From NCBI RefSeq assembly GCF_002240355.1, contig NZ_CP016353.1:6487001-6551000 (forward strand): a stretch of 64,000 bases of DNA. The letters are read 5' to 3'. This stretch comes from Prauserella marina (GTDB lineage Bacteria > Actinomycetota > Actinomycetes > Mycobacteriales > Pseudonocardiaceae). The position numbers were made by a program, and so were the translations under genes. Positions 1 to 64,000 of this stretch are shown here, piece by piece (the stretch's first letter is position 1; every line of letters starts with the position of its first letter). The notes under the pieces are model-generated. The model was not told the origin of the DNA, ran no database searches, and was given only the letters and a program-made list of their open reading frames with translations.

Positions 1-1
1 A

Positions 2-172
2 CACGCGGGGCTCACCGAGATCGCGGCACCGGTCCGGCTGTCGCATGGAACGGCGGGCGCGGTCGGGATCGTGTTCGTCGCGGGTGATGTCGCCGAGGAC
101 GAAGCCGCTGTCACCGTGCGCGGGACGGCGGCACGGTTGAGCGCGCCCGCCGCCGAGGTCTGGGAGATGTAG
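2..172 (+). CDS. C-terminal end of a regulator, probably IclR family (partial)
   Basis: An open frame runs in from the left edge and stops at TAG 170-172, giving 56 residues. The stretch AGLTEIAAPVRLSHG followed by a short hydrophobic strand (AVGIVFVAG) and a final helix resembles the end of the IclR effector-binding domain, where a conserved 'iAaPV' motif precedes the last beta strand. The DNA-binding half lies outside the window, so the family call rests on this short similarity only. Codon use is normal for the genome. It is followed by the protease gene on the same strand. Confidence 0.45.
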   Translation, partial: HAGLTEIAAPVRLSHGTAGAVGIVFVAGDVAEDEAAVTVRGTAARLSAPAAEVWEM

Positions 173-233
173 ACACTCACCCTTCACCCGATAAGGTGAT
201 GGCCGTCAGAAAGCCACCACTTGGGGATTGAAT

Positions 234-1007
234 TTGTTTCGACCTTTCCGCGTCGTGACCGCACTGGCTGGGCTCACGGCTTTCTCGCTCCTACAGGCCA
301 CTCCCGCGAACGCGATCGCCAATGGCGACGATGTCGCTGACGGCGAGTACTCCTTCTCCGTTTCGCTTTCAATGCCCGAGATCACCAGAGGCGACGGCAG
401 CACCTACGCCAGCGCGTGCTCGGCTGCCCTCATCTCGGATCAGTGGATCATCACGGCCGGGCACTGCTTCCACGACGGCGACGGCAACCGCGTCGACGGC
501 GAGCCGCGCTATCAGGTCGCCGCGACGGCGGGCCAGGCGACGTTGTCCGGCGACGACGGGATCACGGTGGACGTCGTCGAGGTCGTGCAAAGCGAGGAAG
601 TCGACGTCGCCATCGCCAAGCTCGCCGAACCGGTTGCCGACATCGAGCCGCTGAAGATCAGCGAAAGCGCGCCGGCCGAGGGTGACGTCGTGCGCCTCGT
701 CGGCTGGGGCTCTTCGGACGCCACCGCCGACCTGAGCCACCGGCCCGACCGGATGCAGACCGGCCAGTTCACCGTCACCGGGTCCGACGATCAGATCGTG
801 AACTTCACCGGCTATCTGCCGAAGCGCGACGTCAGCGCGTGTCCTTACGACTCGGGCGCCCCGTTCTTCGCCGAGTCGGAGGACGGCACCTACGAGCTCG
901 TCGCGACCGAAATCGGCGGCCCCGACTGCCCGCACGCGGAGGAAGAGATCGCCGCGAGGTCCGACGTGCTCCACGACTGGATCAAGGAACACGTCCGGTT
1001 GCCGTGA
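234..1007 (+). CDS. Secreted trypsin-like serine protease (S1 family)
   Basis: A 257-residue protein with an N-terminal signal peptide (hydrophobic core TALAGLTAFSLLQ, cleavage after ATPANA) and a mature start IANGDD, close to the IVGG-type start of chymotrypsin-fold enzymes. The catalytic triad can be placed at His77 (TAGHC), Asp124 (EVDVAIAKL) and Ser207 (YDSGAP). The usual GDSGGP around serine is altered to YDSGAP, so the oxyanion region is unusual, although the serine is kept. I chose the TTG at 234 because GGGGA lies 6 bases upstream; a TTG at 228 is also in frame but touches that site. Secreted proteolysis is the likely role; the substrate is unknown. Confidence 0.82.
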   Translation: MFRPFRVVTALAGLTAFSLLQATPANAIANGDDVADGEYSFSVSLSMPEITRGDGSTYASACSAALISDQWIITAGHCFHDGDGNRVDGEPRYQVAATAGQATLSGDDGITVDVVEVVQSEEVDVAIAKLAEPVADIEPLKISESAPAEGDVVRLVGWGSSDATADLSHRPDRMQTGQFTVTGSDDQIVNFTGYLPKRDVSACPYDSGAPFFAESEDGTYELVATEIGGPDCPHAEEEIAARSDVLHDWIKEHVRLP

Positions 1008-1016
1008 CGTATGCCA

Positions 1017-1048
1017 GCGTCGCCGAGGTGGACCTGCCTCGGCGACGC
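1017..1048 (+). terminator. Hairpin after the protease gene
   Basis: A perfect 12-bp inverted repeat (GCGTCGCCGAGG, 8-nt loop, CCTCGGCGACGC) starts 10 bases after the protease stop codon. No U-run follows, as is common for actinobacterial terminators. It also separates the protease from the possible CRISPR leader. Confidence 0.7.
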
Positions 1049-1115
1049 GGTCCCGTGCTTGCGCGGCCGCCCAAAATTTGGCACCTTTGGCGCGCGAACA
1101 CCCAGGTCAAAAAGG

Positions 1116-1426
1116 GTGCTCCCCGCGCACGCGGGGATGGTCCGCGGAGTGCTACTACCGAGCACTCGACGGCAGTGGTGCTCCCCGCGCACGCGGGGAT
1201 GGTCCGCGCAGCAACACGGCGAATCCGTCGTCGGTGGTGTGCTCCCCGCGCACGCGGGGATGGTCCGCCCCGGCGACCTCTTCAGCTCCGTACGAATAGG
1301 TGCTCCCCGCGCACGCGGGGATGGTCCGTCCTCGGGGTGCTCCCCGCGCACGCGGGGATGGTCCGTCGTCCGTCGAGCCATGTGGCAACTTCAGAGCGTG
1401 CTCCCCGCGCATGCGGGGCCCTCGTG
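1116..1426 (+). CRISPR. Orphan CRISPR array, type I-E-like, six repeats
   Basis: Five identical 29-nt repeats start at 1116, 1178, 1239, 1300 and 1337, and a degenerate sixth at 1398. They begin GTGCTCCCCGCGCACGCGGG and end ATGGTCCG, the palindromic repeat type of actinobacterial and Escherichia type I-E systems. Spacers are 33, 32, 32, 8 and 32 nt. The 8-nt spacer (1329-1336) is abnormal. The last repeat keeps its palindrome but has a changed 3' end, so the leader should lie on the left, where a short A/T-richer stretch (about 1070-1115) sits. No cas gene is in the window, so function would need cas genes elsewhere in the genome. Confidence 0.95.
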
Positions 1427-1524
1427 GGGCCGGTCGGCCGCGGCGATCGAACCACGGCAAACCAGATCAGCCGCTACTCCCCGGAAGACCAACCGCAACT
1501 GAAACTGAGCACCTACAACGAGAA

Positions 1525-1555
1525 ACGGCCCTCACATAAACACTGTGAGGGCCGT
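1525..1555 (-). terminator. Terminator of the tRNA cluster
   Basis: A perfect 12-bp inverted repeat (ACGGCCCTCACA / TGTGAGGGCCGT) with a 7-nt loop. Read on the minus strand it ends the tRNA Glu-Asp-Phe transcript and is followed by TTTCT. It can also work for plus-strand transcripts leaving the CRISPR array. Confidence 0.85.
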
Positions 1556-1573
1556 CTTTGCAGGTAGTAGACG

Positions 1574-1647
1574 TGGCCAGGGCCGGGGTCGAACCGGCGA
1601 CCTTCCGCTTTTCAGGCGGACGCTCGTACCAACTGAGCTACCTGGCC
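1574..1647 (-). tRNA. tRNA-Phe (GAA)
   Basis: 74 nt. The acceptor stem GGCCAGG pairs with CCTGGCC, the discriminator is A, the T-arm reads GGTTCGACCCC, and the anticodon loop CTGAAAA gives GAA. CCA is not encoded. It is the last of three tRNAs in one minus-strand cluster. Confidence 0.97.
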
Positions 1648-1679
1648 GGACACGCCGGCAAGCAGCCGAACGTTTGAAG

Positions 1680-1753
1680 CGACCCTGACGGGACTCGAAC
1701 CCGCGACCTTCGCCGTGACAGGGCGACGCGCTAACCAACTGCGCCACAGGGCC
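1680..1753 (-). tRNA. tRNA-Asp (GTC)
   Basis: 74 nt. The acceptor GGCCCTG pairs with CAGGGTC (one G-U pair), the discriminator is G as usual for Asp, and the anticodon loop CTGTCAC gives GTC. It lies in the middle of the Glu-Asp-Phe cluster. Confidence 0.97.
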
Positions 1754-1767
1754 TTGCTTGTACTGCG

Positions 1768-1840
1768 TACTCCCAACGGGATTCGAACCCGCGTTGCCGC
1801 CTTGAAAGGGCGGAGTCCTAGGCCGCTGGACGATGGGAGC
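1768..1840 (-). tRNA. tRNA-Glu (TTC)
   Basis: 73 nt. The acceptor GCTCCCA pairs with TGGGAGT (terminal G-U), and the anticodon loop CTTTCAA gives TTC. It is first in the minus-strand cluster. The Glu-Asp-Phe order is common in actinobacteria. Confidence 0.96.
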
Positions 1841-2138
1841 CCAGCCGGTTCGGCGAACCGAGCGACCGCGCCCTCCAGGTCCCCCTGGGAGCGACTGTAA
1901 GTCTATGACACACCCTCAACCACCCCCACAACCGGGGGTCCACTTCTTTCTGACCTGCATCGACAGGCTTTCCAGCCCCGAAATCCCGCCCGGGAGCTCG
2001 CCGAAGCGTCGTCATTGAACACGGCGTTACGGAAACACTGCCGCCGGATGGCCGGGAACGAAAGGGCTTCCTTCATAACACTGTCACGATAACCAATCGA
2101 TTGCTCGACAGCCGGGCGACAAGTAGCTTGACCACGTG
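1841..2138. other. Intergenic stretch upstream of the tRNA cluster, no gene seen
   Basis: Open frames here are short and lack ribosome sites or recognisable content. The promoter of the minus-strand tRNA cluster should lie just above 1840. Confidence 0.5.
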
Positions 2139-2177
2139 CTGCCCAGGTGCACGACCAGGGGGTGTGCACCTGGGCAG
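2139..2177 (-). terminator. Strong hairpin downstream of the gene at 2267-2515
   Basis: A 14-bp perfect inverted repeat (CTGCCCAGGTGCAC / GTGCACCTGGGCAG) with an 11-nt loop, placed after the stop of the minus-strand gene. It is the likely transcription terminator. Confidence 0.75.
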
Positions 2178-2266
2178 TACTACGAGCCCGGATGCCGACA
2201 CCGCACCAGCAGCGCATCACCCACGACGGCGACACCACCGACAGCGCGTGGCCCGGCCGCCCTTCG

Positions 2267-2515
2267 CTACCCCTGAACCGGCGACTTTCCGTCGGGGTCA
2301 GGTTTCAGCCCGAGCATGTCGAGCAGTTGAGCGCAGTCCTCGACACTGGTCGCCCCGCGCGCCACCGCGAGCCTCGCCCTGCGGACCTGGTCGTCGGAAA
2401 CCCTTGAGGCATCCGCCTGGCCCGATCGCTGCGCCGGCACGCCGCCGTACCCGGCAGCCTGCCCCTCTCCCTCGTATCGAAGGAGGAACTGTCGCACTTC
2501 CACAGACCCGCTCAT
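2267..2515 (-). CDS. Small conserved-looking hypothetical protein (82 aa)
   Basis: An 82-residue protein with no signal or membrane segment. The ATG is preceded by GGAGGAGCG, a near-perfect ribosome site, and codon use fits the genome. The C-terminal half (DDQVRRARLAVARGATSVED, then CAQLLDMLGL) looks like two amphipathic helices. I believe proteins with this ending occur in related actinomycetes, but I know no function. It is monocistronic with its own terminator. Confidence 0.6.
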   Translation of the reverse strand: MSGSVEVRQFLLRYEGEGQAAGYGGVPAQRSGQADASRVSDDQVRRARLAVARGATSVEDCAQLLDMLGLKPDPDGKSPVQG

Positions 2516-2734
2516 CGCTCCTCCAAGGGCTCCTGGATGACCTTCGCCGCGAGGCTAGCGAGCGGTTGGAGCCACTCACAGCCCCCCGCAGAGTGAACCT
2601 CCCCGCACGCTCCGTCTACTTGAGCGGCCATTCGGGGAAAGCTGAAGAATGACGCCCCGGCAACGGAGAAATGACAGGTGAGAAGCCTTTTTCGAACTCA
2701 ACCCTCGCGATGCGCCGTCTCATCGTGTAACAAT

Positions 2735-2829
2735 CAAGGTGCTGACACACCCCCGGTCAGCGCCTGTGGAGATCCCCTCCGGCCCCCGCGTTCCTCCCCC
2801 TGGCGCGGGGGCCTCTCCATTTCTTCTTT
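2735..2829 (+). ncRNA. Candidate 6C-like small RNA
   Basis: Two hairpins with C-rich loops lie in a row. The first is at 2738-2764, with stem GGTGCTGAC / GTCAGCGCC and loop ACACCCCCG. The second is at 2781-2813, with stem GGCCCCCGCG / CGCGGGGGCC and a loop containing CCCCC. A T-rich tract (TTTCTTCTTTC) follows. A possible -10 (TAACAA) sits just upstream at about 2728. The 6C RNA of actinobacteria is defined by two stem-loops with runs of cytosines and is about 80-100 nt long, so this fits in form. I cannot run a covariance search. The alternative is an attenuator or leader for the gene at 2961. Confidence 0.5.
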
Positions 2830-2960
2830 CAATTTCGATCGCGTAATCGGTAAAGCCTGCCGACACCACCCGACTACGTTTTGTGTTCATTTATTCGTCC
2901 GGACAGGCCGCCCACTACTCCAAACGGCACAAAGCACAAGGAAAGTTCGCGACACGGCGT

Positions 2961-3461
2961 GTGGGTAGCATCACAGACACCTTTCGGCCGAGATACAACC
3001 GTTATCGTGTGCTGGTGCCTCTTCCCGCATTCGGTCGGCTCGGCAGCCGCACCAACCTCAAACCCGCCAACAGTGGTCGCCACCGCGGCGCCGTTGACAA
3101 CGCGGCGGACCCGGCCGCAGAAGACCACGAGCTGACGAGCTACCTCGCCGCACTCGCTCCGGAGTCCGACCCCGAGAGCACAGGCTCAGGGCGCCGCTTC
3201 GGCGACGCGCAGGTCTACCAGCTCAGGGTCAACCTCATCGCCAGCCAGCAGCTCAAGGAGCTGGCCGCCTTCCGGGGTACTTCGCCGCAAGCGCTCGCCC
3301 AGGAGTGGGTCCTCGAACGCCTCGCATGGGAATCCCAAATCGAGTCGGAGGAACGCGCGCAGCGTCACGCGGAGCCGCGGGCCACCGGCGAGCCGCAGAC
3401 CGACCAGTACTTCTTCGACCAGCAGCAATGGGAGCAGTCGGCTCGCGGCCCGCTCCGCTGA
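2961..3461 (+). CDS. Hypothetical protein with a ribbon-helix-helix-like C-terminal segment
   Basis: About 166 residues. The recognisable part is near the C-terminus: QVYQLRVNLIASQQLKELAA then FRGTSPQALAQEWVLERLAW, a strand followed by two helices as in ribbon-helix-helix DNA-binding proteins. The tail is rich in Q, E and R. The start is uncertain: the frame is open from 2883, but its first part has poor codon bias; GTG codons at 2961, 3009 and 3015 are candidates and none has a convincing ribosome site. I infer a small DNA-binding regulator, possibly of the neighbouring RNA or csp gene. Confidence 0.55.
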   Translation: MGSITDTFRPRYNRYRVLVPLPAFGRLGSRTNLKPANSGRHRGAVDNAADPAAEDHELTSYLAALAPESDPESTGSGRRFGDAQVYQLRVNLIASQQLKELAAFRGTSPQALAQEWVLERLAWESQIESEERAQRHAEPRATGEPQTDQYFFDQQQWEQSARGPLR

Positions 3462-3563
3462 CCGACACCCCGGCCACACCGTCACGCAGGCCCGTCCACC
3501 GGTAACCCCGGAGGGACGGGCCTCGTGTTGTCCGGACTATCCGAACAACGCGGCCCCAAAACG

Positions 3564-3601
3564 ATCGAGCCCCCCGGCGCCAATGCGCCGGGGGGCTCGA
3601 T
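3564..3601 (-). terminator. Terminator between the RHH-like gene and cspA
   Basis: A perfect 17-bp inverted repeat (ATCGAGCCCCCCGGCGC and its complement) with loop CAAT. It is convergent to both flanking genes and directly follows the cold-shock gene on the minus strand. A weaker hairpin (3526-3548) lies beside it. Confidence 0.88.
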
Positions 3602-3622
3602 GCAGTCAGGGAATGACGCCCC

Positions 3623-3826
3623 TTAGAGGGCGCGAACCTTCTGAGCCTGCGGCCCCTTCTGCCCCTGGCCGACCTCGAACTCCACCCGCTGGTTCTCTTC
3701 GAGCGTGCGGAAACCGCGGCCCTCGATCTCCGAGTAGTGGACGAACACGTCGCCCTCTCCGCCGTCCTGGGCGATGAAGCCGAAGCCCTTTTCGGCGTTG
3801 AACCACTTCACAGTGCCTTGCGCCAC
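3623..3826 (-). CDS. cspA: Cold-shock protein, CspA family
   Basis: 67 residues, the full length of a single cold-shock domain. It starts [18 protein letters not shown] and contains both RNA-binding motifs, RNP1 (KGFGFI) and RNP2 (VFVHY). Such proteins bind single-stranded RNA and DNA with low specificity and act as RNA chaperones in the cytoplasm. The C-terminus [13 protein letters not shown] is typical of actinobacterial members. It is monocistronic with a strong terminator, and the long upstream spacer (3827-4189) probably holds a structured 5' leader, as is usual for csp genes. Confidence 0.95.
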
Positions 3827-4273
3827 CGTTTTACTCCTCGTTGCTGTTCCGCATGGACGTCACCGAAGTGACTTCCTGGCCGTCCCGGGCGGTTCCAACG
3901 AGACGCAAAGAGCGCGCATGGCTCAGGGCTCGCGTCAGAAGTTCCGCGAGTGTGAAGCCACGAACACGCAAAACGACGGCCACTCGGCAGCCTACCGGCT
4001 ACTCGCATTTTTCGAACCCCGCGGTTCCAGGTTGGTCCAACCGGGCGGAACCTGCCGCGAGGGGTTGCGTAACGAACGGGTTGTTCGATCAACCCCCCAT
4101 TGGGGGCAGCGGTGGCGATCTTGGCGCATGAGGTTCACCGTCAGGAGACGGTCTCGGTCCCTCACAGGCTATGACAACTATCCTTTTCTGTGATCGTAGT
4201 CACCATTTTTGTGGTGCAACGACGGGCGTTTCTACGACGTCAGGAGGGGATGGACGGGGAGAAGGGGACGCAC
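3827..4273. other. Long divergent intergenic region, cspA leader and ldt promoter
   Basis: No credible gene. It holds several small inverted repeats, for example GGTTGG/CCAACC near 4030, GGGTTG/CAACCC near 4080 and CCCCCATTGGGGG near 4095. These may shape the cspA 5' leader or the promoter of the transpeptidase gene. I recognise no riboswitch class. Confidence 0.4.
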
Positions 4274-5464
4274 GTGAGTCAGCGAAAGGGAGCGCGGCGC
4301 GGGAACACCAGAGGCTCGACGGCACTCATGCTTGCCATCTTGCTTGGACTCGCTGCCTGCACGGGTGACGGAGGAAACGGCGACGGCAACTCGGGCTCGG
4401 AGGACTCGAAACCCGCCGCGAAAATCACCGCACAACCCGAGGACGGCAAGAAGGATGTCGCGCCACGGGATCCCATCAGGCTCTCAGTGGCCGAGGGGAC
4501 CATCAAGTCGGTCGCGTTGACCAACCCTGAGGGCACTCCGGTCGACGGCGAGGTCGCCAAGGACCAGCGGAGCTGGACGGCGACCGAACCACTCGGCTAT
4601 GCCAAGACCTACACCTGGTCGGGTACGGCGGTCGACAAGAACGGCAAAGAGACCCCGATCAACGGTTCGTTCAGCACGGTCGCGCCGAAGGCCACGGCGG
4701 GCGGTCGCCTCAACGTCGGCGACGACGGTATCTACGGCATCGCGATGCCGATCAGTCTCACCTTCGACGCTCCGGTCACCGACAAGGTGGCGGTGGAGAA
4801 GGCACTGCACGTGGAGACGACGCCGCAGACGGAGGGCTCATGGGCGTGGCTCGAAAACGACACCTCCGTGCACTGGCGGCCGAAGGACTACTGGCAGCCG
4901 GGGACCACGGTGTCGGTGAGGGCCGACATCTACGGCGTCCACATCGGCGACGGCACATACGGCGAGGCCGACGTCACATCGAACTTCAGCATCGGCAGGT
5001 CGCAGATCGTCAAGGGCAACACCCAGACCCACCGCATGGTCGTCATCCGTGACGGGCAACAGATCGCCGACTATCCGGTGAGCTACGGGCTCGACTCCGA
5101 CCCGGGCAGGGTCACCCACAGCGGGACCCATGTCGTGATGAGCAAGCACCCCGTCTACTACATGACCAACCCCGGCTACGGCTACCGGGACTTCGAGGTC
5201 AACTGGGCCGTCCGCATCTCGAACAACGGCGAGTTCACCCACGCCGCTCCGTGGTCGGTCGGCGATCAGGGCTACACCAACGTCTCGCACGGCTGCATCA
5301 ACATGTCCGTCGCGGACGCCAAGGAGTACTACGACGGCGTGCTGCCCGGCGATCCCGTCGAGATCGAAGGAAGCACGCAGCAACTCGGCCCGGAGGACGG
5401 CGACTATCACGACTGGACCTACTCCTGGGCCGACTGGTCGGCGCTCTCCGCGTTGACGCAATAG
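4274..5464 (+). CDS. L,D-transpeptidase lipoprotein (YkuD domain)
   Basis: A 396-residue protein. The N-terminus is a lipoprotein signal (TALMLAILLGLAAC, lipobox LAAC). Two immunoglobulin-like segments follow (about residues 55-250), then a YkuD catalytic domain with the motif SHGCIN carrying His339 and Cys341. Enzymes of this type (mycobacterial LdtMt2) make 3-3 cross-links in peptidoglycan outside the membrane. The C-terminal WTYSWADWSALSAL tail fits that group. I chose the GTG at 4274, with AAGGGGA 5 bases upstream; an in-frame ATG at 4250 with AGGAGG is possible but would lengthen the signal peptide. It is a single gene with its own terminator. Confidence 0.92.
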   Translation: MSQRKGARRGNTRGSTALMLAILLGLAACTGDGGNGDGNSGSEDSKPAAKITAQPEDGKKDVAPRDPIRLSVAEGTIKSVALTNPEGTPVDGEVAKDQRSWTATEPLGYAKTYTWSGTAVDKNGKETPINGSFSTVAPKATAGGRLNVGDDGIYGIAMPISLTFDAPVTDKVAVEKALHVETTPQTEGSWAWLENDTSVHWRPKDYWQPGTTVSVRADIYGVHIGDGTYGEADVTSNFSIGRSQIVKGNTQTHRMVVIRDGQQIADYPVSYGLDSDPGRVTHSGTHVVMSKHPVYYMTNPGYGYRDFEVNWAVRISNNGEFTHAAPWSVGDQGYTNVSHGCINMSVADAKEYYDGVLPGDPVEIEGSTQQLGPEDGDYHDWTYSWADWSALSALTQ

Positions 5465-5485
5465 CGCCCACGCAGCCGAATACCA

Positions 5486-5524
5486 GTGAGGCCGTCGGTA
5501 AACCACGCTTTCCGGCGGCCTCAC
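5486..5524 (+). terminator. Hairpin after the L,D-transpeptidase gene
   Basis: A 9-bp inverted repeat GTGAGGCCG / CGGCCTCAC with a 21-nt loop, 22 bases after the stop codon. Confidence 0.55.
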
Positions 5525-5614
5525 AATCGGACAAAACAGCCTGTTCAAGTGGCAGCTGGCCAAGAACTTTCCGACACTGACCCTCGTCCGCGAGTTCATG
5601 ACGGGGTGGTCTTC

Positions 5615-7009
5615 ATGGCGGAGGACGCTGCGGGCGCCGCGGAACGCGCGCCTTATGTGCCCAGCAATACCGATGTTCGCAAAGCCGTCGCCGGTTCGGC
5701 GATGGGCAACTGCATCGAGTGGTACGACTTCGGCGTCTTCGGCTTCATGCCGGCGATCCTCGGCCAGGTGTTCTTCAACGCGGGCAGTACGGCCGAAGGC
5801 GCGCTCGCGACGTTCGCGCTGCTGGCCGTCACGTTCGTGATCAGACCGTTCGGCAGCTTCATTCTCGGTCCGCTCGGTGACAAGCTCGGCCGGCAGAAGG
5901 TGCTGGCCATGACGATCATCCTGATGTCGGGCTCGACCTTCGCCATCGGCCTGCTCCCGACCTTCAACGAGATCGGCATGGTCGCCGCGGTTCTGGTCAT
6001 CGGGCTTCGCGCGTTGCAGGGCTTCTCCGCGGGCGGTGAGTACGGCGGCGCGGCGACCTTCCTCGCCGAGTATGCGCCTGACAAGAAACGCGGATTCCTC
6101 GGCAGCTGGCTCGAATTCGGAACACTTACCGGCTTCTTCCTCGGCGCCAGCACGGTGACGGTGACCACGATGCTCGTCGGCGACGCCGCCATGCACAGTT
6201 GGGGCTGGCGGATCCCGTTCCTCATCGCGGGCCCGCTCGGCCTCGTCGGCTTCTACCTGCGCAACAAGCTGGAGGACACACCGGTCTTCCAGGAGATCGA
6301 GCAGCAGCACAAGGTGGCGAAGTCTCCGCTCAAGGAGCTGATCACCAAGCACTGGAAGTCGATCCTGCACCTCATCGGCCTCGTGATCATGCTCAACGTC
6401 GGTGACTGGATCATGCTCGCCTACGTCGAGACGTACTTGAAGGACGTGCTCGGCATGACCGGCAATACTCCGTTGCTGATCGTGATGGGGGTCATCCTCG
6501 CCATGCTCGTGTTGATCGTGCCGCTCGGCGCGCTCTCCGACCGCATCGGCAGGAAGCCCATTCTCATGGCCTCCTGTGCGGGCTTCCTCATCCTGCCGAT
6601 TCCCGCCTTCACCCTCATGGAGAACAGCAAGACGGCCTCCGGCGTGAACGTCCTCATGCTGGCGGGTGGACTCGCGATGATCGGCCTCTGCCTTGTGCTT
6701 TTCCTCTCGATCGTGGCCTCGACGCTGCCCGCGATGTTCCCCACACAGGTCCGGTACGGGGCCTTCTCCATCGGCTACAACGTGTCGACGGCCGCGTTCG
6801 CCGGAACCGCTCCCTACATCGTCGGCTCGCTCGTCGACGCGACCGGAAACACGCTGTGGCCCGCGTTCTACCTGATGGGTGCCGCCGCGATCGCGACGAT
6901 TCCGGTGCTGCTGCTTCCGGAGACCAACGGCGTCGCCCTTCGCGACATCGTCAGTTCGCGGATGTTCGTCGGGAAGACCGGACCGTCGGCTTCACCGGCA
7001 ACCGGTTAA
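5615..7009 (+). CDS. MFS transporter, metabolite:H+ symporter (ProP-like)
   Basis: 464 residues with 12 predicted membrane segments. The opening GNCIEWYDFGVFGFMPAILG and the loop GDKLGRQKVL are signatures of the metabolite:H+ symporter family, which includes the osmoprotectant transporter ProP. The central EYGGAATFLAEYAPDKKRGF motif supports this. The likely substrate is proline, betaine or a small carboxylate; I cannot tell which. The ATG at 5615 has GGGGTGG 6 bases upstream. It is the first of a run of three same-strand genes, the next beginning 9 bases after its stop. Confidence 0.88.
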   Translation: MAEDAAGAAERAPYVPSNTDVRKAVAGSAMGNCIEWYDFGVFGFMPAILGQVFFNAGSTAEGALATFALLAVTFVIRPFGSFILGPLGDKLGRQKVLAMTIILMSGSTFAIGLLPTFNEIGMVAAVLVIGLRALQGFSAGGEYGGAATFLAEYAPDKKRGFLGSWLEFGTLTGFFLGASTVTVTTMLVGDAAMHSWGWRIPFLIAGPLGLVGFYLRNKLEDTPVFQEIEQQHKVAKSPLKELITKHWKSILHLIGLVIMLNVGDWIMLAYVETYLKDVLGMTGNTPLLIVMGVILAMLVLIVPLGALSDRIGRKPILMASCAGFLILPIPAFTLMENSKTASGVNVLMLAGGLAMIGLCLVLFLSIVASTLPAMFPTQVRYGAFSIGYNVSTAAFAGTAPYIVGSLVDATGNTLWPAFYLMGAAAIATIPVLLLPETNGVALRDIVSSRMFVGKTGPSASPATG

Positions 7010-7018
7010 CTTGATTGG

Positions 7019-7594
7019 GTGAGCAACCCTCCAAGCTGGCCACCGGTACCGACGGAACCGGTCGTTCCGCACCCGGCGGCGCCTGAACCCGGCAGCAAGC
7101 TCGGTATCCACTTCGACCAGTGCTTCGGTTGTGGCGACGATGTCGAAGGCGGTCTGCACATCCGGTCGTCCGTCGCCGAAGACCTCGTCGTCGAATCACA
7201 GTTCGCCGTCACGAAGGCACATCAGGGCGCGCCCGGCCTCGCGCACGGCGGGCTGCTGGTCTGTGCCTTCGACGAGGCACTCGGTTCCGCGGTCGGCAAC
7301 CTGCTTCGCCGCCCCGCGGTGACGGGCAAGCTGGAGACCGACTTCCGCAGACCGGTTCCGGTCGGCTCGACGCTGTTCATCACGACCCGGTTCGACGGGA
7401 TCGCCGGACGCAAGGTGTTCGTCAGCGCGGAGGGCAGGCTCGACGCGGCCGACGGTCCGGTCGCCGTCCAGGCGAGGGCGCTGTTCGTCACGGTGGGCAT
7501 CGATCACTTCACGACCCACGGCGACGTCGACGCGCTGGAGAAGCTCAGGGACTCCCGCGGCGCGGACGCCAAGGACTGGGACATCAATCCGTAA
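7019..7594 (+). CDS. PaaI-type hotdog thioesterase
   Basis: 191 residues. The hotdog core is visible: HFDQCFGCGDDVEGGLHIR at the start, the helix region GAPGLAHGGLLVCAFDEALG with the conserved HGG, then the strands TGKLETDFRRPVPVGSTL. The family hydrolyses acyl-CoA thioesters in the cytoplasm; the acyl group is unknown. The GTG start is 9 bases after the transporter stop, and its stop codon overlaps the next start by one base (TAATG), so the last two genes are translationally coupled. Confidence 0.85.
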   Translation: MSNPPSWPPVPTEPVVPHPAAPEPGSKLGIHFDQCFGCGDDVEGGLHIRSSVAEDLVVESQFAVTKAHQGAPGLAHGGLLVCAFDEALGSAVGNLLRRPAVTGKLETDFRRPVPVGSTLFITTRFDGIAGRKVFVSAEGRLDAADGPVAVQARALFVTVGIDHFTTHGDVDALEKLRDSRGADAKDWDINP

Positions 7595-8769
7595 TGTTCA
7601 TCCTGCTCGCGATCGCCCTCATCGCGATCGTGCACCTCTACGTGTGGAAGCGGCTCGTTTTCGACACCACGTCGCCGAAATCGAGGGCCCGCAAGGTCGG
7701 CACGGCCGCGATCGTCGCGCTCGTCCTGCTCATGGGCGTCGCGCTCGGCACGGGGACGAGTATCGATCCGGCCATCGCCCGTTGGTTCGCCTGGCCCGGC
7801 TATCTCTGGCTGGCGATGTTCTTCTACCTCCTCGTCGTACTGGTCGTGCTGGAGATCCCCCGGCTGGCGCTTCGCGGCTGGGTGCGCAAGGGCGACAAGC
7901 CTGCCGAACCGGAGAGCACCGCTGACGAACGGGGAGGAGTCACCCGCCGTGTCGCGCTCGCTCGCGGGTCCGCCGCGGTCGCGGGGGTCGTCGCGACCGG
8001 GTTCGTCGGCTACGGCATGACGGTCGCGCTCGGCCCTCCGACGGTGACGAGGGTTCCGATCTCGCTGCCGAGGCTCGATCCGCGAGCCTCGGGCTGCCGC
8101 ATCGCGTTGATCAGCGACGTCCACCTCGGGCCGATCATCGGCCGCTCCTTCACCGAGCGCATCGTGGAACTGGTCAACGCGGAGCGGCCTGACCTCGTCG
8201 CCATCGCGGGCGACCTCGTCGACGGTGAGGTGCGACATCTCGCGCATGCCGCCGAACCGCTCGCCGACCTGCGCAGCACGCACGGCACCTTCTACGTCAC
8301 CGGCAACCACGAGTACTTCTCCGGGTATCGGGAGTGGATCGAACACGTGCCCTCGCTCGGGATCCGTCCGCTGCGCAACGAGCACGTCGACATCGAGCAC
8401 AACGGCGGGGTCTTCCACTTCGCCGGTATCAACGACCACATCGGCTACCAGTGGCAGGATCCCGGCGACGTGGCGAGGGCCGTCGAAGGCAGGGACCCCG
8501 ACAAGGCACTCGTGATGCTGGCTCACCAGCCGGTCGACATCACTCCCGCCGTCGAGCACGGCGTGGACCTGATGCTCGCGGGGCACACCCACGGCGGGCA
8601 GCTCTCGCCGTTCGAGCTGATCGTCAGCCTGCAACAGGGCGCCGTCGCCGGGTCGTACCAGTTCGACGACACGAAGATGTACGTCACGAGGGGCGCGGGC
8701 TTCTGGGGTCCACCGGTCAGGGTCGGCGCGCCACCCGACATCACGATCGTCGAACTGCGACCTTCCTGA
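7594..8769 (+). CDS. Membrane-anchored metallophosphoesterase
   Basis: 391 residues. Three to four hydrophobic segments cover about residues 1-150, with an RRVALARG stretch before the last. A calcineurin-like phosphoesterase domain follows with all metal-binding motifs: SDVHLGP, GDLVDG, GNHE, the histidine in MLAHQP, and GHTHGG. This arrangement matches the YkuE/YaeI group, which cleaves phosphodiester or pyrophosphate bonds at the membrane, often in lipid precursors. Its substrate is not evident. It overlaps the upstream thioesterase by one base and converges on pknG with no gap. Confidence 0.9.
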   Translation: MFILLAIALIAIVHLYVWKRLVFDTTSPKSRARKVGTAAIVALVLLMGVALGTGTSIDPAIARWFAWPGYLWLAMFFYLLVVLVVLEIPRLALRGWVRKGDKPAEPESTADERGGVTRRVALARGSAAVAGVVATGFVGYGMTVALGPPTVTRVPISLPRLDPRASGCRIALISDVHLGPIIGRSFTERIVELVNAERPDLVAIAGDLVDGEVRHLAHAAEPLADLRSTHGTFYVTGNHEYFSGYREWIEHVPSLGIRPLRNEHVDIEHNGGVFHFAGINDHIGYQWQDPGDVARAVEGRDPDKALVMLAHQPVDITPAVEHGVDLMLAGHTHGGQLSPFELIVSLQQGAVAGSYQFDDTKMYVTRGAGFWGPPVRVGAPPDITIVELRPS

Positions 8770-11199
8770 TCACGTCCTCGTGCGCGGCCGGACCGCGTTG
8801 GCCTTGTCGACCAGCTCGATGCGCTGCTCGGCCGTGTCAGCGAGTTTGGCCAGCGTGCGGTAGCAGTCTTCGAGGCCGAAGCGAAGCTCTCGCTCGTCGA
8901 GTCTCCTGCCGAGCACCTGCGCGCCGTCCCCCACGCTGGCATAACGCTGACCGGCAGGCGAGCGGATCCATTCGAACGCCGATTCAAGCACCTCGGCGGA
9001 CAGCATCGCCCTGCGTTCGGCATCGAGCGAAAGGCGCTGCAACCGGTTGGCGGCGTCGACCAGGTCCCGCTCGCCGACGGTGTGCGCGGCCTCGCCACCG
9101 TTGACCCTGGTTTTGATCTTGATGGCGGCGACCTGAGCAGCGACGTGATGGGTCGACGAGGCAGGAACCGATTCAAGTACCTCGATGGCACCAGCCCTCG
9201 CTCCCTGCGCCAGGTACACCCTCGCGAGCCCGAACGCGGCACTGACGTACGTGCGGTCCGTTCGCCACACCAGCTCGTAAAGCCGGGAGGCGTTGAAGAA
9301 GTCGCCGACGCTCTCCGCGCTGAAAGCCAGCGCCAGCTTGGGCGCGACCTCGCCTGGCAGTTCGTCGTAAACGGCGTCGAAGGCGACGTGCGCGACCTTC
9401 GAGCGGCCACCTGCCAGCTCGATGAGACCCCGGTACCAGTCGATCCGCCAGTCGTGCGGGAATCCGGCCTTGATCGCGAGGTACTGCGCCGCCTGCAACT
9501 GCCGGTTCGCCTCGGCGAGTTCGCCAAGCTCGATCCTCGCTCGCACGATGCGAAGCCTGACCTCGATGGATTCCCTCGGTGCCTTCGCCAGCGCCTCGAT
9601 GGCCGTCTTCGGATCGGCAGCCGTCATCGCGGCAAGGACGCCCGCGCCCGCGTCGTCGGTGTGCACCTGGGGAATGGGCAAACCCATCACCACTTCGGCG
9701 GGATCCGGCAGCGACACGCCCTTGCCAGGATCCGGTACGACCATGTCCACGCCGAACGCGTCGATCTCCGGTCCGAACACAGTGGACGCCGCTGGTCGCT
9801 GCTTTCCCGTTCCCATCGCCATGATCTCGCGAAGGACGCCGGTGAGCTGGTCGGCCATGTCCTCTGCCGCGATGAACCTGCGGTCGGGGTCGGCATGTGT
9901 GGCCCTGCGCAGGAACCTGTAGTAGGAGCCGAAAAGCCGGAAGAGCGGCACGTCTTCCTGACCGGGCAAGGTCGTCTTGTACTTCGTGGTGTAACCGGAG
10001 AACTCGAAGCTCAGCACGGCGAGCGTTCTGCCGACCGTGAACAGGTCGGACGCGACCGAGGCGCCACGGGTGGCGAGTTCCGGCGCACTGTAACCGGTGG
10101 TGAAGAACAGCGGACTCGTGTAGTCGTCCATCCTGCGCACGGCGCCGAGGTCGATCAGCTTGAGCTGTTCGTGTGTCTGGATCACGTTGTCCGGCTTGAG
10201 ATCGCAGTACAACAAGCCCTGCCCGTGCAGGTAGCCGATAGCGGGCAGGATTTCCAGGCCGTAGGCGATGACCTGCCCAATGGGCAACGGCTCCGCCCTT
10301 CCCGACGCTCTGTGGTGCGCGAGAGCCAGTTCGCGCAGTGAATCGCCGCCGACGTACTCCATGACGATGTAGCCGACGGAGTTGCCGGTGTCAGGATCGG
10401 GATGCTGCACGAAGTTGTAGATCTTGACGATGTTGGGGTGTTCGACCTCGGCCAGAAATCTGGTCTCGTTGACGGCCGCGGCCATCGCGGTAGCGTCACC
10501 GGTGTCGATGAGTCCTTTGAGGACGACCCAACGGTCGCTCACGTTGTGGTCCTGGGCGAGGTAGATCCAGCCGAGGCCACCATAGGCCAGCGCACCGAGC
10601 ACCTCGTACTGACCGCCGACGATCTCCTGTGGACGGAGCCTCGGCACGAAGGAAAACCACGTGCCGCAATCGGGACAGTTTCCCTCGGGCGACCCCGGTT
10701 CCCCCTCGCTGCTCCGGCCGACCTTGATACCGCAGTTGCCGCAGTAGCGTTTCTCCTCGGAGACCATCGGGTTGTGCAGCACCGCGGCGGCCGGGTCACG
10801 GTAGGGAACCGGTGGCACCTCGACGATGCCCGCTCCGAGCCTGCCCCTTCTCGCCGTCCGCCTCGACGACCTTCGCGAGGTACCGGGGAATGCGCCTGAT
10901 CCGGTTCCCGGTCCCGTGCCAGGGCCGGTTCCCGGCCGGATTCCGCCGCTGGTGCTCGGCGGCAGGACACTTTCCGTACCGGGGTCGGGCAGCGGCCCTG
11001 GGCCGCTCGGTTCCTTCGGCGGGTCAGGAGGGGCGATGCTCTCGGTCTCCGGCGCGGGCGCCGCGAGCACACTCGTCGGCTGCGGCTCCTGGTTCTCCAC
11101 CGAAACCGGGCGAATGACCTGCGTATCCGGCGTCACCCTCGGAACGTGTTCCGCCTCGTCCGGTATGACGTGCCCAGGACGATGCTGCTCATCCGACAC
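8770..11199 (-). CDS. pknG: Serine/threonine protein kinase PknG
   Basis: 809 residues with the full PknG architecture. There is a disordered proline-rich N-terminus with a possible phospho-acceptor Thr, then a rubredoxin-like metal site (Cys153, 156, 175, 178). The kinase domain (about 195-470) has Lys228 and the unusual LLYCDLKPDN catalytic loop, and a TPR-rich C-terminal half follows. PknG is a soluble kinase that phosphorylates the GarA/OdhI switch protein and so controls 2-oxoglutarate flux into glutamate. It lies 18 bases after glnH in a glnX-glnH-pknG operon, the arrangement known from Mycobacterium and Corynebacterium. The N-terminal linker has a GPGTGPGTG repeat. Confidence 0.97.
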   Translation of the reverse strand: MSDEQHRPGHVIPDEAEHVPRVTPDTQVIRPVSVENQEPQPTSVLAAPAPETESIAPPDPPKEPSGPGPLPDPGTESVLPPSTSGGIRPGTGPGTGPGTGSGAFPGTSRRSSRRTARRGRLGAGIVEVPPVPYRDPAAAVLHNPMVSEEKRYCGNCGIKVGRSSEGEPGSPEGNCPDCGTWFSFVPRLRPQEIVGGQYEVLGALAYGGLGWIYLAQDHNVSDRWVVLKGLIDTGDATAMAAAVNETRFLAEVEHPNIVKIYNFVQHPDPDTGNSVGYIVMEYVGGDSLRELALAHHRASGRAEPLPIGQVIAYGLEILPAIGYLHGQGLLYCDLKPDNVIQTHEQLKLIDLGAVRRMDDYTSPLFFTTGYSAPELATRGASVASDLFTVGRTLAVLSFEFSGYTTKYKTTLPGQEDVPLFRLFGSYYRFLRRATHADPDRRFIAAEDMADQLTGVLREIMAMGTGKQRPAASTVFGPEIDAFGVDMVVPDPGKGVSLPDPAEVVMGLPIPQVHTDDAGAGVLAAMTAADPKTAIEALAKAPRESIEVRLRIVRARIELGELAEANRQLQAAQYLAIKAGFPHDWRIDWYRGLIELAGGRSKVAHVAFDAVYDELPGEVAPKLALAFSAESVGDFFNASRLYELVWRTDRTYVSAAFGLARVYLAQGARAGAIEVLESVPASSTHHVAAQVAAIKIKTRVNGGEAAHTVGERDLVDAANRLQRLSLDAERRAMLSAEVLESAFEWIRSPAGQRYASVGDGAQVLGRRLDERELRFGLEDCYRTLAKLADTAEQRIELVDKANAVRPRTRT

Positions 11200-11217
11200 T
11201 GCTGCCTCCAGAGGGTG

Positions 11218-12177
11218 TCACTGGTATTCGGGGCGGGGAGGGGAAGCGGAACCGAGCCGGTCGAGCAACCAGGTTCGGTAGCTGTCCTGCCACGGGCCTC
11301 CGCGCACCTTGTCGAGCACGTAGTTGACGTACCGCACCATGTCGGTGTTCTCCTTGGGAATGCCGATGCCGTACAGCTCGTCGGTGAACCGGTCGCCGAC
11401 GATCTTGGTCGTCGGGTCCTGTTCGGCCATTCCAGCGAGGATCGTGTCGTCCGTCGACACCGCTTCGACCTGGCCCTGCTGCAACATCACGAGACAGTCC
11501 GACCAGTCGTCGACCGAAATCGGCAACGCTTCGGGCGCGGCCTGAACGACGTTGGGCAGCGACGTCGAGGTCTTGCTCGCACACACCCGTTTGCCACCGA
11601 GGTCGCCGACACCCTCCACATCGGAGTCCTTATTGACGAGCACCCGCTGTCCCGCGACGTAGTAGACAGTCGAGAAGTTGATGTCCTCAAGACGTTCGCA
11701 GGTGATCGAGAACGTCCTGACGACGATGTCCACCTGACCTTCGGTCAGGGTGGGAATCCGCTGCGCCGAACTGATCGCCTTGAACTGCACCGCCTCGGGG
11801 TCTCCGAGCAGTTCCTTGGCCACCTGCTTCGCGATGTCGATGTCGAATCCTTCGAGCTTTCCCGTCGTGGGATTGCGAAATCCGAAGAGGAAGGTGTTCT
11901 GGTCGACACCGACGATCAGGTAGCCGCGCTGTCTGATCTCGTCCATTGTGGATCCGGAGGGAACGTTGCCGCTCGGGCCGAGGCTCGCGGCGGGATTGCA
12001 GCCGTCGTTCGTCGAGCCTCCGCCGTCGACATCGTGTTCCTCGGCGGCGTTGGGCGGCATCGGGCGCTGCACCGACTCGACGGGAGCCGGATCGACGGGC
12101 GCACCTGGCGATCCGCATCCCGCGACGAGCGCGGCCGTCGCGGCGAGGAGGACAGTCCACCGGGTTTTCCTGTTCAT
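11218..12177 (-). CDS. glnH: Glutamate/aspartate-binding lipoprotein GlnH
   Basis: 319 residues. The lipoprotein signal ends LVAGC. A periplasmic-binding-protein fold of the amino-acid class follows (RGYLIVGVDQNTFLFGFRNP, GKLEGFDIDIAKQVAKELLG). In mycobacteria GlnH binds aspartate and glutamate outside the membrane and passes the signal through GlnX to PknG. No ABC permease or ATPase accompanies it here, which favours sensing over transport. Its ATG overlaps the glnX stop (TGATG). Confidence 0.93.
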   Translation of the reverse strand: MNRKTRWTVLLAATAALVAGCGSPGAPVDPAPVESVQRPMPPNAAEEHDVDGGGSTNDGCNPAASLGPSGNVPSGSTMDEIRQRGYLIVGVDQNTFLFGFRNPTTGKLEGFDIDIAKQVAKELLGDPEAVQFKAISSAQRIPTLTEGQVDIVVRTFSITCERLEDINFSTVYYVAGQRVLVNKDSDVEGVGDLGGKRVCASKTSTSLPNVVQAAPEALPISVDDWSDCLVMLQQGQVEAVSTDDTILAGMAEQDPTTKIVGDRFTDELYGIGIPKENTDMVRYVNYVLDKVRGGPWQDSYRTWLLDRLGSASPPRPEYQ

Positions 12178-13577
12178 CAGCGATACTCCCGCAAGCGTTC
12201 CCTGAATCCCAACGTGGTTCCCAGCGCCGCGATGGCTGCCAGTACGGCGAAGCCTGGCGCGAGCAAAGTCAGCGCGCGCGAGCCGTTCGTCGTCTCGTCG
12301 AGGAAGCTCTGTCTCGCGACGCCGATCGCGGCGACGAGATCCCCGTCGACCCTGCTGAAGGCCGCCGCCGCTCCCTCTTCGTCAGTACCGTCGATGGCGA
12401 GACCGACTGCCTCGGCGTAGTTGCCGGAGTCGTCGAGCCTGCGGACCTCGCCATGGGCCCTCAACCAGGTCGTCGCGTGGTTGGCCGCGGAAGCGATGTG
12501 CGTGGTCTCGGGGCCACCCTCCGCGCCGCGGCGCGCCTCGCCGAGCAGTCCTCCCTGCCCGTCCTCTCCCGCGAACTGGCCGAACAGCTCGCCGAACTCC
12601 TTGTCGTAGCTCTCGCCACCGCCGCGAGCCACCAGTGTCAGTGTCTCGTCGGCCCTTGCCTGCAACGCGGCGATTCGTGCCCGAACGAGCAGGTCAGCCT
12701 GTTCCGTTCCGGTGCTTCGCCCGCTGCTGACCAGCACGCTCTGTACCGTCAGCGCACCGGCGCCCCACAGGATCGACAGCCCGACGGCGATGCTGGCGAC
12801 GAGCAGGCCGATGTTGAAGACCCTGTTGGTCCTGCGCTTGAGGTGGATCTGGGTCGCGATCAACGCGGCGAGCAGACCGAAAACGAGTACCGCGGTCAGC
12901 CACGGAACACCGGAAGCGGTGTCCTGCTCGTCGACGAGCCGCTGGGCGTCGATCTCGTAAAGCCGGTGCGCCGCAGGCAGAAGCTGCGACCGCATCAGCT
13001 CCGATGCCTCACGAAGGTAGGCCGCGCCGGAGGGAAAGCCCTGCCGGTTGTTGGCGCGCGCCGTCTCGATCAGTCCCGTGTAGACGGGAAGCCGCTGGCT
13101 GAGGATGCCGACCTGCTCGGCGGCCTCGGGAACACTCCCCGAATCCGATGCGGCCTTCGCCAGCGCGGCACCTGCTCGCGCGATGTCCAGTTCGTAGCGT
13201 TCCCGCAGTTCGGGCGGCTCGGTACCGGTGGAGAGGAAGGCGCTCGCCGCCGTCGCGTCGGCGTCGGAGAGCGAACCGTAGACCTCCTGCGCCGCGGCTG
13301 CGAGCGGTTCCCTGTGATCGATCAGCGCGTTGATCGTGTTGTCGCGGTTCAGCACCGACGCTGTGCCGACGAGGCCGGTGACCAGCGCGAGCACGATGAG
13401 CCCCGTCGCGATGAGCGACAGCCGTCCCGGTGTCGCCTTCGCGGAGCGGGCGACACGACGGACCGCGTTCGCGGGCAACTCCAGCAGCCAGCCGACGCCG
13501 GACCGGGTGGGGCGCGGTTCACGCCTCGGCCTTGTCGGGGGCACGGAGGGACCGCGACCGGTCACGGTGCTCGTCAT
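12177..13577 (-). CDS. glnX: Membrane signal transducer GlnX
   Basis: 466 residues with four predicted membrane helices: one near residue 45, two near 225-275 and one close to the C-terminus. Two helical extracytoplasmic regions lie between them, a layout like that of chemoreceptor sensor modules. The position directly upstream of glnH and pknG identifies it as GlnX, the membrane link of that pathway. I chose the ATG at 13577 (GGAGGAACGCG upstream); the frame stays open further, into the MITE at 13715-13880, but that part is not conserved coding sequence. Confidence 0.88.
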   Translation of the reverse strand: MTSTVTGRGPSVPPTRPRREPRPTRSGVGWLLELPANAVRRVARSAKATPGRLSLIATGLIVLALVTGLVGTASVLNRDNTINALIDHREPLAAAAQEVYGSLSDADATAASAFLSTGTEPPELRERYELDIARAGAALAKAASDSGSVPEAAEQVGILSQRLPVYTGLIETARANNRQGFPSGAAYLREASELMRSQLLPAAHRLYEIDAQRLVDEQDTASGVPWLTAVLVFGLLAALIATQIHLKRRTNRVFNIGLLVASIAVGLSILWGAGALTVQSVLVSSGRSTGTEQADLLVRARIAALQARADETLTLVARGGGESYDKEFGELFGQFAGEDGQGGLLGEARRGAEGGPETTHIASAANHATTWLRAHGEVRRLDDSGNYAEAVGLAIDGTDEEGAAAAFSRVDGDLVAAIGVARQSFLDETTNGSRALTLLAPGFAVLAAIAALGTTLGFRERLREYR

Positions 13578-13714
13578 CGCGTTCCTCCACCCAGTCTCAG
13601 CACCCGCACGACCGTAGCCGAGTGTGCTCGACGTCAGCCACGGACTCCGCCGACGGCGCGAAGATCGTGCCGGGGCCGTAATACAGTGAACACCGTGAAC
13701 CGCGAGCGTGGTGC

Positions 13715-13880
13715 TAGGTCGTGTCCGACAAACCCGTAGCCTGCTGCGCGGGGCCAGCGTGGCCCCTCGCCGCGTTGTCGGAAAGCCCGAGTACAACCCG
13801 GTACGAGGACGTTTCCTCCGCCTTGCGAGGAACCACGCTGATCCCCGCTCGCACGGCAGAGGTTCATCAGACACGACCTA
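13715..13880 (-). mobile_element. MITE-like element, copy A
   Basis: A 166-bp element bounded by TA and by imperfect 20-bp inverted ends starting TAGGTCGTGTC. A near-identical copy in the opposite orientation is at 20824-20988; they differ by a one-base indel and a few substitutions. It has no coding capacity for a transposase, so a full element elsewhere would have to move it. TA at both ends suggests an IS630/Tc1-like or related transposase. Its right end forms the TAG stop codon of the neighbouring regulator. Confidence 0.85.
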
Positions 13881-15149
13881 AGTCCCGCGAATCGCGGGGG
13901 CCGTCGAGTGCGGTAACACCAGTTCGGCCGAATCCGGCTTTCTGAGCGCGACGTCGATGTCGTCGGCGAAGCGGTACGGCCTCCGCGAGAGGATCGTGCC
14001 GAGTTGCCTGCGCAACCTGGACATCTCAGCTCTGACGGTCACCGTCCGCGCCGGATCACCGAACAGATCGAGCGCGAGCTGGGCCGCCGACCGGCCATCC
14101 CGGTGGCTGGCCAGCACGTACAGCATCTCCGCGTGCCTCGGGCTCAGCGGATAGGACCAGGTGCCGCTGGGCCCGGTCACCGTCAGTACGCATGCGGGGC
14201 TGGAACGTATGTCGAGCACCGCGCGCATGGATTCGCCGGGTACCGCCTCGTCGTCGGTCAGTCGCACCAGCCAGCCACCAGGAACCGGTTCGAGGTGACA
14301 CGCGCCGAGCGAAGGCAGCCACGCGCTCCCCGCGGAGGTCGACGACGGCAAACCGACCCTGTCGATCGCGCCGAGACCCGACGCGGCGGCGACCCAGCCG
14401 TGCGGGTCGGTGATCAGCGCGCGACCCCCGACCCTCGACAGCACGGTGAGCGTGGTCGAGCGCAGTTTCTCCAGTTCGGCGAGGTGGGTGTTGCGCAGCC
14501 GCGCTTCCGCGAGCTTCGCGACGGCGTCCACGAGCGCGAGCGTCGTCGCGTGCACGGTCGGCGCCGGACCCGACAGATCGACGACGCCGAGCAGCCTGCC
14601 GTCCCTCGGATCGTGCAGTGGGGCCGCCGCGCACGTCCAGGCGTGGTGCGAACGCACGTAATGCTCAGCCGAGTACACCTGCATCGCCCTGCGCGCGACG
14701 AGCGCGGTGCCGATCGCGTTGGTCCCCACGTTGTTCTCGTGCCACGAAGCACCTTCGGTGAAACCGAGCCGGTCGGCGCGATGTCGCACCGACGTGCTGC
14801 CGTCCCGCCAGAGGACGCTGCCTTCGCGGTCGACGACGACCATGATGTGCGCGGCCTCTTCCGCGACGCTGATCAAACCGCCCCTGAGGATCGGCAGCGC
14901 GTCGGCGAGCCCGCTTTCCCTGCGGCGCGCCTCCAGTTCGGCGTGCGAGAGCAGCAGGCCGTCCGCGCCATGATCCGGATCGAGCCCGAGCCTGCGCATC
15001 CGCTGCCACGACGCCCCGATGACCGGTCTCGGCTGAGCACACGGCGAGGCACCGGTCAGCGCCGCTTCGTGCACCTGGGCAAGAACTCGCGCGTGCCGCC
15101 GGGGGTCGGTCCCCACCGGCACCGCTGCCTCAAGGTGCTCCCTGCGCAC
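13878..15149 (-). CDS. GAF-domain regulator of the acetoin genes (AcoR-like, without AAA+ domain)
   Basis: 423 residues. The N-terminal part (about 20-300) matches the sensory half of AcoR-type activators: ASWQRMRRLGLDPD, then a GAF domain with GASWHENNVGTNAIGTAL and HHAWTCAAAPLHDP. Instead of the sigma-54 AAA+ and Fis domains, the C-terminus carries a winged-helix-like segment (DLFGDPARTVTVRAEMSRLRR). This form is common next to aco genes in actinobacteria. It lies 45 bases after acoC on the same strand, so it probably controls that operon. The start codon GTG at 15149 has no strong ribosome site. The last codons and TAG come from the MITE junction, so the native C-terminus may be altered. 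Confidence 0.82.
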   Translation of the reverse strand: MRREHLEAAVPVGTDPRRHARVLAQVHEAALTGASPCAQPRPVIGASWQRMRRLGLDPDHGADGLLLSHAELEARRRESGLADALPILRGGLISVAEEAAHIMVVVDREGSVLWRDGSTSVRHRADRLGFTEGASWHENNVGTNAIGTALVARRAMQVYSAEHYVRSHHAWTCAAAPLHDPRDGRLLGVVDLSGPAPTVHATTLALVDAVAKLAEARLRNTHLAELEKLRSTTLTVLSRVGGRALITDPHGWVAAASGLGAIDRVGLPSSTSAGSAWLPSLGACHLEPVPGGWLVRLTDDEAVPGESMRAVLDIRSSPACVLTVTGPSGTWSYPLSPRHAEMLYVLASHRDGRSAAQLALDLFGDPARTVTVRAEMSRLRRQLGTILSRRPYRFADDIDVALRKPDSAELVLPHSTAPAIRGT

Positions 15150-15194
15150 GCTGACCAGTGTCGCAAGCCTGGTGCCGGTAGGGAACCCTCCTCG

Positions 15195-16307
15195 TCACCT
15201 CCGCGGAGTGACGAGGAGGCCGATCGCGGCGACGACGGCGCCGGGTTGCTCCATGTGGACCATGTGTCCCGCGTCCTCGACGACCGTGACATCCGGCCGG
15301 TCTCCGACGTTGGCGGGCGGGATGATCGCGTCCTGGCTTCCCCACACGATGCCGACCGGTACCTCCACTTCGGACAATGTCGCCGTGATGTCGATGCCCT
15401 GCCGTTCGCCGTCGAGCAGGTTTGCCAGCAGCGAGTTGAGCGCCTTGTCCACGCCGTCGATCCGTTTGTACTTCATCAGGTCGTCCGCGAGTTGCCTCGT
15501 GGCGAGCGCGGGGTCGGCGAACAACGCGCCGAGGTGCGGCTTGAGCTCCCTTCTCGACGTCGCCGCAGCGAATCCACGCAGGTAGTCGGCATTGATTCCG
15601 GTTCCGATCCCCGCTGGCGCCACCAGCGTCAGCGAGGCGACCCGCTCTGGCTCCGTCGCGGCGGCGGCCGTGATCACCGCACCGCCGAGCGAATGGCCGA
15701 CGAGATGCGCTTTCTCGATACCCGCCGCTTCGAGGAAGCCGAGTACGGCCCGCGCGAGCACGGCGAGAGAGCCGTCCCCGACATCCTTGCCCGACTCACC
15801 GTGTCCAGGCAGGTCGATGGCATGCACCGCGCGGTCCCGCGACAGTGGTTCCTGCACGAACAGCCACGAGTTCTTGTCGCCCCCGTAGCCGTGGACGAGC
15901 ACGACCGGCTCGCTGCCTTCACCGAGCGTCGCGTAGGCGATGCTCCCTCCATCGACGTCGAAAGTCCCGGTCACCGGGCCGGCGACCTCCTCGACGGCGC
16001 CGGAGTCCAGTTCCTCACGCGCGGTTCGCGCGGCCTCGTCGATGTCGGACTCCGGTACCTCGGCGGGGGCGATGAGCGCGATCGTCCCTCCCACCGGCAC
16101 GTCCTCGCCGACCCTTGCGATGATCCTGCGCAGCACCCCTTCGTCGGCGGATTCGAGCGCACCGGCGATCTTGTCGGTGTCGATTTCGGCGAGGTCGTCA
16201 CCGTCGGCGACCTCCGCACCTTCCTCGGCGACCCACTCGGTGACTTTCCCGCTCGTCATCGACAGCCCCCACTTGGGCATGACGACCTTCCGGATGACGT
16301 CGTCCAT
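15195..16307 (-). CDS. acoC: Acetoin dehydrogenase E2-like component (lipoyl domain + alpha/beta hydrolase)
   Basis: 370 residues. Residues 1-80 are a biotinyl/lipoyl domain (VVMPKWGLSMTSGKVTEW, lipoyl lysine in EIDTDKIAG). Residues 125-370 are an alpha/beta hydrolase (VLVHGYGGDKNSW, nucleophile GHSLGG, final DAGHMVHME). AcoC proteins of acetoin systems have exactly this fusion in place of the classic acyltransferase core. It receives the acetyl group from AcoA/AcoB and passes it to CoA. It starts two bases after the acoB stop. No E3 (dihydrolipoamide dehydrogenase) gene is nearby, so a shared E3 must serve. Confidence 0.92.
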   Translation of the reverse strand: MDDVIRKVVMPKWGLSMTSGKVTEWVAEEGAEVADGDDLAEIDTDKIAGALESADEGVLRRIIARVGEDVPVGGTIALIAPAEVPESDIDEAARTAREELDSGAVEEVAGPVTGTFDVDGGSIAYATLGEGSEPVVLVHGYGGDKNSWLFVQEPLSRDRAVHAIDLPGHGESGKDVGDGSLAVLARAVLGFLEAAGIEKAHLVGHSLGGAVITAAAATEPERVASLTLVAPAGIGTGINADYLRGFAAATSRRELKPHLGALFADPALATRQLADDLMKYKRIDGVDKALNSLLANLLDGERQGIDITATLSEVEVPVGIVWGSQDAIIPPANVGDRPDVTVVEDAGHMVHMEQPGAVVAAIGLLVTPRR

Positions 16308-16309
16308 GC

Positions 16310-17323
16310 TCACCGCTTCCACTCGACGACGCTCTTGACCGCGTTGGTCACCCGCTGCGCGTCGGGGATGTAGAGATCTTCGAGCGAATCGGCGAACGGC
16401 ACCGGAGTGTGCGGCGCCGTCACCAGTTCGATCGGCGCCCTCAGCGAGCCGAACGCCTCCTTGGCCACGAGCGCGGAGACGTCGGTGGCCATGTTGCATC
16501 GCGGCGTCGCCTCGTCCACCACGACGAGCCTGCCGGTGTTCTCGACACTCTCCAGTATCGTCTCGGTGTCCAGCGGACTCGTCGTGCGAGGATCGATGAT
16601 CTCGGCCTCGATCCCCGAATCGGCAAGGGTCTTCGCCGCTTCTTCCGCGACCGACACCATCCTGCCGATCGCGACGACGGTCACGTCGCATCCGTCCCTG
16701 ACGACATTGGCCTCCCCGAACGGAATCGAGTAGCTGTCCTCCGAAACCTCTCCGGTGACGTCGTACATCGCCTTGTGCTCACAGAAGATGACGGGATCAT
16801 CGTCGCGAATGGACTGGATCATCAGCCCCTTCGCCTCGTACGGACTCGAAGGCACGACCACCTTGAGTCCGGGAATGTGCGTGAAAATCGAATAGAGCGC
16901 CTGCGAATGCTGGGCTGCCGCCCGCAATCCCGCTCCGTACATCGTGCGAATGACCACCGGTGTCTTCGCCTTGCCACCGAACATGTAGCGGAACTTGGCC
17001 GCCTGATTGAAGATCTGGTCGAAACAGACTCCCATGAAGTCGATGAACATCAGCTCCGCGACGGGACGCATCCCACTCGTCGCGGCTCCGACGGCGGCAC
17101 CGACGAAGGCCGACTCGGAGATCGGCGTGTCGAGCACTCTGCCAGGAAACCGGTGGAAAAGTCCTTTCGTGACACCGAGAACACCGCCCCACGCGTCCTC
17201 ATCGCCGGGGCCGCCTGCTCCACCAGCGTTGTCCTCACCCATGACGATGACCGACTCGTCGCGTTCCATCTCCTGCGCGAGAGCCTCGCCGATGGCCTCG
17301 CGATAGCTGATCGTGCGTGCCAT
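16310..17323 (-). CDS. acoB: Acetoin dehydrogenase E1 beta subunit
   Basis: 337 residues, full length. Typical E1-beta motifs are present: MARTISYREAIGEALAQEM, MGEDNAGG, the pyrimidine-side region PISESAFVGAAVGAA, and RPVAELMFIDFMGVCFDQI. With AcoA it forms the thiamine-diphosphate enzyme that cleaves acetoin to acetaldehyde and enzyme-bound acetyl. A pyruvate-type E1 is possible by sequence, but the AcoC fusion, AcoX and AcoR-like neighbours favour acetoin. A ribosome site GGGAGG lies at the end of acoA, 13 bases upstream. Confidence 0.92.
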   Translation of the reverse strand: MARTISYREAIGEALAQEMERDESVIVMGEDNAGGAGGPGDEDAWGGVLGVTKGLFHRFPGRVLDTPISESAFVGAAVGAATSGMRPVAELMFIDFMGVCFDQIFNQAAKFRYMFGGKAKTPVVIRTMYGAGLRAAAQHSQALYSIFTHIPGLKVVVPSSPYEAKGLMIQSIRDDDPVIFCEHKAMYDVTGEVSEDSYSIPFGEANVVRDGCDVTVVAIGRMVSVAEEAAKTLADSGIEAEIIDPRTTSPLDTETILESVENTGRLVVVDEATPRCNMATDVSALVAKEAFGSLRAPIELVTAPHTPVPFADSLEDLYIPDAQRVTNAVKSVVEWKR

Positions 17324-17336
17324 GTCGCCTGCCTCC

Positions 17337-18341
17337 CTAGTAGGTGATGTACACGTCGGTTTCCAGATCGGCCGTGCCCGGTTTGGGAGCGGCCTTCGCC
17401 TCGTCTACGGCGACGTCGATCAACTCGGCGACCGAACTGTCCACTTCGTCCAATGCGCTTTCCTTGAGTAGCCCGGTTTCGGTGACCCGCTTCCTGAACC
17501 GCTTGAGGCAGTCGAGGTTTTCCCTCGCCTTCGCGACCTCGTCGGCACGATAGGTCTGCTGGTCTCCCTCGAAATGTCCGAAGTAGCGGGTGAACTTGAC
17601 CTCGACAAGCGTCGGGCCGCCGCCCGCTCTCGCCCGCTCGATCGCCTCTCCGACCGCCTCGTGCACCGCGAAGAAGTCGAAGCCGTCGACAATGACGCCC
17701 GGCATGCCGAACCCGGCGGCCCTGTCCGCGATGTTGTCGGCCGCGACCGACCAGGTGCTCGCCGTCGCTTCGGCGTAGCCGTTGTTCTCGGCCACGAAGA
17801 TCGCGGGCAGATTCCACACCGAGGCAAGGTTGAGCGCTTCGAGTGTCGTTCCCTGGTTGCTCGCGCCGTCGCCGAAGAACGCGACACCCACGCCGCCCGT
17901 TCCCTGTTTCTTCGCCGCGAGCGCCGTTCCGCAGATCAGCGGAGGACCGCCGCCGACGATCCCGTTGGCACCCAGCATTCCTTTCGAAAGGTCGGCGATG
18001 TGCATCGAGCCGCCCTTGCCGTGACACGAACCGGTCGTTCTGCCGTAGATCTCGGCCATCATCGCCTTGACGTCGACGCCCTTCGCGATGCAATGTCCGT
18101 GGCCCCTGTGCGTACTTGCGATGGTGTCGCGCTCGTCGAGGTGCATGCACACGCCGGTGGCCGATGCCTCCTCACCCGCGTAGAGGTGCACGAAACCCGC
18201 GATCTCGCCGGTCGCGAACTCGGCGTGCAGCCGTTCCTCGAAGTTCCTGATCGTGCGCATCGTCCGGTAGGCGTCGAGCAGTGCGCTTTCGCCGAGTTCC
18301 CCGTGAGGGCTGGTTGACTTGTCGGACAAGGTATCCGTCAT
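17337..18341 (-). CDS. acoA: Acetoin dehydrogenase E1 alpha subunit
   Basis: 334 residues. The thiamine-diphosphate motif is intact (FFGDGASNQGTTLEALNLAS ... NNGYAEAT), along with the phosphorylation-loop region RTTGSCHGKGGSMH. It acts in the cytoplasm as the alpha half of the E1 heterotetramer. It lies 22 bases after acoX and 13 before acoB in one operon read as acoX-acoA-acoB-acoC. Confidence 0.93.
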   Translation of the reverse strand: MTDTLSDKSTSPHGELGESALLDAYRTMRTIRNFEERLHAEFATGEIAGFVHLYAGEEASATGVCMHLDERDTIASTHRGHGHCIAKGVDVKAMMAEIYGRTTGSCHGKGGSMHIADLSKGMLGANGIVGGGPPLICGTALAAKKQGTGGVGVAFFGDGASNQGTTLEALNLASVWNLPAIFVAENNGYAEATASTWSVAADNIADRAAGFGMPGVIVDGFDFFAVHEAVGEAIERARAGGGPTLVEVKFTRYFGHFEGDQQTYRADEVAKARENLDCLKRFRKRVTETGLLKESALDEVDSSVAELIDVAVDEAKAAPKPGTADLETDVYITY

Positions 18342-18363
18342 CGCGGTGACGCTCCTTCCTCGC

Positions 18364-19443
18364 TCACAGTGCGCTGAGTTCTTCGCCGAGCCGCCGGTGC
18401 GACTGGCTTTGCTCCGTGCGAAGCGATCCGGTGCGCGCCGCTTCGGCGAGTACCGCGGCCACGTCGACGCACCGAGGCCCCTCCTCGCTCAACCGCACCG
18501 TCGCGGCCGTATCGCCGCTCAGCTCCAGTTCCCGTTCCCCGTCGACGGCGATCACCCCGTGCGGGACTCCGATCGCGACTCGCTCGCCGACCGGCAACCG
18601 GCGCCACGACCGAACACCGACGGGCACGACAAGGCCGGGTGCGATCGGGGCGTGCACGACCCACGCCGCCTCTTCCGGCGGAGCGAAGGTCAACGCGACT
18701 CCTGTCGGCTCGTCGCGCGGACTGGGGCACAACTGGCCCGCGACGCTGGAAAGACCGATCCCATCCGGTTCGGCGAACGTGCAGAACAGTTCGGCGAGCA
18801 AGGTCGGATCCCACAGTGCCCGCGAAGCGACATGCCGGGCGGTCGAGGTACACACGTCGACGAGCGCGGGCTCGGTGCGATCACCCGCCGTCACTTCGAG
18901 CAACCCCGCGCGGCGGATGCCGGTGGTGATCGCTCCCGTGGCGACGAGCCCACCGGCAAGCCCGGCCACCGTCGCCTCGTGCATCTTGGGGAAAGCGTTG
19001 TTGGTGCCGGTCGAGAGCGCGAGCAGCGGAACATCTCCGCACGCGCCTGCCGCGACGCGAGCGGTGCCGTCGCCTCCGAGGCACACGATCAGTTCGGCAC
19101 CCGCGGCGACCATCCTGGTCACGGCGTTGGTGGTGTCGTCGGCAGTGCCGGTCAAGGGATCCTCGTCGCAGAATTCGACGAGCGGCCACGGGCCTTCGCG
19201 CTCAGGGCGCCTCGTGCGCAATGCGCGAAGTACGGCGGCCGAGATGCCGCCGAGATCCGTGGACAGCAACGCCCTGCCGACGCCGACCGAGGCGAAAGCC
19301 GAGAGCAGGCGGCGAACCATGTTGGCCTTCTCGGCGGTGGGGAACACCGAAGCCTGGGCGACGAGACGCCGGATGTCTCGCCCGGAAGCCGGGTTCGCGA
19401 CGACTCCCACCGTCACCGGACGCGCGCCCACAATCACCTCCAC
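18364..19443 (-). CDS. acoX: AcoX-like NAD/diacylglycerol kinase-fold protein
   Basis: 359 residues. NAD-kinase-fold motifs are clear: VGVVANPASGRDIRRLVAQA, LIVCLGGDGTARV and ALSTGTNNAFPKMHEATVAG. AcoX proteins accompany acetoin dehydrogenase genes in many bacteria; their exact reaction is not settled. It is the first gene of the operon. A GTG at 19443 opens the frame; GTG codons slightly downstream, after GGAGG, are alternative starts. The upstream region carries no clear promoter that I can name. Confidence 0.87.
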   Translation of the reverse strand: MEVIVGARPVTVGVVANPASGRDIRRLVAQASVFPTAEKANMVRRLLSAFASVGVGRALLSTDLGGISAAVLRALRTRRPEREGPWPLVEFCDEDPLTGTADDTTNAVTRMVAAGAELIVCLGGDGTARVAAGACGDVPLLALSTGTNNAFPKMHEATVAGLAGGLVATGAITTGIRRAGLLEVTAGDRTEPALVDVCTSTARHVASRALWDPTLLAELFCTFAEPDGIGLSSVAGQLCPSPRDEPTGVALTFAPPEEAAWVVHAPIAPGLVVPVGVRSWRRLPVGERVAIGVPHGVIAVDGERELELSGDTAATVRLSEEGPRCVDVAAVLAEAARTGSLRTEQSQSHRRLGEELSAL

Positions 19444-19618
19444 GGTGTGTCACACGTCACCATCGACGTGTGACTCCCATGGCACTACCGAAGGGCGCTG
19501 CTGGGAAGGAGTTGCAGGGGGTTGCAACCGGAATGGAGCCGTCTTTGACCGGAGTGGGTGTCGGGTGTGGCCGGGCGGCCGGGCGGCTAGGTGACTCGGT
19601 CCGGGCAGCTTGGTCCGG

Positions 19619-19723
19619 GTGCGGAACTCGCCGACCTGGACGGGGAACTCGCGCGGCCGAGTGCGGAACTCGCCGGCCTGAGTGCAGAAGTCGGCGGTCT
19701 GAGCGGGGGACTCGCGCGGCTAC
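19619..19723 (+). repeat. 21-nt modular repeat array, locus 1 (five units)
   Basis: Five tandem 21-nt units with the pattern GYGSRGAACTCGCSSRSCTGA start at 19619, 19640, 19661, 19682 and 19703. The last unit runs into the desaturase stop codon. The same unit type recurs at 21731-21793 and 45937-46254. Because the period is a multiple of three, reading frames stay open through it and create false ORFs. Confidence 0.8.
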
Positions 19724-20667
19724 TTCGCCGTGGCGAGACGGTCGAGTCGCGCCGAGGTCGGCCACCGGACGTCTCGCGCCCACCCCAGCTTCTCGAACAG
19801 CCAGATCACCCTTGCCGAGATGTCGATCTGCCCACGCAACACACCGTGCCGCGCGCAGGTCGGGTCGGCGTGGTGCAGGTTGTGCCACGCCTCGCCGAAC
19901 GAGAAGATCGCCAGCGGCCAGAAGTTGGCGGCCTTGTCCCTGCTGGTGAAGGGACGCTCGCCGATCATGTGGCAAATCGAGTTCACGGACCAGGTCACAT
20001 GGTGCAGCAAGCCCACTCGCACCAGACCCGCCCAGAAGAACGCCGTCACGCCGCCCCACACCGACCAGGTGATCAAGCCACCGGCGATGCCCGGCAGCAG
20101 CAGGCTCATGGCGATCCACAGCGGGAAGAGCCTGTCGACCATCCTGATGTCCTTGTCGGCAAGGAGGTCGGGGGCGAACCGCTGCGAGTTGGTGACCTCG
20201 CGATCGAACAGCCAGCCCATGTGCGCGTGCCAGAATCCCTTCGCAAGCGCCCTCGGTCCGGTACCGAACAACCACGGCGAGTGTGGATCGCCCGCCCTGT
20301 CGGAGAAGGCGTGGTGCCGCCGGTGATCCGCGACCCATGTGGTGACCTGACCTTGCGCGGCAAAGCTTCCCGCGATGGCGAGCGCGACTCGAAGCGCGCG
20401 GTTGGCCTTGAAAGAGCCGTGCGTGAACAGCCGGTGGTACCCGACCGTCACCCCCAAGCCGCTGATCACGAAGAAGAAGGCGCCGAGCCCGACATCGATC
20501 CAGCTCAAACCCCAGCCCCAGGCGAAGGGAACAGCCACAGCCACCGCGACGAGCGGCACGATCACGAACGCTTTGACCGTGACGTGCTCCGGAAGCGAGG
20601 TCCGCCCGGAGATCATGGGTTTCGGACGACGTGGTCGCGATTCTGTCGGGGACGGCGAAGCAGACAT
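19720..20667 (-). CDS. Membrane fatty-acid (acyl-CoA) delta-9-type desaturase
   Basis: 315 residues. The three histidine boxes of integral-membrane desaturases are present: HRLFTH, HRRHH and HNLHH, between four hydrophobic segments. The order and spacing match stearoyl-CoA 9-desaturases. The enzyme introduces a cis double bond into membrane acyl chains using O2 and an electron donor that is not encoded here. The ATG at 20667 follows GAGG at 5 bases; a GTG two codons earlier is possible. The stop codon lies inside the 21-nt repeat array. Confidence 0.93.
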   Translation of the reverse strand: MSASPSPTESRPRRPKPMISGRTSLPEHVTVKAFVIVPLVAVAVAVPFAWGWGLSWIDVGLGAFFFVISGLGVTVGYHRLFTHGSFKANRALRVALAIAGSFAAQGQVTTWVADHRRHHAFSDRAGDPHSPWLFGTGPRALAKGFWHAHMGWLFDREVTNSQRFAPDLLADKDIRMVDRLFPLWIAMSLLLPGIAGGLITWSVWGGVTAFFWAGLVRVGLLHHVTWSVNSICHMIGERPFTSRDKAANFWPLAIFSFGEAWHNLHHADPTCARHGVLRGQIDISARVIWLFEKLGWARDVRWPTSARLDRLATAK

Positions 20668-20823
20668 GGACACCTCAGGGTTTCGGCTGTTCTTGGCGTT
20701 GTCGTCGGGGCTTGGTGAGGTACGTGCGTCTCGCGGGTTACGGGCGCAGCAATTTTGGCGCCCCGTCCCGTACGCACGGACGAGCGCCCCGCTTCTGACA
20801 CCTGGATGAGCCGTACTCGCGGC

Positions 20824-20988
20824 TAGGTCGTGTCTGATGAACCTCTGCCGTGCGAGCGGGGATCAGCGTGGTTCCTCGCAAGGCGGAGGGAAGTCCTCGT
20901 ACCGGGTTGTACTCGGGCTTTCCGACAACGCGGCGAGGGGGCACGCTGGCCCCGCGCAGTAGGCTACGGGTTTGTCGGACACGACCTA
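20824..20988 (+). mobile_element. MITE-like element, copy B
   Basis: 165 bp, the reverse-oriented partner of copy A at 13715-13880. The ends read TAGGTCGTGTCTGATGAACC and, inverted, TAGGTCGTGTCCGACAAACC, flanked by CTAG on both sides. It sits in the otherwise empty 497-bp gap between the desaturase and the thioesterase (20668-21164); I see no other feature there. Confidence 0.87.
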
Positions 20989-21164
20989 GGGCCGACCCCC
21001 ATCGGCCTTTGGATCAAATTTTGGTCGAGCTCCTATGGAAGGCGCCGCCGGGGGGTTGACTCCGTTCTGCTGAGCGGACTTACTGAGCAATACCTACCTT
21101 CCGGACGCTACCCGATAGCCCGGCGGTGCGCCAAGAACTCAGAGTGGACAGCTAGATTCGAAGC

Positions 21165-21575
21165 GTGACTTACGCTCACTGGGAGTTGGTTCCGACCAGG
21201 TGGAAGGACAACGACGTATATGGGCACGTCAACAACGTTGTCCACTACTCGTTGATGGACACGGTGATCAACGACTGGCTGATCACCGAAGGCGGACTCG
21301 ACATTCACACCGGCGACGCGATCGGTCTGTGTGTCGAATCGCACTGCAACTACCTCGCGGCCGTCGAGTTCCCCGAGAAGCTCGCGATCGGCCTGCGCGT
21401 GGGAAAACTGGGCCGATCGAGTGTTCGCTACGAAATCGGAATACACCGCGCGAACCGGTCGGAAGTGGTCGCCGAAGGTCATTTCGTGCACGTGTTCGTC
21501 GACAGGACGAGTCGCCGCCCCGTCGAGATCACCGGCCGGCTTCGCGCCTCACTCGAAGCGCTCGTCGTCGACTGA
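21165..21575 (+). CDS. Acyl-CoA thioesterase, YbgC/FadM type
   Basis: 136 residues, one hotdog domain. The catalytic region WKDNDVYGHVNNVVHYSLMD is the 4-hydroxybenzoyl-CoA thioesterase motif with the nucleophilic/base Asp and the VNN helix. The family cleaves acyl-CoA in the cytoplasm. The start is GTG at 21165 without a clear ribosome site, so it may be leaderless. It converges on the ABC transporter gene, whose stop is 11 bases away. Confidence 0.88.
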   Translation: MTYAHWELVPTRWKDNDVYGHVNNVVHYSLMDTVINDWLITEGGLDIHTGDAIGLCVESHCNYLAAVEFPEKLAIGLRVGKLGRSSVRYEIGIHRANRSEVVAEGHFVHVFVDRTSRRPVEITGRLRASLEALVVD

Positions 21576-21585
21576 GCGCCGGTGC

Positions 21586-23412
21586 TCAAGGCTGCTTGCC
21601 GAGCGGGACATCGGTTCCAGCGACCCGGTCCGCATGGGCTGAAGCCGGTCGGGTCTCGCGCTCCCCGCGACCGCGCGCCTGCCTGGGTATCGGGTGTTCG
21701 ACCTCCGGTTCGTCACTGTCGTGCGCTCGAATGCGCATCTCGGCGTCCCGGGCGGGGATCTCGGCGTCCTGAGTGCGGATGTCGGCGTGGTGCTTTGGCT
21801 CCGTTCCCAGCACCAGGACCCTGCCCTGCCTCGGCGACGGACCCGGCCCGGACGTCATCACCACCAGGGTTCCGCCACGCGCCGCGAACGCCCTTTCGGC
21901 TCGCGCCTCGGCTTCGGCTGTCAGGCAGGAGGTCGCCTCGTCGAGCACCACCACCTTCGCCGGGCTCGCGTACAACCTCGCCAGCGCGAGCAACTGCGCG
22001 TCAGCGACCGAAAGGCCGCGATTCCGGTGGCCGACCTCGCCGGACAACCCACCGAGCCGTTCGACGACCTCACCCGCGCCGACCGCCGCGACGGAGACCA
22101 GCAACTGGCCATCCGTCACCGACCCCGCCGACAGCGAGGACACGGTCAGATTCTCCCGCACCGAACCCGCGAAGAGGTACGGCTCACTCGGCAGGTAGCC
22201 GACGATCCGGTGCCGCTCGGCAGGCGCGATCCTGCTGACCGGTTCGCCGCCGAGCAGCACCCTTCCCCGCTGCGGTTCGAGCTGTCCGGTGAGCAGCGCC
22301 GCGAACGTCGACTTGCCGAGCCCGCTCTCGCCGACGACCGTCAGGCGATCGCCGGGAACGAGGTCGAGGCTCAGCCCTTCGACGATCGGCTCGGCATCCG
22401 GTCCCCAGCGAAACGTCACCCCGCGCAGACTGATGCCCGCGTGCCCGGGAGCGACGGATCCGGCAGGCAGCGGGTCGGGCTTGCCTCCACCGCCGAGTCC
22501 TCGCAGCGCGGTGAACAGCTTCCCCGTGGTTCCACTCGTCGTAGCGAGTCCGTTGAAGGCAGGCAACACTCCCAGCACGAGATAGCACAGCACACCAAAA
22601 GCGGCGCCTTGCGTGAGCCGACCTTCCGCGACCATGCCCGGTGCCACGAATCCGACCCCGAGCAACGGGACGAGCAGGCCGAAACCGACGGCGACAGCCC
22701 GCACGGCCGCCATGCGCGCGACGGCGATGGCCGCTCGTTCGGATCGGTCGACATCGGCGCACACACCTGCCGCCGCCGAAGCTTCCGCCCCGCACGACAC
22801 GACGTCGCGCATGCCTGCGAACACGTCGGCGGCGGATCGTTCCGCCCGCTCCTGAGCCAGCGCAAGGTCCTGCTGCCTGGCCAGCGATCTCGGCATCGAC
22901 AGCACGACGATCACCGACGACAACAGCACCGGCACGACGACGATCAACGCCAGTTGCCACGCGAACACGAAAAGCCCTGCCATCGCCGCGACCCCGGTGA
23001 CGACGAGCCCTCTGATCTCGCCGAGCAGGCGCCCGGTCGCCTGCCTGACGTCTTCGATCCGCAGCAGAATCCCCGGCACGTCCGGTTCGCCGATGCGGCA
23101 CCTCGGCAGCGCCCGCACGCCGAGGACACCGCGAACGACCGCGCCCGCGAGCACGTCACGTAGCGGCTCCACGACCGAACCCAGCCTGCTGAACACCAGC
23201 AGCGAGCCAAGCGCGCCAACCCCGAAGAGCGCGAGAAGTACCCCGAGCACGCCGATTCCGAACGCGACCCTTCCCTGCTGGAAGCCTTCGCTCACCGCAC
23301 GCTCGACAAGCCATCCGGTCGCGAAAGCGGGAACGCCTTCGATCACGGAGCAGCCGAGCAGCACGAGCAGTGCTCGCCACCGCTCGCCGATCGTCCTCAG
23401 GTACAGCCTCAT
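21586..23412 (-). CDS. ABC exporter half-transporter (membrane + ATPase), lanthipeptide locus
   Basis: 608 residues: six-helix membrane domain (about 1-290), then an ATPase domain with Walker A GESGLGKST, a signature region weakened to GHRNRGLSVADAQLLALARL, and Walker B VVLDEATSCL. The pair with the upstream half-transporter suggests a heterodimeric exporter, likely for the peptide made by the neighbouring LanKC. Its ATG overlaps the upstream stop (ATGA). The natural end after RVLVLGT is followed by an extension of roughly 70 residues that contains three 21-nt repeat units (21731-21793) and looks like added, disordered sequence. Confidence 0.88.
   Translation of the reverse strand: MRLYLRTIGERWRALLVLLGCSVIEGVPAFATGWLVERAVSEGFQQGRVAFGIGVLGVLLALFGVGALGSLLVFSRLGSVVEPLRDVLAGAVVRGVLGVRALPRCRIGEPDVPGILLRIEDVRQATGRLLGEIRGLVVTGVAAMAGLFVFAWQLALIVVVPVLLSSVIVVLSMPRSLARQQDLALAQERAERSAADVFAGMRDVVSCGAEASAAAGVCADVDRSERAAIAVARMAAVRAVAVGFGLLVPLLGVGFVAPGMVAEGRLTQGAAFGVLCYLVLGVLPAFNGLATTSGTTGKLFTALRGLGGGGKPDPLPAGSVAPGHAGISLRGVTFRWGPDAEPIVEGLSLDLVPGDRLTVVGESGLGKSTFAALLTGQLEPQRGRVLLGGEPVSRIAPAERHRIVGYLPSEPYLFAGSVRENLTVSSLSAGSVTDGQLLVSVAAVGAGEVVERLGGLSGEVGHRNRGLSVADAQLLALARLYASPAKVVVLDEATSCLTAEAEARAERAFAARGGTLVVMTSGPGPSPRQGRVLVLGTEPKHHADIRTQDAEIPARDAEMRIRAHDSDEPEVEHPIPRQARGRGERETRPASAHADRVAGTDVPLGKQP
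21731..21793 (+). repeat. 21-nt modular repeat array, locus 2 (three units, inside a gene)
   Basis: Three 21-nt units (21731, 21752, 21773) of the form GNGSGGATCTCGGCGTCCTGA, the same family as the arrays at 19.6 and 46 kb. They lie within the 3' end of the ABC transporter gene on the opposite strand and encode DIRTQDAEIPARDAEMRI there. Confidence 0.75.
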
Positions 23413-25004
23413 CGTGGTCCGCCTTCGGCGAAGACGGCACGATAGGCGGGTTCGGCGAGCAGGTCCTCGTGTTTCGCGACGGCTCGCACCCTTCCGTGCG
23501 CGAGCCAGACGACGACGTCGGCGGACTCGGCCGTCGCGGCGCTGCCCGTCACCACGACCCTGGTCTTTCCCCGCAGTGAACGGAAGGCGAGATCTTCGGT
23601 TCCCCGCTCGGCGATCAGCACGCGCGGACCACGCACGATCGCCCTCGCCAGCCCGATACGTCGGGTCTCCTCTTCGGACAACGGCAGGTGCCGCAAGGAA
23701 GTGTGGTGACCTTAGGGCAGCCTCGCGACAAGACCGCCGACCCCTGCCGCGGCGCACGCGCGGTCGACGGCCCGCGAACCGGCCCAGCTTCCGTACGCGA
23801 TCGCGTCGGCGAAGCTCGTACCCACCAGCCGAGGCCGGGTGGGCGCGTAGCCGATGGCGGCGCGCAACTGTGCCGGCGCCAGTTCGGCCATCCGGACCCC
23901 GTCGAGCAGCACCTCGCCCGTTTCGACGGGACGAAGCCCCGCGAGCACGCCCGCGAGCGCCTCCGTGCCGACCGCCGAGCGGCCGACGACGGCGACAGCA
24001 CTGCCTGACCGCACCGTCAGGTCGACCTCTCGCAGCACCGTACCGACGCTGACGCCGCGCAACGCGATCGTTCCCTTGCCAGGCGGCAGTTTCGCGGTCC
24101 CGGCCATCGGCGCGGGGCTCGCACGGATCTCGGCGACGCGCTCGGCACTCGACCTGGCTCTCCTGAGTTCGCCGACGAGCCCGATTCGCGGCACGAAGCT
24201 CGCCCCGAGCGCCGCGTAACAGCACGCGGCGAGCAGTTCGCCGATGGTCAGTCTGCCCGCCGTGACACCGAATCCAGCCGCGCACAGCACGGCGAGGCAG
24301 GTGAGCGGCAACGCGAGTCGGGCTGGCCAGGTCGCGCGGGCCGCCGCGCGCCACCTTTCGACACCGGCGGTGTGCATCAGCGGCAACGGGCGGAGCACTC
24401 GGCGGGCCTCGTGTTCGGCGATGCCGCTTTCCGCGATCGTCCTGAGTCCGGCGACGGCGTGGCGCAGCAGCGCGGAGAGTTCGCTCGCCGGACGGTGCTC
24501 ACCCGAGTCTTCGGCATCGAGAGCATGGCGCGCCTTCGCGGCGAGGGGAACCGCGAACAACACGCTGATCACGAAGGCGCCGAGCAGCCTCCAGTCGAGG
24601 ATCGCGAGCAGCACCAGCGAACCAGAGGACACGAGCACGGCTGAGACAAGCGCGGCGAAGAGAGCGGGCCGCGAGCCCGCTGTCGCGCAGTCCGTGGTGA
24701 ACCCGCGCCGCGCCGCGCCGATCCCTGGCGGCGATGCGGTCCCGAACCCGCACAGCTGCCTTGTCAGCCCCCTGCGCAACCGGGCGGTCATCGTCGCGGT
24801 GATCCCGGCAGCGAGCAGCGTCGCGGCTGCGGACGCGCCGAGCTGGCTGCCTCCGACCGCGAGCAGCGCACCGAGCCGCGACCAGTTCAGCTCACCGGCG
24901 ACGACGGCGTCGGCGACAGCGGACAGCGCGTAGGGCGTCACCAGCGTCGCCGCGGCGGCAAGCACCGTGAGCAGCAGCAGTCCCGCTTCGCGCCGGTCGC
25001 TCAC
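23409..25004 (-). pseudogene. ABC half-transporter interrupted by an in-frame TAA
   Basis: A membrane-plus-ATPase half-transporter of 531 codons. Residues 1-430 include the membrane domain and a degenerate Walker A (GRSAVGTEAL, lacking the invariant GKS/T). At 23712-23714 the frame reads CTG CCC TAA GGT. After it the same frame continues HHTSLRHLPLSEEETRRIGL with an ABC signature-like helix and ATPase end up to 23409. A single G-to-T change from GAA would explain it. The start is GTG at 25004 with AGGAGGGCGGG upstream. The missing Walker lysine suggests this was always the non-hydrolysing partner of a heterodimer. Sequencing error or read-through cannot be excluded. Confidence 0.85.
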
Positions 25005-25034
25005 CCCGCCCTCCTAGCCTGCTCGTCGTCGGAA

Positions 25035-27698
25035 TCAGTGGACCGGCACGAGGTCCGCTCTTCCCACCTGGGCGCCCAGGAAAGGAAACACCGGCCGACG
25101 GACGTCCACAGTGGAGGATATGGTGAGCAGTACGCCCGCGGCGCCTGTCGACAGGTCCATCGATAGCCGGAGCAATCCGTTGCCGGGAAAGGCGATTCCG
25201 CCGTTCCCGAACGGCACGGCGTAGCACGCGAGACCGGCCAGGCGACGCGTGATCGTCTCGCCGAGTTCCGGATCGGCCCTTCTGCGCTGTTCGGCGGCGA
25301 GCGCGACGACGAGACCACCCGCGCCACCGAGAAGCCCGGGACTTCCCGAGAACTCGGCATGGCAGGCGAGCAACAGGCGGGGCAGCAGCCGGAGGCACCG
25401 CGCGTGGGGGCGGTGGAGCGCGAGCCGCTCGATCGCGATCGCGATACCCGCGCTACCGACGCCGAGAAACGGCAAGGTTCGGCTGGCGCCATCGGAAACC
25501 CGAAGCGATCCGTCGAAGGCGGTACGGCATTCTCCGAGATCACGCTCTATCGCGGCCTCAGCGAGGTCGAGCCAGACTGGGTCGGCCGAGTACTCGAACA
25601 GCGAGACGAACAACAGCGCGGGCCCCGACCAGCCCCGGCTGAGTCCCGCGCCCGCGAACGTGCTCACCCTGGTGCTCGCCGTGGCGAGGCGACCAGCGAG
25701 TCCGCTCCCGATGCGCTCCGCTTCGTCCACCCTGCCGAGGAAAAGCAGGTTGAGCCCGATCCCGGCGAGACCGGTCCCGAAACCGTGATTCCCGTTCTTT
25801 TCAAGGGATTCCACGAGCGGTTCTGCGGCGTCGACGAGGTCCATGGCCCGCTCGCGGTAGCCGAACCCGGCGAGTACGTGCGCGATTCCGTGCGCCCCGT
25901 CGAGGAAGCCCGCTCGCCGAGGAGGGCTCCGGTCGAGCGCGTCGAGCAACCACGCCTCGAACTCGGGGTACCTGCCGAAACCTGCCGCGTCGAGCGCGTA
26001 GAGCACCCCGGCGGCTCCGTACCCGAAGCCGCTACCACCGAGCCGGAATTGCGCGATGTCGCAGGGGAAGAGCCGGTCGGTACGCGCGGGAGTCGCGCTG
26101 GCGACGATGGCATCGGCGACGCGCTCCGTGACGTCGTTCCAGTCAGGTTCGGCCGCGTCGAGCGCGGTGGCCGTCGCGCTCCGCGCGCACGAGGGCGTCG
26201 GCAACGCGGCATGCGGAAGGTCGAAGCGCCGCCTCGCCAGTTCGGTCAGTGTGCCCATCCGGGAGGCCGCGAGTTCGAGAACAGGAGCGACGGGGAGGAA
26301 CAGCCACAGCGCGAGCGAGGCGAGCGCGTGGTCGTCGATCTCGAAACCGAACTTGTCGGCGGGAGCGCGGAAGCCAGGCGCGCCGAGCGCTTGCCGCCCC
26401 GGTTCGTCGGCGGGGAAGGCGAGTTCGAAATCGACGAGGGACACCGCGACCTGGTCGCCGGTCTCGGCGACCAGGACGTTGTCGGGATGCAGGTCGGCGT
26501 AGACGATGCCGCGACGGTGGATGTCGGCGAGCACTGAGCGGACCGCGTCGACGACGCGATGCGCTCTCGTCGCGTAGTCGGCCAGGTCCCGCTCGGTCGC
26601 CGCTGCCCTCGTCAACGGATAGTTGGTGGCGTGCCATGCGGAAAGCGGCTCGCCCGCGACCTCGTCCATCGCGAGAAATAGGTGCTCGTCCGCGGAAAAG
26701 AGACCGTGCGCGCCGGGGACGCCGTCGATTCCGGCGAGCAGGTTCAGGACGGCGTGTTCCCTGCGCAGTCTCGATACGGCGTCGGTCCCTTCCGCATCGA
26801 GCCCGGCGTATGGCCGCGCTTCCTTGAGTACGACGTCCCCGTCGTCGGTCAGCCGCTGCGCGCGGTAGACGCCGCCTCCGTTGGAGAAGTGCAGCGAACC
26901 GGTGACGCGGAAGGGAAACTCGTCTCCTCGGGTTCGCCTGGCGAGATACGGGCGAAGGCAGTGGGGCACCTCGACCCACTCCGGCACGGAGAAGGTGGGG
27001 ACGACGAGGTCGGCGACAACGGTGCCATCGGGTTTGCTGACGACCGCGTCCGTGCTCGTTCCCGGCCTGGGGAAAGCGCCGTAGCGCGCGTGAAGCGGGC
27101 CGTCGCCGTAGCGGAGATCGCTCAGCACCCGAGGCCCCCGCTCTCCTTCGAGTTCGGAGGAGAGCTCGGCGAGAATCTGTGCGAAGGCGTTGGCTCCCAC
27201 CGGATATATGGTGATCAGCTTTCCGCTCGACTCTCTCGGCGCGTATTTCGCGTTCCTGGTGAGCAGAATCGTTTTGTTCCGCAGGTGTCTGAAGGCGACT
27301 CGTCGCCGTAGGCAGTATCGGTGAACGCGGGACAGCACGCTCTCCGCGTTGTCGAGTGTTGCCGAAACGTGGATTTTCCAGCCTTGACTTGGAAGCCGGA
27401 CCGCGTCGGGGAGCAGCGTGCGCCACGCTCCGGACTCCCACGAGCACCACCCCGATTCCGGAACTGGGGCAACCCGCGAGAACTCGGGTAAGCCATCATC
27501 GGCCTCACCTGGTTCGGCGAAGAAAGTCCGGTCCGCGACGCAGAATTCCTCGTAACGAGGGTCCACGATTTTCCTCCGTCCCTCGTTCACATCATCGACC
27601 GGCCACCGGTAATTTCCCCACGAAGGACTCGGGCCGCCAATCCGCCAGTTCAGCGGTTCGGCTGGGCTGAAAGGGAGGCTGGGTTTGTCGTTACCCAT
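25035..27698 (-). CDS. lanKC: Class III lanthionine synthetase LanKC
   Basis: 887 residues in three parts. The lyase-like N-terminus (1-220) has the family stretch QGWKIHVSATLDNAESVL and RNAKYAPRESSGKLITIYP. The kinase domain (about 225-500) has VVLKEARPY, the catalytic loop VYADLHPDNVLV and VDFELAF. The cyclase-like C-terminus (about 520-887) shows GGSGFGYGAAGVLYAL, GNHGFGTGLAGIGLN and SGSPGLLGGAGG. The cyclase lacks the Cys/Cys-His-Gly zinc ligands (CYAVPFGNG where class I/II/IV have CHG), which defines class III. Such enzymes phosphorylate and eliminate Ser/Thr and form lanthionine or labionin rings in a precursor peptide. No convincing precursor gene was found beside it. It begins a run with two ABC half-transporters. 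Confidence 0.95.
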   Translation of the reverse strand: MGNDKPSLPFSPAEPLNWRIGGPSPSWGNYRWPVDDVNEGRRKIVDPRYEEFCVADRTFFAEPGEADDGLPEFSRVAPVPESGWCSWESGAWRTLLPDAVRLPSQGWKIHVSATLDNAESVLSRVHRYCLRRRVAFRHLRNKTILLTRNAKYAPRESSGKLITIYPVGANAFAQILAELSSELEGERGPRVLSDLRYGDGPLHARYGAFPRPGTSTDAVVSKPDGTVVADLVVPTFSVPEWVEVPHCLRPYLARRTRGDEFPFRVTGSLHFSNGGGVYRAQRLTDDGDVVLKEARPYAGLDAEGTDAVSRLRREHAVLNLLAGIDGVPGAHGLFSADEHLFLAMDEVAGEPLSAWHATNYPLTRAAATERDLADYATRAHRVVDAVRSVLADIHRRGIVYADLHPDNVLVAETGDQVAVSLVDFELAFPADEPGRQALGAPGFRAPADKFGFEIDDHALASLALWLFLPVAPVLELAASRMGTLTELARRRFDLPHAALPTPSCARSATATALDAAEPDWNDVTERVADAIVASATPARTDRLFPCDIAQFRLGGSGFGYGAAGVLYALDAAGFGRYPEFEAWLLDALDRSPPRRAGFLDGAHGIAHVLAGFGYRERAMDLVDAAEPLVESLEKNGNHGFGTGLAGIGLNLLFLGRVDEAERIGSGLAGRLATASTRVSTFAGAGLSRGWSGPALLFVSLFEYSADPVWLDLAEAAIERDLGECRTAFDGSLRVSDGASRTLPFLGVGSAGIAIAIERLALHRPHARCLRLLPRLLLACHAEFSGSPGLLGGAGGLVVALAAEQRRRADPELGETITRRLAGLACYAVPFGNGGIAFPGNGLLRLSMDLSTGAAGVLLTISSTVDVRRPVFPFLGAQVGRADLVPVH

Positions 27699-27928
27699 CG
27701 GTATTTGCGCTGTGCGTGAGCGGAGGTTTTCACCGGCCTCACCCGGTTGAGAACCCGGCGACGAAAAGCCAGGTGGGCAGCTCAGCCCTGCCCCGTGCCA
27801 ACTACCCGAAAAGGCGACGGCGGACGGCTATCGCAAAGCGCGCCATCACGGTAGTGGCGAGCGCCCTGCCCAAGGCCACGTCGACCGGCCCCGTATGCTA
27901 CGGGTAGTAGTAGCGTTGTGGAGGACCA
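27699..27928. other. Promoter region between lanKC and the membrane gene pair
   Basis: 230 bp between divergent genes. It should hold the lanKC promoter. A plus-strand frame (27716-27907, ending STGPVCYG) and a 24-codon minus-strand frame are open here, but neither has a ribosome site or a class III leader motif. Confidence 0.4.
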
Positions 27929-28294
27929 GTGATCACCGGATATGCCGTCGCCGTGGCGCTGTGCTCGCTGGCCGTCGCGGCGTGGGCCTTCGTACTCGTC
28001 GCCAGAAACCGCCCGCCGAAGAAACCGTTGCTGACCGGACTCGCGGTCATCGAGGTACTACTGCTCGCGCAGGTGGTGATCTCGGTCGTGCTGCTCATCG
28101 GAGGCGATCGGCCCGGCAACATGGTCACCTTCATCGCCTACCTCGTCGGTTCGCTGCTTGTGCTGCCGATCGCGACGGTGTGGGCTCTGGCCGAACGCAC
28201 GCGTTCGGCCACGGCGATTCTCGGCGTGGCCTGCGTGACCGTGCCGGTGCTCATTCTCAGGATGTCGGAGGTCTGGGGTGGCGCGAGTGCCTGA
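27929..28294 (+). CDS. Small integral membrane protein (four helices)
   Basis: 121 residues, almost wholly hydrophobic, with about four membrane helices and a short positive loop RNRPPKKP after the first. GGAGG lies 5-6 bases before the GTG start. It overlaps the next gene by 17 bases, so the two are coupled. I recognise the type from actinobacterial genomes but no function. Confidence 0.75.
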   Translation: MITGYAVAVALCSLAVAAWAFVLVARNRPPKKPLLTGLAVIEVLLLAQVVISVVLLIGGDRPGNMVTFIAYLVGSLLVLPIATVWALAERTRSATAILGVACVTVPVLILRMSEVWGGASA

Positions 28295-28739
28295 GGAAGC
28301 GAACCAGACCGCCGACGAACAGCCCGCGACGGCGAGCGGCCCTGGCAGGGTACTCATCGCGATCTACGCGATCTTCGCCGTCGGCGCGACCTCCCGCGCG
28401 GCAGTGCAGATCGCGACCAGGTTCGACGAGGCACCGTTTCCCTACGTGCTTTCGGCTTTCGCCGCGGTCGTGTACCTGCTGGCCACGTTCGCGCTTGCCC
28501 GAAAGGGAATCGGCTGGTGGCGAGTCGCGCTCGCCGCGTGCTCCGTCGAACTGGCAGGCGTACTCATCGTCGGAACGCTGAGCGTGTTCGACACCGCGGC
28601 GTTCCCTGACGCCGCGGTGTGGTCCAACTTCGGGATGGGCTACCTGTTCATTCCGTTGGTGTTGCCTGTCGTCGGCCTGCTGTGGCTGCGCAAGACGCAC
28701 CCGAGCACGGCCGCCGGGATCACCAGAACACCGCGATAG
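28278..28739 (+). CDS. Integral membrane protein (four helices)
   Basis: 153 residues. A short polar N-terminus (PEEANQTADEQPATASGPG) precedes four membrane helices, beginning VLIAIYAIFAVGATSRAAVQ. This matches a type of conserved actinobacterial membrane protein of unknown role. It overlaps the upstream membrane gene, and its 3' end overlaps the convergent gene at 28720 by 20 bases. Confidence 0.75.
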   Translation: MARVPEEANQTADEQPATASGPGRVLIAIYAIFAVGATSRAAVQIATRFDEAPFPYVLSAFAAVVYLLATFALARKGIGWWRVALAACSVELAGVLIVGTLSVFDTAAFPDAAVWSNFGMGYLFIPLVLPVVGLLWLRKTHPSTAAGITRTPR

Positions 28740-29067
28740 CCACGTTGGCGACGGTCAGCACCGCCGTCGTCACGAAGAGCCCCTTGCCGCTCCGCGGCTT
28801 CCTGTGCATGATCAGCGCCAGCACGAGGATGATCATCGCGATCACGAGCTTGACGGCGACCTTGGTGTTGTCGGGCTCGTTGCCGGCGACCCCCGAGGAG
28901 GCGAGCCCGACGAGCGCGACACCGGTGAGCACCTGTGCACCGGCGCTGTAGAGCATGACCTTGGTTCCGGGGCCGGTCGGCGCGCTGGCACGCACCACGA
29001 GACCGGCGACGATGCCAGCCATACCAAGCAGGTGCAGAACGACGAGAGCGTCGTAAACGAAATCCAT
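28720..29067 (-). CDS. Integral membrane protein (four helices)
   Basis: 115 residues with four membrane helices (LVVLHLLGMAGIVAGLVVRA at the start, then AGAQVLTGVALVGL, LVIAMIILVLALIMHRKPR and a C-terminal helix). It looks like a conserved actinobacterial membrane protein. Its 5' side is marked by TACTACAAGGTGTAGTAAA (29079-29097), an inverted repeat that resembles a BlaI-type operator; the M56/BlaI genes upstream may control it. Confidence 0.72.
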   Translation of the reverse strand: MDFVYDALVVLHLLGMAGIVAGLVVRASAPTGPGTKVMLYSAGAQVLTGVALVGLASSGVAGNEPDNTKVAVKLVIAMIILVLALIMHRKPRSGKGLFVTTAVLTVANVAIAVFW

Positions 29068-29076
29068 GACGAGAAT

Positions 29077-29097
29077 TTACTACAAGGTGTAGTAAAT
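29077..29097. promoter_or_regulatory. Candidate BlaI-type operator
   Basis: An inverted repeat TTTACTACA-AGG-TGTAGTAAA. BlaI/MecI repressors bind TACA-N-TGTA dyads, and TACTACA/TGTAGTA fits. It lies between the stop of the M56 peptidase gene and the start of the minus-strand membrane gene at 29067, so it would regulate that gene. Confidence 0.65.
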
Positions 29098-29098
29098 C

Positions 29099-29986
29099 TC
29101 AGAGCGGGACCGCGAAAAGCGAAGCCGACGTTCCCAGCGCCGTCAGCACTACCACGCAGGCAAGCGGCCACGCCGGTGGAAAGCCGAACGCGGCCGGTTC
29201 GCGCAGCCTGCGAATCCGGGCCTGTACGGCGGTGTCGGAGACCGCGAGCGCACCGGCAGGCGTGCCACCGGCACCGTTCGCGTGGAACCGTTCGAGCGCG
29301 CTCGCCAACGGCTCCCTTCCCCGCTGCCTCGCCGCCCTGTCGTCCGCGCACATCTCGACGAGCAATTCGATCGTCGAACACACCTTGATCAGTGCCTTGT
29401 TTCTCGGCAGCAGCCTGCGCAGAGCCTGGAACGGAGCGACGACGAGGTGGTGCCGCTCGCGAGCGTGTGCCTGCTCGTGCGCGAGTACGGCGCCCAACTC
29501 CTCGGCGGTCAGCAGCTGCCTTGCCCCCGCGCTGACCACGATGCGCGGCGTGCGGCCGGGAAGGCAGTAGGCGACAGCGGCGGGATGATCGACGACGAGA
29601 GCGTCGGTGTCCGGCCGCGCGACGAGCTGGAGCAGCAGCCGGTGCCGCGCTCGCGCCCTCGCGGTACTACGCAGGCTCAGCAGCTGGTTGGCGATCAGCC
29701 AACCCGCGAGCCCGAGTCCGGCGGCGACGGAGGTGAGGTGCCACAGATCCAGCTCGTGGATCCGCAGCGGGAGATCGACAAGGGCGGGAAGCAGTCCCCT
29801 GCCGAATGGGGCAAGACCGAATCCGAGTAGCGCCCCGACGCTCGACACCACCAGGGTCAGCCCGCTGATCTGCCAGAGAATCAGGGCGGCTCGCGGATGC
29901 GCGTGGGTCCAGCGGCTGCGCAGCAGCCAGAGCGCCACGATCGCGGCCGCCATGGCCGCGGCGAGCTGGTGCCCCACCAGAATCAC
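29099..29986 (-). CDS. M56 (BlaR1-type) membrane metallopeptidase
   Basis: 295 residues. Membrane helices flank a peptidase domain with the zinc motif HEQAH (EELGAVLAHEQAHARERHHL). BlaR1-like proteins cleave their partner repressor, or cause its cleavage, on sensing a signal. Unlike BlaR1 there is no penicillin-binding sensor domain, so the signal is unknown. Its GTG start overlaps the stop of the BlaI-type gene (GTGA). Confidence 0.9.
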   Translation of the reverse strand: MILVGHQLAAAMAAAIVALWLLRSRWTHAHPRAALILWQISGLTLVVSSVGALLGFGLAPFGRGLLPALVDLPLRIHELDLWHLTSVAAGLGLAGWLIANQLLSLRSTARARARHRLLLQLVARPDTDALVVDHPAAVAYCLPGRTPRIVVSAGARQLLTAEELGAVLAHEQAHARERHHLVVAPFQALRRLLPRNKALIKVCSTIELLVEMCADDRAARQRGREPLASALERFHANGAGGTPAGALAVSDTAVQARIRRLREPAAFGFPPAWPLACVVVLTALGTSASLFAVPL

Positions 29987-30345
29987 GGTTCATCGCCTCG
30001 TTCCAACGCCTCGCGCAGCGCCTCGGCCTCGTCATTGGTGACCGACTGCGCGAAACGAACAAGCGCCGAGCCCCTGTCACCCGTGAGTTCGAGGGCCTCC
30101 AGCATCAACTCCGCGACGTACTCCTCACGGCTCGCCGCCGGTGCGTAGAGCCACGCCCTTCCCGAGCGTTCCCTCCGCACGACGTTCTTGGCAGCCAACC
30201 TGGTCAGCACGGTCATCACGGTCGTGTAGGCAAGACCGCGATCGGCGAGCGCGGCATGCACTGCGCGCACGCTGACCGGTTCCTGGCGTGCCCACAGCAC
30301 GTCCATCACCGCGCGCTCCAGTTCTCCGAGCTTCGCCACGTCCAT
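29983..30345 (-). CDS. BlaI/MecI/CopY-family repressor
   Basis: 120 residues from the ATG at 30345 (GGCGAAGGG just upstream; the frame is open to a TTG at 30375). The winged helix is clear: LGELERAVMDVLWARQEPVS, AYTTVMTVLTRLAAKNVVRR and SGRAWLYAPAASREEYVAEL. It pairs with the M56 peptidase as a repressor-sensor unit. A TACTACA/TGTAGTA dyad 1 kb away (29077-29097) is a likely target. Confidence 0.92.
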   Translation of the reverse strand: MDVAKLGELERAVMDVLWARQEPVSVRAVHAALADRGLAYTTVMTVLTRLAAKNVVRRERSGRAWLYAPAASREEYVAELMLEALELTGDRGSALVRFAQSVTNDEAEALREALERGDEP

Positions 30346-30371
30346 CCCTTCGCCGCCGTTGCAGGAGAAAT

Positions 30372-31961
30372 TCAACCACGAATCGCGTTGTAGGTGGTCA
30401 CCGTTGTGACGGCGAGCAACAACTGGAGGTGGCAGGAAAGCCGTTCCCTCGGATCGCCGAAGTCGATGCCGCTGACCTGCCCCGCCCTGCGGATCCGGTG
30501 TCGCACCGTGTTGGGGTGGACGTGCAGCGAGGCCGCGACCGCGCCGACGTCGCCCATCGCGTCGAGGTAGGCGAGCAGGGTCGGCACCAGCTCGGTCCCT
30601 CGCTCCTCGTCGTGAGCGACCAGCGAGGCGACGGCGGGGTCACGCAGGTCGGGGTTGCCGTGCAGCAACGAGAGTGTTTCCCCGAGCAGCACCTCGGCTC
30701 TGAGATCGGAGATCGTCGCGACGGCGTTGGCTTCCCCCATCGCGCCGAGCACCCTGTCGGCCTCCGCGCGCGACCCCGGCACCTCGTGCAGCGTCGGAAC
30801 GGGGGAGCCGATCCCGGCCTGCACCCTGACCCCGGTTCGCCGCTCCAGCACTCGCGCGACATCGGCGACCAGCGAGGCGAGGCCAGGTTCGTCCGGCAAC
30901 ACGGCGTACACGCGAGAACCGGAAGCGCCGACCAGCGCGCCCTTGCGGTAGGAGGCCATGTGCACCGAGACGACGCTGAGCATGTCGGCTCTGTGCAGCT
31001 CGTGGACCGGCTGATCGGGCTCGCGCTCGCGGACGGCGAACCCGACGACCGTGCACGCGGCTGCCGGGTCGATGCCGAGCTGACCCGCGACGAGATCGGG
31101 ATTGGCTTTGCCGTCCAGCAGCCCCGCGACCAGTTCGTTTCTCGGCCTGCCCGCTTCGCTGCGGTGCCGCAACAGGTGAACGGCGGCAAGGCGTGCTCCG
31201 CCGAGCAGCGCGCTGTCGGCTCGGTCCGCGAACGCTTCCCTTCCCTCCTGCACCCAGATCGTGCCGAGGTGCTGCGCGCCTGCCCTGATGCCGACCGCGA
31301 GCCGCCTCCTGATGCCGAGTTCGGGATGCTCGTCGATGCGCACGACCTCTTCGCCGGAGCGCAGCCGCTCGAAGACTCCCCACTCCCTCAGCAGCGCGAG
31401 GTAGCTCCTCGGCCCCTCCCAGCCGAGGATCGACAGCCGCCGCAGCTCGTCGACCTCGTCGTCGGAGCGGGAGTAGGCGAGCACTCTGTTGCCGGCGTCC
31501 TCGATGCTGACGCTGCCGCCGGTCAGGGCCGCAAGCGTTTGCGCCAGCACGAAGAGGTCCCCTGGCTCCTCGTCGCTGCCCTCGGAAAGCGCGGCGGCGT
31601 CGAGCACCTGCCTGACGACTGTCTCCACCTGATCCCAGCGCATGCGCGGAGCGACGCCGAGCAGCGCGATCCCCGCTTCGCGGGCGACGGCCGCCAGCTC
31701 GGCCGGAGCCTCCTTGACCGCGACGACCGCTGCCCCTCGCCTCGCCGCCGCCCTGACGAACCTGGCCGCCTCCCTGCCGCGCGCGCCGATGACCAGCACG
31801 AGGTCCTGCTGGTAACTGCCAGGCTCGTCGTCGGGGTCGAGGATGGCGACGCCACACACGCGGGGGTCCGCCTCCGGGGTGCACAGCTCGACCAGCGGCT
31901 TTCCGATGGCGACAAGCAACTGACGCAAGGTCACGCCATTGTTCGATCGAACAACCTCCAC
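30372..31961 (-). CDS. pruC: PucR/CdaR-family activator of proline catabolism (PruC-like)
   Basis: 529 residues: an N-terminal purine-catabolism-type sensory domain (VTLRQLLVAIGKPLVEL ...), a central GGDEF-like or GAF region, and a C-terminal helix-turn-helix (AVAASLHVHPNTVRHRIRRA). It is divergent to pruA with 59 bases between the starts, the same layout as in Mycobacterium, where PruC activates pruA and pruB in response to proline. The shared gap must hold both promoters. Confidence 0.9.
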   Translation of the reverse strand: MEVVRSNNGVTLRQLLVAIGKPLVELCTPEADPRVCGVAILDPDDEPGSYQQDLVLVIGARGREAARFVRAAARRGAAVVAVKEAPAELAAVAREAGIALLGVAPRMRWDQVETVVRQVLDAAALSEGSDEEPGDLFVLAQTLAALTGGSVSIEDAGNRVLAYSRSDDEVDELRRLSILGWEGPRSYLALLREWGVFERLRSGEEVVRIDEHPELGIRRRLAVGIRAGAQHLGTIWVQEGREAFADRADSALLGGARLAAVHLLRHRSEAGRPRNELVAGLLDGKANPDLVAGQLGIDPAAACTVVGFAVREREPDQPVHELHRADMLSVVSVHMASYRKGALVGASGSRVYAVLPDEPGLASLVADVARVLERRTGVRVQAGIGSPVPTLHEVPGSRAEADRVLGAMGEANAVATISDLRAEVLLGETLSLLHGNPDLRDPAVASLVAHDEERGTELVPTLLAYLDAMGDVGAVAASLHVHPNTVRHRIRRAGQVSGIDFGDPRERLSCHLQLLLAVTTVTTYNAIRG

Positions 31962-32020
31962 GACTCAACGGTAGCCGAATCACCAATCCGTAGGGACCGT
32001 CCGAGCCCTAGCTTGCTGAC

Positions 32021-33646
32021 ATGGACGCGATTACCAGTGCACCGCCACCCCGTAATGAACCCGTCCGCGACTACGCCCCTGGTTCGCCCGAGCGCGAGAG
32101 CATCGCGACCACACTCTCCGAACTGGCGCGCGACCGCGTCGAACTGACCGCGACCGTCGACGGCGAGCACTACCTCCCCTCCGGCGAGCCCATCGACGTC
32201 GTCGCACCCCACGACCACGCGCGCGTCCTCGGCACGACGGCCAACGCGACCACCGAAGACGCCAAAGCCGCCGTCGCGGCCGCGCTAGGGGCGGCGGCGC
32301 AATGGCGCGCATTGCCCTTCGACGAGCGAGCCGCCGTACTGCTCAGGGCAGCCGACCTGCTGAGCGGGCCGTGGCGGGACACCCTCAACGCGGCGACCAT
32401 GCTCGGCCAGAGCAAGACCGTCTTGCAGGCGGAAATCGACTCTGCCTGCGAACTCGCCGACTTCTGGCGGTTCAACGTGCACTTCGCGCGCGAGCTGCTG
32501 GCGGGACAGCCGGAGAGCGGCGACGGGAGCTGGAACCGGATGGACTACCGGCCCCTTGAAGGGTTCGTGTACGCCGTAACCCCTTTCAACTTCACCGCGA
32601 TCGCGGGCAACCTGCCGACCGCGCCGGCGCTGATGGGCAACACGGTGCTGTGGAAGCCCGCGCAGACCCAGATGCTGGCCGCGCACTTCACCATGCGGCT
32701 GCTTGAGGAAGCGGGTCTCCCGCCCGGCGTCATCAACCTGCTTCCCGGCGACGGGCTCGCGGTCTCCGATGTCGCGCTCGCCGATCCGGCGCTGGCCGGT
32801 ATCCACTTCACCGGCTCGACGGCCACCTTCCAGCGTCTGTGGTCGACGGTGGGCGGCAACATCGCCAACTACCGGACCTATCCGAGGATCGTCGGTGAGA
32901 CAGGGGGAAAGGACTTCGTGCTCGCGCATCCGAGCGCGGACCCCGACGTGCTGCGCACCGCGCTGGTGAGGGGAGCTTTCGAGTTCCAGGGCCAGAAGTG
33001 CTCTGCCGCGTCCCGCGCGTTCGTTCCCCGCTCGCTGTGGAACCGCATCGAAGCCGACCTTGCGTCCGAAGTGGACTCCCTGACTGTCGGGGACGTCGCC
33101 GACTTCGGCAACTTCATGGGGGCCGTGATCGACAGGAAGTCCTTCGACCGGCTCTCCGGGGTGCTCGGCATGGTGCGTGAATCGCCATCGCTGCGGGTGG
33201 TGGCAGGAGGAACGGCGAACGCGGAGAGCGGCTACTTCGTGCGGCCGACCGTCGTGGTGGGAACCGACCCCTCCCACGAACTGTTCCGCACCGAGTACTT
33301 CGGACCGGTACTGGGCGTTCACGTATACGAGGACGGCGACTTCGACAAGGTACTCGGCGTCGTCGACGGCGGCTCGGCTTACGGGCTGACCGGTTCGATC
33401 ATCGCGAGGGACAGGGCCGCGATCACGAAGGCGAGCGAGGCATTGCGATTCGCGGCAGGCAACTTCTACGTCAACGACAAGCCGACGGGAGCCGTCGTCG
33501 GAAGGCAGCCCTTCGGCGGGGCCCGCGCGTCGGGAACCAACGACAAGGCTGGTTCGGTGCTCAACCTGCTCAGGTGGACCAGCCCGCGCACAATCAAGGA
33601 GACCTTTGTCCCTCCGGTTCGGGTCCAGTACCCACACCAGGGTTAG
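32021..33646 (+). CDS. pruA: 1-pyrroline-5-carboxylate dehydrogenase
   Basis: 541 residues, an aldehyde dehydrogenase of the P5C class. The catalytic Cys lies in GAFEFQGQKCSAASRAF, the general-base Glu in RIVGETGGKDFVLAH, and the coenzyme region is FTGSTATFQRLWSTVG. It oxidises glutamate semialdehyde to glutamate with NAD+ in the cytoplasm, the second step of proline breakdown. pruB starts 8 bases after its stop, so the two form an operon. Confidence 0.96.
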   Translation: MDAITSAPPPRNEPVRDYAPGSPERESIATTLSELARDRVELTATVDGEHYLPSGEPIDVVAPHDHARVLGTTANATTEDAKAAVAAALGAAAQWRALPFDERAAVLLRAADLLSGPWRDTLNAATMLGQSKTVLQAEIDSACELADFWRFNVHFARELLAGQPESGDGSWNRMDYRPLEGFVYAVTPFNFTAIAGNLPTAPALMGNTVLWKPAQTQMLAAHFTMRLLEEAGLPPGVINLLPGDGLAVSDVALADPALAGIHFTGSTATFQRLWSTVGGNIANYRTYPRIVGETGGKDFVLAHPSADPDVLRTALVRGAFEFQGQKCSAASRAFVPRSLWNRIEADLASEVDSLTVGDVADFGNFMGAVIDRKSFDRLSGVLGMVRESPSLRVVAGGTANAESGYFVRPTVVVGTDPSHELFRTEYFGPVLGVHVYEDGDFDKVLGVVDGGSAYGLTGSIIARDRAAITKASEALRFAAGNFYVNDKPTGAVVGRQPFGGARASGTNDKAGSVLNLLRWTSPRTIKETFVPPVRVQYPHQG

Positions 33647-33654
33647 GAACAATC

Positions 33655-34578
33655 ATGTTGCGAGCAACCATCATCGCCGCTTCGCGTTCGCCGCGTTGCC
33701 GCTCACTCGTCGAGGGATTTCCTCCGGTCAGGCCGATCGTGGACCGGTTCGTCGCGGGGACGACGGTATCCGACGCGCTGCGGGTGACGACGCGACTCGC
33801 CGACGACAGGTACGTCACCCTCGATCACCTCGGCGAGAACACCGGCAGCAGGGAACAGGCGACGGAGACGGTGCTCGCCTACGAGACGGCGATACGCGCG
33901 ATCGCGGACGAAGGGCTCGCCGCCAGGGCCGAGGTCTCGGTCAAACTGTCCTCTTTGGGCCTGACTCTGCCGGTGGACGGGCCGAAGGTCGCGCTCGACA
34001 ACACCCGCAGGATCTGCGCGGCTGCCGAGGCCGCGGGGACAACGGTCACGGTCGACATGGAGGATCACACGAGCACCGACCGGACCTTGTCGATCGTGAA
34101 CCAGCTCAGGGTCGACCACCCGTGGACCGGCACCGTGTTGCAGGCATACCTGCGGCGGACGGAAGCCGATTGTGCCGCGCTGGCAGGGCCGCGTTCCAGG
34201 GTGCGGTTGTGCAAAGGCGCCTACGCCGAGCCGGCCGACGTCGCGTATCAGCGAAAGTCCGATGTGGACGCTTCCTATGTGCGCTGCCTCAAGCTGCTCA
34301 TCGACGGCGAGGGCTACCCCATGATCGCGACACACGACCCGAGGCTGATCGCGATCGCGGAAACCCTTGTCGCACGATCCGGGAGGCCGCACGGCAGCTA
34401 CGAGTTCCAGTTCCTTTACGGGATCAGGGTTTCCGATCAGCGCAGGCTCGCCGCCGAAGGGCACAGGGTGCGGGTGTACGTGCCCTACGGCAGCGAGTGG
34501 TATCCGTACTTCGTCCGGCGCATCGGCGAGCGGCCCGCGAACCTCGCGTTCTTCGCGAGGGCACTCGCGGGCGGCTAG
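33655..34578 (+). CDS. pruB: Proline dehydrogenase
   Basis: 307 residues, the single-domain monofunctional form found in actinobacteria. FAD-barrel motifs are present: EVSVKLSSLG, VDMEDHT, LQAYLRR, RLCKGAYAEP, IATHDPRL and the C-terminal YVPYGSEWYPYFVRRIGERP. It oxidises proline to pyrroline-5-carboxylate, the first step of the pathway, and delivers electrons to the respiratory chain. The true start is the ATG at 33655, after pruA; the longer open frame is only overlap. Confidence 0.96.
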   Translation: MLRATIIAASRSPRCRSLVEGFPPVRPIVDRFVAGTTVSDALRVTTRLADDRYVTLDHLGENTGSREQATETVLAYETAIRAIADEGLAARAEVSVKLSSLGLTLPVDGPKVALDNTRRICAAAEAAGTTVTVDMEDHTSTDRTLSIVNQLRVDHPWTGTVLQAYLRRTEADCAALAGPRSRVRLCKGAYAEPADVAYQRKSDVDASYVRCLKLLIDGEGYPMIATHDPRLIAIAETLVARSGRPHGSYEFQFLYGIRVSDQRRLAAEGHRVRVYVPYGSEWYPYFVRRIGERPANLAFFARALAGG

Positions 34579-34587
34579 GTGTATTGG

Positions 34588-34839
34588 CTAGGAAGCGGGT
34601 ACGGCGTCCTTGGCTTGCGCGCCCGCCTCCGTCGCCACTCGCGCACAGTGCGCGCAGCAGAAGAACTGGCCTCCGACGGCGATACCGTGTCCGATCACCC
34701 TGCACCCACAGTGCTCACACACGGGGGCAAGGCGGTGGATGGCGCATTCGAAGGAGTCGAACGTGTGCTTGCCTCCACCTTTGGTGTGCACCTCGAAAGA
34801 CATGTCGTAGTCGTTCCCGCACACCTCGCAGGTTGCCAT
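34588..34839 (-). CDS. Small cysteine-rich zinc-binding protein (prokaryotic metallothionein-like)
   Basis: 83 residues with nine Cys and several His: CEVCGNDYD, FECAIHRLAPVCEHCGCR, GHGIAVGGQFFCCAHCAR. This resembles the bacterial SmtA-type metallothionein fold and related actinobacterial zinc-ribbon proteins. It probably binds Zn2+ in the cytoplasm. It is single and convergent with pruB. Confidence 0.8.
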   Translation of the reverse strand: MATCEVCGNDYDMSFEVHTKGGGKHTFDSFECAIHRLAPVCEHCGCRVIGHGIAVGGQFFCCAHCARVATEAGAQAKDAVPAS

Positions 34840-34908
34840 TGCGTCGTCACCTCCAGATCCGCACGGCTATGCGAACGTAGGCATTCCCGCATGCGGCATA
34901 CGCAAACG

Positions 34909-36927
34909 TCACCGGGAAAGCCGTGAAGGCCACCAGACCCGTTTGCCTATGTCCACGGTCAGCGCGGGCACCAGCAGCGATCGCACGATGAGCGTGTCGA
35001 GCAGAACCCCGAACGCCACGATGAAAGCCAACTGGGCGAGGAACAAGATCGGCAGAACGGCCAGGGCGGAGAAGGTGGCCGCGAGCACGACGCCAGCCGA
35101 GGTGATGACGCCACCGGTGATACTCAGGCCCCGCAGTGTGCCTTCCCTCGTCCCGAGCGTCTTCGCCTCCTCTCTGACCCTGGTCATCAGGAAGATGTTG
35201 TAGTCGATCCCGAGCGCGACGAGGAAGACGAACCCGAACAGCGGTACGACCGGATCGGCTCCTGGGAAACCGAGCAGGTGATTGAAGACCAGCGCCGAGA
35301 CACCCATGGTCGCCGCGAACGACAGCACGACCGTGGCGACGAGCAACAACGGAGCGAGCAGCGAACGCAGCAGCAGGGCAAGCACCGCGAACACCACGAC
35401 GAGCACGATCGGGATGATCACCGCCCGGTCGCGTTTGGACGTTTCCTGGGTGTCGAGCAGGACAGCGGTTCTTCCACCGACCAGCGCCTCCGCGTCGGGA
35501 ACCTCGTGCACCGCCTCGCGAATGTCGCGCACCGTCGACACGGCTTGCTCGGAATCCGCAGGCGCGTCGAGAACGGCCTCGATGAGCACGAGCCCTTCCG
35601 CCGTTCCCGCTTCGTTCACCGAGGAAACCCCAGGTACCCGTGCTGCTTCCGCGACGGCGTCAGCCGTGTCGGCGTTGGCGACGACGAGCGCCGGCGATCC
35701 TGAGCCACCCGGGAAGTGCCTTGCCAGCACCTCACCACCGGTGACGGAGTCGACCTGGGTGAGGAACACATCCGACTGGGAGGTGCCGTCGGCTTTGAGC
35801 TGTGGCAGGAACGCCGCACCCACCAGCAACACGAGCGCGGTGACCATCCAGACAGCCCTCGGAGCGCGGCCGACGAGCCGGGAGATCCGTCCCCAGATGC
35901 CGCTCGACTCGGGATGCGGCGAGCCTGCCATCGGCCGGAACGGCCAGAAGGCGCCCCTGCCGAGCACCGCGAGCATCGCGGGAAGGAAGGTGGTCGAGGC
36001 GAGTAGCGCCGCGCCGATGCCGATCGCGGCGACCGGACCGAGCCCCTTGTTCGAGTTGAGGTCGCTGAACAGCAGGCAGAGCAACCCGAGAATGACGGTG
36101 CCAGCGGAAGCGAGGATGGGTTCGATCGTGCCTCGCCATGCTTTCCGGATGGCGACGTACTTGTCCTCGGTCTCCCTCAGTTCCTCCCTGAACCGGGACA
36201 CCAGCAGCAGCGCGTAGTCCGTCGCCGCGCCGAAGACGAGGATGAACAGGATGCCCTGGCTCTGTCCGTTCAGCGCGAGCGCGCCCGCGTCGGCGAGCAG
36301 GTAGACGACGAGACTCGCGAGGCCGAGCGCCGACACGGCGGAGAGCAGCACGGCGAGCGGCAGCAGCGGGCTGCGGTAGACGACCACGAGGATCAACGCG
36401 ACGACGGCACCCGCGACGAGGAGCAGCAGTCCGTCGATCCCGCCGAACGCCTCGCTGAGATCGGCGACCTGACCCGCCGGGCCCGTGACGTACACGGAGA
36501 GTCCGCCTGGCACGCCGGTGGCGAGCGCTTCGCGCATCGCCTCGACGGTTTCCTTCGGTTCGGCGCCGTCGAGCGGAACGACGAGCTGCAACGCGGCCCT
36601 GTCCTCAGAGGGCAGCACCGGCGACGGCTCGCTCGCGACACCGGCCATGCCCGCGATCTCACCCCTGCGCTCGGTCAGGAACCGCTGGTCGGCCTCGTTG
36701 GTGCCACCTTGCCGTTCGGCGATGACTATGGCGGGGATCGCCTCGCTACCGGTGAAGCGTTTGGCCAGCTCCTGGACTTCGGTGGCTTCGGCCGACGCTG
36801 GGAGGAAGGAGGACTCGTCGTTCTCCGAGACGCCGCTCAGCTTGCCGGAGTAGGGACCGCCGAAGCCGCCGATGACCAGCCAGCCGATCATGAGCAGTGC
36901 GGGAATCAGCCAACGAACCGTGCGCAC
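34909..36927 (-). CDS. MMPL/RND-family transporter
   Basis: 672 residues. Two RND halves, each with a large external domain after helix 1 (or 7) and a block of five helices; conserved stretches are FGAATDYALLLVSRFREE and VALGIDYNIFLMTRVREE. The size fits the short actinobacterial drug or lipid exporters (YdfJ/ActII-3-like) rather than large MmpL lipid exporters. A divergent MarR-type gene lies 90 bases away and likely represses it. The substrate is unknown. Confidence 0.92.
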   Translation of the reverse strand: MRTVRWLIPALLMIGWLVIGGFGGPYSGKLSGVSENDESSFLPASAEATEVQELAKRFTGSEAIPAIVIAERQGGTNEADQRFLTERRGEIAGMAGVASEPSPVLPSEDRAALQLVVPLDGAEPKETVEAMREALATGVPGGLSVYVTGPAGQVADLSEAFGGIDGLLLLVAGAVVALILVVVYRSPLLPLAVLLSAVSALGLASLVVYLLADAGALALNGQSQGILFILVFGAATDYALLLVSRFREELRETEDKYVAIRKAWRGTIEPILASAGTVILGLLCLLFSDLNSNKGLGPVAAIGIGAALLASTTFLPAMLAVLGRGAFWPFRPMAGSPHPESSGIWGRISRLVGRAPRAVWMVTALVLLVGAAFLPQLKADGTSQSDVFLTQVDSVTGGEVLARHFPGGSGSPALVVANADTADAVAEAARVPGVSSVNEAGTAEGLVLIEAVLDAPADSEQAVSTVRDIREAVHEVPDAEALVGGRTAVLLDTQETSKRDRAVIIPIVLVVVFAVLALLLRSLLAPLLLVATVVLSFAATMGVSALVFNHLLGFPGADPVVPLFGFVFLVALGIDYNIFLMTRVREEAKTLGTREGTLRGLSITGGVITSAGVVLAATFSALAVLPILFLAQLAFIVAFGVLLDTLIVRSLLVPALTVDIGKRVWWPSRLSR

Positions 36928-36941
36928 GGGCCTCGCCTTAC

Positions 36942-36954
36942 TTCGATCGTCGAA
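36942..36954. promoter_or_regulatory. Candidate MarR operator
   Basis: A perfect dyad TTCGA-TCG-TCGAA in the 90-bp gap between the divergent MMPL exporter and the MarR-type gene, followed by a half-related site (GATCGAAAT) and a possible -10 for the regulator gene. Confidence 0.5.
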
Positions 36955-37017
36955 ACATTCGGTGATCGAAATACTAAGCTAGGTCTTCCGACGGCGCCCG
37001 ACGGGTAGGGGGAACAG

Positions 37018-37491
37018 GTGGACGAGACACCGAGCGACGAACTACTCGTTCGAAGGTTGCGGCAGGTCGCCGTCGAAAACGAGAGATACATCGAGGCGCT
37101 TGGTGAAGCACACGGGATGCACCGCACCGACCTCAACGCCGTCGCCGTGATCATGGACGCCGCCAAGGACGGGCGGGCGCTGAGTCCCACCGAACTGGCG
37201 AACGCGCTTCACCTGAGTGCCTCGGCGACGAGCTCGCTGCTCGATCGCCTCGAAACGGCAGGCCACATCACGAGGGACCGCAGCGGAAGGGACCGCAGGC
37301 GAATCGAGCTGCACGTGCGCGAGGAAGCACTGGCCTTCGGAAGGCAGCTCCACATTCCGCTCGCCATGGAGTACCAGCGGGCGTGGGAAGCGTTCGGCGC
37401 CTCCGAACGGCGCGTCATCGAACGCTTTCTCAACGCGAGCATCGAGGCGACGGTGCGCGCGAAAAAGCAGAGCTTTCCCCGCGATCAGTAA
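37018..37491 (+). CDS. MarR-family regulator
   Basis: 157 residues. The winged helix shows as ALSPTELANALHLSASATSSLLDRLETAGHI then RDRSGRDRRRIELHV, flanked by dimerisation helices. GTG start at 37018 with GGGGGAAC upstream. Divergent from the MMPL exporter, which it probably represses until a ligand binds. Confidence 0.92.
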   Translation: MDETPSDELLVRRLRQVAVENERYIEALGEAHGMHRTDLNAVAVIMDAAKDGRALSPTELANALHLSASATSSLLDRLETAGHITRDRSGRDRRRIELHVREEALAFGRQLHIPLAMEYQRAWEAFGASERRVIERFLNASIEATVRAKKQSFPRDQ

Positions 37492-37561
37492 GGCAGCACC
37501 GCGGCACTCTTCTCAAGAACGGACTGAACCCGGGTTGACCCGGGGTGCTTCACTGGGTCAC

Positions 37562-37602
37562 AAGCATGAAAACCGGAACCCCCCTCACCGGTTTTCATGC
37601 TT
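37562..37602 (+). terminator. Strong terminator in the marR-lipoprotein gap
   Basis: A 15-bp perfect inverted repeat (AAGCATGAAAACCGG / CCGGTTTTCATGCTT) with an 11-nt loop, 70 bases after the MarR-type gene. The remaining gap up to 37802 shows no other feature. Confidence 0.8.
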
Positions 37603-37802
37603 CTCAACTTTCTCCGGCCACGACCGGAACCTTCCCCGTACTTCACGGCCTGCCCGTACCGAACCCGGACGCGACGTCGTGACCTGCACCTTCTCGGCTG
37701 TCATCCGTCGTATTTCGCGCATCGTCTTCCGACAGTCTCCAGGCAACCACCTATCGCAGTCGTAGGCGCGGCGAGTCACGCCCGCATACAGTTCCAGGAA
37801 GG

Positions 37803-38453
37803 TTGACGACAATTAAGCGGACACGAATCGCAGTGCTGGGCCTCATGAGCGCCGCCGCAATCACGCTGTCGGCGTGTGGCGGCGGCGAGGAGGGCGACGC
37901 CTCCGCCGCACCGGAGACATCGGCGAGCGCGGCCGCGCCGAGCGACGAGGTCGCCGCCGACGACTCCAGCGAGGCGCCGGCTCCAGCGGAGCCAGGCAGC
38001 GCGGAGGTCACCCCGCCCGGTACCGCGCTGAAGGTCGGGGACCGCGCGGTGGTTCCCTTCGAATCCTCGGACGCCACGGGCAAGATCGCGATCACGGTGA
38101 CGGCCATCGAGCCCGGCGACAAGGCCGAGTTCGAATCGAAGTTCGGTGACAAGGCCCAGGGCATCGACCCGGTCTACATCCGGTACACGATCGAAAACGT
38201 CGAGGGCGGCGACTTCAGCTACAGCTCGGCCCCCCGGCTCAGGGCGCTCGGCGCCGACGGAACGGGAACGGGCGTCATCGTGAGTGGCGACCTCGGCACC
38301 TGCGAGAGCGACAGCGCACCGAAGGACTTCACGGCCCCCGGCGCGACGTACGAGACGTGCAGGCTCCAGGGCGGCACTCCGGACAACCCCGCCGTCGGTG
38401 TCGAGTACAGCGACGACGACTACAGCGACGATCCCATCGTGTGGACCGCCTGA
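37803..38453 (+). CDS. Secreted lipoprotein of unknown function
   Basis: 216 residues. The signal ends ITLSAC (lipobox), then a low-complexity Ala/Glu/Ser/Pro linker (about 30-65), then a beta-rich domain (LKVGDRAVVPFESSDATGKI ... VYIRYTIENVEGGDF). This tether-plus-domain form is typical of DUF4352-like actinobacterial lipoproteins. The frame opens at TTG 37803 directly after AGGAAGG, so the start is uncertain. Two cysteines in the C-terminal domain (CESDS, TCRLQ) could form a disulphide. Confidence 0.8.
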   Translation: MTTIKRTRIAVLGLMSAAAITLSACGGGEEGDASAAPETSASAAAPSDEVAADDSSEAPAPAEPGSAEVTPPGTALKVGDRAVVPFESSDATGKIAITVTAIEPGDKAEFESKFGDKAQGIDPVYIRYTIENVEGGDFSYSSAPRLRALGADGTGTGVIVSGDLGTCESDSAPKDFTAPGATYETCRLQGGTPDNPAVGVEYSDDDYSDDPIVWTA

Positions 38454-38489
38454 CGGTTCCAGCCGACTCCGGCAATCAGTGACACCGCT

Positions 38490-38524
38490 TTCGGGTGGGG
38501 TGCCCTTCGGGGCCCCCACCCGAA
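38490..38524 (+). terminator. Terminator after the lipoprotein gene
   Basis: A stem of TTCGGGTGGGG / CCCCACCCGAA with an inner GCCC-TTCG-GGGC tetraloop hairpin, 37 bases after the stop codon. The rest of the gap to 38952 holds no gene; the promoter of the sigma factor gene must lie there. Confidence 0.85.
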
Positions 38525-38952
38525 TCGCGTTACCGGCCAGTAAACTCGTGGTCCACATCGGACTTGCCTGCCGTCGCTCCCGATGGAAAGCACCAGTGAG
38601 GCAGGCCACTACGGAAAGACTGTCATCCGGTCCGTACCTTTCCCGCAGTTACCGGGCATGCTCATAACCGTTCCCACCGGTCAGCACCATGATCATCGCG
38701 TTTTCCGAGGTCGAGGCCGGTGCCAGGACGTTGCCAGCAGGTCAATCCAACGTGGACGAACGGAAAATCGCAGCATTTCGGGCCCAACCCGTAGCGAACC
38801 CGCACACTACGGAAACCCACCCCTTCCGGACACACCCGGACCAGCTGTTTCCCCTCCGCTGGGCGAAGAACCGCACGTTGCCACGCTGTCAGCGGCACTG
38901 GTCATGATGAGCGGTAATACGCGGTGCCTTGTGTCCGGAAGTGGGGAGAACC

Positions 38953-39936
38953 GTGACCTTAGCCCTGATCGACACCGAAGCCGATGAGAACGCGAGCGGT
39001 GCCGACAGCCGTGCTGAACAGGGGCATTCAACTGACCCCGTGCGCGCCTACCTCAAGACCATCGGCAGGACCAAGCTGCTGACAGCCGAAGAGGAGGTCA
39101 TGCTCGCCAAGCGCATCGAGGCCGGGCTCTACGCCTCGGTTCTGCTGGCAAGGGATGCCGAAGGCACCACCCAGCGGCGCGCGGACCTCAAGATCATCGC
39201 GAGCGAGGGCGAGGCGGCGAAGGATCGCTTGCTGGAAGCCAACCTTCGGCTCGTCGTCAGCATCGCGAAGCGGCACATCGGGCGCGGTCTCGCCTTCCTC
39301 GACCTGATCCAGGAAGGCAACCTCGGCCTCATCCACGCGATCGAGAAGTACGACTACACGCCCGGCTTCAAGTTCTCGACATACGCGACCTGGTGGATCA
39401 GGCAGGCCATCTCGCGAGCGTTGACCGATCAAGCTCGCACCATCAGGGTGCCTTCGCACGTCTCCAACCAGATCAGCAGACTCAGCAGGGCACGCCGCGA
39501 CTTCGTGGTCAAGCACGGCAGGGAGCCGGTGCACGAGGAACTGGCGAAGGAACTCGACGTCTCGGTGTTCCAGGTAGTCGAACTCCTTGGCTACGACCAG
39601 GCTCCGCTGAGTCTCGACCAGGCCATGGGCAACGACGAGACCAACCCGCTCGGCAACTACATCGCCTATTCCGGACCGTCGGTCGGCACCGAGGACAACG
39701 TGTCGTACCGGCTGCTGCGGCGCGACATCGAAAGCGTTCTCTCGACGTTGAACGAACGGGAGCAGGCCGTGATCAAGCTGCGCTGCGGGCTCGACGACGG
39801 AAGGCAGCGCACCCTCGACGAGATCAGCAAGCACTTCGGTGTCTCAAGGGAACGCATCCGGCAGATCGAGAAGCGCACGCTGGCCAAGCTTCGCGAATCG
39901 GCCAGGCACCAGGAGCTCAAGCGCTACGTGTCCTGA
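38953..39936 (+). CDS. RNA polymerase sigma-70 factor, group 2 (SigB/HrdB-like)
   Basis: 327 residues. Region 1.2 ([20 protein letters not shown]), region 2 ([52 protein letters not shown]), region 3 and region 4 ([20 protein letters not shown]) are all intact. The long acidic region 1.1 of the primary sigma is missing, so it is a non-essential, primary-like sigma factor that recognises -10/-35 promoters, often in stress or stationary phase. The GTG start at 38953 follows GGGGAG. No anti-sigma gene is beside it. Confidence 0.94.
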
Positions 39937-39953
39937 ACGACCGGCACCACCAC

Positions 39954-40868
39954 TCACGTCGCGAACAACGCCGAAAGGGCGGGAGCGACGGCTCGGTGAT
40001 CGGCGACGGCACGCACCCTGCCGCTGCCGAGCCTCGCGAGGTCCCGAGCCAGTTCGGTGTCGTGCTCGCCCGAAGTGTCGAGCAGCACGTCGAGCCTCGC
40101 CAGTCTCGCCGCCAACGGGCGGGGGTCGGGACCCGCGTTGTGCACACAGTCCGAAAGCAGCAGCACTCTGGCGTCCCGCGCGGGGACTCTCGCCAGTTCC
40201 CTTCCCGCGAGTTCGAGCGGAAACTCGATGTTCGTCAGGCCGCGTGCCGGGATCCGCAGCATCGTGTCGAGCAACCGCTGTGGGCGCACGGGGTGCCCGA
40301 GCCGCGACAATGTCGCGGCGTCCGACCAGAACGCGATCACGGCAAGCGCGTCCCGAGCCAGTTCGGCCGCGAGCGCGCCGACCGTGGCCGCCGCCGTACG
40401 AACCCGCTCACCACGCATCGACCCTGAGACGTCGACGAGCAGCACGACCGAACGCCGGGTCCGGACCCGCTCGCGCACGATGATGTCGTCATCGTCGGGA
40501 AAAGGGTGCTCGACCAGCTTCTCCAGCGTGGCGTCAAGGTCGATGTCGTCGGAACCTCCCCGGTAACGCAGGCTCGCCAGTTCTCCGATTCCACGCCGCG
40601 AGGAAAGGTCGCGCCGGGGCCTTGCGACCGCGAGCCTCGCCGCGATCTGCCTCGCCCGCTTCACTACCTCCGGATCGGGAGCCGACTCGCCGGGAGCCGC
40701 ACGTGACTCACCGGCCTCCTCCGTGAACGCCGCTGCCCAGCTTCCCTCGCGCTTGGCGCCTGCACCGCCCCCGCGACCACCGCTCACCGCGACGAACCCA
40801 CCCGCACCGGCACCGGAAGCAGCCCACAACGTCGGCTCCTCGGTGAGGACCTTCGGCTTACGCCGCAA
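39954..40868 (-). CDS. VWA-domain protein (CoxE-like), MoxR partner
   Basis: 304 residues. A Gly/Ala-rich N-terminus, then a von Willebrand A domain with an intact metal-ion site (VVLLVDVSGSM, LTNIEF, LLLSDCVHN). It follows the MoxR gene by 42 bases. MoxR/VWA pairs act as chaperone-like units that insert metal cofactors or remodel partner proteins; the target here is not apparent. Confidence 0.88.
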   Translation of the reverse strand: MRRKPKVLTEEPTLWAASGAGAGGFVAVSGGRGGGAGAKREGSWAAAFTEEAGESRAAPGESAPDPEVVKRARQIAARLAVARPRRDLSSRRGIGELASLRYRGGSDDIDLDATLEKLVEHPFPDDDDIIVRERVRTRRSVVLLVDVSGSMRGERVRTAAATVGALAAELARDALAVIAFWSDAATLSRLGHPVRPQRLLDTMLRIPARGLTNIEFPLELAGRELARVPARDARVLLLSDCVHNAGPDPRPLAARLARLDVLLDTSGEHDTELARDLARLGSGRVRAVADHRAVAPALSALFAT

Positions 40869-40910
40869 CGGCCGCCTCCTTCGCAGCGGTGAGTCGGCCT
40901 CGACGGCTCT

Positions 40911-41852
40911 TCAACCAGGAGCAGCGGCGGCGGGTGCGAGCACGAAGTGGTCTTCCCAGATGCTCCTCAGTACGCCTTCCGGAGTGGCTTCGACGGTCTC
41001 GTCGAGGAAGATCCTGCCGGACAGCGCGACGACCATGGCCCTGAAGACGGTCTCCGGGTAGTCGGTGTGCCGCGGTGTCGTGGCGAGTTGCCTGAGCTGG
41101 CCCGCGACGAGCGTCAGGTCGATGGCGCCACGCACACTGCTTCCCTGCCGGATGTCCTCGTGTTCCCTGGTCGCCCTCGTCAACGCGACCGCGTCGGACA
41201 CCAGCCGTTCATAGAACGCTTCCGGCACGTCCGGCAGCGGAGCGCGCAACCGGACGATGCCGCGCTCGGCCTGCTCGTCCTGGTAACCGACAGCCAGTCT
41301 GCACAGCCGGTCGTGCACGCTCGTGGACAACCGCGTGGTGCCGACGTTGTCGAAGGGATTCATGGAGGCGACGACCCGGAAGGTCGGCGCCGCGGCGACC
41401 TCACCGGCACGCGGGATCGCGATCCGCCGCTCCGCCATGGCCGTCAGTAGCGTGTTGAGGGTGTCCTCGGGTGCCCTGTTGAACTCCTCGACGTAAAGGA
41501 AGGCGCCGCCACGCATGGCCTCGACGAGAGGCCCGTCCACGAAATTCTCCGCGTTGTAGTCCTCGCGGAGCACTCGCGCCGGATTGTGGTGACCGACCAG
41601 CTTGGCCGGGGTCAGGTCCGCGTTCCCCTCCACGAAGACGAGGGGAATGCCCCATTCCGCCGTGATCGCTCTGAGCAGGGTGCTCTTGCTGGTTCCAGGC
41701 GGGCCTTCGAGCACCAGGTCGCGGCCTGCCGCAACGGCGGCCAGCACGAGATCGAGCTCGACCTCCCTGCCGACCACACGGCGGCCCACCTTCGCTCTGA
41801 CCTCGCTGAGGTGATCCGCTTTTCCGTTGCCAGCGGCCGGAACCCAGCTCAT
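40911..41852 (-). CDS. MoxR-family AAA+ ATPase
   Basis: 313 residues. Walker A (EGPPGTSKSTLL), Walker B (GGAFLYVEEFNRAPEDTLNT) and sensor 1 (VVASMNPFDNVGTTRL) are present. It forms hexamers that work with the VWA protein encoded next. It begins 10 bases after the SDR gene stop. Confidence 0.93.
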   Translation of the reverse strand: MSWVPAAGNGKADHLSEVRAKVGRRVVGREVELDLVLAAVAAGRDLVLEGPPGTSKSTLLRAITAEWGIPLVFVEGNADLTPAKLVGHHNPARVLREDYNAENFVDGPLVEAMRGGAFLYVEEFNRAPEDTLNTLLTAMAERRIAIPRAGEVAAAPTFRVVASMNPFDNVGTTRLSTSVHDRLCRLAVGYQDEQAERGIVRLRAPLPDVPEAFYERLVSDAVALTRATREHEDIRQGSSVRGAIDLTLVAGQLRQLATTPRHTDYPETVFRAMVVALSGRIFLDETVEATPEGVLRSIWEDHFVLAPAAAAPG

Positions 41853-41862
41853 CCGGCCCTCC

Positions 41863-42702
41863 TCACTTCGTCGTGTAACCGGCGTCGACCTTCAGCTCGG
41901 TTCCCGTCACATAGCGGGCTTCGTCCGAGGCCAGGAACAACACGGCGTTGCTGATGTCCACCGCCTCGACCCATGGGACGGGCAGCGCGTTGGTCGAAGC
42001 GAACGCGGGGGCGGCTTCGTCCCTCGTCGGATTTTCAGCGTCGGGAAGGAAAAGACGATACGTCGCCTGGTTCTGGATCATGTCCGTGTCGACCGCGGCG
42101 GGATGCACCGTGTTGACCCTGATCGAGTGCGGCGCCAGTTCCAGCGCGAGGGTGCGCATGATGCCGACGACGGCGTGCTTGCTCGCCGTGTAAGCCACGA
42201 CGTTCGGCGTGCCCTTGATACCCGCCGTCGAGCTCGTGAGCACGATCGAACCGCCGGTTCCCTGCTCGATGAGGTGTGGGACCGCCGCCTTGCACGTGTG
42301 CCACACGCCCTTGGAGTTGATGTCGTTGACGTCGTCCCAATCCTGCTCGGAGACGTTCTGCGATTCGTCGCCGAAAACGAAGATTCCCGCGTTGGCCGAC
42401 ACGATGTCGAGCCTGCCCAGCTGCGCGACCCCATCGTCGACCGCAGCCTTGAGCGCCGCGTAATCACGCACATCCGCTTTCGCGGCCACGATGCGGCGAT
42501 CCAGCTTTTCCACCTCGGCAACCGTTTCCGCGAGATCGGCCTCGGTCGCGCCCTCGTAGAACCGGTTGACGCTCGGTACGGACTCACACACATCGACGGC
42601 GATGATGTCGGCGCCTTCCTCCGCGAGCCGGATGGCGTGACTACGCCCCTGCCCTCGCGCCGCACCGGTGATGAACGCGACCTTGCCGGAGACCCTTCCC
42701 AT
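41863..42702 (-). CDS. Mycofactocin-coupled short-chain dehydrogenase
   Basis: 279 residues from the ATG at 42702 (GGAGAAGGG upstream). The opening GRVSGKVAFITGAARGQGRS and HAIRLAEEGADIIAVDVCES is highly characteristic of the mycofactocin-dependent SDR group, whose NAD is tightly bound and recycled through mycofactocin. The catalytic Ser and Tyr/Lys are in SIVLTSSTAGIKG and VAYTASKHAV. An insertion SVNRFYEGATEADLAET follows the second strand as usual for this group. Substrate: an alcohol or hydroxy compound, unknown. A divergent MftR-like gene is next to it. Confidence 0.9.
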   Translation of the reverse strand: MGRVSGKVAFITGAARGQGRSHAIRLAEEGADIIAVDVCESVPSVNRFYEGATEADLAETVAEVEKLDRRIVAAKADVRDYAALKAAVDDGVAQLGRLDIVSANAGIFVFGDESQNVSEQDWDDVNDINSKGVWHTCKAAVPHLIEQGTGGSIVLTSSTAGIKGTPNVVAYTASKHAVVGIMRTLALELAPHSIRVNTVHPAAVDTDMIQNQATYRLFLPDAENPTRDEAAPAFASTNALPVPWVEAVDISNAVLFLASDEARYVTGTELKVDAGYTTK

Positions 42703-43003
42703 GAAAGCCAGTCCCTTCTCCACCAGGGATGTCGCGGGCGACGCACCTGTCTGGCGACCCGATGACACCGTGTTTCGAGCTGACGTAAAGTGCGTGGTCG
42801 GGCCAAGGCGGGGGACCGAGGTCCGAGGAGGTCACCACGATGAACTCGGGCCGGAGCGCGCGGGGAGGTCCACCCTCAGAGTGTCCACTTAGGACACCAC
42901 GCTTCGACCTTCACTTGACACCGGGTGCCGAATCCATTCGTAGATTAACGTCACCTCATGACACAAAACAAGAGCCGGGCGTCGGCAACGAAGGGAGGCG
43001 GTG

Positions 43004-43615
43004 ATGTCCACGGACAACCGCCGTAGAGGACGGCCGCCCGGCACCAGCCGTAAAGAGCTGCAACGCATCGCACTCAAGCTGTTCACGGAGCGTGGCTTCG
43101 AGGCGACCACCGTCGAGGACATCGCCGACGAGGCCGGCGTCAGCAAACGGACGTTCTTCCGCTACTTCAACTCCAAAGCCAACGTCCTGTGGAGCGACTT
43201 CGACGCCGAGGTCGCCGAAATCAAGGCCGCGCTCGCCGATGTCCCGCCGGAAGAACCCATGATGACCGCGATCAGGCGGGTCGTCGTCGCCGCGAACCAC
43301 TACGCCGCCGACGACGTCGCCGACATGCGCGCCCGGATGAACCTCATCGGTTCGGTTCCCGCGCTACAGGCGAGTGCGGCCGTGCACTACGACGCGTGGG
43401 AACGGGCCGTCAGCGAGTTCGCGGCGCGCAGGCTCGGGCAGCAGAGCACGTCTCTGTTCGCGATGGCCATCGGCAGAGCGACGCTGGCGACCTGCCGTGC
43501 AGCCTACGATCGCTGGTCGGCACTCGCCGACTCCGATCTGACCAAGTACCTCGACGTCGCCTTGCAGGCGCTCGCCTCGGGATTCGCTCCCGATTCCGTG
43601 GCAGCCGAACACTAA
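43004..43615 (+). CDS. TetR-family regulator, MftR-like
   Basis: 203 residues. The helix-turn-helix reads [20 protein letters not shown] then [20 protein letters not shown], the pattern of mycofactocin-system regulators (MftR), which sense acyl-CoA or metabolites and control mft genes. GGGAGG lies 5 bases before ATG 43004. It faces a mycofactocin-type SDR across a 301-bp gap, but mftA-F are not in the window. A generic TetR repressor of that SDR is the fallback reading. Confidence 0.82.
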
Positions 43616-43670
43616 CTTGAGTTTTGACGTCTGGGTGGTCGGGCCGACGACCCAGACGTTAAAACTCAAG
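43616..43670. terminator. Long inverted repeat after the TetR gene
   Basis: 21-bp arms (CTTGAGTTTTGACGTCTGGG... and its complement with one mismatch) around a 13-nt G/C-rich centre. The arm starts one base after the TetR stop codon. It is probably a bidirectional terminator, but the A/T-rich arm and exact dyad could also serve as a regulator site for the gene at 43727. Confidence 0.65.
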
Positions 43671-43726
43671 CTAAGCCAGTCAATCGACAGATGCCGCCAC
43701 CAACCCCGCGTTCCTAGGTTGGCGGT

Positions 43727-45262
43727 ATGAACAAAACCAACCACAACTCAGCGCCCGGCAAAGTCCTGGTCACCGGCGCGACAGGGGCCGTCGGCAGGAA
43801 CGTCGTCGAAAACCTTGTCGCGGAAGGGGTTCCGGTTCGCGCACTGACCAGAAATCCCGTTGTGTCCCGATTGCCCTCCGCCGCTGACGTTGTCGAGGGG
43901 AGTCACACCGACCCTCGCCAGCTGGAACCACAACTCGCCGGTATCGAATCGGTCTTCTTCATGTGGCCCGATCTCGGCAACACCGCACCCGCCGTTTCGG
44001 CCGTCGAACTCATCGCCGCACACGCCAAGCGCATCGTGTTCCTCTCGTCGGCCGCCGTCGACGGCGACATCGAGCCTTCGGCACAGACGACACCGATCGG
44101 CGAAGCGCACAGGGAAATCGAAGTCGCGATCGAACGCTCGGGGCTCGACTGGACGTTTCTCCGGCCGAGGCGATTCGCGACGGCCGCGCTCGAATGGGCT
44201 GCCGACATCCGCGAAGGCAGGCCCGTGAGGGACGCCTTCGGCGACCGGCCGATCACCCTCATCGACGAACGCGACATCGCCGACGTCGCCGTAACAGCCC
44301 TGCTCCGCGACGGCTACACCGCTCGAAGCCTCGAACTGACCGGCCCCGAACTCATCGCGCCGAAGGCGGCGGTGCGCAGAATCAGCGAACGGATCGGCAC
44401 CCCGGCACACTGGGAGGAACTGCCGGAGCGAGAATGGATCAACGAACTCAGGAAGCAGGGCTGGGCCGACGAGGCCGTGGACTTCCTGCTCAGGGGCTAC
44501 CAGCATCCCCAGGACGTACTCGACACGGTCGAGCGGGTCACCGGTAAACCGGCCCGCGATTTCGACGACTGGCTGTCGGCCCATCGCACCGATTTCACCG
44601 TGCCGCTTCCCAAGGCGACCCTGCCCGAGGCCGAGGTCGTGATCATGACTACCTGGACTGTCGAGGGAGAAGAGCATCAGCGGGCGGCGGCCGACGCGGC
44701 CATGGCGGCGTGGGATTCCGTGACGTGGCCGGAGGGGCTGCTGCACTACAGCGTTCTGCTCGGTGTCGAAGGGACGAGCCTGCTGCACTACTCGCAATGG
44801 TCGAGCGAGCACGCCATCGACCTTTTCCAGCGCACCGATCCGCCGGAACGAGTGGAAGGCATTCTCGCATCGGTGCCGGGGATCCGGCGTGACGGCGGTG
44901 CCCGCTACACGCGATACCGCAGTCAGGGAAAGACGGATCCGCAACGCGTCGGCTGCGTCGCGGTCGTCTCGTTCGAGACGGCGAGCCGGGACATCGCGGA
45001 ATCCTTTGTGGACAAGCTGACGGTCGATGAGGCTGGCGCGGCTACGGAGTTTTCGGAGATCGGCGTCAACTTCCTCGTCTCGACCGACGGTACGAGCCTC
45101 GTCAACTACGCCGAATTTCCCGACGAGCAAACCCATCAGGCGATCGTGGAAACCCAACTCGGGCCCGACGCTCCCGTTCCGGCGCTCATCGAACGGACGA
45201 GCGGACTCGAAGGGCTCGGGTTTCGCAGATACCTGCCCTACCGGGCGAGGAAACCGGAATGA
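43727..45262 (+). CDS. NmrA-type NAD(P)-binding domain fused to two antibiotic-biosynthesis-monooxygenase-like domains
   Basis: 511 residues. Residues 1-285 form an atypical SDR of the NmrA group (KVLVTGATGAVGRNVVENLV, FLSSAAVDGD, DWTFLRPRRF). The linker at about 285-305 is followed by two dimeric alpha-beta barrel (ABM-like) repeats: VIMTTWTVEGEEHQRAAADA ... SLLHYSQWSS and VAVVSFETASRDIAESFVDK ... SLVNYAEFPD. Each part alone is a well-known full protein; the three-domain fusion is uncommon. NmrA domains sense NADP(H) redox state or reduce quinones; ABM domains oxidise small aromatics or bind haem. A self-contained oxidoreductase is my inference. Confidence 0.85.
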   Translation: MNKTNHNSAPGKVLVTGATGAVGRNVVENLVAEGVPVRALTRNPVVSRLPSAADVVEGSHTDPRQLEPQLAGIESVFFMWPDLGNTAPAVSAVELIAAHAKRIVFLSSAAVDGDIEPSAQTTPIGEAHREIEVAIERSGLDWTFLRPRRFATAALEWAADIREGRPVRDAFGDRPITLIDERDIADVAVTALLRDGYTARSLELTGPELIAPKAAVRRISERIGTPAHWEELPEREWINELRKQGWADEAVDFLLRGYQHPQDVLDTVERVTGKPARDFDDWLSAHRTDFTVPLPKATLPEAEVVIMTTWTVEGEEHQRAAADAAMAAWDSVTWPEGLLHYSVLLGVEGTSLLHYSQWSSEHAIDLFQRTDPPERVEGILASVPGIRRDGGARYTRYRSQGKTDPQRVGCVAVVSFETASRDIAESFVDKLTVDEAGAATEFSEIGVNFLVSTDGTSLVNYAEFPDEQTHQAIVETQLGPDAPVPALIERTSGLEGLGFRRYLPYRARKPE

Positions 45263-45350
45263 CCGGATGTGAACCGGCGACCGGCGTGTCTCGTGTCAAA
45301 GGGGAGCCTCGCCGCCGTCGGTGACGGCGAGCCGGACAGGAGCGCACATC

Positions 45351-45932
45351 ATGGGTAGCACGCTGCTGGGGCGAACCATCGGAAGCAAAACCGGTCGCGC
45401 GAATCGCACCGTGCTGGCCGCGAGCGCGGGTGTCATGGCGGTGGCCTTCGCGGCGGCCGCATGTGGGGGCGGAGGTGGGCAGGAACCGGAAACCGGTGGC
45501 CCCGCGACCGGTTCGCCCGTTTCGGCCGTGGACCACGGGGACCTCGACCAGGTACTCGTCGACAATGCGGGGATGACCCTGTACGCCTCCTCGGAGGAAG
45601 CTGGCCGGATCGGCTGCGTCGACGGCTGCCTCGCGATCTGGAAGCCGTTGACGATCAAGCCGGGTACGACGTTGTCGGGTGACGCGGGGCTCGCGGATGG
45701 ACTCGCGACGGTCACCCGGCCCGACACGGGAGCGACGCAGGTGACCTACCAGGGCTACCCGCTGTACACGTTCACGCAGGACTCGGCGGCCGGTGACCTG
45801 AAGGGCGACAACGTGAAGGACTCGTTCGGCTCGATGTCGTTCACCTGGCACACGATGACGCAAGCCGGTTTCGCCGACGCGACGCCGCCGTCGAGCCCTG
45901 CCCCCGAAACCGGTTCCCCGTACGGCTACTGA
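45351..45932 (+). CDS. Secreted-repeat lipoprotein (COG4315 type)
   Basis: 193 residues. A long basic N-terminus precedes the signal and lipobox (AFAAAAC). Two copies of the secreted-repeat motif follow: VLVDNAGMTLYASSEEAGRI ... CVDGCLAIWKPLTI and TQVTYQGYPLYTFTQDSAAG DLKGD. Members are extracytoplasmic and suspected to be electron-transfer or copper-related lipoproteins in actinobacteria; the function is not proven. The start is ATG 45351, with AGGAG upstream. The 21-nt repeat array begins 5 bases after the stop. Confidence 0.87.
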   Translation: MGSTLLGRTIGSKTGRANRTVLAASAGVMAVAFAAAACGGGGGQEPETGGPATGSPVSAVDHGDLDQVLVDNAGMTLYASSEEAGRIGCVDGCLAIWKPLTIKPGTTLSGDAGLADGLATVTRPDTGATQVTYQGYPLYTFTQDSAAGDLKGDNVKDSFGSMSFTWHTMTQAGFADATPPSSPAPETGSPYGY

Positions 45933-45936
45933 CGCG

Positions 45937-46254
45937 GGGAACGCGCGAGTCCCCGCGTCAGGCGCGCGAGTCCCCCGCTCAGGACGGCGAGACCCGCACC
46001 CAGGTGCGCGAGATCCGCACCCAGGACCGCGAGACCTGCATTCGGGAGCCGAGGGCGGGGCCCGACCTCCGCCGCCGATCTCGCCGTCCCCCACGCAGGA
46101 CTCGCGCATGAGCGGGGGACTCGCGCGCGAGCGCAGATCTCGCCTTTTCGAGCGCGGATCTCGATGTCCTGGCCGCAGACCTCGGCGTCCCCAGTGCAGA
46201 ACTCGCCGCCGCCAACGCAGATCTCGACGACCTGAGCGGGGGACTCGCGCATAC
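45937..46254. repeat. 21-nt modular repeat array, locus 3 (two inverted blocks)
   Basis: The left block (45937-46041) has five units in one orientation, for example the unit beginning CAGGCGCGCGAGTCCCCCGC. The right block (46093-46254) has eight units in the opposite orientation, for example GCGGGGGACTCGCGCGCGA. Units are 19 or 21 nt. The two blocks could fold into one large stem around a 51-nt centre. It fills the gap between the convergent lipoprotein and transporter genes; no gene is present. Confidence 0.8.
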
Positions 46255-46333
46255 CCGCGACACGCCGCTCCCCGGCACCCCGGCACCCCCGCACCCCGGC
46301 ACACCGGCACACCGGCACACATGCGTGCTCGCG

Positions 46334-47872
46334 TCAGGGAGTTGGCGACGACAGGTGCCGACGCACCCTCAGCATCAGCAGCCCGACCACGACCAGAAGC
46401 CCGGCGCTGATCGACGCCGCGACACCGAATCCGTTCGTGAACGCCTGCCGACCAGCCGAGAGCAGGCTTTCGGCGAGATGCGGCGGTAGATCCACCGCCG
46501 CGCCGAGTGCCCCGACAAGCGAATCGGCACTCGCCTCCTCCGCGCCGTCCGGCAGAGCGCTCGGCGCCGTGTCGACCATTCCCGCCCTGTACACGGCGGC
46601 GACCACGCTACCCATCACGGCAACCCCGAGCCCGACACCGAGTTCGCTGCTCGTCTCGTTGAGCGCGGCCGCGGTTCCCGTTCGCTGCTGCGGAACCGAA
46701 CCGATGACGAGGTCCGTCGCCAGGACACCGATCACGCTGGTACCCAGCAACGCGACGATGGCAGCCGCCACGAGCCAGCCGGGCCCCGTGCCCGGGGAAA
46801 TCAGCGCGACCAGCCCGAACCCGACGGCCGCGAGCACCGCCGACGCGATGATCAGCGTCGAATGCGCTATTCGTCGGGCGAACCGGGGAACGATCACCGC
46901 GCCGATGGCGGGAACAGCGGCCATCGGGATCATCCACACCGCCGCCTGGAGCGCCGACAGCTCACTGACCATTTGCAGGAACTGCGGCACCAGGTAGAAC
47001 GTGCCGTTCTGCGCGATCACGACGACAAGCAGAATGAGCAGGACACCCGTGAACGCCTTGTTGGCGAAGAGACTCAGGTCGAGCAGAGGGTTCGGCAGCC
47101 TGCGCTGGCGCCGGACGAAAACGACACCCGCGAGCAGACCGAAGCCGACAGCCGCGAGCGACACCAGTTCGAAGCCATCGCCTACCAGGCGCTTGACCCC
47201 GTAGACCAGGGGCAGCATCGCCATCAGCGACAGCGCGACGCTCAGCAGGTCGACCTTCCCCGCGTTCGGGTCCGCGTATTCGGGAAGCAGCAGCGGCCCG
47301 AAGATGAGCAGCAGCACCATGACGGGAACGCCGAGCAGGAACACCGAACCCCACCAGAAGTGCTCAAGCATGAATCCGCCGACGACGGGGCCAAGCGCGG
47401 CCCCCGCCATGAAGGTCGCCATCCACACCGCGATGGCGAACGACCGCTGTGCCGGATCCCGGAAAAGGTTCCTGAGCAGGGCAAGGGTCGAGGGCATCAG
47501 CGTCGCGCCCGCGATGCCGAGCAGGGCCCTCGCGACGATCAGCAGCTCGGCGGTCGGCGCGTAGGCAGCCATGAGCGAGGCTGCCGCGAACGCGCCCCCT
47601 CCGATCAGCAGCAGTTTCCGCCTGCCGATCCGGTCGCCGAGCGTGCCCATCGTGACGAGAAAACCGGCTATGAAGAAGCCGTAGATGTCGAGAATCCACA
47701 GTTGCTGGGTCGCGCTGGGATCCAGGTCGGCACTGAGCTGCGGAGCCGCGAGGTACAGGACGCTCACGTCGAGTGCGAGCAAGAGCAGCGGCAGTGTCAG
47801 GGTGGCCAGTCCGAGCCATTCGCGAACGCCTGCCCGCTCGTTTTCCACCTCCGGGGTGTCCGAGGTCGTCAT
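46334..47872 (-). CDS. Drug exporter of the DHA2 (EmrB/QacA, SmvA-like) MFS family
   Basis: 512 residues with 14 membrane helices. Motif A (GTLGDRIGRRKLLLIGGGAF) and motif C-like GAALGPVVGGFMLEHFWWGS mark a proton-driven multidrug exporter; ALDVSVLYLAAPQLSADL at helix 1 is typical of SmvA/QacA proteins. It is divergent to a TetR-type gene with a 19-bp dyad in the gap, so it is probably induced by its own substrates, likely cationic biocides or antibiotics. Confidence 0.93.
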   Translation of the reverse strand: MTTSDTPEVENERAGVREWLGLATLTLPLLLLALDVSVLYLAAPQLSADLDPSATQQLWILDIYGFFIAGFLVTMGTLGDRIGRRKLLLIGGGAFAAASLMAAYAPTAELLIVARALLGIAGATLMPSTLALLRNLFRDPAQRSFAIAVWMATFMAGAALGPVVGGFMLEHFWWGSVFLLGVPVMVLLLIFGPLLLPEYADPNAGKVDLLSVALSLMAMLPLVYGVKRLVGDGFELVSLAAVGFGLLAGVVFVRRQRRLPNPLLDLSLFANKAFTGVLLILLVVVIAQNGTFYLVPQFLQMVSELSALQAAVWMIPMAAVPAIGAVIVPRFARRIAHSTLIIASAVLAAVGFGLVALISPGTGPGWLVAAAIVALLGTSVIGVLATDLVIGSVPQQRTGTAAALNETSSELGVGLGVAVMGSVVAAVYRAGMVDTAPSALPDGAEEASADSLVGALGAAVDLPPHLAESLLSAGRQAFTNGFGVAASISAGLLVVVGLLMLRVRRHLSSPTP

Positions 47873-47957
47873 GCGCCCTTTCCTCTCAGCTCACGGTGGT
47901 TGCGGCGGCGCGATGTCGCCGGAACGGACCGGCCCGCACGGAACGGACCAGGGTTAA

Positions 47958-47976
47958 ACGTTACGGGTCGTAACGT
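47958..47976. promoter_or_regulatory. TetR operator between exporter and regulator
   Basis: A perfect dyad ACGTTACG-GGT-CGTAACGT in the 139-bp gap between the exporter and the TetR gene, 36 bases before the regulator start. Position and symmetry fit a TetR-dimer site that controls both genes. Confidence 0.78.
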
Positions 47977-48011
47977 AACACAACACTGGTCTGCCGGGTA
48001 GGCTGTCTTTC

Positions 48012-48695
48012 ATGTCCCCAGGCTCCGCACCCGGTGGTCCTTCGCACGGCGGCAGGCCACGCGATCCGCACCTCGATCGCGCGATTCTTGAGGCGACGCT
48101 GGGCAAACTCGACGAATCGGGTTACGGCGCACTCACGCTCGAACACATCGCCCGCCAGGCGGGAACGACGAAGCCCGCGATCTACCGGCGCTGGCCCAAC
48201 CGACAGCGACTCGTGCTGGCGGCGCTGGCATTACGACTGGACGTACCGGAAGCGCCGGACAGCGGCTGCACCCTGTGCGACCTGTACGAGGGCATCTTGG
48301 TCTTCGTCGAAGCGTTCAACAAGATCAGACCGGACGTGATCGGCCCGCTGCTCGCCGACTGCACGGCCGACCCCGAATTGCACAGGGCTTTCATGGCAAC
48401 CCTTTTCGACCCGCCGCGAGTCGCCGTCGGCAACATGCTGCGAAAAGCGGTCGCGCGCGGCGACCTTCGTGCCGACATCGATCACGAGTTGCTGTTGGAC
48501 ATGCTCGGCTCACTCGTGCACTACCGCGCGTTGTTCGGCCACGCCGCCATCGGAGAAGAGGAAGTGGACCGGGCGCTGGAAGCACTGCTCGGCGGCGTCG
48601 CCAACGACTATCCAGCCCTCGTCGCACACAGCCTGGAAATGGACGTTCAGCACGAACACGCCGCAGCCGAATCGCACGCGCCAGGCCAGCATTGA
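48012..48695 (+). CDS. TetR-family repressor of the adjacent exporter
   Basis: 227 residues. DNA-binding helices: AILEATLGKLDESGYGALTL, then EHIARQAGTTKPAIYRRWPN. The C-terminal domain has the TetR_C type ending found with AcrR-like repressors. Divergent from the DHA2 exporter and sharing its 19-bp operator, so it most likely represses both. Confidence 0.92.
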   Translation: MSPGSAPGGPSHGGRPRDPHLDRAILEATLGKLDESGYGALTLEHIARQAGTTKPAIYRRWPNRQRLVLAALALRLDVPEAPDSGCTLCDLYEGILVFVEAFNKIRPDVIGPLLADCTADPELHRAFMATLFDPPRVAVGNMLRKAVARGDLRADIDHELLLDMLGSLVHYRALFGHAAIGEEEVDRALEALLGGVANDYPALVAHSLEMDVQHEHAAAESHAPGQH

Positions 48696-48786
48696 GGTAA
48701 CGGACCGTCCACAACCGACAAGGAGACCCCCGGGAGGGCGGCCACCCAGGGGTCTCCGTAAACGGGGGAACCGGAAGTTCCCGCGA

Positions 48787-49788
48787 TCAGCTCTCGGATC
48801 GTCCGTGCTTCGGCTTCTTCGTGTCGTCCTCGACCTCGACCCGCTCCTTGCGGACGCTGTCGGTCACGGTCTGTTCCTCCGTGATCTTCTCCGTGCCGAG
48901 CCTGACCCGCTCGACGGCGACGGTTTCCTTGCGCACCACCGGCTTCTCAGCATGCAAGGTGACGTCGTAGGTCTCCTCACCGATGGTGGCCGACGTTTCC
49001 CTTTCCGCACCGGTGATCGGCTCGCGCTCAAGCCTGACTTCCTCGTGCGAAACCGGAACCGTGATCTGCTGCTCCTCGGTGACGACATACTTGCGCAGGC
49101 GGACGTGGCCGGTCTCGACCTGCTCGGTCCCCACCTTGAGCTGCTCTTCCGAGCGGATCATCGTATCGTCGCCCGCCCGTCGCTTGTCCCGCGCGCCCCG
49201 CTCGCCCTGAGTGTCCTTTGCGGACTTGGCTTCGGCTCCTTCCATGGCGCCGGCACGGGTACCTGTCTGCTCGCGGTCACGCAACGCGTGCTCACGGTTC
49301 GCCTGCATCGCCTGCGAACCTTGCGTACTCTGCGAACCTTGCATGTCGCGCGCGTTGCGCATGCCCTGCTCGCTCGGTTCCCTGTTACTACGCATGGCGT
49401 TCGGCGCCGCACCGGCCGCCATCGCCTGGTTGTCCCGCTGCGGGCTCCTGCCACCCGAAGCCATCCGCTGCTGCGGGACGGGCAAGTTGTAGTACTTGTA
49501 GAGCTCGCTGTTCTCCTGCTGGGACAAATGTCCGTCAGGGTCGATTCGCGGCGCGTCGGTGACTCGTTGCTTGTCGACGGAGACGTGGAGACCCTCGCTG
49601 TCCATGCTCGCGCCCTGCAACGGAACGAAGTTCTCCTTGTGTCCGAACAAGCCGGTCTTGACGGTTACCCACTCCGGGCTGCCGGTCTCGTCGGAAAGGT
49701 AGACGGAGCCGACCTTGCCGATCTTGCTGCCCTCACGGTCGACCACCGTGCTGTCGACCAGCTTCGCCGGCTCGATGGGAGTCACCAT
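48787..49788 (-). CDS. PRC-barrel and DUF2382 stress protein
   Basis: 333 residues. An N-terminal PRC-barrel (about 1-75: STVVDREGSKIGKVGSVYLS) is joined by a long Gln/Met/Asn/Arg-rich disordered linker (about 110-215) to a C-terminal DUF2382 domain (EQLKVGTEQVETGHVRLRKY ... EEVRLEREPI). The family is linked to general stress proteins (YsnF-like) and is common in soil bacteria; no reaction is known. The start is ATG 49788 with GAGAGGAC upstream; a longer frame reaches 49839. No membrane segment. Confidence 0.88.
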   Translation of the reverse strand: MVTPIEPAKLVDSTVVDREGSKIGKVGSVYLSDETGSPEWVTVKTGLFGHKENFVPLQGASMDSEGLHVSVDKQRVTDAPRIDPDGHLSQQENSELYKYYNLPVPQQRMASGGRSPQRDNQAMAAGAAPNAMRSNREPSEQGMRNARDMQGSQSTQGSQAMQANREHALRDREQTGTRAGAMEGAEAKSAKDTQGERGARDKRRAGDDTMIRSEEQLKVGTEQVETGHVRLRKYVVTEEQQITVPVSHEEVRLEREPITGAERETSATIGEETYDVTLHAEKPVVRKETVAVERVRLGTEKITEEQTVTDSVRKERVEVEDDTKKPKHGRSES

Positions 49789-49916
49789 GGGTGCCACGTC
49801 CTCTCTGGGTTTGCCGTGGGCTCCGTGGAGCCTTGACATGCCCGGACTTCCACCAGTGACGCCAAAAACACCTCATGGCCACCCGTCAGGGTGTCACCCA
49901 CGCGAGCGTCGTCTTG

Positions 49917-50627
49917 TCAACGGCGAGGGTCCGGGACAGCCCTGATGGCAAGGAAACCAGCAGGTTCCCGGCAAAGTCGCCGGTAGGTCTCGGGATTCAC
50001 GTCTTTCGCAAGTGGACTCGGTCGTGGTTCGCGCAGCCGCTCGATCAGGAACCCGGCCTCGTGCAACTCCTCGCACGTCTTCTCAAGCGGTACGAACCAG
50101 TGCCTCACCTGCCAGCCCCTGCTGAACACCTCGTCGATGACGCGCTCATCGAAGTAGCTGCCGCCGTTGCGCATCCAGTCGCCGGTGGGGTGCAGCCGCG
50201 ACAGCACGAGCGCTCCGTCCGCGCGCAACACCCGCCGCAGTTCGCGCAGCGCGGCGACCCTGTCGTCGACGTAGTCCAGCGCAAGCGCGAACAGCACGAG
50301 GTCGACCGAACCGTCTTCGATCCAGTCGAGAGGACGGGCAAGATCGTGCACCCTGAACTCGCCAGAAGGCACCCGCTGCCCACTCAACTCGATCATGCGA
50401 GGGCTCTGGTCGAAACCACTGACACGTGCGCCGCGCGCGACCAACTCCTCCGCGTAGAGACCCGGCCCGCACGCGACGTCGAGCACGGTCTTTCCCTCGA
50501 CGTCACCGAGCAACTCCAGACAGAAAGGACGGTCGTAGTGCGCGTTGTGGAGACTGTTCTCCGCATGATCGAGAAAGTCGTCGGCGAACACGTCGTATTG
50601 CGGGTCGGTCCCCACCAGATCAGTCAT
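49917..50627 (-). CDS. SAM-dependent methyltransferase (class I)
   Basis: 236 residues. Motif I is VLDVACGPGLYAEELVARGA, motif post-I is VSGFDQSP, and the later motifs are DLVLFALALDYVDDR and LRADGALVLSR. It methylates a small molecule; the substrate is not apparent. The preferred start is ATG 50627. It stands alone beside the small gene at 50658 on the other strand. Confidence 0.87.
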   Translation of the reverse strand: MTDLVGTDPQYDVFADDFLDHAENSLHNAHYDRPFCLELLGDVEGKTVLDVACGPGLYAEELVARGARVSGFDQSPRMIELSGQRVPSGEFRVHDLARPLDWIEDGSVDLVLFALALDYVDDRVAALRELRRVLRADGALVLSRLHPTGDWMRNGGSYFDERVIDEVFSRGWQVRHWFVPLEKTCEELHEAGFLIERLREPRPSPLAKDVNPETYRRLCREPAGFLAIRAVPDPRR

Positions 50628-50657
50628 GCGCCCAGTCTGCACGGGCACCGGTTTCCG

Positions 50658-50948
50658 GTGCGATCAGTTTTCCGGCTCCGTGTACTCCAGGCCGAGCCGG
50701 GCAGCGAGTTCCCGAAGGCACCGTTCGAAAACGGGCTCGACATCGGCGAACGCGAAGTCGAGTTGATGCAGAATTCCGAGGGGTGGTTCGCTCAGTCCGA
50801 GCTCCTGGCGACGGCGTTGATGGTGACGGCACTCGAACCCTTCGTGACCAGCAAGGTGCGCGACTTCCTCGTCCGCGACCGTGCGTGGCCACGCACGGCG
50901 ATCAAGGTCAAGCCGTTCTGGGCGACTGGCAAACGCGGACTGCACTGA
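50658..50948 (+). CDS. Small hypothetical protein (96 aa)
   Basis: From GTG 50658 the frame has strong G/C third positions and reads LDIGEREVELMQNSEGWFAQ then SELLATALMVTALEPFVTSK, mostly helical, with a basic C-terminus (TAIKVKPFWATGKRGLH). A competing minus-strand frame (50664-50990) has poorer codon bias. No ribosome site is visible, so the start could be leaderless. Function unknown. Confidence 0.5.
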   Translation: MRSVFRLRVLQAEPGSEFPKAPFENGLDIGEREVELMQNSEGWFAQSELLATALMVTALEPFVTSKVRDFLVRDRAWPRTAIKVKPFWATGKRGLH

Positions 50949-51028
50949 GCCGCACCGACCCGCATTGCCTGCACCGTCACACCCGGACACTCTCGACCCA
51001 GCGTCCGACTTAGGGTTACCTTATTCCA

Positions 51029-51664
51029 ATGGGGACCTTATCTGGAATGCGGCAGGTGACCACGGAAGCCGAGCTTCGCGAGATCGTGAAGGAACCGCCG
51101 CAGCCCATCTGGGACAAGGACATCGCCAGGATCGATCAGCACGCCAGGACGATCATCGCGCACTCGCCGTTCGTGCTGCTGGCGACCTCTGCCCCAGACG
51201 GCACCTGCGACGTCTCGCCTCGCGGCGACCCTCCCGGTTCGGTCCTCGTCCTCGACGACAATACGCTCGCGCTCGCCAACCGGCCGGGCAACCGGCGCGT
51301 CGACAGCTTCCGCAACGTGCTCCACAACCCACACGTCGGCCTGCTGTTCCTCGTCCCTGGCATGAACGAGACGTTGCGCGTCAACGGCAGCGCGACGCTC
51401 GTGTCGGACGCGCCCTTCTTCGACGACCTCGTCGTCAAGGACAAGCGTCCCGACCTCGCGGTCGTCGTTCACGTCGAAGAGCTGTACATGCATTGCGCCA
51501 AGGCATTCCTGCGCGCGTCGCTGTGGCAGCCGGACACCTGGCCCGAAAGGAACAGCCTGCCTTCGCTCGGCCGGATCTCGAAAGACCAGATGGGCCTCAA
51601 GGGAGTTCCCGCGAAGGTGCTCGACGCGGGCCTCGCGCTCGACGCGAAGACCAACCAGTACTGA
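51029..51664 (+). CDS. FMN-dependent pyridoxamine 5'-phosphate oxidase-family protein (MSMEG_1061-like)
   Basis: 211 residues. The split-barrel fold is recognisable from DQHARTIIAHSPFVLLATSA PDGTCDVSPRGDPPG, NRRVDSFRNVLHNPHVGLLF and NGSATLVSD. This pattern belongs to the actinobacterial PPOX/flavin-reductase group that uses FMN, or F420 in relatives. Its substrate is unknown. It begins at ATG 51029 or ATG 51047. Confidence 0.88.
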   Translation: MGTLSGMRQVTTEAELREIVKEPPQPIWDKDIARIDQHARTIIAHSPFVLLATSAPDGTCDVSPRGDPPGSVLVLDDNTLALANRPGNRRVDSFRNVLHNPHVGLLFLVPGMNETLRVNGSATLVSDAPFFDDLVVKDKRPDLAVVVHVEELYMHCAKAFLRASLWQPDTWPERNSLPSLGRISKDQMGLKGVPAKVLDAGLALDAKTNQY

Positions 51665-51727
51665 CCACACCGCCTTCGGGCGCGTACGCCAGACTGTTGG
51701 CGAAACGCCGACGGAGGAGCGGGTGCG

Positions 51728-54703
51728 GTGGAGTTCCAGGTTCTGGGCCCTGTGCTGGTCAAACGGGACGGGCAAACGGAATCACTCTCCGGGCGGTTAC
51801 AGCGCGTCCTGCTCGGCGTACTGCTGGTGCGAGCCAATCAGCCGGTGCCCGTCGACACGCTGATCGACGCGTTGTGGGGCGAGGACCACGACCCCAGGTC
51901 GGGCCAGAAGCTGCAATTGCACATCCACCGCCTGCGGGGAATCCTCGAACCGGATCGCCTTTCGCTCGGCCCGGCGGGATACCGGCTCCGAGTGCGCCGA
52001 GGTGAGCTGGACGCGGAACGGTTCGCGGCCGGCTTCGACGAGGCGAACGAGCTGGTGGGGGAAGCGCCGCAGCGGGCCGTCGAGTTGCTGCGCGGCGCCC
52101 TTGACCTGTGGCATGGCGCACCGTTCACCGACGTCGACGTCCCGATGCTGGCCGACTGGGCGCTCCGGCTCGGCGAACTCAGGCTGGTGGCGCTGGAAAG
52201 GCTCTACGAAGCCGAGCTGGCCTGCGGACTGAACGCGGCGATCATCGGAGACCTCGAAGACCTCGTTCGCCGGTATCCGTTGCGGGAACGACTGCACGCG
52301 TTGCTCATGAACGCGCTGTACAACGCGGGGAGACAGGCGGAAGCGCTGGCCGCCTACCGCGGGGCGCGGCAGACACTCGTGGACGAACTCGGCGTCGAAC
52401 CGGGACCGGAACTGCGGGAGCTGCACCAGCGCGTACTCACGGGTGAGCCGCCACGACCAGCCGCGGAAACGTCGGCGGCTTCCTCACCAGCCCAGCTTCC
52501 GATGGACGTGCGCGGATTCGTGGGGCGGGAAACCGAACTCACCGAGCTCGACGGCTTGCTCACCGGTGGGTCGGCGGCGGTGATCTCCGCCGTGGCCGGA
52601 ACGGCCGGCGTCGGCAAGACCGCGCTCGCCGTGCGCTGGGCGCACCGGATGCGGGACCGGTTTCCCGACGGCCAGCTTTACGTGGACCTGCGCGGGTTTG
52701 GGCCCGACCAGCCGGTTTCGCCGGAGGACGCGCTCGCGGGCTTTCTGCGAGCCCTCGGTCTCGACGGCGCGGCGATTCCGCAGGAGCTCGCCGAACGCGC
52801 CGCGCGGTTTCGCACACTCGTGGCCGAAAGCCGGATGCTGATCGTGCTGGACAACGCGCGCACGGTGGAGCAGGTACGACCGATACTGCCGGGGACCTCG
52901 TCCTGTTTCGTCGTGGTGACCAGTCGCAACGCCCTGGCCGGTCTCGTCGTCCGCGAGGGAGCCCACCGCATCGACCTCGATCGGCTTTCCAGCCGGGACG
53001 CACTCGACTTGCTGCGCGAGCTGCTCGGCGAACGAGTGGATGCCGAGCCCGGCGCCGCGATGGCACTCGTCGACCGCTGCGCCAGGCTGCCGCTCGCGTT
53101 GCGGATCATCGCCGAGCTGGTCAGGTCGAGGCCCTCGGGTGGTCTTGGCGAGTTCGTCGACGATTTCGCGGGCCACCAGGGCCCACTCGATCTACTCGAT
53201 GCGGACGGCGACCCGCACACCGCCGTTCGCGCGGTGTTCTCGTGGTCGTACCAGCGGCTCGACGATCAGGCGGCGACGATGTTCCGGCTGCTCGGATTGC
53301 ACCCTGGACATGAAACGGACGACTACGCGTCGGCCGCGCTGGCCGGTGTCGGCCTGCGCGAAGCACGCCGCGCACTGGACGTACTGCGCAGAGCGCACCT
53401 CGTCGACCAGACGACGGAAGGCCGCTATCGGCCACACGACCTGCTCAGGGCCTACGCGGCGGAACTCGCCGAGACCACGGACAGCGTCGCGGCACGGGAG
53501 GCCGCGCTGAACAGGTTGCTCGACTACTACTTCCACACGGCGTCGACCGCGATGGACGTCGTTGCGAGAGACGACTACGCGCGGAGACCGGACGTGGGGG
53601 CACCGCAGGGAGAATCGCCGCCGTTTCCCGCCTACGGCCACGCCTGGCGTTGGCTCGACACGGAGAGAGCCAACCTGCTGGAAGTCAGCAGGCAGGCAGG
53701 GCCCGCGTCGGTGATCCGGATGTCCGAGACGGTGTGGCGCTATCTCGACACCGGCGGGTACTACGACGAAGCGGTCGCACTGCACACGCGTGCGCTCGAT
53801 GCCGCTGGCGAACTCGGCGACGAACGCACGCAGGCGAAGGCACGGCGGGTACTCGGGGCCACGATCTCCCGCGTCGGCAACGACCGTGAGGCGATCGACC
53901 ACCTCGGGTGGGCACTCGCGGCGTTCCGACGACTGGGCGATCACGTGCTCGAAGCGGCGGCGTTGAGCTTCCTCGGTTGTGTCTACGGCAAGAGAGGCGA
54001 ACTCGCCGAAGCACGCGATCACTTCGAAGGCGCCCTGCGGCTGACCGATCCCGAAGAGAGCTGGTATCTGCACAGCGCGGTCACCATCAACCATTCCAGA
54101 AACCTCTTGAGCCTGGGGCTGGCTACCGAAGCCATACATCACCTCGATGCGGCTGTCGCTCTGTGCAAGGACAACGACGACAAGCACATCGAGTGCAACC
54201 TCATCACCGTGCTCTCGAAGGTGTGCGTCCATCTTGGACGTGACAGTGAGGCGCACGACCATCTCCGGCACGGTCTGACGATGGCGAGAGAAGCGGGTTT
54301 CCGTTCACTCGAAGCGGACTGTCTCACGGTTCTCGGCACCGTCTACCGGAAGAAGGGCCGAATCGACGAGGCTTTGCGCAAGCACGAGGAGGCGGTGGGG
54401 CTCGCGCACGCCGTCGGGGACACCGAGGTGACGGCGGAGGCACTCAATGCGATGGCCACCACCCTCACGTCGGCTGGACGTCCAGCCGACGCGCTCCGCC
54501 GTCACCACGAGGCGCTGGCCGTCGCCACCGATGCGGGGCATCGCGAGGAAGTAGCGCACGCCCGCACCGGTATCGGTGACGCGCACGCGGCGCTGGGCGA
54601 GCAAGACGAGGCCCGTGACGCGTGGCGGAACGCGCTCGACGACTATCGCGAACTCGGCATCCCGAAAGCGACCGAACTGCGGGAAAAGCTCGGCGACGCC
54701 TGA
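51728..54703 (+). CDS. AfsR/SARP-type transcriptional regulator (BTAD, NB-ARC, TPR)
   Basis: 991 residues. An OmpR-like DNA-binding domain (about 1-90) and a bacterial transcriptional activation domain (about 95-240, ending TLVDELGVEPGPELRELHQR) form the SARP part. A STAND-type NTPase follows (Walker A VAGTAGVGKTALAVRWAH; LIVLDNA; ARLPLALRIIAELV), then TPR repeats from about 680. Such proteins (AfsR) activate antibiotic or developmental genes after signal-dependent oligomerisation. No biosynthetic cluster lies directly beside it, so its target is open. GTG start, preceded by GGAGCGGGTGC. Confidence 0.93.
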   Translation: MEFQVLGPVLVKRDGQTESLSGRLQRVLLGVLLVRANQPVPVDTLIDALWGEDHDPRSGQKLQLHIHRLRGILEPDRLSLGPAGYRLRVRRGELDAERFAAGFDEANELVGEAPQRAVELLRGALDLWHGAPFTDVDVPMLADWALRLGELRLVALERLYEAELACGLNAAIIGDLEDLVRRYPLRERLHALLMNALYNAGRQAEALAAYRGARQTLVDELGVEPGPELRELHQRVLTGEPPRPAAETSAASSPAQLPMDVRGFVGRETELTELDGLLTGGSAAVISAVAGTAGVGKTALAVRWAHRMRDRFPDGQLYVDLRGFGPDQPVSPEDALAGFLRALGLDGAAIPQELAERAARFRTLVAESRMLIVLDNARTVEQVRPILPGTSSCFVVVTSRNALAGLVVREGAHRIDLDRLSSRDALDLLRELLGERVDAEPGAAMALVDRCARLPLALRIIAELVRSRPSGGLGEFVDDFAGHQGPLDLLDADGDPHTAVRAVFSWSYQRLDDQAATMFRLLGLHPGHETDDYASAALAGVGLREARRALDVLRRAHLVDQTTEGRYRPHDLLRAYAAELAETTDSVAAREAALNRLLDYYFHTASTAMDVVARDDYARRPDVGAPQGESPPFPAYGHAWRWLDTERANLLEVSRQAGPASVIRMSETVWRYLDTGGYYDEAVALHTRALDAAGELGDERTQAKARRVLGATISRVGNDREAIDHLGWALAAFRRLGDHVLEAAALSFLGCVYGKRGELAEARDHFEGALRLTDPEESWYLHSAVTINHSRNLLSLGLATEAIHHLDAAVALCKDNDDKHIECNLITVLSKVCVHLGRDSEAHDHLRHGLTMAREAGFRSLEADCLTVLGTVYRKKGRIDEALRKHEEAVGLAHAVGDTEVTAEALNAMATTLTSAGRPADALRRHHEALAVATDAGHREEVAHARTGIGDAHAALGEQDEARDAWRNALDDYRELGIPKATELREKLGDA

Positions 54704-54717
54704 GGCGCGACCGTCAG

Positions 54718-55791
54718 TCAGAAGCCGATGGCCTCCCGCAACAGCAGGACGGTGCCGCGGCCTGGAAACGGTTCCGCGTTGAGCACGAGCAGCCGGTTGA
54801 TAGCGCTCGGCTGGCCGTACACCTTCCTGGCGCGGGCATCTTCCAGTGGCAGTGCGTGTTCCTCGACTCTGCGCAGCGCGGCAGCCAGGTCCGGAACGAT
54901 CTTTTGCGCACCGACGATCCAGATCGCCCGCGAACCACCCGCGTACGAAGGAAGCTGACTGCCGCTTCCCGAGGCGGCGACGAGCGAACCGGTTTCGGTT
55001 ACGGCGGCGACACTGCCGACGACGACGTCAGGGCAGGCGGCAAGCCGCCGGATCTCGTCACCTTCACTCGCCCTGTCCATTGCCAGCAGTCGTGGCCTGA
55101 CGGCCCGATATTCGCCGCTGGCGTTGAGGTCGTCGTCGATGCCGGAAAGCCGAAGAGTCTCGCTCGCCGCCGTCAGCACCTCGGTGCCGTCGGGAATCAA
55201 TTCGGCGACCCTTGCCCTGGCGGCGGCCACATCGTCGAGGATCTCGACAACGAAGTTGTTGGCCTTCAGCGCCGTGGCCGCCCGCTCAAGGCTGAGCGCC
55301 GAAGCGGGCTCGGTGAAAGGCGGCACGGGAACTTCGTCCTCCCACACGACATCCGGCCTCCCGGTGAGCGGGGCCGTGTCGAAGTAGCGGACCTCGTAGA
55401 CCCGCTCGGTGAACCTCCACCCCGCCGCGGTCCGCCGATAACGGTCGTGAAAGAGCGCGTAGTTCAACATCGACCTGCCGTCGCGCGCCTTGCCGAGTTC
55501 GCAGATGTAGGCCCTGCCGGTCGCGGTGTCGCCGTCGAACTCGACCGCACCGGGATGGGTGGTCTGCACGAAGTATTCCCAGCTCCCCGCGAGCCGCTCG
55601 GCGCCCTCACGGATGGCTTGTCTGCCGATGTGCTCGATGTCGGCGTCGGGAATCCGGTAGACGGCGTCGTCGGTGAACAGCGACGCGACGCGGTCGTGGT
55701 CCGCCAGCATCGCCGCGTCGGCGAACTCGGCCCTCAGCGCCTCGATCTCGACCCGGTCGGCAATGGCACGCATGGCTTTCGAATCAGGCAT
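54718..55791 (-). CDS. SnoaL-like (NTF2) domain fused to a LUD domain
   Basis: 357 residues. Residues 1-140 are a SnoaL/NTF2-like cone (VEIEALRAEFADAAMLADHD, ASLFTDDAVYRIPDA, DRYRRTAAGWRFTERVYEVR). Residues 175-357 are a LUD domain (VVGSVAAVTETGSLVAASGS ... RAIWIVGAQKIVPDLAAALR), found in the lactate-utilisation proteins LutB/LutC. The two are normally separate proteins. GAGGAGG lies 6 bases before ATG 55791. A single enzyme joining a cyclase/isomerase-like and an oxidoreductase-associated fold is my inference. Confidence 0.87.
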   Translation of the reverse strand: MPDSKAMRAIADRVEIEALRAEFADAAMLADHDRVASLFTDDAVYRIPDADIEHIGRQAIREGAERLAGSWEYFVQTTHPGAVEFDGDTATGRAYICELGKARDGRSMLNYALFHDRYRRTAAGWRFTERVYEVRYFDTAPLTGRPDVVWEDEVPVPPFTEPASALSLERAATALKANNFVVEILDDVAAARARVAELIPDGTEVLTAASETLRLSGIDDDLNASGEYRAVRPRLLAMDRASEGDEIRRLAACPDVVVGSVAAVTETGSLVAASGSGSQLPSYAGGSRAIWIVGAQKIVPDLAAALRRVEEHALPLEDARARKVYGQPSAINRLLVLNAEPFPGRGTVLLLREAIGF

Positions 55792-55859
55792 GCTGTCCTC
55801 CTCGTACGTTGGCATCTCCCCTTTCCGACAAGCCAACCGCCGCGAATGTCAGGCGCTCG

Positions 55860-56297
55860 CTAGTTGAACCCACGTAGCTCGGCGAGTGCTTGACGATGCC
55901 GGTCGGACAGCCGGTAGACACCGGAGTCGTCAACCATGCCGAGGTAGTCCTCGAAGCTCTGATTCTGAATGGCCAGGTTGCCGATGGCGGAGGAGAACGC
56001 CTCAGGCACGGCGCGGAACGACCTGCCTGGTTCCTCATCGACATCGACAAGCAGCAGGGTGCGTTCGGCGGCGGAGAACGTCACGTCGTCGGCGACGGCG
56101 AGCACCGGATAAGAACGGTCTTCGGGTACCAGTGCCACCAGTTCGGGCACGGAAAGTCCCTCATGAGCAGGGTCGGCCATGACGGTCAGCCAGTCGTGGC
56201 CGATCTCGGCGAGCAGCCCCGACCACGCCTCGTCATCGGTGAAATCCGTACGCAAAAGTGGAGAGTAATCGGTGTCCGGCAACCGGGGCGTAGCCAT
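55860..56297 (-). CDS. Conserved hypothetical protein (DUF6924-like)
   Basis: 145 residues. TDFTDDEAWSGLLAEIGHDW near the start and LAIQNQSFEDYLGMVDDSGV near the end are features of a small family of actinobacterial proteins that I link to DUF6924. Soluble, no known role. GGAGGAAAC precedes ATG 56297 perfectly. The downstream gene is 69 bases away. Confidence 0.72.
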   Translation of the reverse strand: MATPRLPDTDYSPLLRTDFTDDEAWSGLLAEIGHDWLTVMADPAHEGLSVPELVALVPEDRSYPVLAVADDVTFSAAERTLLLVDVDEEPGRSFRAVPEAFSSAIGNLAIQNQSFEDYLGMVDDSGVYRLSDRHRQALAELRGFN

Positions 56298-56330
56298 GTT
56301 TCCTCCAAGGGCAGGCAAGTGGAAGCCACA

Positions 56331-56873
56331 TTACCGAGTTATGGGCTCCCGCAAGGCGCTGTCCAAAGTGCTCATGAGCCGCCCGACGCGGTGCTTCGCG
56401 GTGGGCGCGGCCGGATACCGGCGGAGCACGTCGATCACGACCGGTGTCGCGCGCAGCCGAGCCTGTTCGATCAGCATGTCCCCGACCGAGGGGTCGCCGC
56501 CTTCGGCAAGCTCGCCGATGCGGGCGGCGCTCGCCGCGGCCCGCAGGATGTGCCCGACCTGGGTGGCTTGCGCGATCGGGTGCAGGTACGCGGCCGACGC
56601 AGCATCACCACACGAGCGCGCGGCGAGCCGCGCGCTCTCGGTGCCCGCTTCCTTCGCGGCCCGGTGCGCGTCCAACGAGGTGACGCGCTGGAGCTTGCTT
56701 CTCTTCGCGCCATCGATGAACTCCAACGCGGCTTCGACCGCCGCCCTCGGCCGAGGGTCACCGGGAACGGCTTCTTCGAATACCGGCAGGACTTCCCACG
56801 CGCTCGCCGTCACGAAACGCGCGATGGCGCGCAATTCGTCCATGGTCAACTCGAAGTCGCCTGTCCCGGTCAT
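56331..56873 (-). CDS. Helical protein resembling the Imm5-like putative immunity family
   Basis: 180 residues, mainly alpha-helical. TMDELRAIARFVTASAWEVL, then helices with the ARSCGDAASAAYLHPIAQAT pattern (AHxxA-type helices), resemble proteins annotated as putative immunity proteins. In the polymorphic-toxin setting these neutralise a partner toxin, but no toxin gene is adjacent, so the role is uncertain. ATG 56873 was chosen over the longer frame. Confidence 0.6.
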   Translation of the reverse strand: MTGTGDFELTMDELRAIARFVTASAWEVLPVFEEAVPGDPRPRAAVEAALEFIDGAKRSKLQRVTSLDAHRAAKEAGTESARLAARSCGDAASAAYLHPIAQATQVGHILRAAASAARIGELAEGGDPSVGDMLIEQARLRATPVVIDVLRRYPAAPTAKHRVGRLMSTLDSALREPITR

Positions 56874-57178
56874 GGACCGAATTCTTCCATCGGCCAAGGG
56901 CCAACCTCCATCGTCGCCACGGCGTTCGGTCTGACCGTCGTCCGCCGTTTACTGGTCGCCTTCGCTGGCAGGATCGCCTGCGGCGGATAGTTCGTGTGGG
57001 ACCTGCGCACGGTCGCCTGTCTCGTCGACTCGCCGAGCGGAGTTGACAATGTTCGATCCGGCCAGATTACGCGGCAGGATGACTCAAAGCCCGTATAGAA
57101 GATCCCACACAATCGGTGCGCACAAATCATCCACATGGAGGTATCACCTCTCAAGCGCGCCCTGCAAAATCGGTCTAC
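56874..57178. other. Transition into accessory DNA, no gene seen
   Basis: No credible coding frame. From about 57040 the base composition falls and codon use of the following frames changes, so the left edge of the tRNA-Lys-linked accessory region may lie here. I found no third copy of the 41-bp att repeat. Confidence 0.4.
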
Positions 57179-57313
57179 ATGAGAGCTGCTACCAAAAGGA
57201 AAATTGGGCAGCTGCGGGGATACCTGCTTCTGGGGGTCGTGGCCTACGGCTGGTTCGGCGCCAACTTCACACCGCTGTGTCCATCCAGTTCAGTATATGG
57301 GGAAAATTGGTGA
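57179..57313 (+). CDS. Possible 44-residue membrane peptide
   Basis: ATG 57179 opens a 44-codon frame: a basic start (RAATKRKIGQLRG), one hydrophobic segment (YLLLGVVAYGWFGANF) and a short tail. No ribosome site is obvious. Its stop overlaps the next GTG (GTGA), which argues for a coupled pair. Below the length usually annotated; function unknown. Confidence 0.35.
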   Translation: MRAATKRKIGQLRGYLLLGVVAYGWFGANFTPLCPSSSVYGENW

Positions 57314-57414
57314 GCCGCGTGCTTGCCAATATTGGCGGCATCGCAGCATCAATCTCAGCTGTAGCCGCAAGCGCCTCAGCTGTGATCGCGCTGGCCACTT
57401 TGACTTTGAACTGA
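57310..57414 (+). CDS. Possible 34-residue hydrophobic peptide
   Basis: GTG 57310 overlaps the stop of the preceding small frame. The 34 residues form one long Ala/Ser/Ile-rich hydrophobic helix (ANIGGIAASISAVAASASAV then IALATLTLN) with one Arg near the start, like holin-, toxin- or quorum-type peptides. Unproven. Confidence 0.35.
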   Translation: MSRVLANIGGIAASISAVAASASAVIALATLTLN

Positions 57415-57687
57415 GACCGTTAGACTCGGCCTGAACCGCAAGTCACAAAGCTGAGAGTCGTCATCTCTGCCTCAATTGAATCCGACGGCTTTGTGGCACT
57501 GCTTAGCATTTTCGGTGCCAGAAGCAGAGCAGCCGACCATCGAAGGAAATCAGTAATCGACATTACGGAACCGATGATCTCGCCACCCGGCAAATCAAGT
57601 CGCGTACTCGAATTACCAGCGGCCCGCAGACCGGAAGCAAAAGCGACCCCGTCTTGTCGTCGTCATATTGACTAATTATTTGAGTGC

Positions 57688-58290
57688 TCAGCCCCTGTTT
57701 CTGCGCGATCGAGGGTAGGTGTTCTTCTCGCCAATCGTGCCATCAGTCTTATGAATGACGTGCTCAACACCGCGCTGTTTGGCCATCTCACGGCCCTTGG
57801 CTTGCGCCTCTGCCTTTGTCTTAGCAGTGTTCGAAACGCGCTTGTTACCCTCTGCTTTGTTCGCCCAGCCGCCCTCGTACGGGACCGTGTGAATATCGCC
57901 TTCGGTCACGGGTTGCCTCGTTGACCGTCGTCGCCCGGCGGATCGGTTGTCCGGTCGTGGCTGAGACGATTCGTGATCCATTGACAACACAAGCACCGCT
58001 TCTTCGAGACGTCGGACCCTGGCTGCGAGATCAACTCGGAACTCGCTCTCCGGCGCTTGGCCATCGGGCGAGAGATTGGATTCGACGAGTCGTCGAATCC
58101 ACGCGGTTGGCTTGACCCCGGCAGCTTCCGCCATCGCGCGGACCTCGTTCATGACCGAACGTGGGAGACGGATCGAAGTTGAGATCATGGGGTCGTCAAC
58201 CGTCTCCGACTCCCACGTGCCCGTCTCCATCTCCTCGGCGAAGTCGTGCTTGTCGGCGCGCTTTGCAAGTTCGTCGAACTTGTTCGTCAT
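57688..58290 (-). CDS. Ribbon-helix-helix antitoxin fused to a DUF2188 domain
   Basis: 200 residues. An acidic helical start (FDELAKRADKHDFAEEMETG) precedes a ribbon-helix-helix motif (MISTSIRLPRSVMNEVRAMAEAAGVKPTA). A coiled helix and linker (about 85-130) lead to a DUF2188 domain (IHTVPYEGGWANKAEGNKRV ... TKAEAQAKGREMAK), which ends VEHVIHKTDGTIGEKNTYP. The gene overlaps the toxin-like gene upstream (58287), giving a toxin-first pair. The fusion to DUF2188 is unusual. GAGGTGGAG sits just before ATG 58290. Confidence 0.78.
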   Translation of the reverse strand: MTNKFDELAKRADKHDFAEEMETGTWESETVDDPMISTSIRLPRSVMNEVRAMAEAAGVKPTAWIRRLVESNLSPDGQAPESEFRVDLAARVRRLEEAVLVLSMDHESSQPRPDNRSAGRRRSTRQPVTEGDIHTVPYEGGWANKAEGNKRVSNTAKTKAEAQAKGREMAKQRGVEHVIHKTDGTIGEKNTYPRSRRNRG

Positions 58291-58558
58291 CTCCACCTCG
58301 CCTTTCGTTGGAACGCCTGGCGCTCCTTAAGCGTCATGTCACGGGCGGTGACCACATACCAGCGCCCGTCGAGCGCTTCGGAGAGCACCACCAAGAGATA
58401 CCGGCCCGCTTCGCTGGTGCCGAAGACCAACAGCAGATCGTCGCGCCCCGCGCTCGTCAGGCGAGGGCGGGTATAGAGAACATCTTCTACTTCAGTCGGA
58501 TACACATTGTGACGCGCGATGTGCTCTTCGCTCTTTCAGTCCAGAGAATCTCACGCAC
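58287..58558 (-). pseudogene. Toxin-like gene (BrnT/RelE-type) with a frameshift near its 5' end
   Basis: From GTG 58558 the frame reads VREILWTERAK and is lost at about 58526. The next frame continues EHIARHNVYPTEVEDVLYTR and on to RYLLVVLSEALDGRWYVVTA and the end LKERQAFQRKARWR. Joined, this is a complete 90-residue RelE-superfamily toxin of the BrnT-like shape. One missing G in AAG-AGC explains the break. It precedes and overlaps the RHH antitoxin gene. Translation from GTG 58505 would give only the last 72 residues. The toxin is probably inactive unless the base is a sequencing error. Confidence 0.72.
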
Positions 58559-58659
58559 GATCGAGCCTAGCATGATGCAACACGTTGTGGCACGTTGTGG
58601 CACGTCGCATCTGGCTCCGGACGGTTGATCGAGTGAGAGGATCGACTTCGAGGACAGGG

Positions 58660-58976
58660 TTGCTTTTAGACCGGCGCACCCGTGTCGCCGCCACGGCTGA
58701 GGTCGGGGCTGAGCAACTGACCGGCTCGGTCTTCCCGAACGCGCGGGGCGGTCTCCGCGAAACGAACAACCTGCGGCGCGACTGGCGCGCATTCCGCAAG
58801 CGCCACGGTATCGGCGACTGGTTCACGCCCCGGACCTTCCGGCGCACGGTAGCCACCCTGGTCACGGACGCGCTACCCGCCCGCGAGGCTAGCGACCTCC
58901 TGGGGCACTCGCGCGTATCCCATGGTCAACACGGGTGTTCGGCCGCTGGGCTGACCTGCGGCAGGAGTGGTCCTAA
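58660..58976 (+). pseudogene. Tyrosine integrase C-terminal remnant (outer element)
   Basis: The readable segment carries GSVFPNARGGLRETNNLRRD, then FTPRTFRRTVATLVTDALPA and ASDLLGHSR, the second Arg box (TFRRT) and the LLGHS box of a phage-type integrase. Two small insertions (in CCCATGG and ACGGGTG, about 58920-58935) break the frame after SRVS, and the original would have ended RWADLRQEWS at TAA 58974-58976. No start or first Arg box survives and the catalytic Tyr is not seen. It lies just left of the tRNA-Lys fragment at 59099, as int genes do next to att sites. Confidence 0.8.
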
Positions 58977-59022
58977 CGTGTCAGGATAAGAACCGCTTGA
59001 CGCAACCACGGTTCGTGGGGTC

Positions 59023-59041
59023 TGCGGGGGTCGCCCCCGCA
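59023..59041 (+). terminator. Terminator behind the integrase remnant
   Basis: A perfect 8-bp G/C stem TGCGGGGG-TCG-CCCCCGCA followed by AAATTAT, between the integrase remnant and the att repeat. Confidence 0.7.
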
Positions 59042-59098
59042 AAATTATCAACAGAACGACCTGGTCCGCGCGGTCGGCGGACACGCTGCGCCGAGAGT

Positions 59099-59139
59099 GG
59101 AGTGGGCCGCCTGGGACTCGAACCCAGAACCCGAAGATT
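59099..59139 (-). repeat. Left att repeat, fragment of the tRNA-Lys 3' part
   Basis: 41 bp identical to 63863-63903. It contains the last 37 nt of tRNA-Lys (T-arm, variable loop, 3' side of the anticodon stem and discriminator). Sequence similarity ends abruptly in the anticodon loop. This is the classic attachment-site duplication of an element that inserted in the 3' part of a tRNA gene. Confidence 0.93.
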
Positions 59140-59361
59140 CTCCGGCCACGGTTGACGATGCTTGGTCACATCTGCCGATATGCCTCATGATCTGCAAGGA
59201 TCGCGAACGCAAACGTCCACTGAGGCTCGTCGTTTTCGGTCGTCTGGCGTCGTTCTTCGTGGGTAAACTGTGGATTGATCTTGAGGTTAACTGGACTTCG
59301 CGGCGTAGTGTCTACTGTGGAATCCCTGAGCGTCTAGCCACAACCGCGAGCCTTTCACCGG

Positions 59362-59619
59362 TCAACCTGGTTTGGCAACGAAGGTTCCACGACCGTGAGT
59401 GACCCGAAGGAAGCCCTCCTTGCGCAACTCCAGCACTGCTCGCCGAACCGTCACCCGGGCAACACCGTAGATGTCCGCAAGCTCCAGCTCGCCGGGAAGC
59501 TTCGCCCCCGGTTTCAACGAACCTGACTTGACGTCATCGCGGATGTCCGTCGCCACCTGTTCCCATAGCAGGTCAGGGCCATCGTGATCGATGCGCGCGG
59601 AGCGGTCGTTCCAAGACAT
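59362..59619 (-). CDS. GntR-type winged-helix protein, DNA-binding domain only
   Basis: 85 residues. A whole GntR helix-turn-helix is visible: LLWEQVATDIRDDVKSGSLK, PGELELADIYGVARVTVRRA, VLELRKEGFLRVTHGRGTFV. No ligand domain follows. Such short GntR proteins regulate excision or transfer in actinomycete elements. It is divergent from the gene at 59702, and a dyad at 59663-59686 lies between them. Confidence 0.85.
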   Translation of the reverse strand: MSWNDRSARIDHDGPDLLWEQVATDIRDDVKSGSLKPGAKLPGELELADIYGVARVTVRRAVLELRKEGFLRVTHGRGTFVAKPG

Positions 59620-59662
59620 GCGGGCACGTTAGACACCTCATGACGTACGAAGCCTCCCCAGA

Positions 59663-59686
59663 ACATCCCAAGATGTCTTAGGATGT
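59663..59686. promoter_or_regulatory. Candidate GntR operator between divergent genes
   Basis: A 24-bp dyad: ACATCCCAAGA-TG-TCTTAGGATGT, 11-bp arms with one mismatch. It sits in the 82-bp gap between the two GntR-type genes and just before a TACTAT -10-like box, so a bound repressor would block both genes. Confidence 0.68.
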
Positions 59687-59701
59687 ACTATTCTGAACTG
59701 C

Positions 59702-60166
59702 ATGTACGCGTTGCCAAGTTTGCTGCTGGCTGGCCTAAATCTGGTCGTCTTGACCGGCGAACAATGCGACGCCATCACGGACGCCTTGGCTGATGACAAC
59801 GCGCGACAAGCTGAGGTGATGTTCTTCGCCGCCCGGTATCCGGATGAGACCTTCTCAATAGCGGAAGGGTTCACCGAACCGGAGCTGCGATGGGTCGCGC
59901 GCATCCGCACCCTGGGAGAAAGGCTCTACCGGTTGACCCGACCCGTCTATCAGCTCGATCCTGCCGTCGCGTACTTCTGGCAGCAGGTACGAGACCATCT
60001 GACGGAACGCATCGCTGCCGGTGAGTTCGACCGATGGCTACCGGCCCGGCGAACGCTCGCCCGGGAGTACGGCGTCAGCATCCGCACCGTGGACCGAGCC
60101 ATCCGCGCACTCGCAGAAGACGGACGTGTTCTGTCGTTCCCCGGCAAGGGCATCGCGCTTGCCTGA
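59702..60166 (+). CDS. Element-borne protein with a C-terminal GntR helix-turn-helix
   Basis: 154 residues. The C-terminal 75 residues are a GntR winged helix (YFWQQVRDHLTERIAAGEFD, LPARRTLAREYGVSIRTVDR, AIRALAEDGRVLSFPGKG). The N-terminal part (GLNLVVLTGEQCDAITDALA) is helical and unassigned; it may bind a partner. Start ATG 59702, leaderless-like: the -10 ends about 12 bases before. Confidence 0.75.
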   Translation: MYALPSLLLAGLNLVVLTGEQCDAITDALADDNARQAEVMFFAARYPDETFSIAEGFTEPELRWVARIRTLGERLYRLTRPVYQLDPAVAYFWQQVRDHLTERIAAGEFDRWLPARRTLAREYGVSIRTVDRAIRALAEDGRVLSFPGKGIALA

Positions 60167-60259
60167 TCAGGGGCGGAGATGCCGGCCGGGACCGTGTCGT
60201 TCTGGCGTAGCCTGATCGAGCCGGAGATACTGGATGAACACGAGGAAGGAGCAACGCTG

Positions 60260-60928
60260 ATGGATGGGGACGTGCGGTTCGACCGACCGCTGATGACCAT
60301 GTCCGACGCGGGGCGTCACCTCGGAATCCCTCGGCAAACCTTCCACCGCTGGGCACGCGGGTACGAGCGCGGAGGTCCGCTGCTCCACGTGATCGGCACT
60401 GACAGCATGCGCCGTGCGACGGTTCCCTTCGTAGCTCTCGCCGAGGCGTGGGTACTGGAAGGGCTACGGCAAGCCGGTGTCCATCCCCAGCGGATTCGTC
60501 CCGCGCTGAAGCAACTCCAGAAGGAGTTCGGGCGCGAGTACGTGCTCGTCTCACCCGCGCTGGTTACCGATGGAATCTCGGTGCTGTGGGACTTTTCGCG
60601 CACCAAGGCCGGAGCGGGACTGATCGAGGGCGGAACCGGTCAGACGGTGATCCGCGAAATTGTTCAGGACTACCTGACCTACGTCGGCTTTGGTGCCGAC
60701 GAGTACCCGAACCTACTGAAGCTCAAGCCGTTCGAACCCGCCAAGGTCGTCGTCGACCCGTACCGCTCGTCGGGGCAACCGGTGTTCGAAGGTACTGGGG
60801 TGAAAGTCGCCAACGTGGCCGCAATGCTGAAGGCTGGTGAAGATCCTGCCGTCGTCGCCGAAGAACACGGAGTCGGACTCGACGCCGTCAGGGCCGCCGC
60901 ACGCATCCTCCTGGGCCGCGCCGCCTGA
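60260..60928 (+). CDS. DUF433-type antitoxin with an N-terminal helix-turn-helix
   Basis: 222 residues from ATG 60260 (GAAGGAG upstream; the frame stays open from 60179). An N-terminal MerR-like or excisionase-like helix (SDAGRHLGIPRQTFHRWARG) is followed by a C-terminal DUF433 domain (VVVDPYRSSGQPVFEGTGVK, then AEEHGVGLDAVRAAARILLG). DUF433 proteins are VapB-like antitoxins paired with DUF5615 toxins, as here. It overlaps the toxin frame by up to 92 bases. Confidence 0.82.
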   Translation: MDGDVRFDRPLMTMSDAGRHLGIPRQTFHRWARGYERGGPLLHVIGTDSMRRATVPFVALAEAWVLEGLRQAGVHPQRIRPALKQLQKEFGREYVLVSPALVTDGISVLWDFSRTKAGAGLIEGGTGQTVIREIVQDYLTYVGFGADEYPNLLKLKPFEPAKVVVDPYRSSGQPVFEGTGVKVANVAAMLKAGEDPAVVAEEHGVGLDAVRAAARILLGRAA

Positions 60929-61334
60929 GTTCTACCTAGACGAGAACGCGGTCACCAAGACAGTACGGAAGCTGTTGATCGACCTCGGCTACCGCTGCCA
61001 CACACCCCCGGAAGTGTTCGGCACCCGCGCCGAATCCCTGGGCGCCGAGGACACCACATGGCTGAGCAAAATCGCGGGAAGCGGCTGGGTCGTCCTCAAC
61101 CGGGACGCCAAAATCATGGAACGCCCCGAAGAACTGGCCGCATACCGCGCCGCGAAAGTCCACATGTTCTACCTGCCAGGCGAAGCAACCCGAGCCCACC
61201 TAACCCAACTGGTGTCAGGAAACCTCCGCGACATCATCACACGCGCAACAGACCGAACCCCGGAAGTCTGGCGCATCACTAACCACGGCGTCGAACGATT
61301 CGTTATCAAGAAACCACGCTCTCGCGGGAAGTAG
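60837..61334 (+). CDS. DUF5615-type PIN-like toxin
   Basis: 165 codons from GTG 60837, but the recognisable domain begins only after the antitoxin stop: FYLDENAVTKTVRKLLIDLG, then LGAEDTTWLSKIAGSGWVVL NRDAKIM. LDEN and NRD carry the acidic metal ligands of the PIN-like fold. No ATG, GTG or TTG lies between 60837 and the domain start, so translation either begins inside the antitoxin gene or by a frameshift from it. The toxin is expected to cleave RNA. C-terminus TNHGVERFVIKKPRSRGK is basic. Confidence 0.78.
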   Translation: MKILPSSPKNTESDSTPSGPPHASSWAAPPEFYLDENAVTKTVRKLLIDLGYRCHTPPEVFGTRAESLGAEDTTWLSKIAGSGWVVLNRDAKIMERPEELAAYRAAKVHMFYLPGEATRAHLTQLVSGNLRDIITRATDRTPEVWRITNHGVERFVIKKPRSRGK

Positions 61335-61784
61335 GGCCGCCAAGCGCTCCACAACATTCAGCGCAGAAGTTGAAACAGCGACCCCTTGACCTTATTCCTT
61401 GCCCCTACAGCCTGCGCGGATATACCTGAATTGAAGTCTGACCTGCGTTTATATATTCCACTGTTTCTGACCCTTTGCCGTGCGCTGCGTGTGCCATGTG
61501 GCATGAATGTGGCATGGCGACACGGGCAGACTTGGCCCACACCCGCTTAACCTGTCGTTTGAGCTGCGACAGAACGTCTGGCCAGCGGTCCTACCGATAA
61601 CGATCAAGTCTCGTAGCTGCCTCGCGGTTAACGCACAGTACACAGCGCACGACAAGCGCATCGACATGGGAAGAAGCTGGGCTAGACGGCGGTCGGCGCG
61701 CAACCCGACACCCAGCAGAAGAACGGTCGACTCACGTAAGCGAGCGACTACGAAGAGTACCGACGCGAGGAGTGCTGCCGCCCG
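61335..61784. other. Intergenic stretch inside the element, no gene seen
   Basis: The open frames on both strands have poor codon bias and no ribosome sites. A short direct repeat TGTGGCATG-AA-TGTGGCATG lies at 61496-61515. The promoter of the two-gene module should be in the right part. Confidence 0.4.
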
Positions 61785-62771
61785 ATGGCAAAGCATGCTT
61801 ACGTTGCTTACCGCCTGACCGTGAGCAGGAACCGTCAGCCGGAAGATGCGCTTGATGTCGGCAATGTCGACGGGAAAGGGTCCGACCTATTGGCCTTGTT
61901 CCATGGGTTCCTGCGCGACGTCAGCACGTCCGCTCTGCGCGACAATCGGTATGAGCGGTACTTGAATGTGTCGAACCTGGCCGCTACTGGGCGGACGGTG
62001 CGATTTGAGGCGCACCACGGCCGTTTTGGCACAACAGGGCAGCTTGTCGACACCTTGAGCGGTGTAACAACACACGAGTTCGACGAAGACGAATCTCCTG
62101 TCTCAGTGACTCGAAATATTCTTGCCAGCCCCTCCTCGGGCCGTTGGGCAATATTCCTTGCGGAGCGATATGGGGGCCGAGGCGCAGCCTCGATGGTTCT
62201 TAGTCAATTCAAGCGCGCATTTAGGCGGCGCTTCGATTCCGCAGACCTGCTAGTCAAGCACGAGGGTCTCATGGATTCGGACGCATGGGAAAAGTTCATT
62301 GAATCGGCCGAGATGACGGCGCTTGAGATCAAGCGCTTCGGTCTATCTTCGGATAGAAGTCATCCAATGGCCGAAAAGACCGTGGGGAAGATCGTAACCC
62401 AGGTCAAGCCGAACTGGGGAGAGAAGAAGTTTCCGCGAAGGCTGCGTGACGCGATCATTGACGGCGACGTGCGAGCTCAGGAACTGGTCGGGATGCCTGC
62501 CCTTGATGCAGACGAGGTCGAAGCAGTCCTTGAAGATGGCAATCAGCAGCGTCGTCTCCTCATCGGCCAAGCCGCCGTCCCGATCCTGGCCTACCCCATC
62601 GCGGAAGACCGCGACGAGCGCCCAGCAGACGCCCAGGTCTATGCGGCGATGGAAGAAAAAGTGTCAGAGGTCAATGGCAAACTGGGCTTGAAGTTGCCGT
62701 ATGACTGGAAGGCAGGTCAATGGTCGGACGAGGCGCTCAGTGTGAAGCTGGACGCAATACGTGACAGCTAA
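61785..62771 (+). CDS. Unassigned element-borne cytoplasmic protein, first gene of a two-gene module
   Basis: 328 residues, soluble and mixed alpha/beta. Notable stretches are HAYVAYRLTVSRNRQPEDAL at the start, GWAIFL-like strand RWAIFLAERYGGRGAASMVL, and KKFPRRLRDAIIDGDVRAQE in the second half. I recognise no family or catalytic motif. Codon use is less GC-biased than the chromosome. It overlaps the next gene by 11 bases, so the two products are made together. Cargo of a mobile element with a membrane partner suggests a defence or abortive-infection function, but this is a guess. Only distant resemblance in layout to Kiwa (soluble KwaB with four-helix KwaA, in the other order). Confidence 0.7.
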   Translation: MAKHAYVAYRLTVSRNRQPEDALDVGNVDGKGSDLLALFHGFLRDVSTSALRDNRYERYLNVSNLAATGRTVRFEAHHGRFGTTGQLVDTLSGVTTHEFDEDESPVSVTRNILASPSSGRWAIFLAERYGGRGAASMVLSQFKRAFRRRFDSADLLVKHEGLMDSDAWEKFIESAEMTALEIKRFGLSSDRSHPMAEKTVGKIVTQVKPNWGEKKFPRRLRDAIIDGDVRAQELVGMPALDADEVEAVLEDGNQQRRLLIGQAAVPILAYPIAEDRDERPADAQVYAAMEEKVSEVNGKLGLKLPYDWKAGQWSDEALSVKLDAIRDS

Positions 62772-63261
62772 ATGGTCTTTCACTCGTATCTTGCGCGACC
62801 ATGTCAATACACTTGTCGACGCCCGTTACGACCCACCCAGGACGCGCAAGCGTGACCTTGTTGCCTTTTATGGGTTCCCCATCGCACTCGGCGCAGTATG
62901 CCATATAGCAGACTTTAGGATTCGCGGCCTGGAGGGGATACTAAGTGGAGTTTCCATATATGCAGCACTTTTATTCGGTCTTTTAGTACAGTTGTTTCAA
63001 TTGAAAGTTCGACTTCTATCCGAAGAAAGAGACCGATTTGACACCGTGCGCCTGAACGACGAACTGGAGTCCAACGTTTCTTATGCGGTATTTATGGGCG
63101 TTACCACAACAGCCTTGCTAATATTTGCCGTTGCAGTAACAGAAAAAGATCACCCCGCATCCTTATGGCTTAGTGCTGTAATAGTCGCATTTGTCGTACA
63201 TCTACTACTAACGCTCTTTATGGTGCTTAAAAGAGCCCGGTCTGTGTACAAGGATCTGTAG
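62761..63261 (+). CDS. Four-helix membrane protein, second gene of the module
   Basis: 166 residues. Four hydrophobic helices: LVAFYGFPIALGAVCHIADF, ILSGVSIYAALLFGLLVQLF, YAVFMGVTTTALLIFAVAVT and LWLSAVIVAFVVHLLLTLFM. Between helices 2 and 3 is a charged cytoplasmic loop (KVRLLSEERDRFDTVRLNDE). Many A/T-ending codons (ATA, TTA, GTA) mark it as foreign. GTG 62761 lies within the end of the upstream gene. It resembles membrane effectors of defence pairs, which breach the membrane when triggered; no family named. Confidence 0.72.
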   Translation: MTAKWSFTRILRDHVNTLVDARYDPPRTRKRDLVAFYGFPIALGAVCHIADFRIRGLEGILSGVSIYAALLFGLLVQLFQLKVRLLSEERDRFDTVRLNDELESNVSYAVFMGVTTTALLIFAVAVTEKDHPASLWLSAVIVAFVVHLLLTLFMVLKRARSVYKDL

Positions 63262-63312
63262 TACTCACGAGTGGGTGGCCCTTGTGCCATCCCGTCGACC
63301 TGGCGTAGCCCG

Positions 63313-63391
63313 ATCACGCCGCGTCAAGGGGGCAACCTTCCTCGGCTCCGGCACGTGCGCTGCCAGGCTTGCCCCCTTGGCGCGGCGTGAT
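63313..63391. repeat. Large inverted repeat inside the element
   Basis: 23-bp arms (ATCACGCCGCG then TCAAGGGGGCAA, and their complement with one G-T mismatch) around a 33-nt loop. It lies in the otherwise gene-free stretch 63262-63654 between the two-gene module and the integrase remnant. It could be a terminator, a replication or transfer origin, or the end of a lost insertion. Confidence 0.75.
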
Positions 63392-63654
63392 AGCCCTTCG
63401 GGAGGTCGTCGGGATGGCACGCCCTGGGCCGCCCGCGGACCGCAGCGTTCGTTGTTTCCCGGCCATCCCGGAGACCTGCCCGTCCGGCGAGGACATGTTC
63501 TTCTTCTTGTTCAGCGCTCTCTTGCTGTCCTCGGCCTGCCTTGGCTCCGGCCGATGCGCGGGGACCGGCGTCAGCCGCACGCCCCGCGCAGGCTCGGCCG
63601 GAGCAAGAGAGGCTGAGGCCGAGCGGGCGCCGGAGGCGCCCGCCTTGACGAAGC

Positions 63655-63796
63655 GGGTCTGAGAGCTCGGGAGATCGCCGACCAGCTCGGACACGCGCGG
63701 CCTTCGATGACGCAGGATGTCTACCTGGCCCGTAAGGTCGGGAGCAGGGACGCGGCGACGATCTTGGAAGACGTCCTCGGTAAACAGTCCGAGTAG
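63655..63796 (+). pseudogene. Tyrosine integrase C-terminal remnant (inner element)
   Basis: Only the last 46 codons remain: REIADQLGHARPSMTQDVYL, then ARKVGSRDAATILEDVLGKQ and stop. The LGH box and the catalytic Tyr (QDVYLAR) are intact. All upstream parts, including both Arg boxes, are missing, and the sequence to the left is unrelated. Its stop is 66 bases from the right att repeat, the normal int-att spacing. Confidence 0.88.
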
Positions 63797-63862
63797 TCTC
63801 CTGTGGGTAAGATGTGGGTCGATCTTCACGGCGCTCCGAGATCAACCCGCTGACCTGCGGTG

Positions 63863-63903
63863 GGAGTGGGCCGCCTGGGACTCGAACCCAGAACCCGAAG
63901 ATT
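63863..63903 (-). repeat. Right att repeat within tRNA-Lys
   Basis: 41 bp identical to 59099-59139, overlapping the 3' part of the intact tRNA-Lys gene. It marks the junction that restores the tRNA after integration. Confidence 0.93.
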
Positions 63904-63939
63904 AAAAGTCTCCTGCTCTGCCAATTGAGCTAACGGCCC
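63867..63939 (-). tRNA. tRNA-Lys (TTT)
   Basis: 73 nt. The acceptor GGGCCGT pairs with GCGGCCC (one G-U), the discriminator is A, the T-arm is GGGTTCGAGTCCC, and the anticodon loop CTTTTAA gives TTT. It is the integration target of the element on its left; its 3' part is repeated at 59099. Confidence 0.97.
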
Positions 63940-64000
63940 GCGCGGCTAGTCTAGCCAATGGTCAACTTGCCGCGAGGCCGCCCCGGCGCAACGGCTCGAT

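What the first reader, a model, noticed from the sequence alone, without database searches (positions are those of the whole stretch)
57040..63939. Two degraded integrative elements stacked at one tRNA-Lys gene
A 41-bp exact repeat of the tRNA-Lys 3' part lies at 59099-59139 and within the intact tRNA (63863-63903). Beside each copy, on the left, is the tail of a different tyrosine integrase (58660-58976 and 63655-63796), at the usual int-to-att spacing. Sequences next to the two att copies differ, so these are separate elements that entered one site in succession. Both integrases are broken, so the cargo is stranded.
Basis: partly seen in the sequence, partly recalled or inferred. Interest (0 to 1): 0.72.

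Follow-up and report, generated by a model that had tools for sequence, protein, structure and literature searches.

The report
Decayed mobile element at a tRNA gene
This is the leftover of one bacterial mobile element that inserted into a lysine tRNA gene and then lost its transfer, replication and most of its integration genes; it still carries a folded DNA stretch, shared by such elements across its bacterial family, that is probably a start point for copying the second DNA strand.

Summary
The 41-bp repeat is real: two places in the genome, up to 3 mismatches. But it brackets ONE element (59140-63862), not two. DNA left of the 59099 copy looks like ordinary tRNA-downstream DNA, with an 88% copy beside another tRNA. 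The right integrase scrap (63654-63796) is a true tail, homologous to an intact integrase beside the same tRNA in another genus. The left scrap (58681-58922) is an internal piece; its relatives sit at tRNA-Lys(CTT). No third att copy was found. "Stranded" is unproven.

Unexpected: between cargo and integrase tail lies a ~370-bp structured locus (63282-63654). Matches occur in 138 of 200 family genomes, own included, upstream of and on the strand of FtsK/TraB genes (14 of 20 test loci, 0 of 20 controls) and RepSA genes (18 of 18 loci with both). 26 of 37 predicted pairs covary. Its 3' motif recurs in Streptomyces plasmids and, weakly, in the pIJ101 gap where the sso should lie. Best reading: single-strand origin of a rolling-circle AICE, kept in a deletion remnant. 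Function untested.

The parts
63866..63939 (-). intact tRNA-Lys(TTT), the integration target
   Evidence: ARAGORN; Rfam tRNA
63863..63903 (.). att copy within the tRNA 3' part (tRNA-side junction)
   Evidence: exact 41-bp repeat
59099..59139 (.). att copy at the distal junction
   Evidence: exact 41-bp repeat
59140..63862 (.). interior of the single att-bounded element
   Evidence: bounded by the two att copies; arm-like repeats inside both ends
59259..59284 (+). arm-like repeat, distal end
   Evidence: 21 of 26 match to 63803-63828; same arrangement in G002
63803..63828 (+). arm-like repeat, tRNA end
   Evidence: similar stretch in G020
63654..63796 (+). C-terminal tail of a tyrosine integrase (remnant 2)
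63282..63654 (+). structured AICE locus, probable single-strand origin (its last bases are lost at the junction with the integrase tail)
63623..63648 (+). hairpin directly followed by CTTGA (3' module motif)
   Evidence: similar motif in Streptomyces plasmids and pIJ101
61785..62768 (+). cargo gene A, 328 aa, no family hit above cut-off
62761..63261 (+). cargo gene B, 166 aa, probably an all-helical membrane-type protein, overlaps gene A
   Evidence: low-confidence model
60179..60928 (+). HTH_66 + DUF433 protein (antitoxin-like)
   Evidence: Pfam
60837..61334 (+). PIN_10 domain protein (toxin-like)
   Evidence: Pfam
59362..59619 (-). short GntR-type regulator
   Evidence: Pfam
59702..60166 (+). 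protein with C-terminal GntR-type HTH
   Evidence: Pfam
58965..59098 (.). tRNA-downstream-like DNA, chromosomal side of the distal junction
   Evidence: 88% copy beside own tRNA-Met(CAT); similar hairpins beside tRNA-Val, -Glu and -Ala in other genomes
58681..58922 (+). internal fragment of another integrase (remnant 1), outside the element
   Evidence: 77-82% to integrase DNA beside tRNA-Lys(CTT) in G003 and G001
57688..58296 (-). CopG-like + DUF2188 protein, outside the element
   Evidence: Pfam (CopG part below cut-off), PADLOC PDC-S16

Best explanation
One pSAM2-type AICE (actinomycete integrative and conjugative element with a rolling-circle Rep) integrated at the 3' part of tRNA-Lys(TTT). 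A large internal deletion then joined its structured locus (63282-63654) to the last ~47 codons of its integrase and removed transfer, replication, excision and most of the integrase. Left are both att cores, arm-like repeats at both ends, cargo (GntR-type regulators, a DUF433/PIN pair, an unknown two-gene unit) and the structured locus. In intact relatives that locus most likely works as the single-strand origin: during rolling-circle replication the displaced strand, of rep polarity, folds here and second-strand synthesis starts. Shown: single-element anatomy, integrase homology, association with tra/rep across the family, constant strand, covarying structure. Inferred: the deletion as one event, and the origin function.
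For: Att repeat at two places in the genome; arm-like repeats; homologous tail next to the same tRNA in G020. Other genomes hold att-like copies at this tRNA 1.1-12.8 kb away: G002, G006, G010, G011. The same-genus genome G002 is collinear on both sides (window 18.4-37.5 kb and 68.0-74.1 kb). Four copies of the locus in this genome: two in elements with FtsK, RepSA (PF20199, E about 1e-149) and integrase on the same strand, two followed by an integrase tail (window; L055). 14 of 20 FtsK loci, 0 of 20 controls. Same strand as RepSA in 18 of 18 loci with both. Covariation in 26 of 37 pairs, 0 of 500 shuffles. G-T type versus A-C type mismatches 90 to 17 favour the rep-sense strand. ssDNA fold z -7.8. 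3' motif in a gap between rep and the GntR gene of a 10.3-kb Streptomyces plasmid and, weakly, in a non-coding gap of pIJ101 beyond spdA2, the side on which sso lies according to PMC4170104 (passages).
Against: No activity was or could be tested. Three other elements at tRNA-Lys genes lack the locus in the stretch fetched: L029 (the nearest integrase relative), L024 and L026; so the remnant looks like a mosaic, and other AICE lineages do without this locus. L139 and L141 have RepSA but no hit to the profile (L141 has a weak motif). pIJ101's gap shares only the 3' motif (12.3 bits), not the large hairpin, and is not unusually structured (z +0.73); I did not read the mapped sti coordinates. A transcribed RNA would show the same covariation; no promoter- or terminator-like site was found, but that consensus scan has little power here.
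Confidence: 0.72

Rival explanations
1. Two elements entered the site in succession; the older one left integrase fragment 58681-58922 and lost its own att site.
For: Two unrelated integrase pieces lie within about 5 kb of one tRNA; 58950-58973 resembles the tRNA-side junction 63849-63872 (21 of 24), possibly a worn tRNA end. Accretion at one tRNA is known for AICEs (PMC9513070 and PMC3218068, passages).
Against: No third att copy in 64 kb nor in the genome with up to 3 mismatches; the fragment is not a tail; tRNA-downstream-like DNA separates it from the att copy.
Confidence: 0.25
2. The structured locus is a transcribed regulatory RNA of the element rather than a DNA origin.
For: Strong covariation and wobble asymmetry fit an RNA of the + strand equally well.
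Against: No promoter- or terminator-like site (low power); in Rfam only one match over the locus, far below its gathering score (mir-6579, minus strand, E 0.8); its 3' motif recurs in the rep-to-GntR gap of plasmids.
Confidence: 0.25
3. The locus is a transfer site (clt) or the double-strand origin.
For: It is an element-specific cis locus; CTTGA after a hairpin resembles the pC194-type nick site (recalled).
Against: TraB recognises 8-bp repeats at clt (PMC4170104, passage); that the DNA there is double-stranded is recalled, and would not need single-strand covariation. The pIJ101 copy lies outside the vector fragment 8489-1970 that carries the replication functions but lacks sti (PMC11985553, passages), which fits sso better than dso.
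Confidence: 0.12

Closest known systems
AICEs of the pSAM2 kind (RepSA, FtsK/TraB, tyrosine integrase at a tRNA)
   Same: tRNA 3' integration, att direct repeats, integrase tail beside the tRNA; two elements of the same genome carry RepSA, FtsK and integrase together with the locus
   Different: here tra, rep, xis and most of int are gone
Defective AICEs and decayed remnants at accretion sites (PMC9513070)
   Same: att-bounded remainder of an AICE at a tRNA hotspot
   Different: only one att-bounded unit; no FtsK gene, so below that paper's DAICE definition
Single-strand origins: pIJ101 sti/sso; ICEBs1 sso1 (PMC4595007)
   Same: non-coding, fixed strand relative to rep, several stem-loops; 3' motif shared with pIJ101's candidate gap
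   Different: a large covarying hairpin (module 1) not found in pIJ101; activity untested

Membership tests
AICE (intact) | tyrosine integrase next to an att site in a tRNA | tested here: met
   tail only, 69 bp from tRNA-Lys
AICE (intact) | FtsK/TraB transfer gene and replication initiator inside the element | tested here: not met
   none among the 6 larger ORFs of 59140-63862 scanned with Pfam
att-bounded AICE remnant | direct repeats at both ends with the target tRNA intact | tested here: met
tandem (accreted) elements | at least three att copies or two att-bounded units | tested here: not met
   two copies only
single-strand origin | non-coding region with several stem-loops | tested here: met
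   non-coding by reading of the ORF lists, not by a coding test
single-strand origin | fixed strand relative to the rolling-circle rep gene | tested here: met
   18 of 18 loci holding both
single-strand origin | sequence relation to a mapped sso | tested here: inconclusive
   3' motif in a pIJ101 gap, mapped coordinates not read
single-strand origin | orientation-specific conversion of single-stranded to double-stranded DNA | not testable with these tools
   needs a bench assay

The most novel reading that the evidence does not exclude
The locus is a previously uncatalogued class of single-strand origin shared by pSAM2-type elements across a bacterial family. Its hairpin-CTTGA module is an actinobacterial origin core also used by Streptomyces plasmids, and may double as a place near which elements break and collapse into cargo-bearing remnants.
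Probability: 0.27. Interest if true: 0.68.

Novelty: new variant of a known kind. Interest (0 to 1): 0.5.

Why it matters
As an element the finding is ordinary: AICE integration, accretion and decay at tRNA genes are documented. The locus inside it could give a sequence handle on how AICEs of this family convert single-stranded replication intermediates to duplex DNA; the listings of my searches of the held library showed no paper mapping such a site in these elements (many relevant papers, the pMEA300 ones among them, are not held). It is also a marker for finding decayed AICEs that have lost the genes normally used to detect them.

Tried and rejected
Cargo genes A and B as a known defence system: no PADLOC hit, no NCBIfam or Pfam hit above cut-off. 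AlphaFold2 on two-sequence alignments gave mean pLDDT 39 and 60; I ran no fold search on such models. Gene A in viral contigs: none. The locus as a phage feature: one matching stretch in viral contigs. The window copy in plasmids: none; other copies gave short partial matches (4, 3 and 13 records). The locus across the class: 31 of 246 genomes at E <= 0.001, own included; all other printed matches are short and weak, 46 bits or about that or less, with 2 candidates scored per genome, so the full locus looks limited to the family at this sensitivity. My first motif regex was wrong and was repeated correctly; the motif search was not run on the 20 control regions. An empty tRNA-Lys(TTT) site was not sought systematically.
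Full report
What was checked. The window is G000:C1:6487001-6551000 of a 6.99-Mb genome. The only named organism among the gene A relatives is Saccharothrix obliqua, which points to the Pseudonocardiaceae; I name that family by inference. The 41-bp repeat is exact and occurs nowhere else in the genome with up to 3 mismatches. The tRNA-Lys(TTT) is intact on the minus strand, so its 3' side faces left and an element integrating there must lie to the left.

One element, not two. Inside each att copy lies a 26-bp repeat, 21 of 26 identical, 120 bp inside the distal copy and 35 bp inside the tRNA copy; G002 shows the same layout, and similar sequence is seen in G010 and G020. I read these as integrase arm sites (inference). 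The DNA left of the distal copy, 58965-59098, is 88% identical to DNA beside the genome's own tRNA-Met(CAT) and has a 30-bp match near tRNA-Ala (L121). Of 14 other-genome loci brought in by this stretch (L106-L119), 4 have a tRNA directly beside the match (Val twice, Glu, Ala), with hairpins of the same layout; 1 has a tmRNA and 9 have neither. G011 shows the same flank left of its own att copy, and G010 a weaker match. It is therefore most simply the original downstream DNA of the tRNA. No third att-like copy was found in 64 kb.

The two integrase pieces. The right piece ends with a stop codon 69 bp from the tRNA. It is 65% identical over 51 residues to the C-terminus of a 398-aa open frame in G020, which sits beside tRNA-Lys(TTT) with an excisionase-like gene upstream (my reading; no family search). 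The left piece matches integrase DNA beside tRNA-Lys(CTT) in G001 (82% over 212 bp) and G003 (77% over 243 bp), only over 58681-58922. It stops before the C-terminal end seen in G001 and lies outside the att-bounded unit. The genome holds no intact close relative of the right integrase: the best full-length match is 38% with a stop inside.

The site in relatives. G002 is collinear with the window at 18.4-37.5 kb and at 68.0-74.1 kb, so the locus is the same. At its tRNA-Lys(TTT) G002 carries a different 1.1-kb att-bounded scrap. Att-like second copies also lie 9.9-12.8 kb from the tRNA in G006, G010 and G011. I met no clean empty site but did not search for one systematically.

The structured locus. 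The stretch 63262-63660 has a 95%, an 81% and a 74% copy in the same genome and matches in 138 of 200 family genomes, own included, 39 of 46 genera, at E <= 0.001 (at most 3 candidates were scored per genome, and matches near the limit may be chance). From 68 non-overlapping profile hits in the loci then held, 48 were long and distinct enough to align; 379 columns are filled in at least half of them. For an independent test I took 20 FtsK/TraB loci beside which one search had printed no copy: 14 hold the locus or part of it, always on the FtsK strand and 2.6-10 kb upstream; the six without are four short contigs (L124-L127), L139 and L141; none of 20 control regions has it. The controls are arbitrary stretches, most of them about 200 kb from an element locus, seven in genomes of the test set and the rest in other genomes of the family. 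Among the 20 loci L085-L104, fetched because they contain a copy, 10 have an FtsK hit, all on the same strand, 3 only Rep or integrase, and 7 no core gene in the 7.5-12 kb fetched. RepSA was found in 19 of the 20 FtsK loci. In all 18 loci with both locus and RepSA (16, two own-genome elements) the strands agree. The two own-genome elements hold locus, FtsK, RepSA and integrase in this order; I did not map their att sites. Elements L024, L026 and L029 at tRNA-Lys genes have more distant Rep or FtsK genes and no locus in the stretch fetched.

Structure. On 42 of the 48 copies (6 incomplete ones dropped; alignment A1) 37 pairs are predicted and 26 have changes on both sides that keep the pair; shuffles give 13.2 (sd 1.9), 0 of 500 reach 26, and slid structures give 7-12. 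G-T type mismatches outnumber A-C type 90 to 17, or 71 to 16 without one pair dominated by U-G, so the functional strand is the one that carries the rep sense. The window copy folds as single-stranded DNA with z -7.8. The 3' module is a GC hairpin followed directly by CTTGA; 42 distinct places were found in the loci searched, the window copy being the most divergent after CTTGA, then pIJ101 and L141.

Why a single-strand origin. The same 3' motif lies, on the rep strand, in a non-coding gap between rep and the GntR gene of a 10.3-kb Streptomyces plasmid; a 20.7-kb plasmid with the same Rep protein has it too (the replication type of this Rep was not tested). A weak copy (12.3 bits; best of 200 random Markov sequences 6.8) lies in pIJ101 at 7272-7318, in the gap beyond the 135-aa spdA2 frame at 7970-8377, on the strand of the long frame across the record start that I take for rep. 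PMC4170104 (passages) places the pIJ101 sso downstream of spdA2; the coordinates were not in what I read, so the coincidence is by elimination. That gap as a whole is not unusually structured. ICEBs1 sso1 (PMC4595007, abstract and passages) is the precedent for an sso in an integrative element. That pMEA300 has a comparable locus called stf is recalled, not read.

How the remnant arose. In the window the locus stops within about ten bases after CTTGA and the integrase tail begins; L096 also passes into integrase sequence shortly after CTTGA, whereas L055 runs through the 3' end of the locus before the tail. Deletion from the locus to the integrase, removing tra and rep, explains all three; the event itself is inferred.

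Cargo. Genes A and B overlap by a few bases and all seven relatives of gene A (L031, L041-L046) keep a gene B relative next to it, so they form a conserved two-gene unit of unknown function. The DUF433/PIN pair also occurs in L104 (82% and 72%), a locus that holds both a tRNA-Lys(TTT) and the structured locus.

Noticed in passing
L054 6159-6316 (G000:C1:5766159-5766316): 93% copy of window 59127-59284 (distal end with the arm-like repeat) near an element that has another integrase and ends beside ychF; perhaps a fossil att arm.
   Followed up: partly
window 61785-63261: Conserved two-gene unit (328-aa protein plus helical 166-aa protein) with no family assignment; gene A matched in 7 of 200 family genomes, own included.
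   Followed up: partly
window 58965-59098; L120 9707-9866; L121 6973-7002: Hairpin-rich unit found downstream of some tRNA genes, in these three places with a tRNA-end-like GAGTGGnCC at its far side.
   Followed up: partly
window 58950-58973 and 63849-63872: 21 of 24 match next to an integrase scrap; may be a worn tRNA end from a lost older insertion.
   Followed up: partly
window 63644-63656; L096 copy: Two remnants pass from the locus into integrase sequence shortly after the CTTGA of the 3' module; exact breakpoints uncertain.
   Followed up: no
L085, L086, L089, L093, L100: Two copies or partial copies of the locus within about 0.5-2 kb of each other.
   Followed up: no
L163 (NZ_CP109466.1): 16-kb circular Streptosporangium plasmid with a divergent partial copy of the locus on the strand of its FtsK-like gene.
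   Followed up: partly
window 57688-58505: CopG-like/DUF2188 protein with a weak BrnT-like neighbour (E 0.017), a possible toxin-antitoxin pair outside the element.
   Followed up: no
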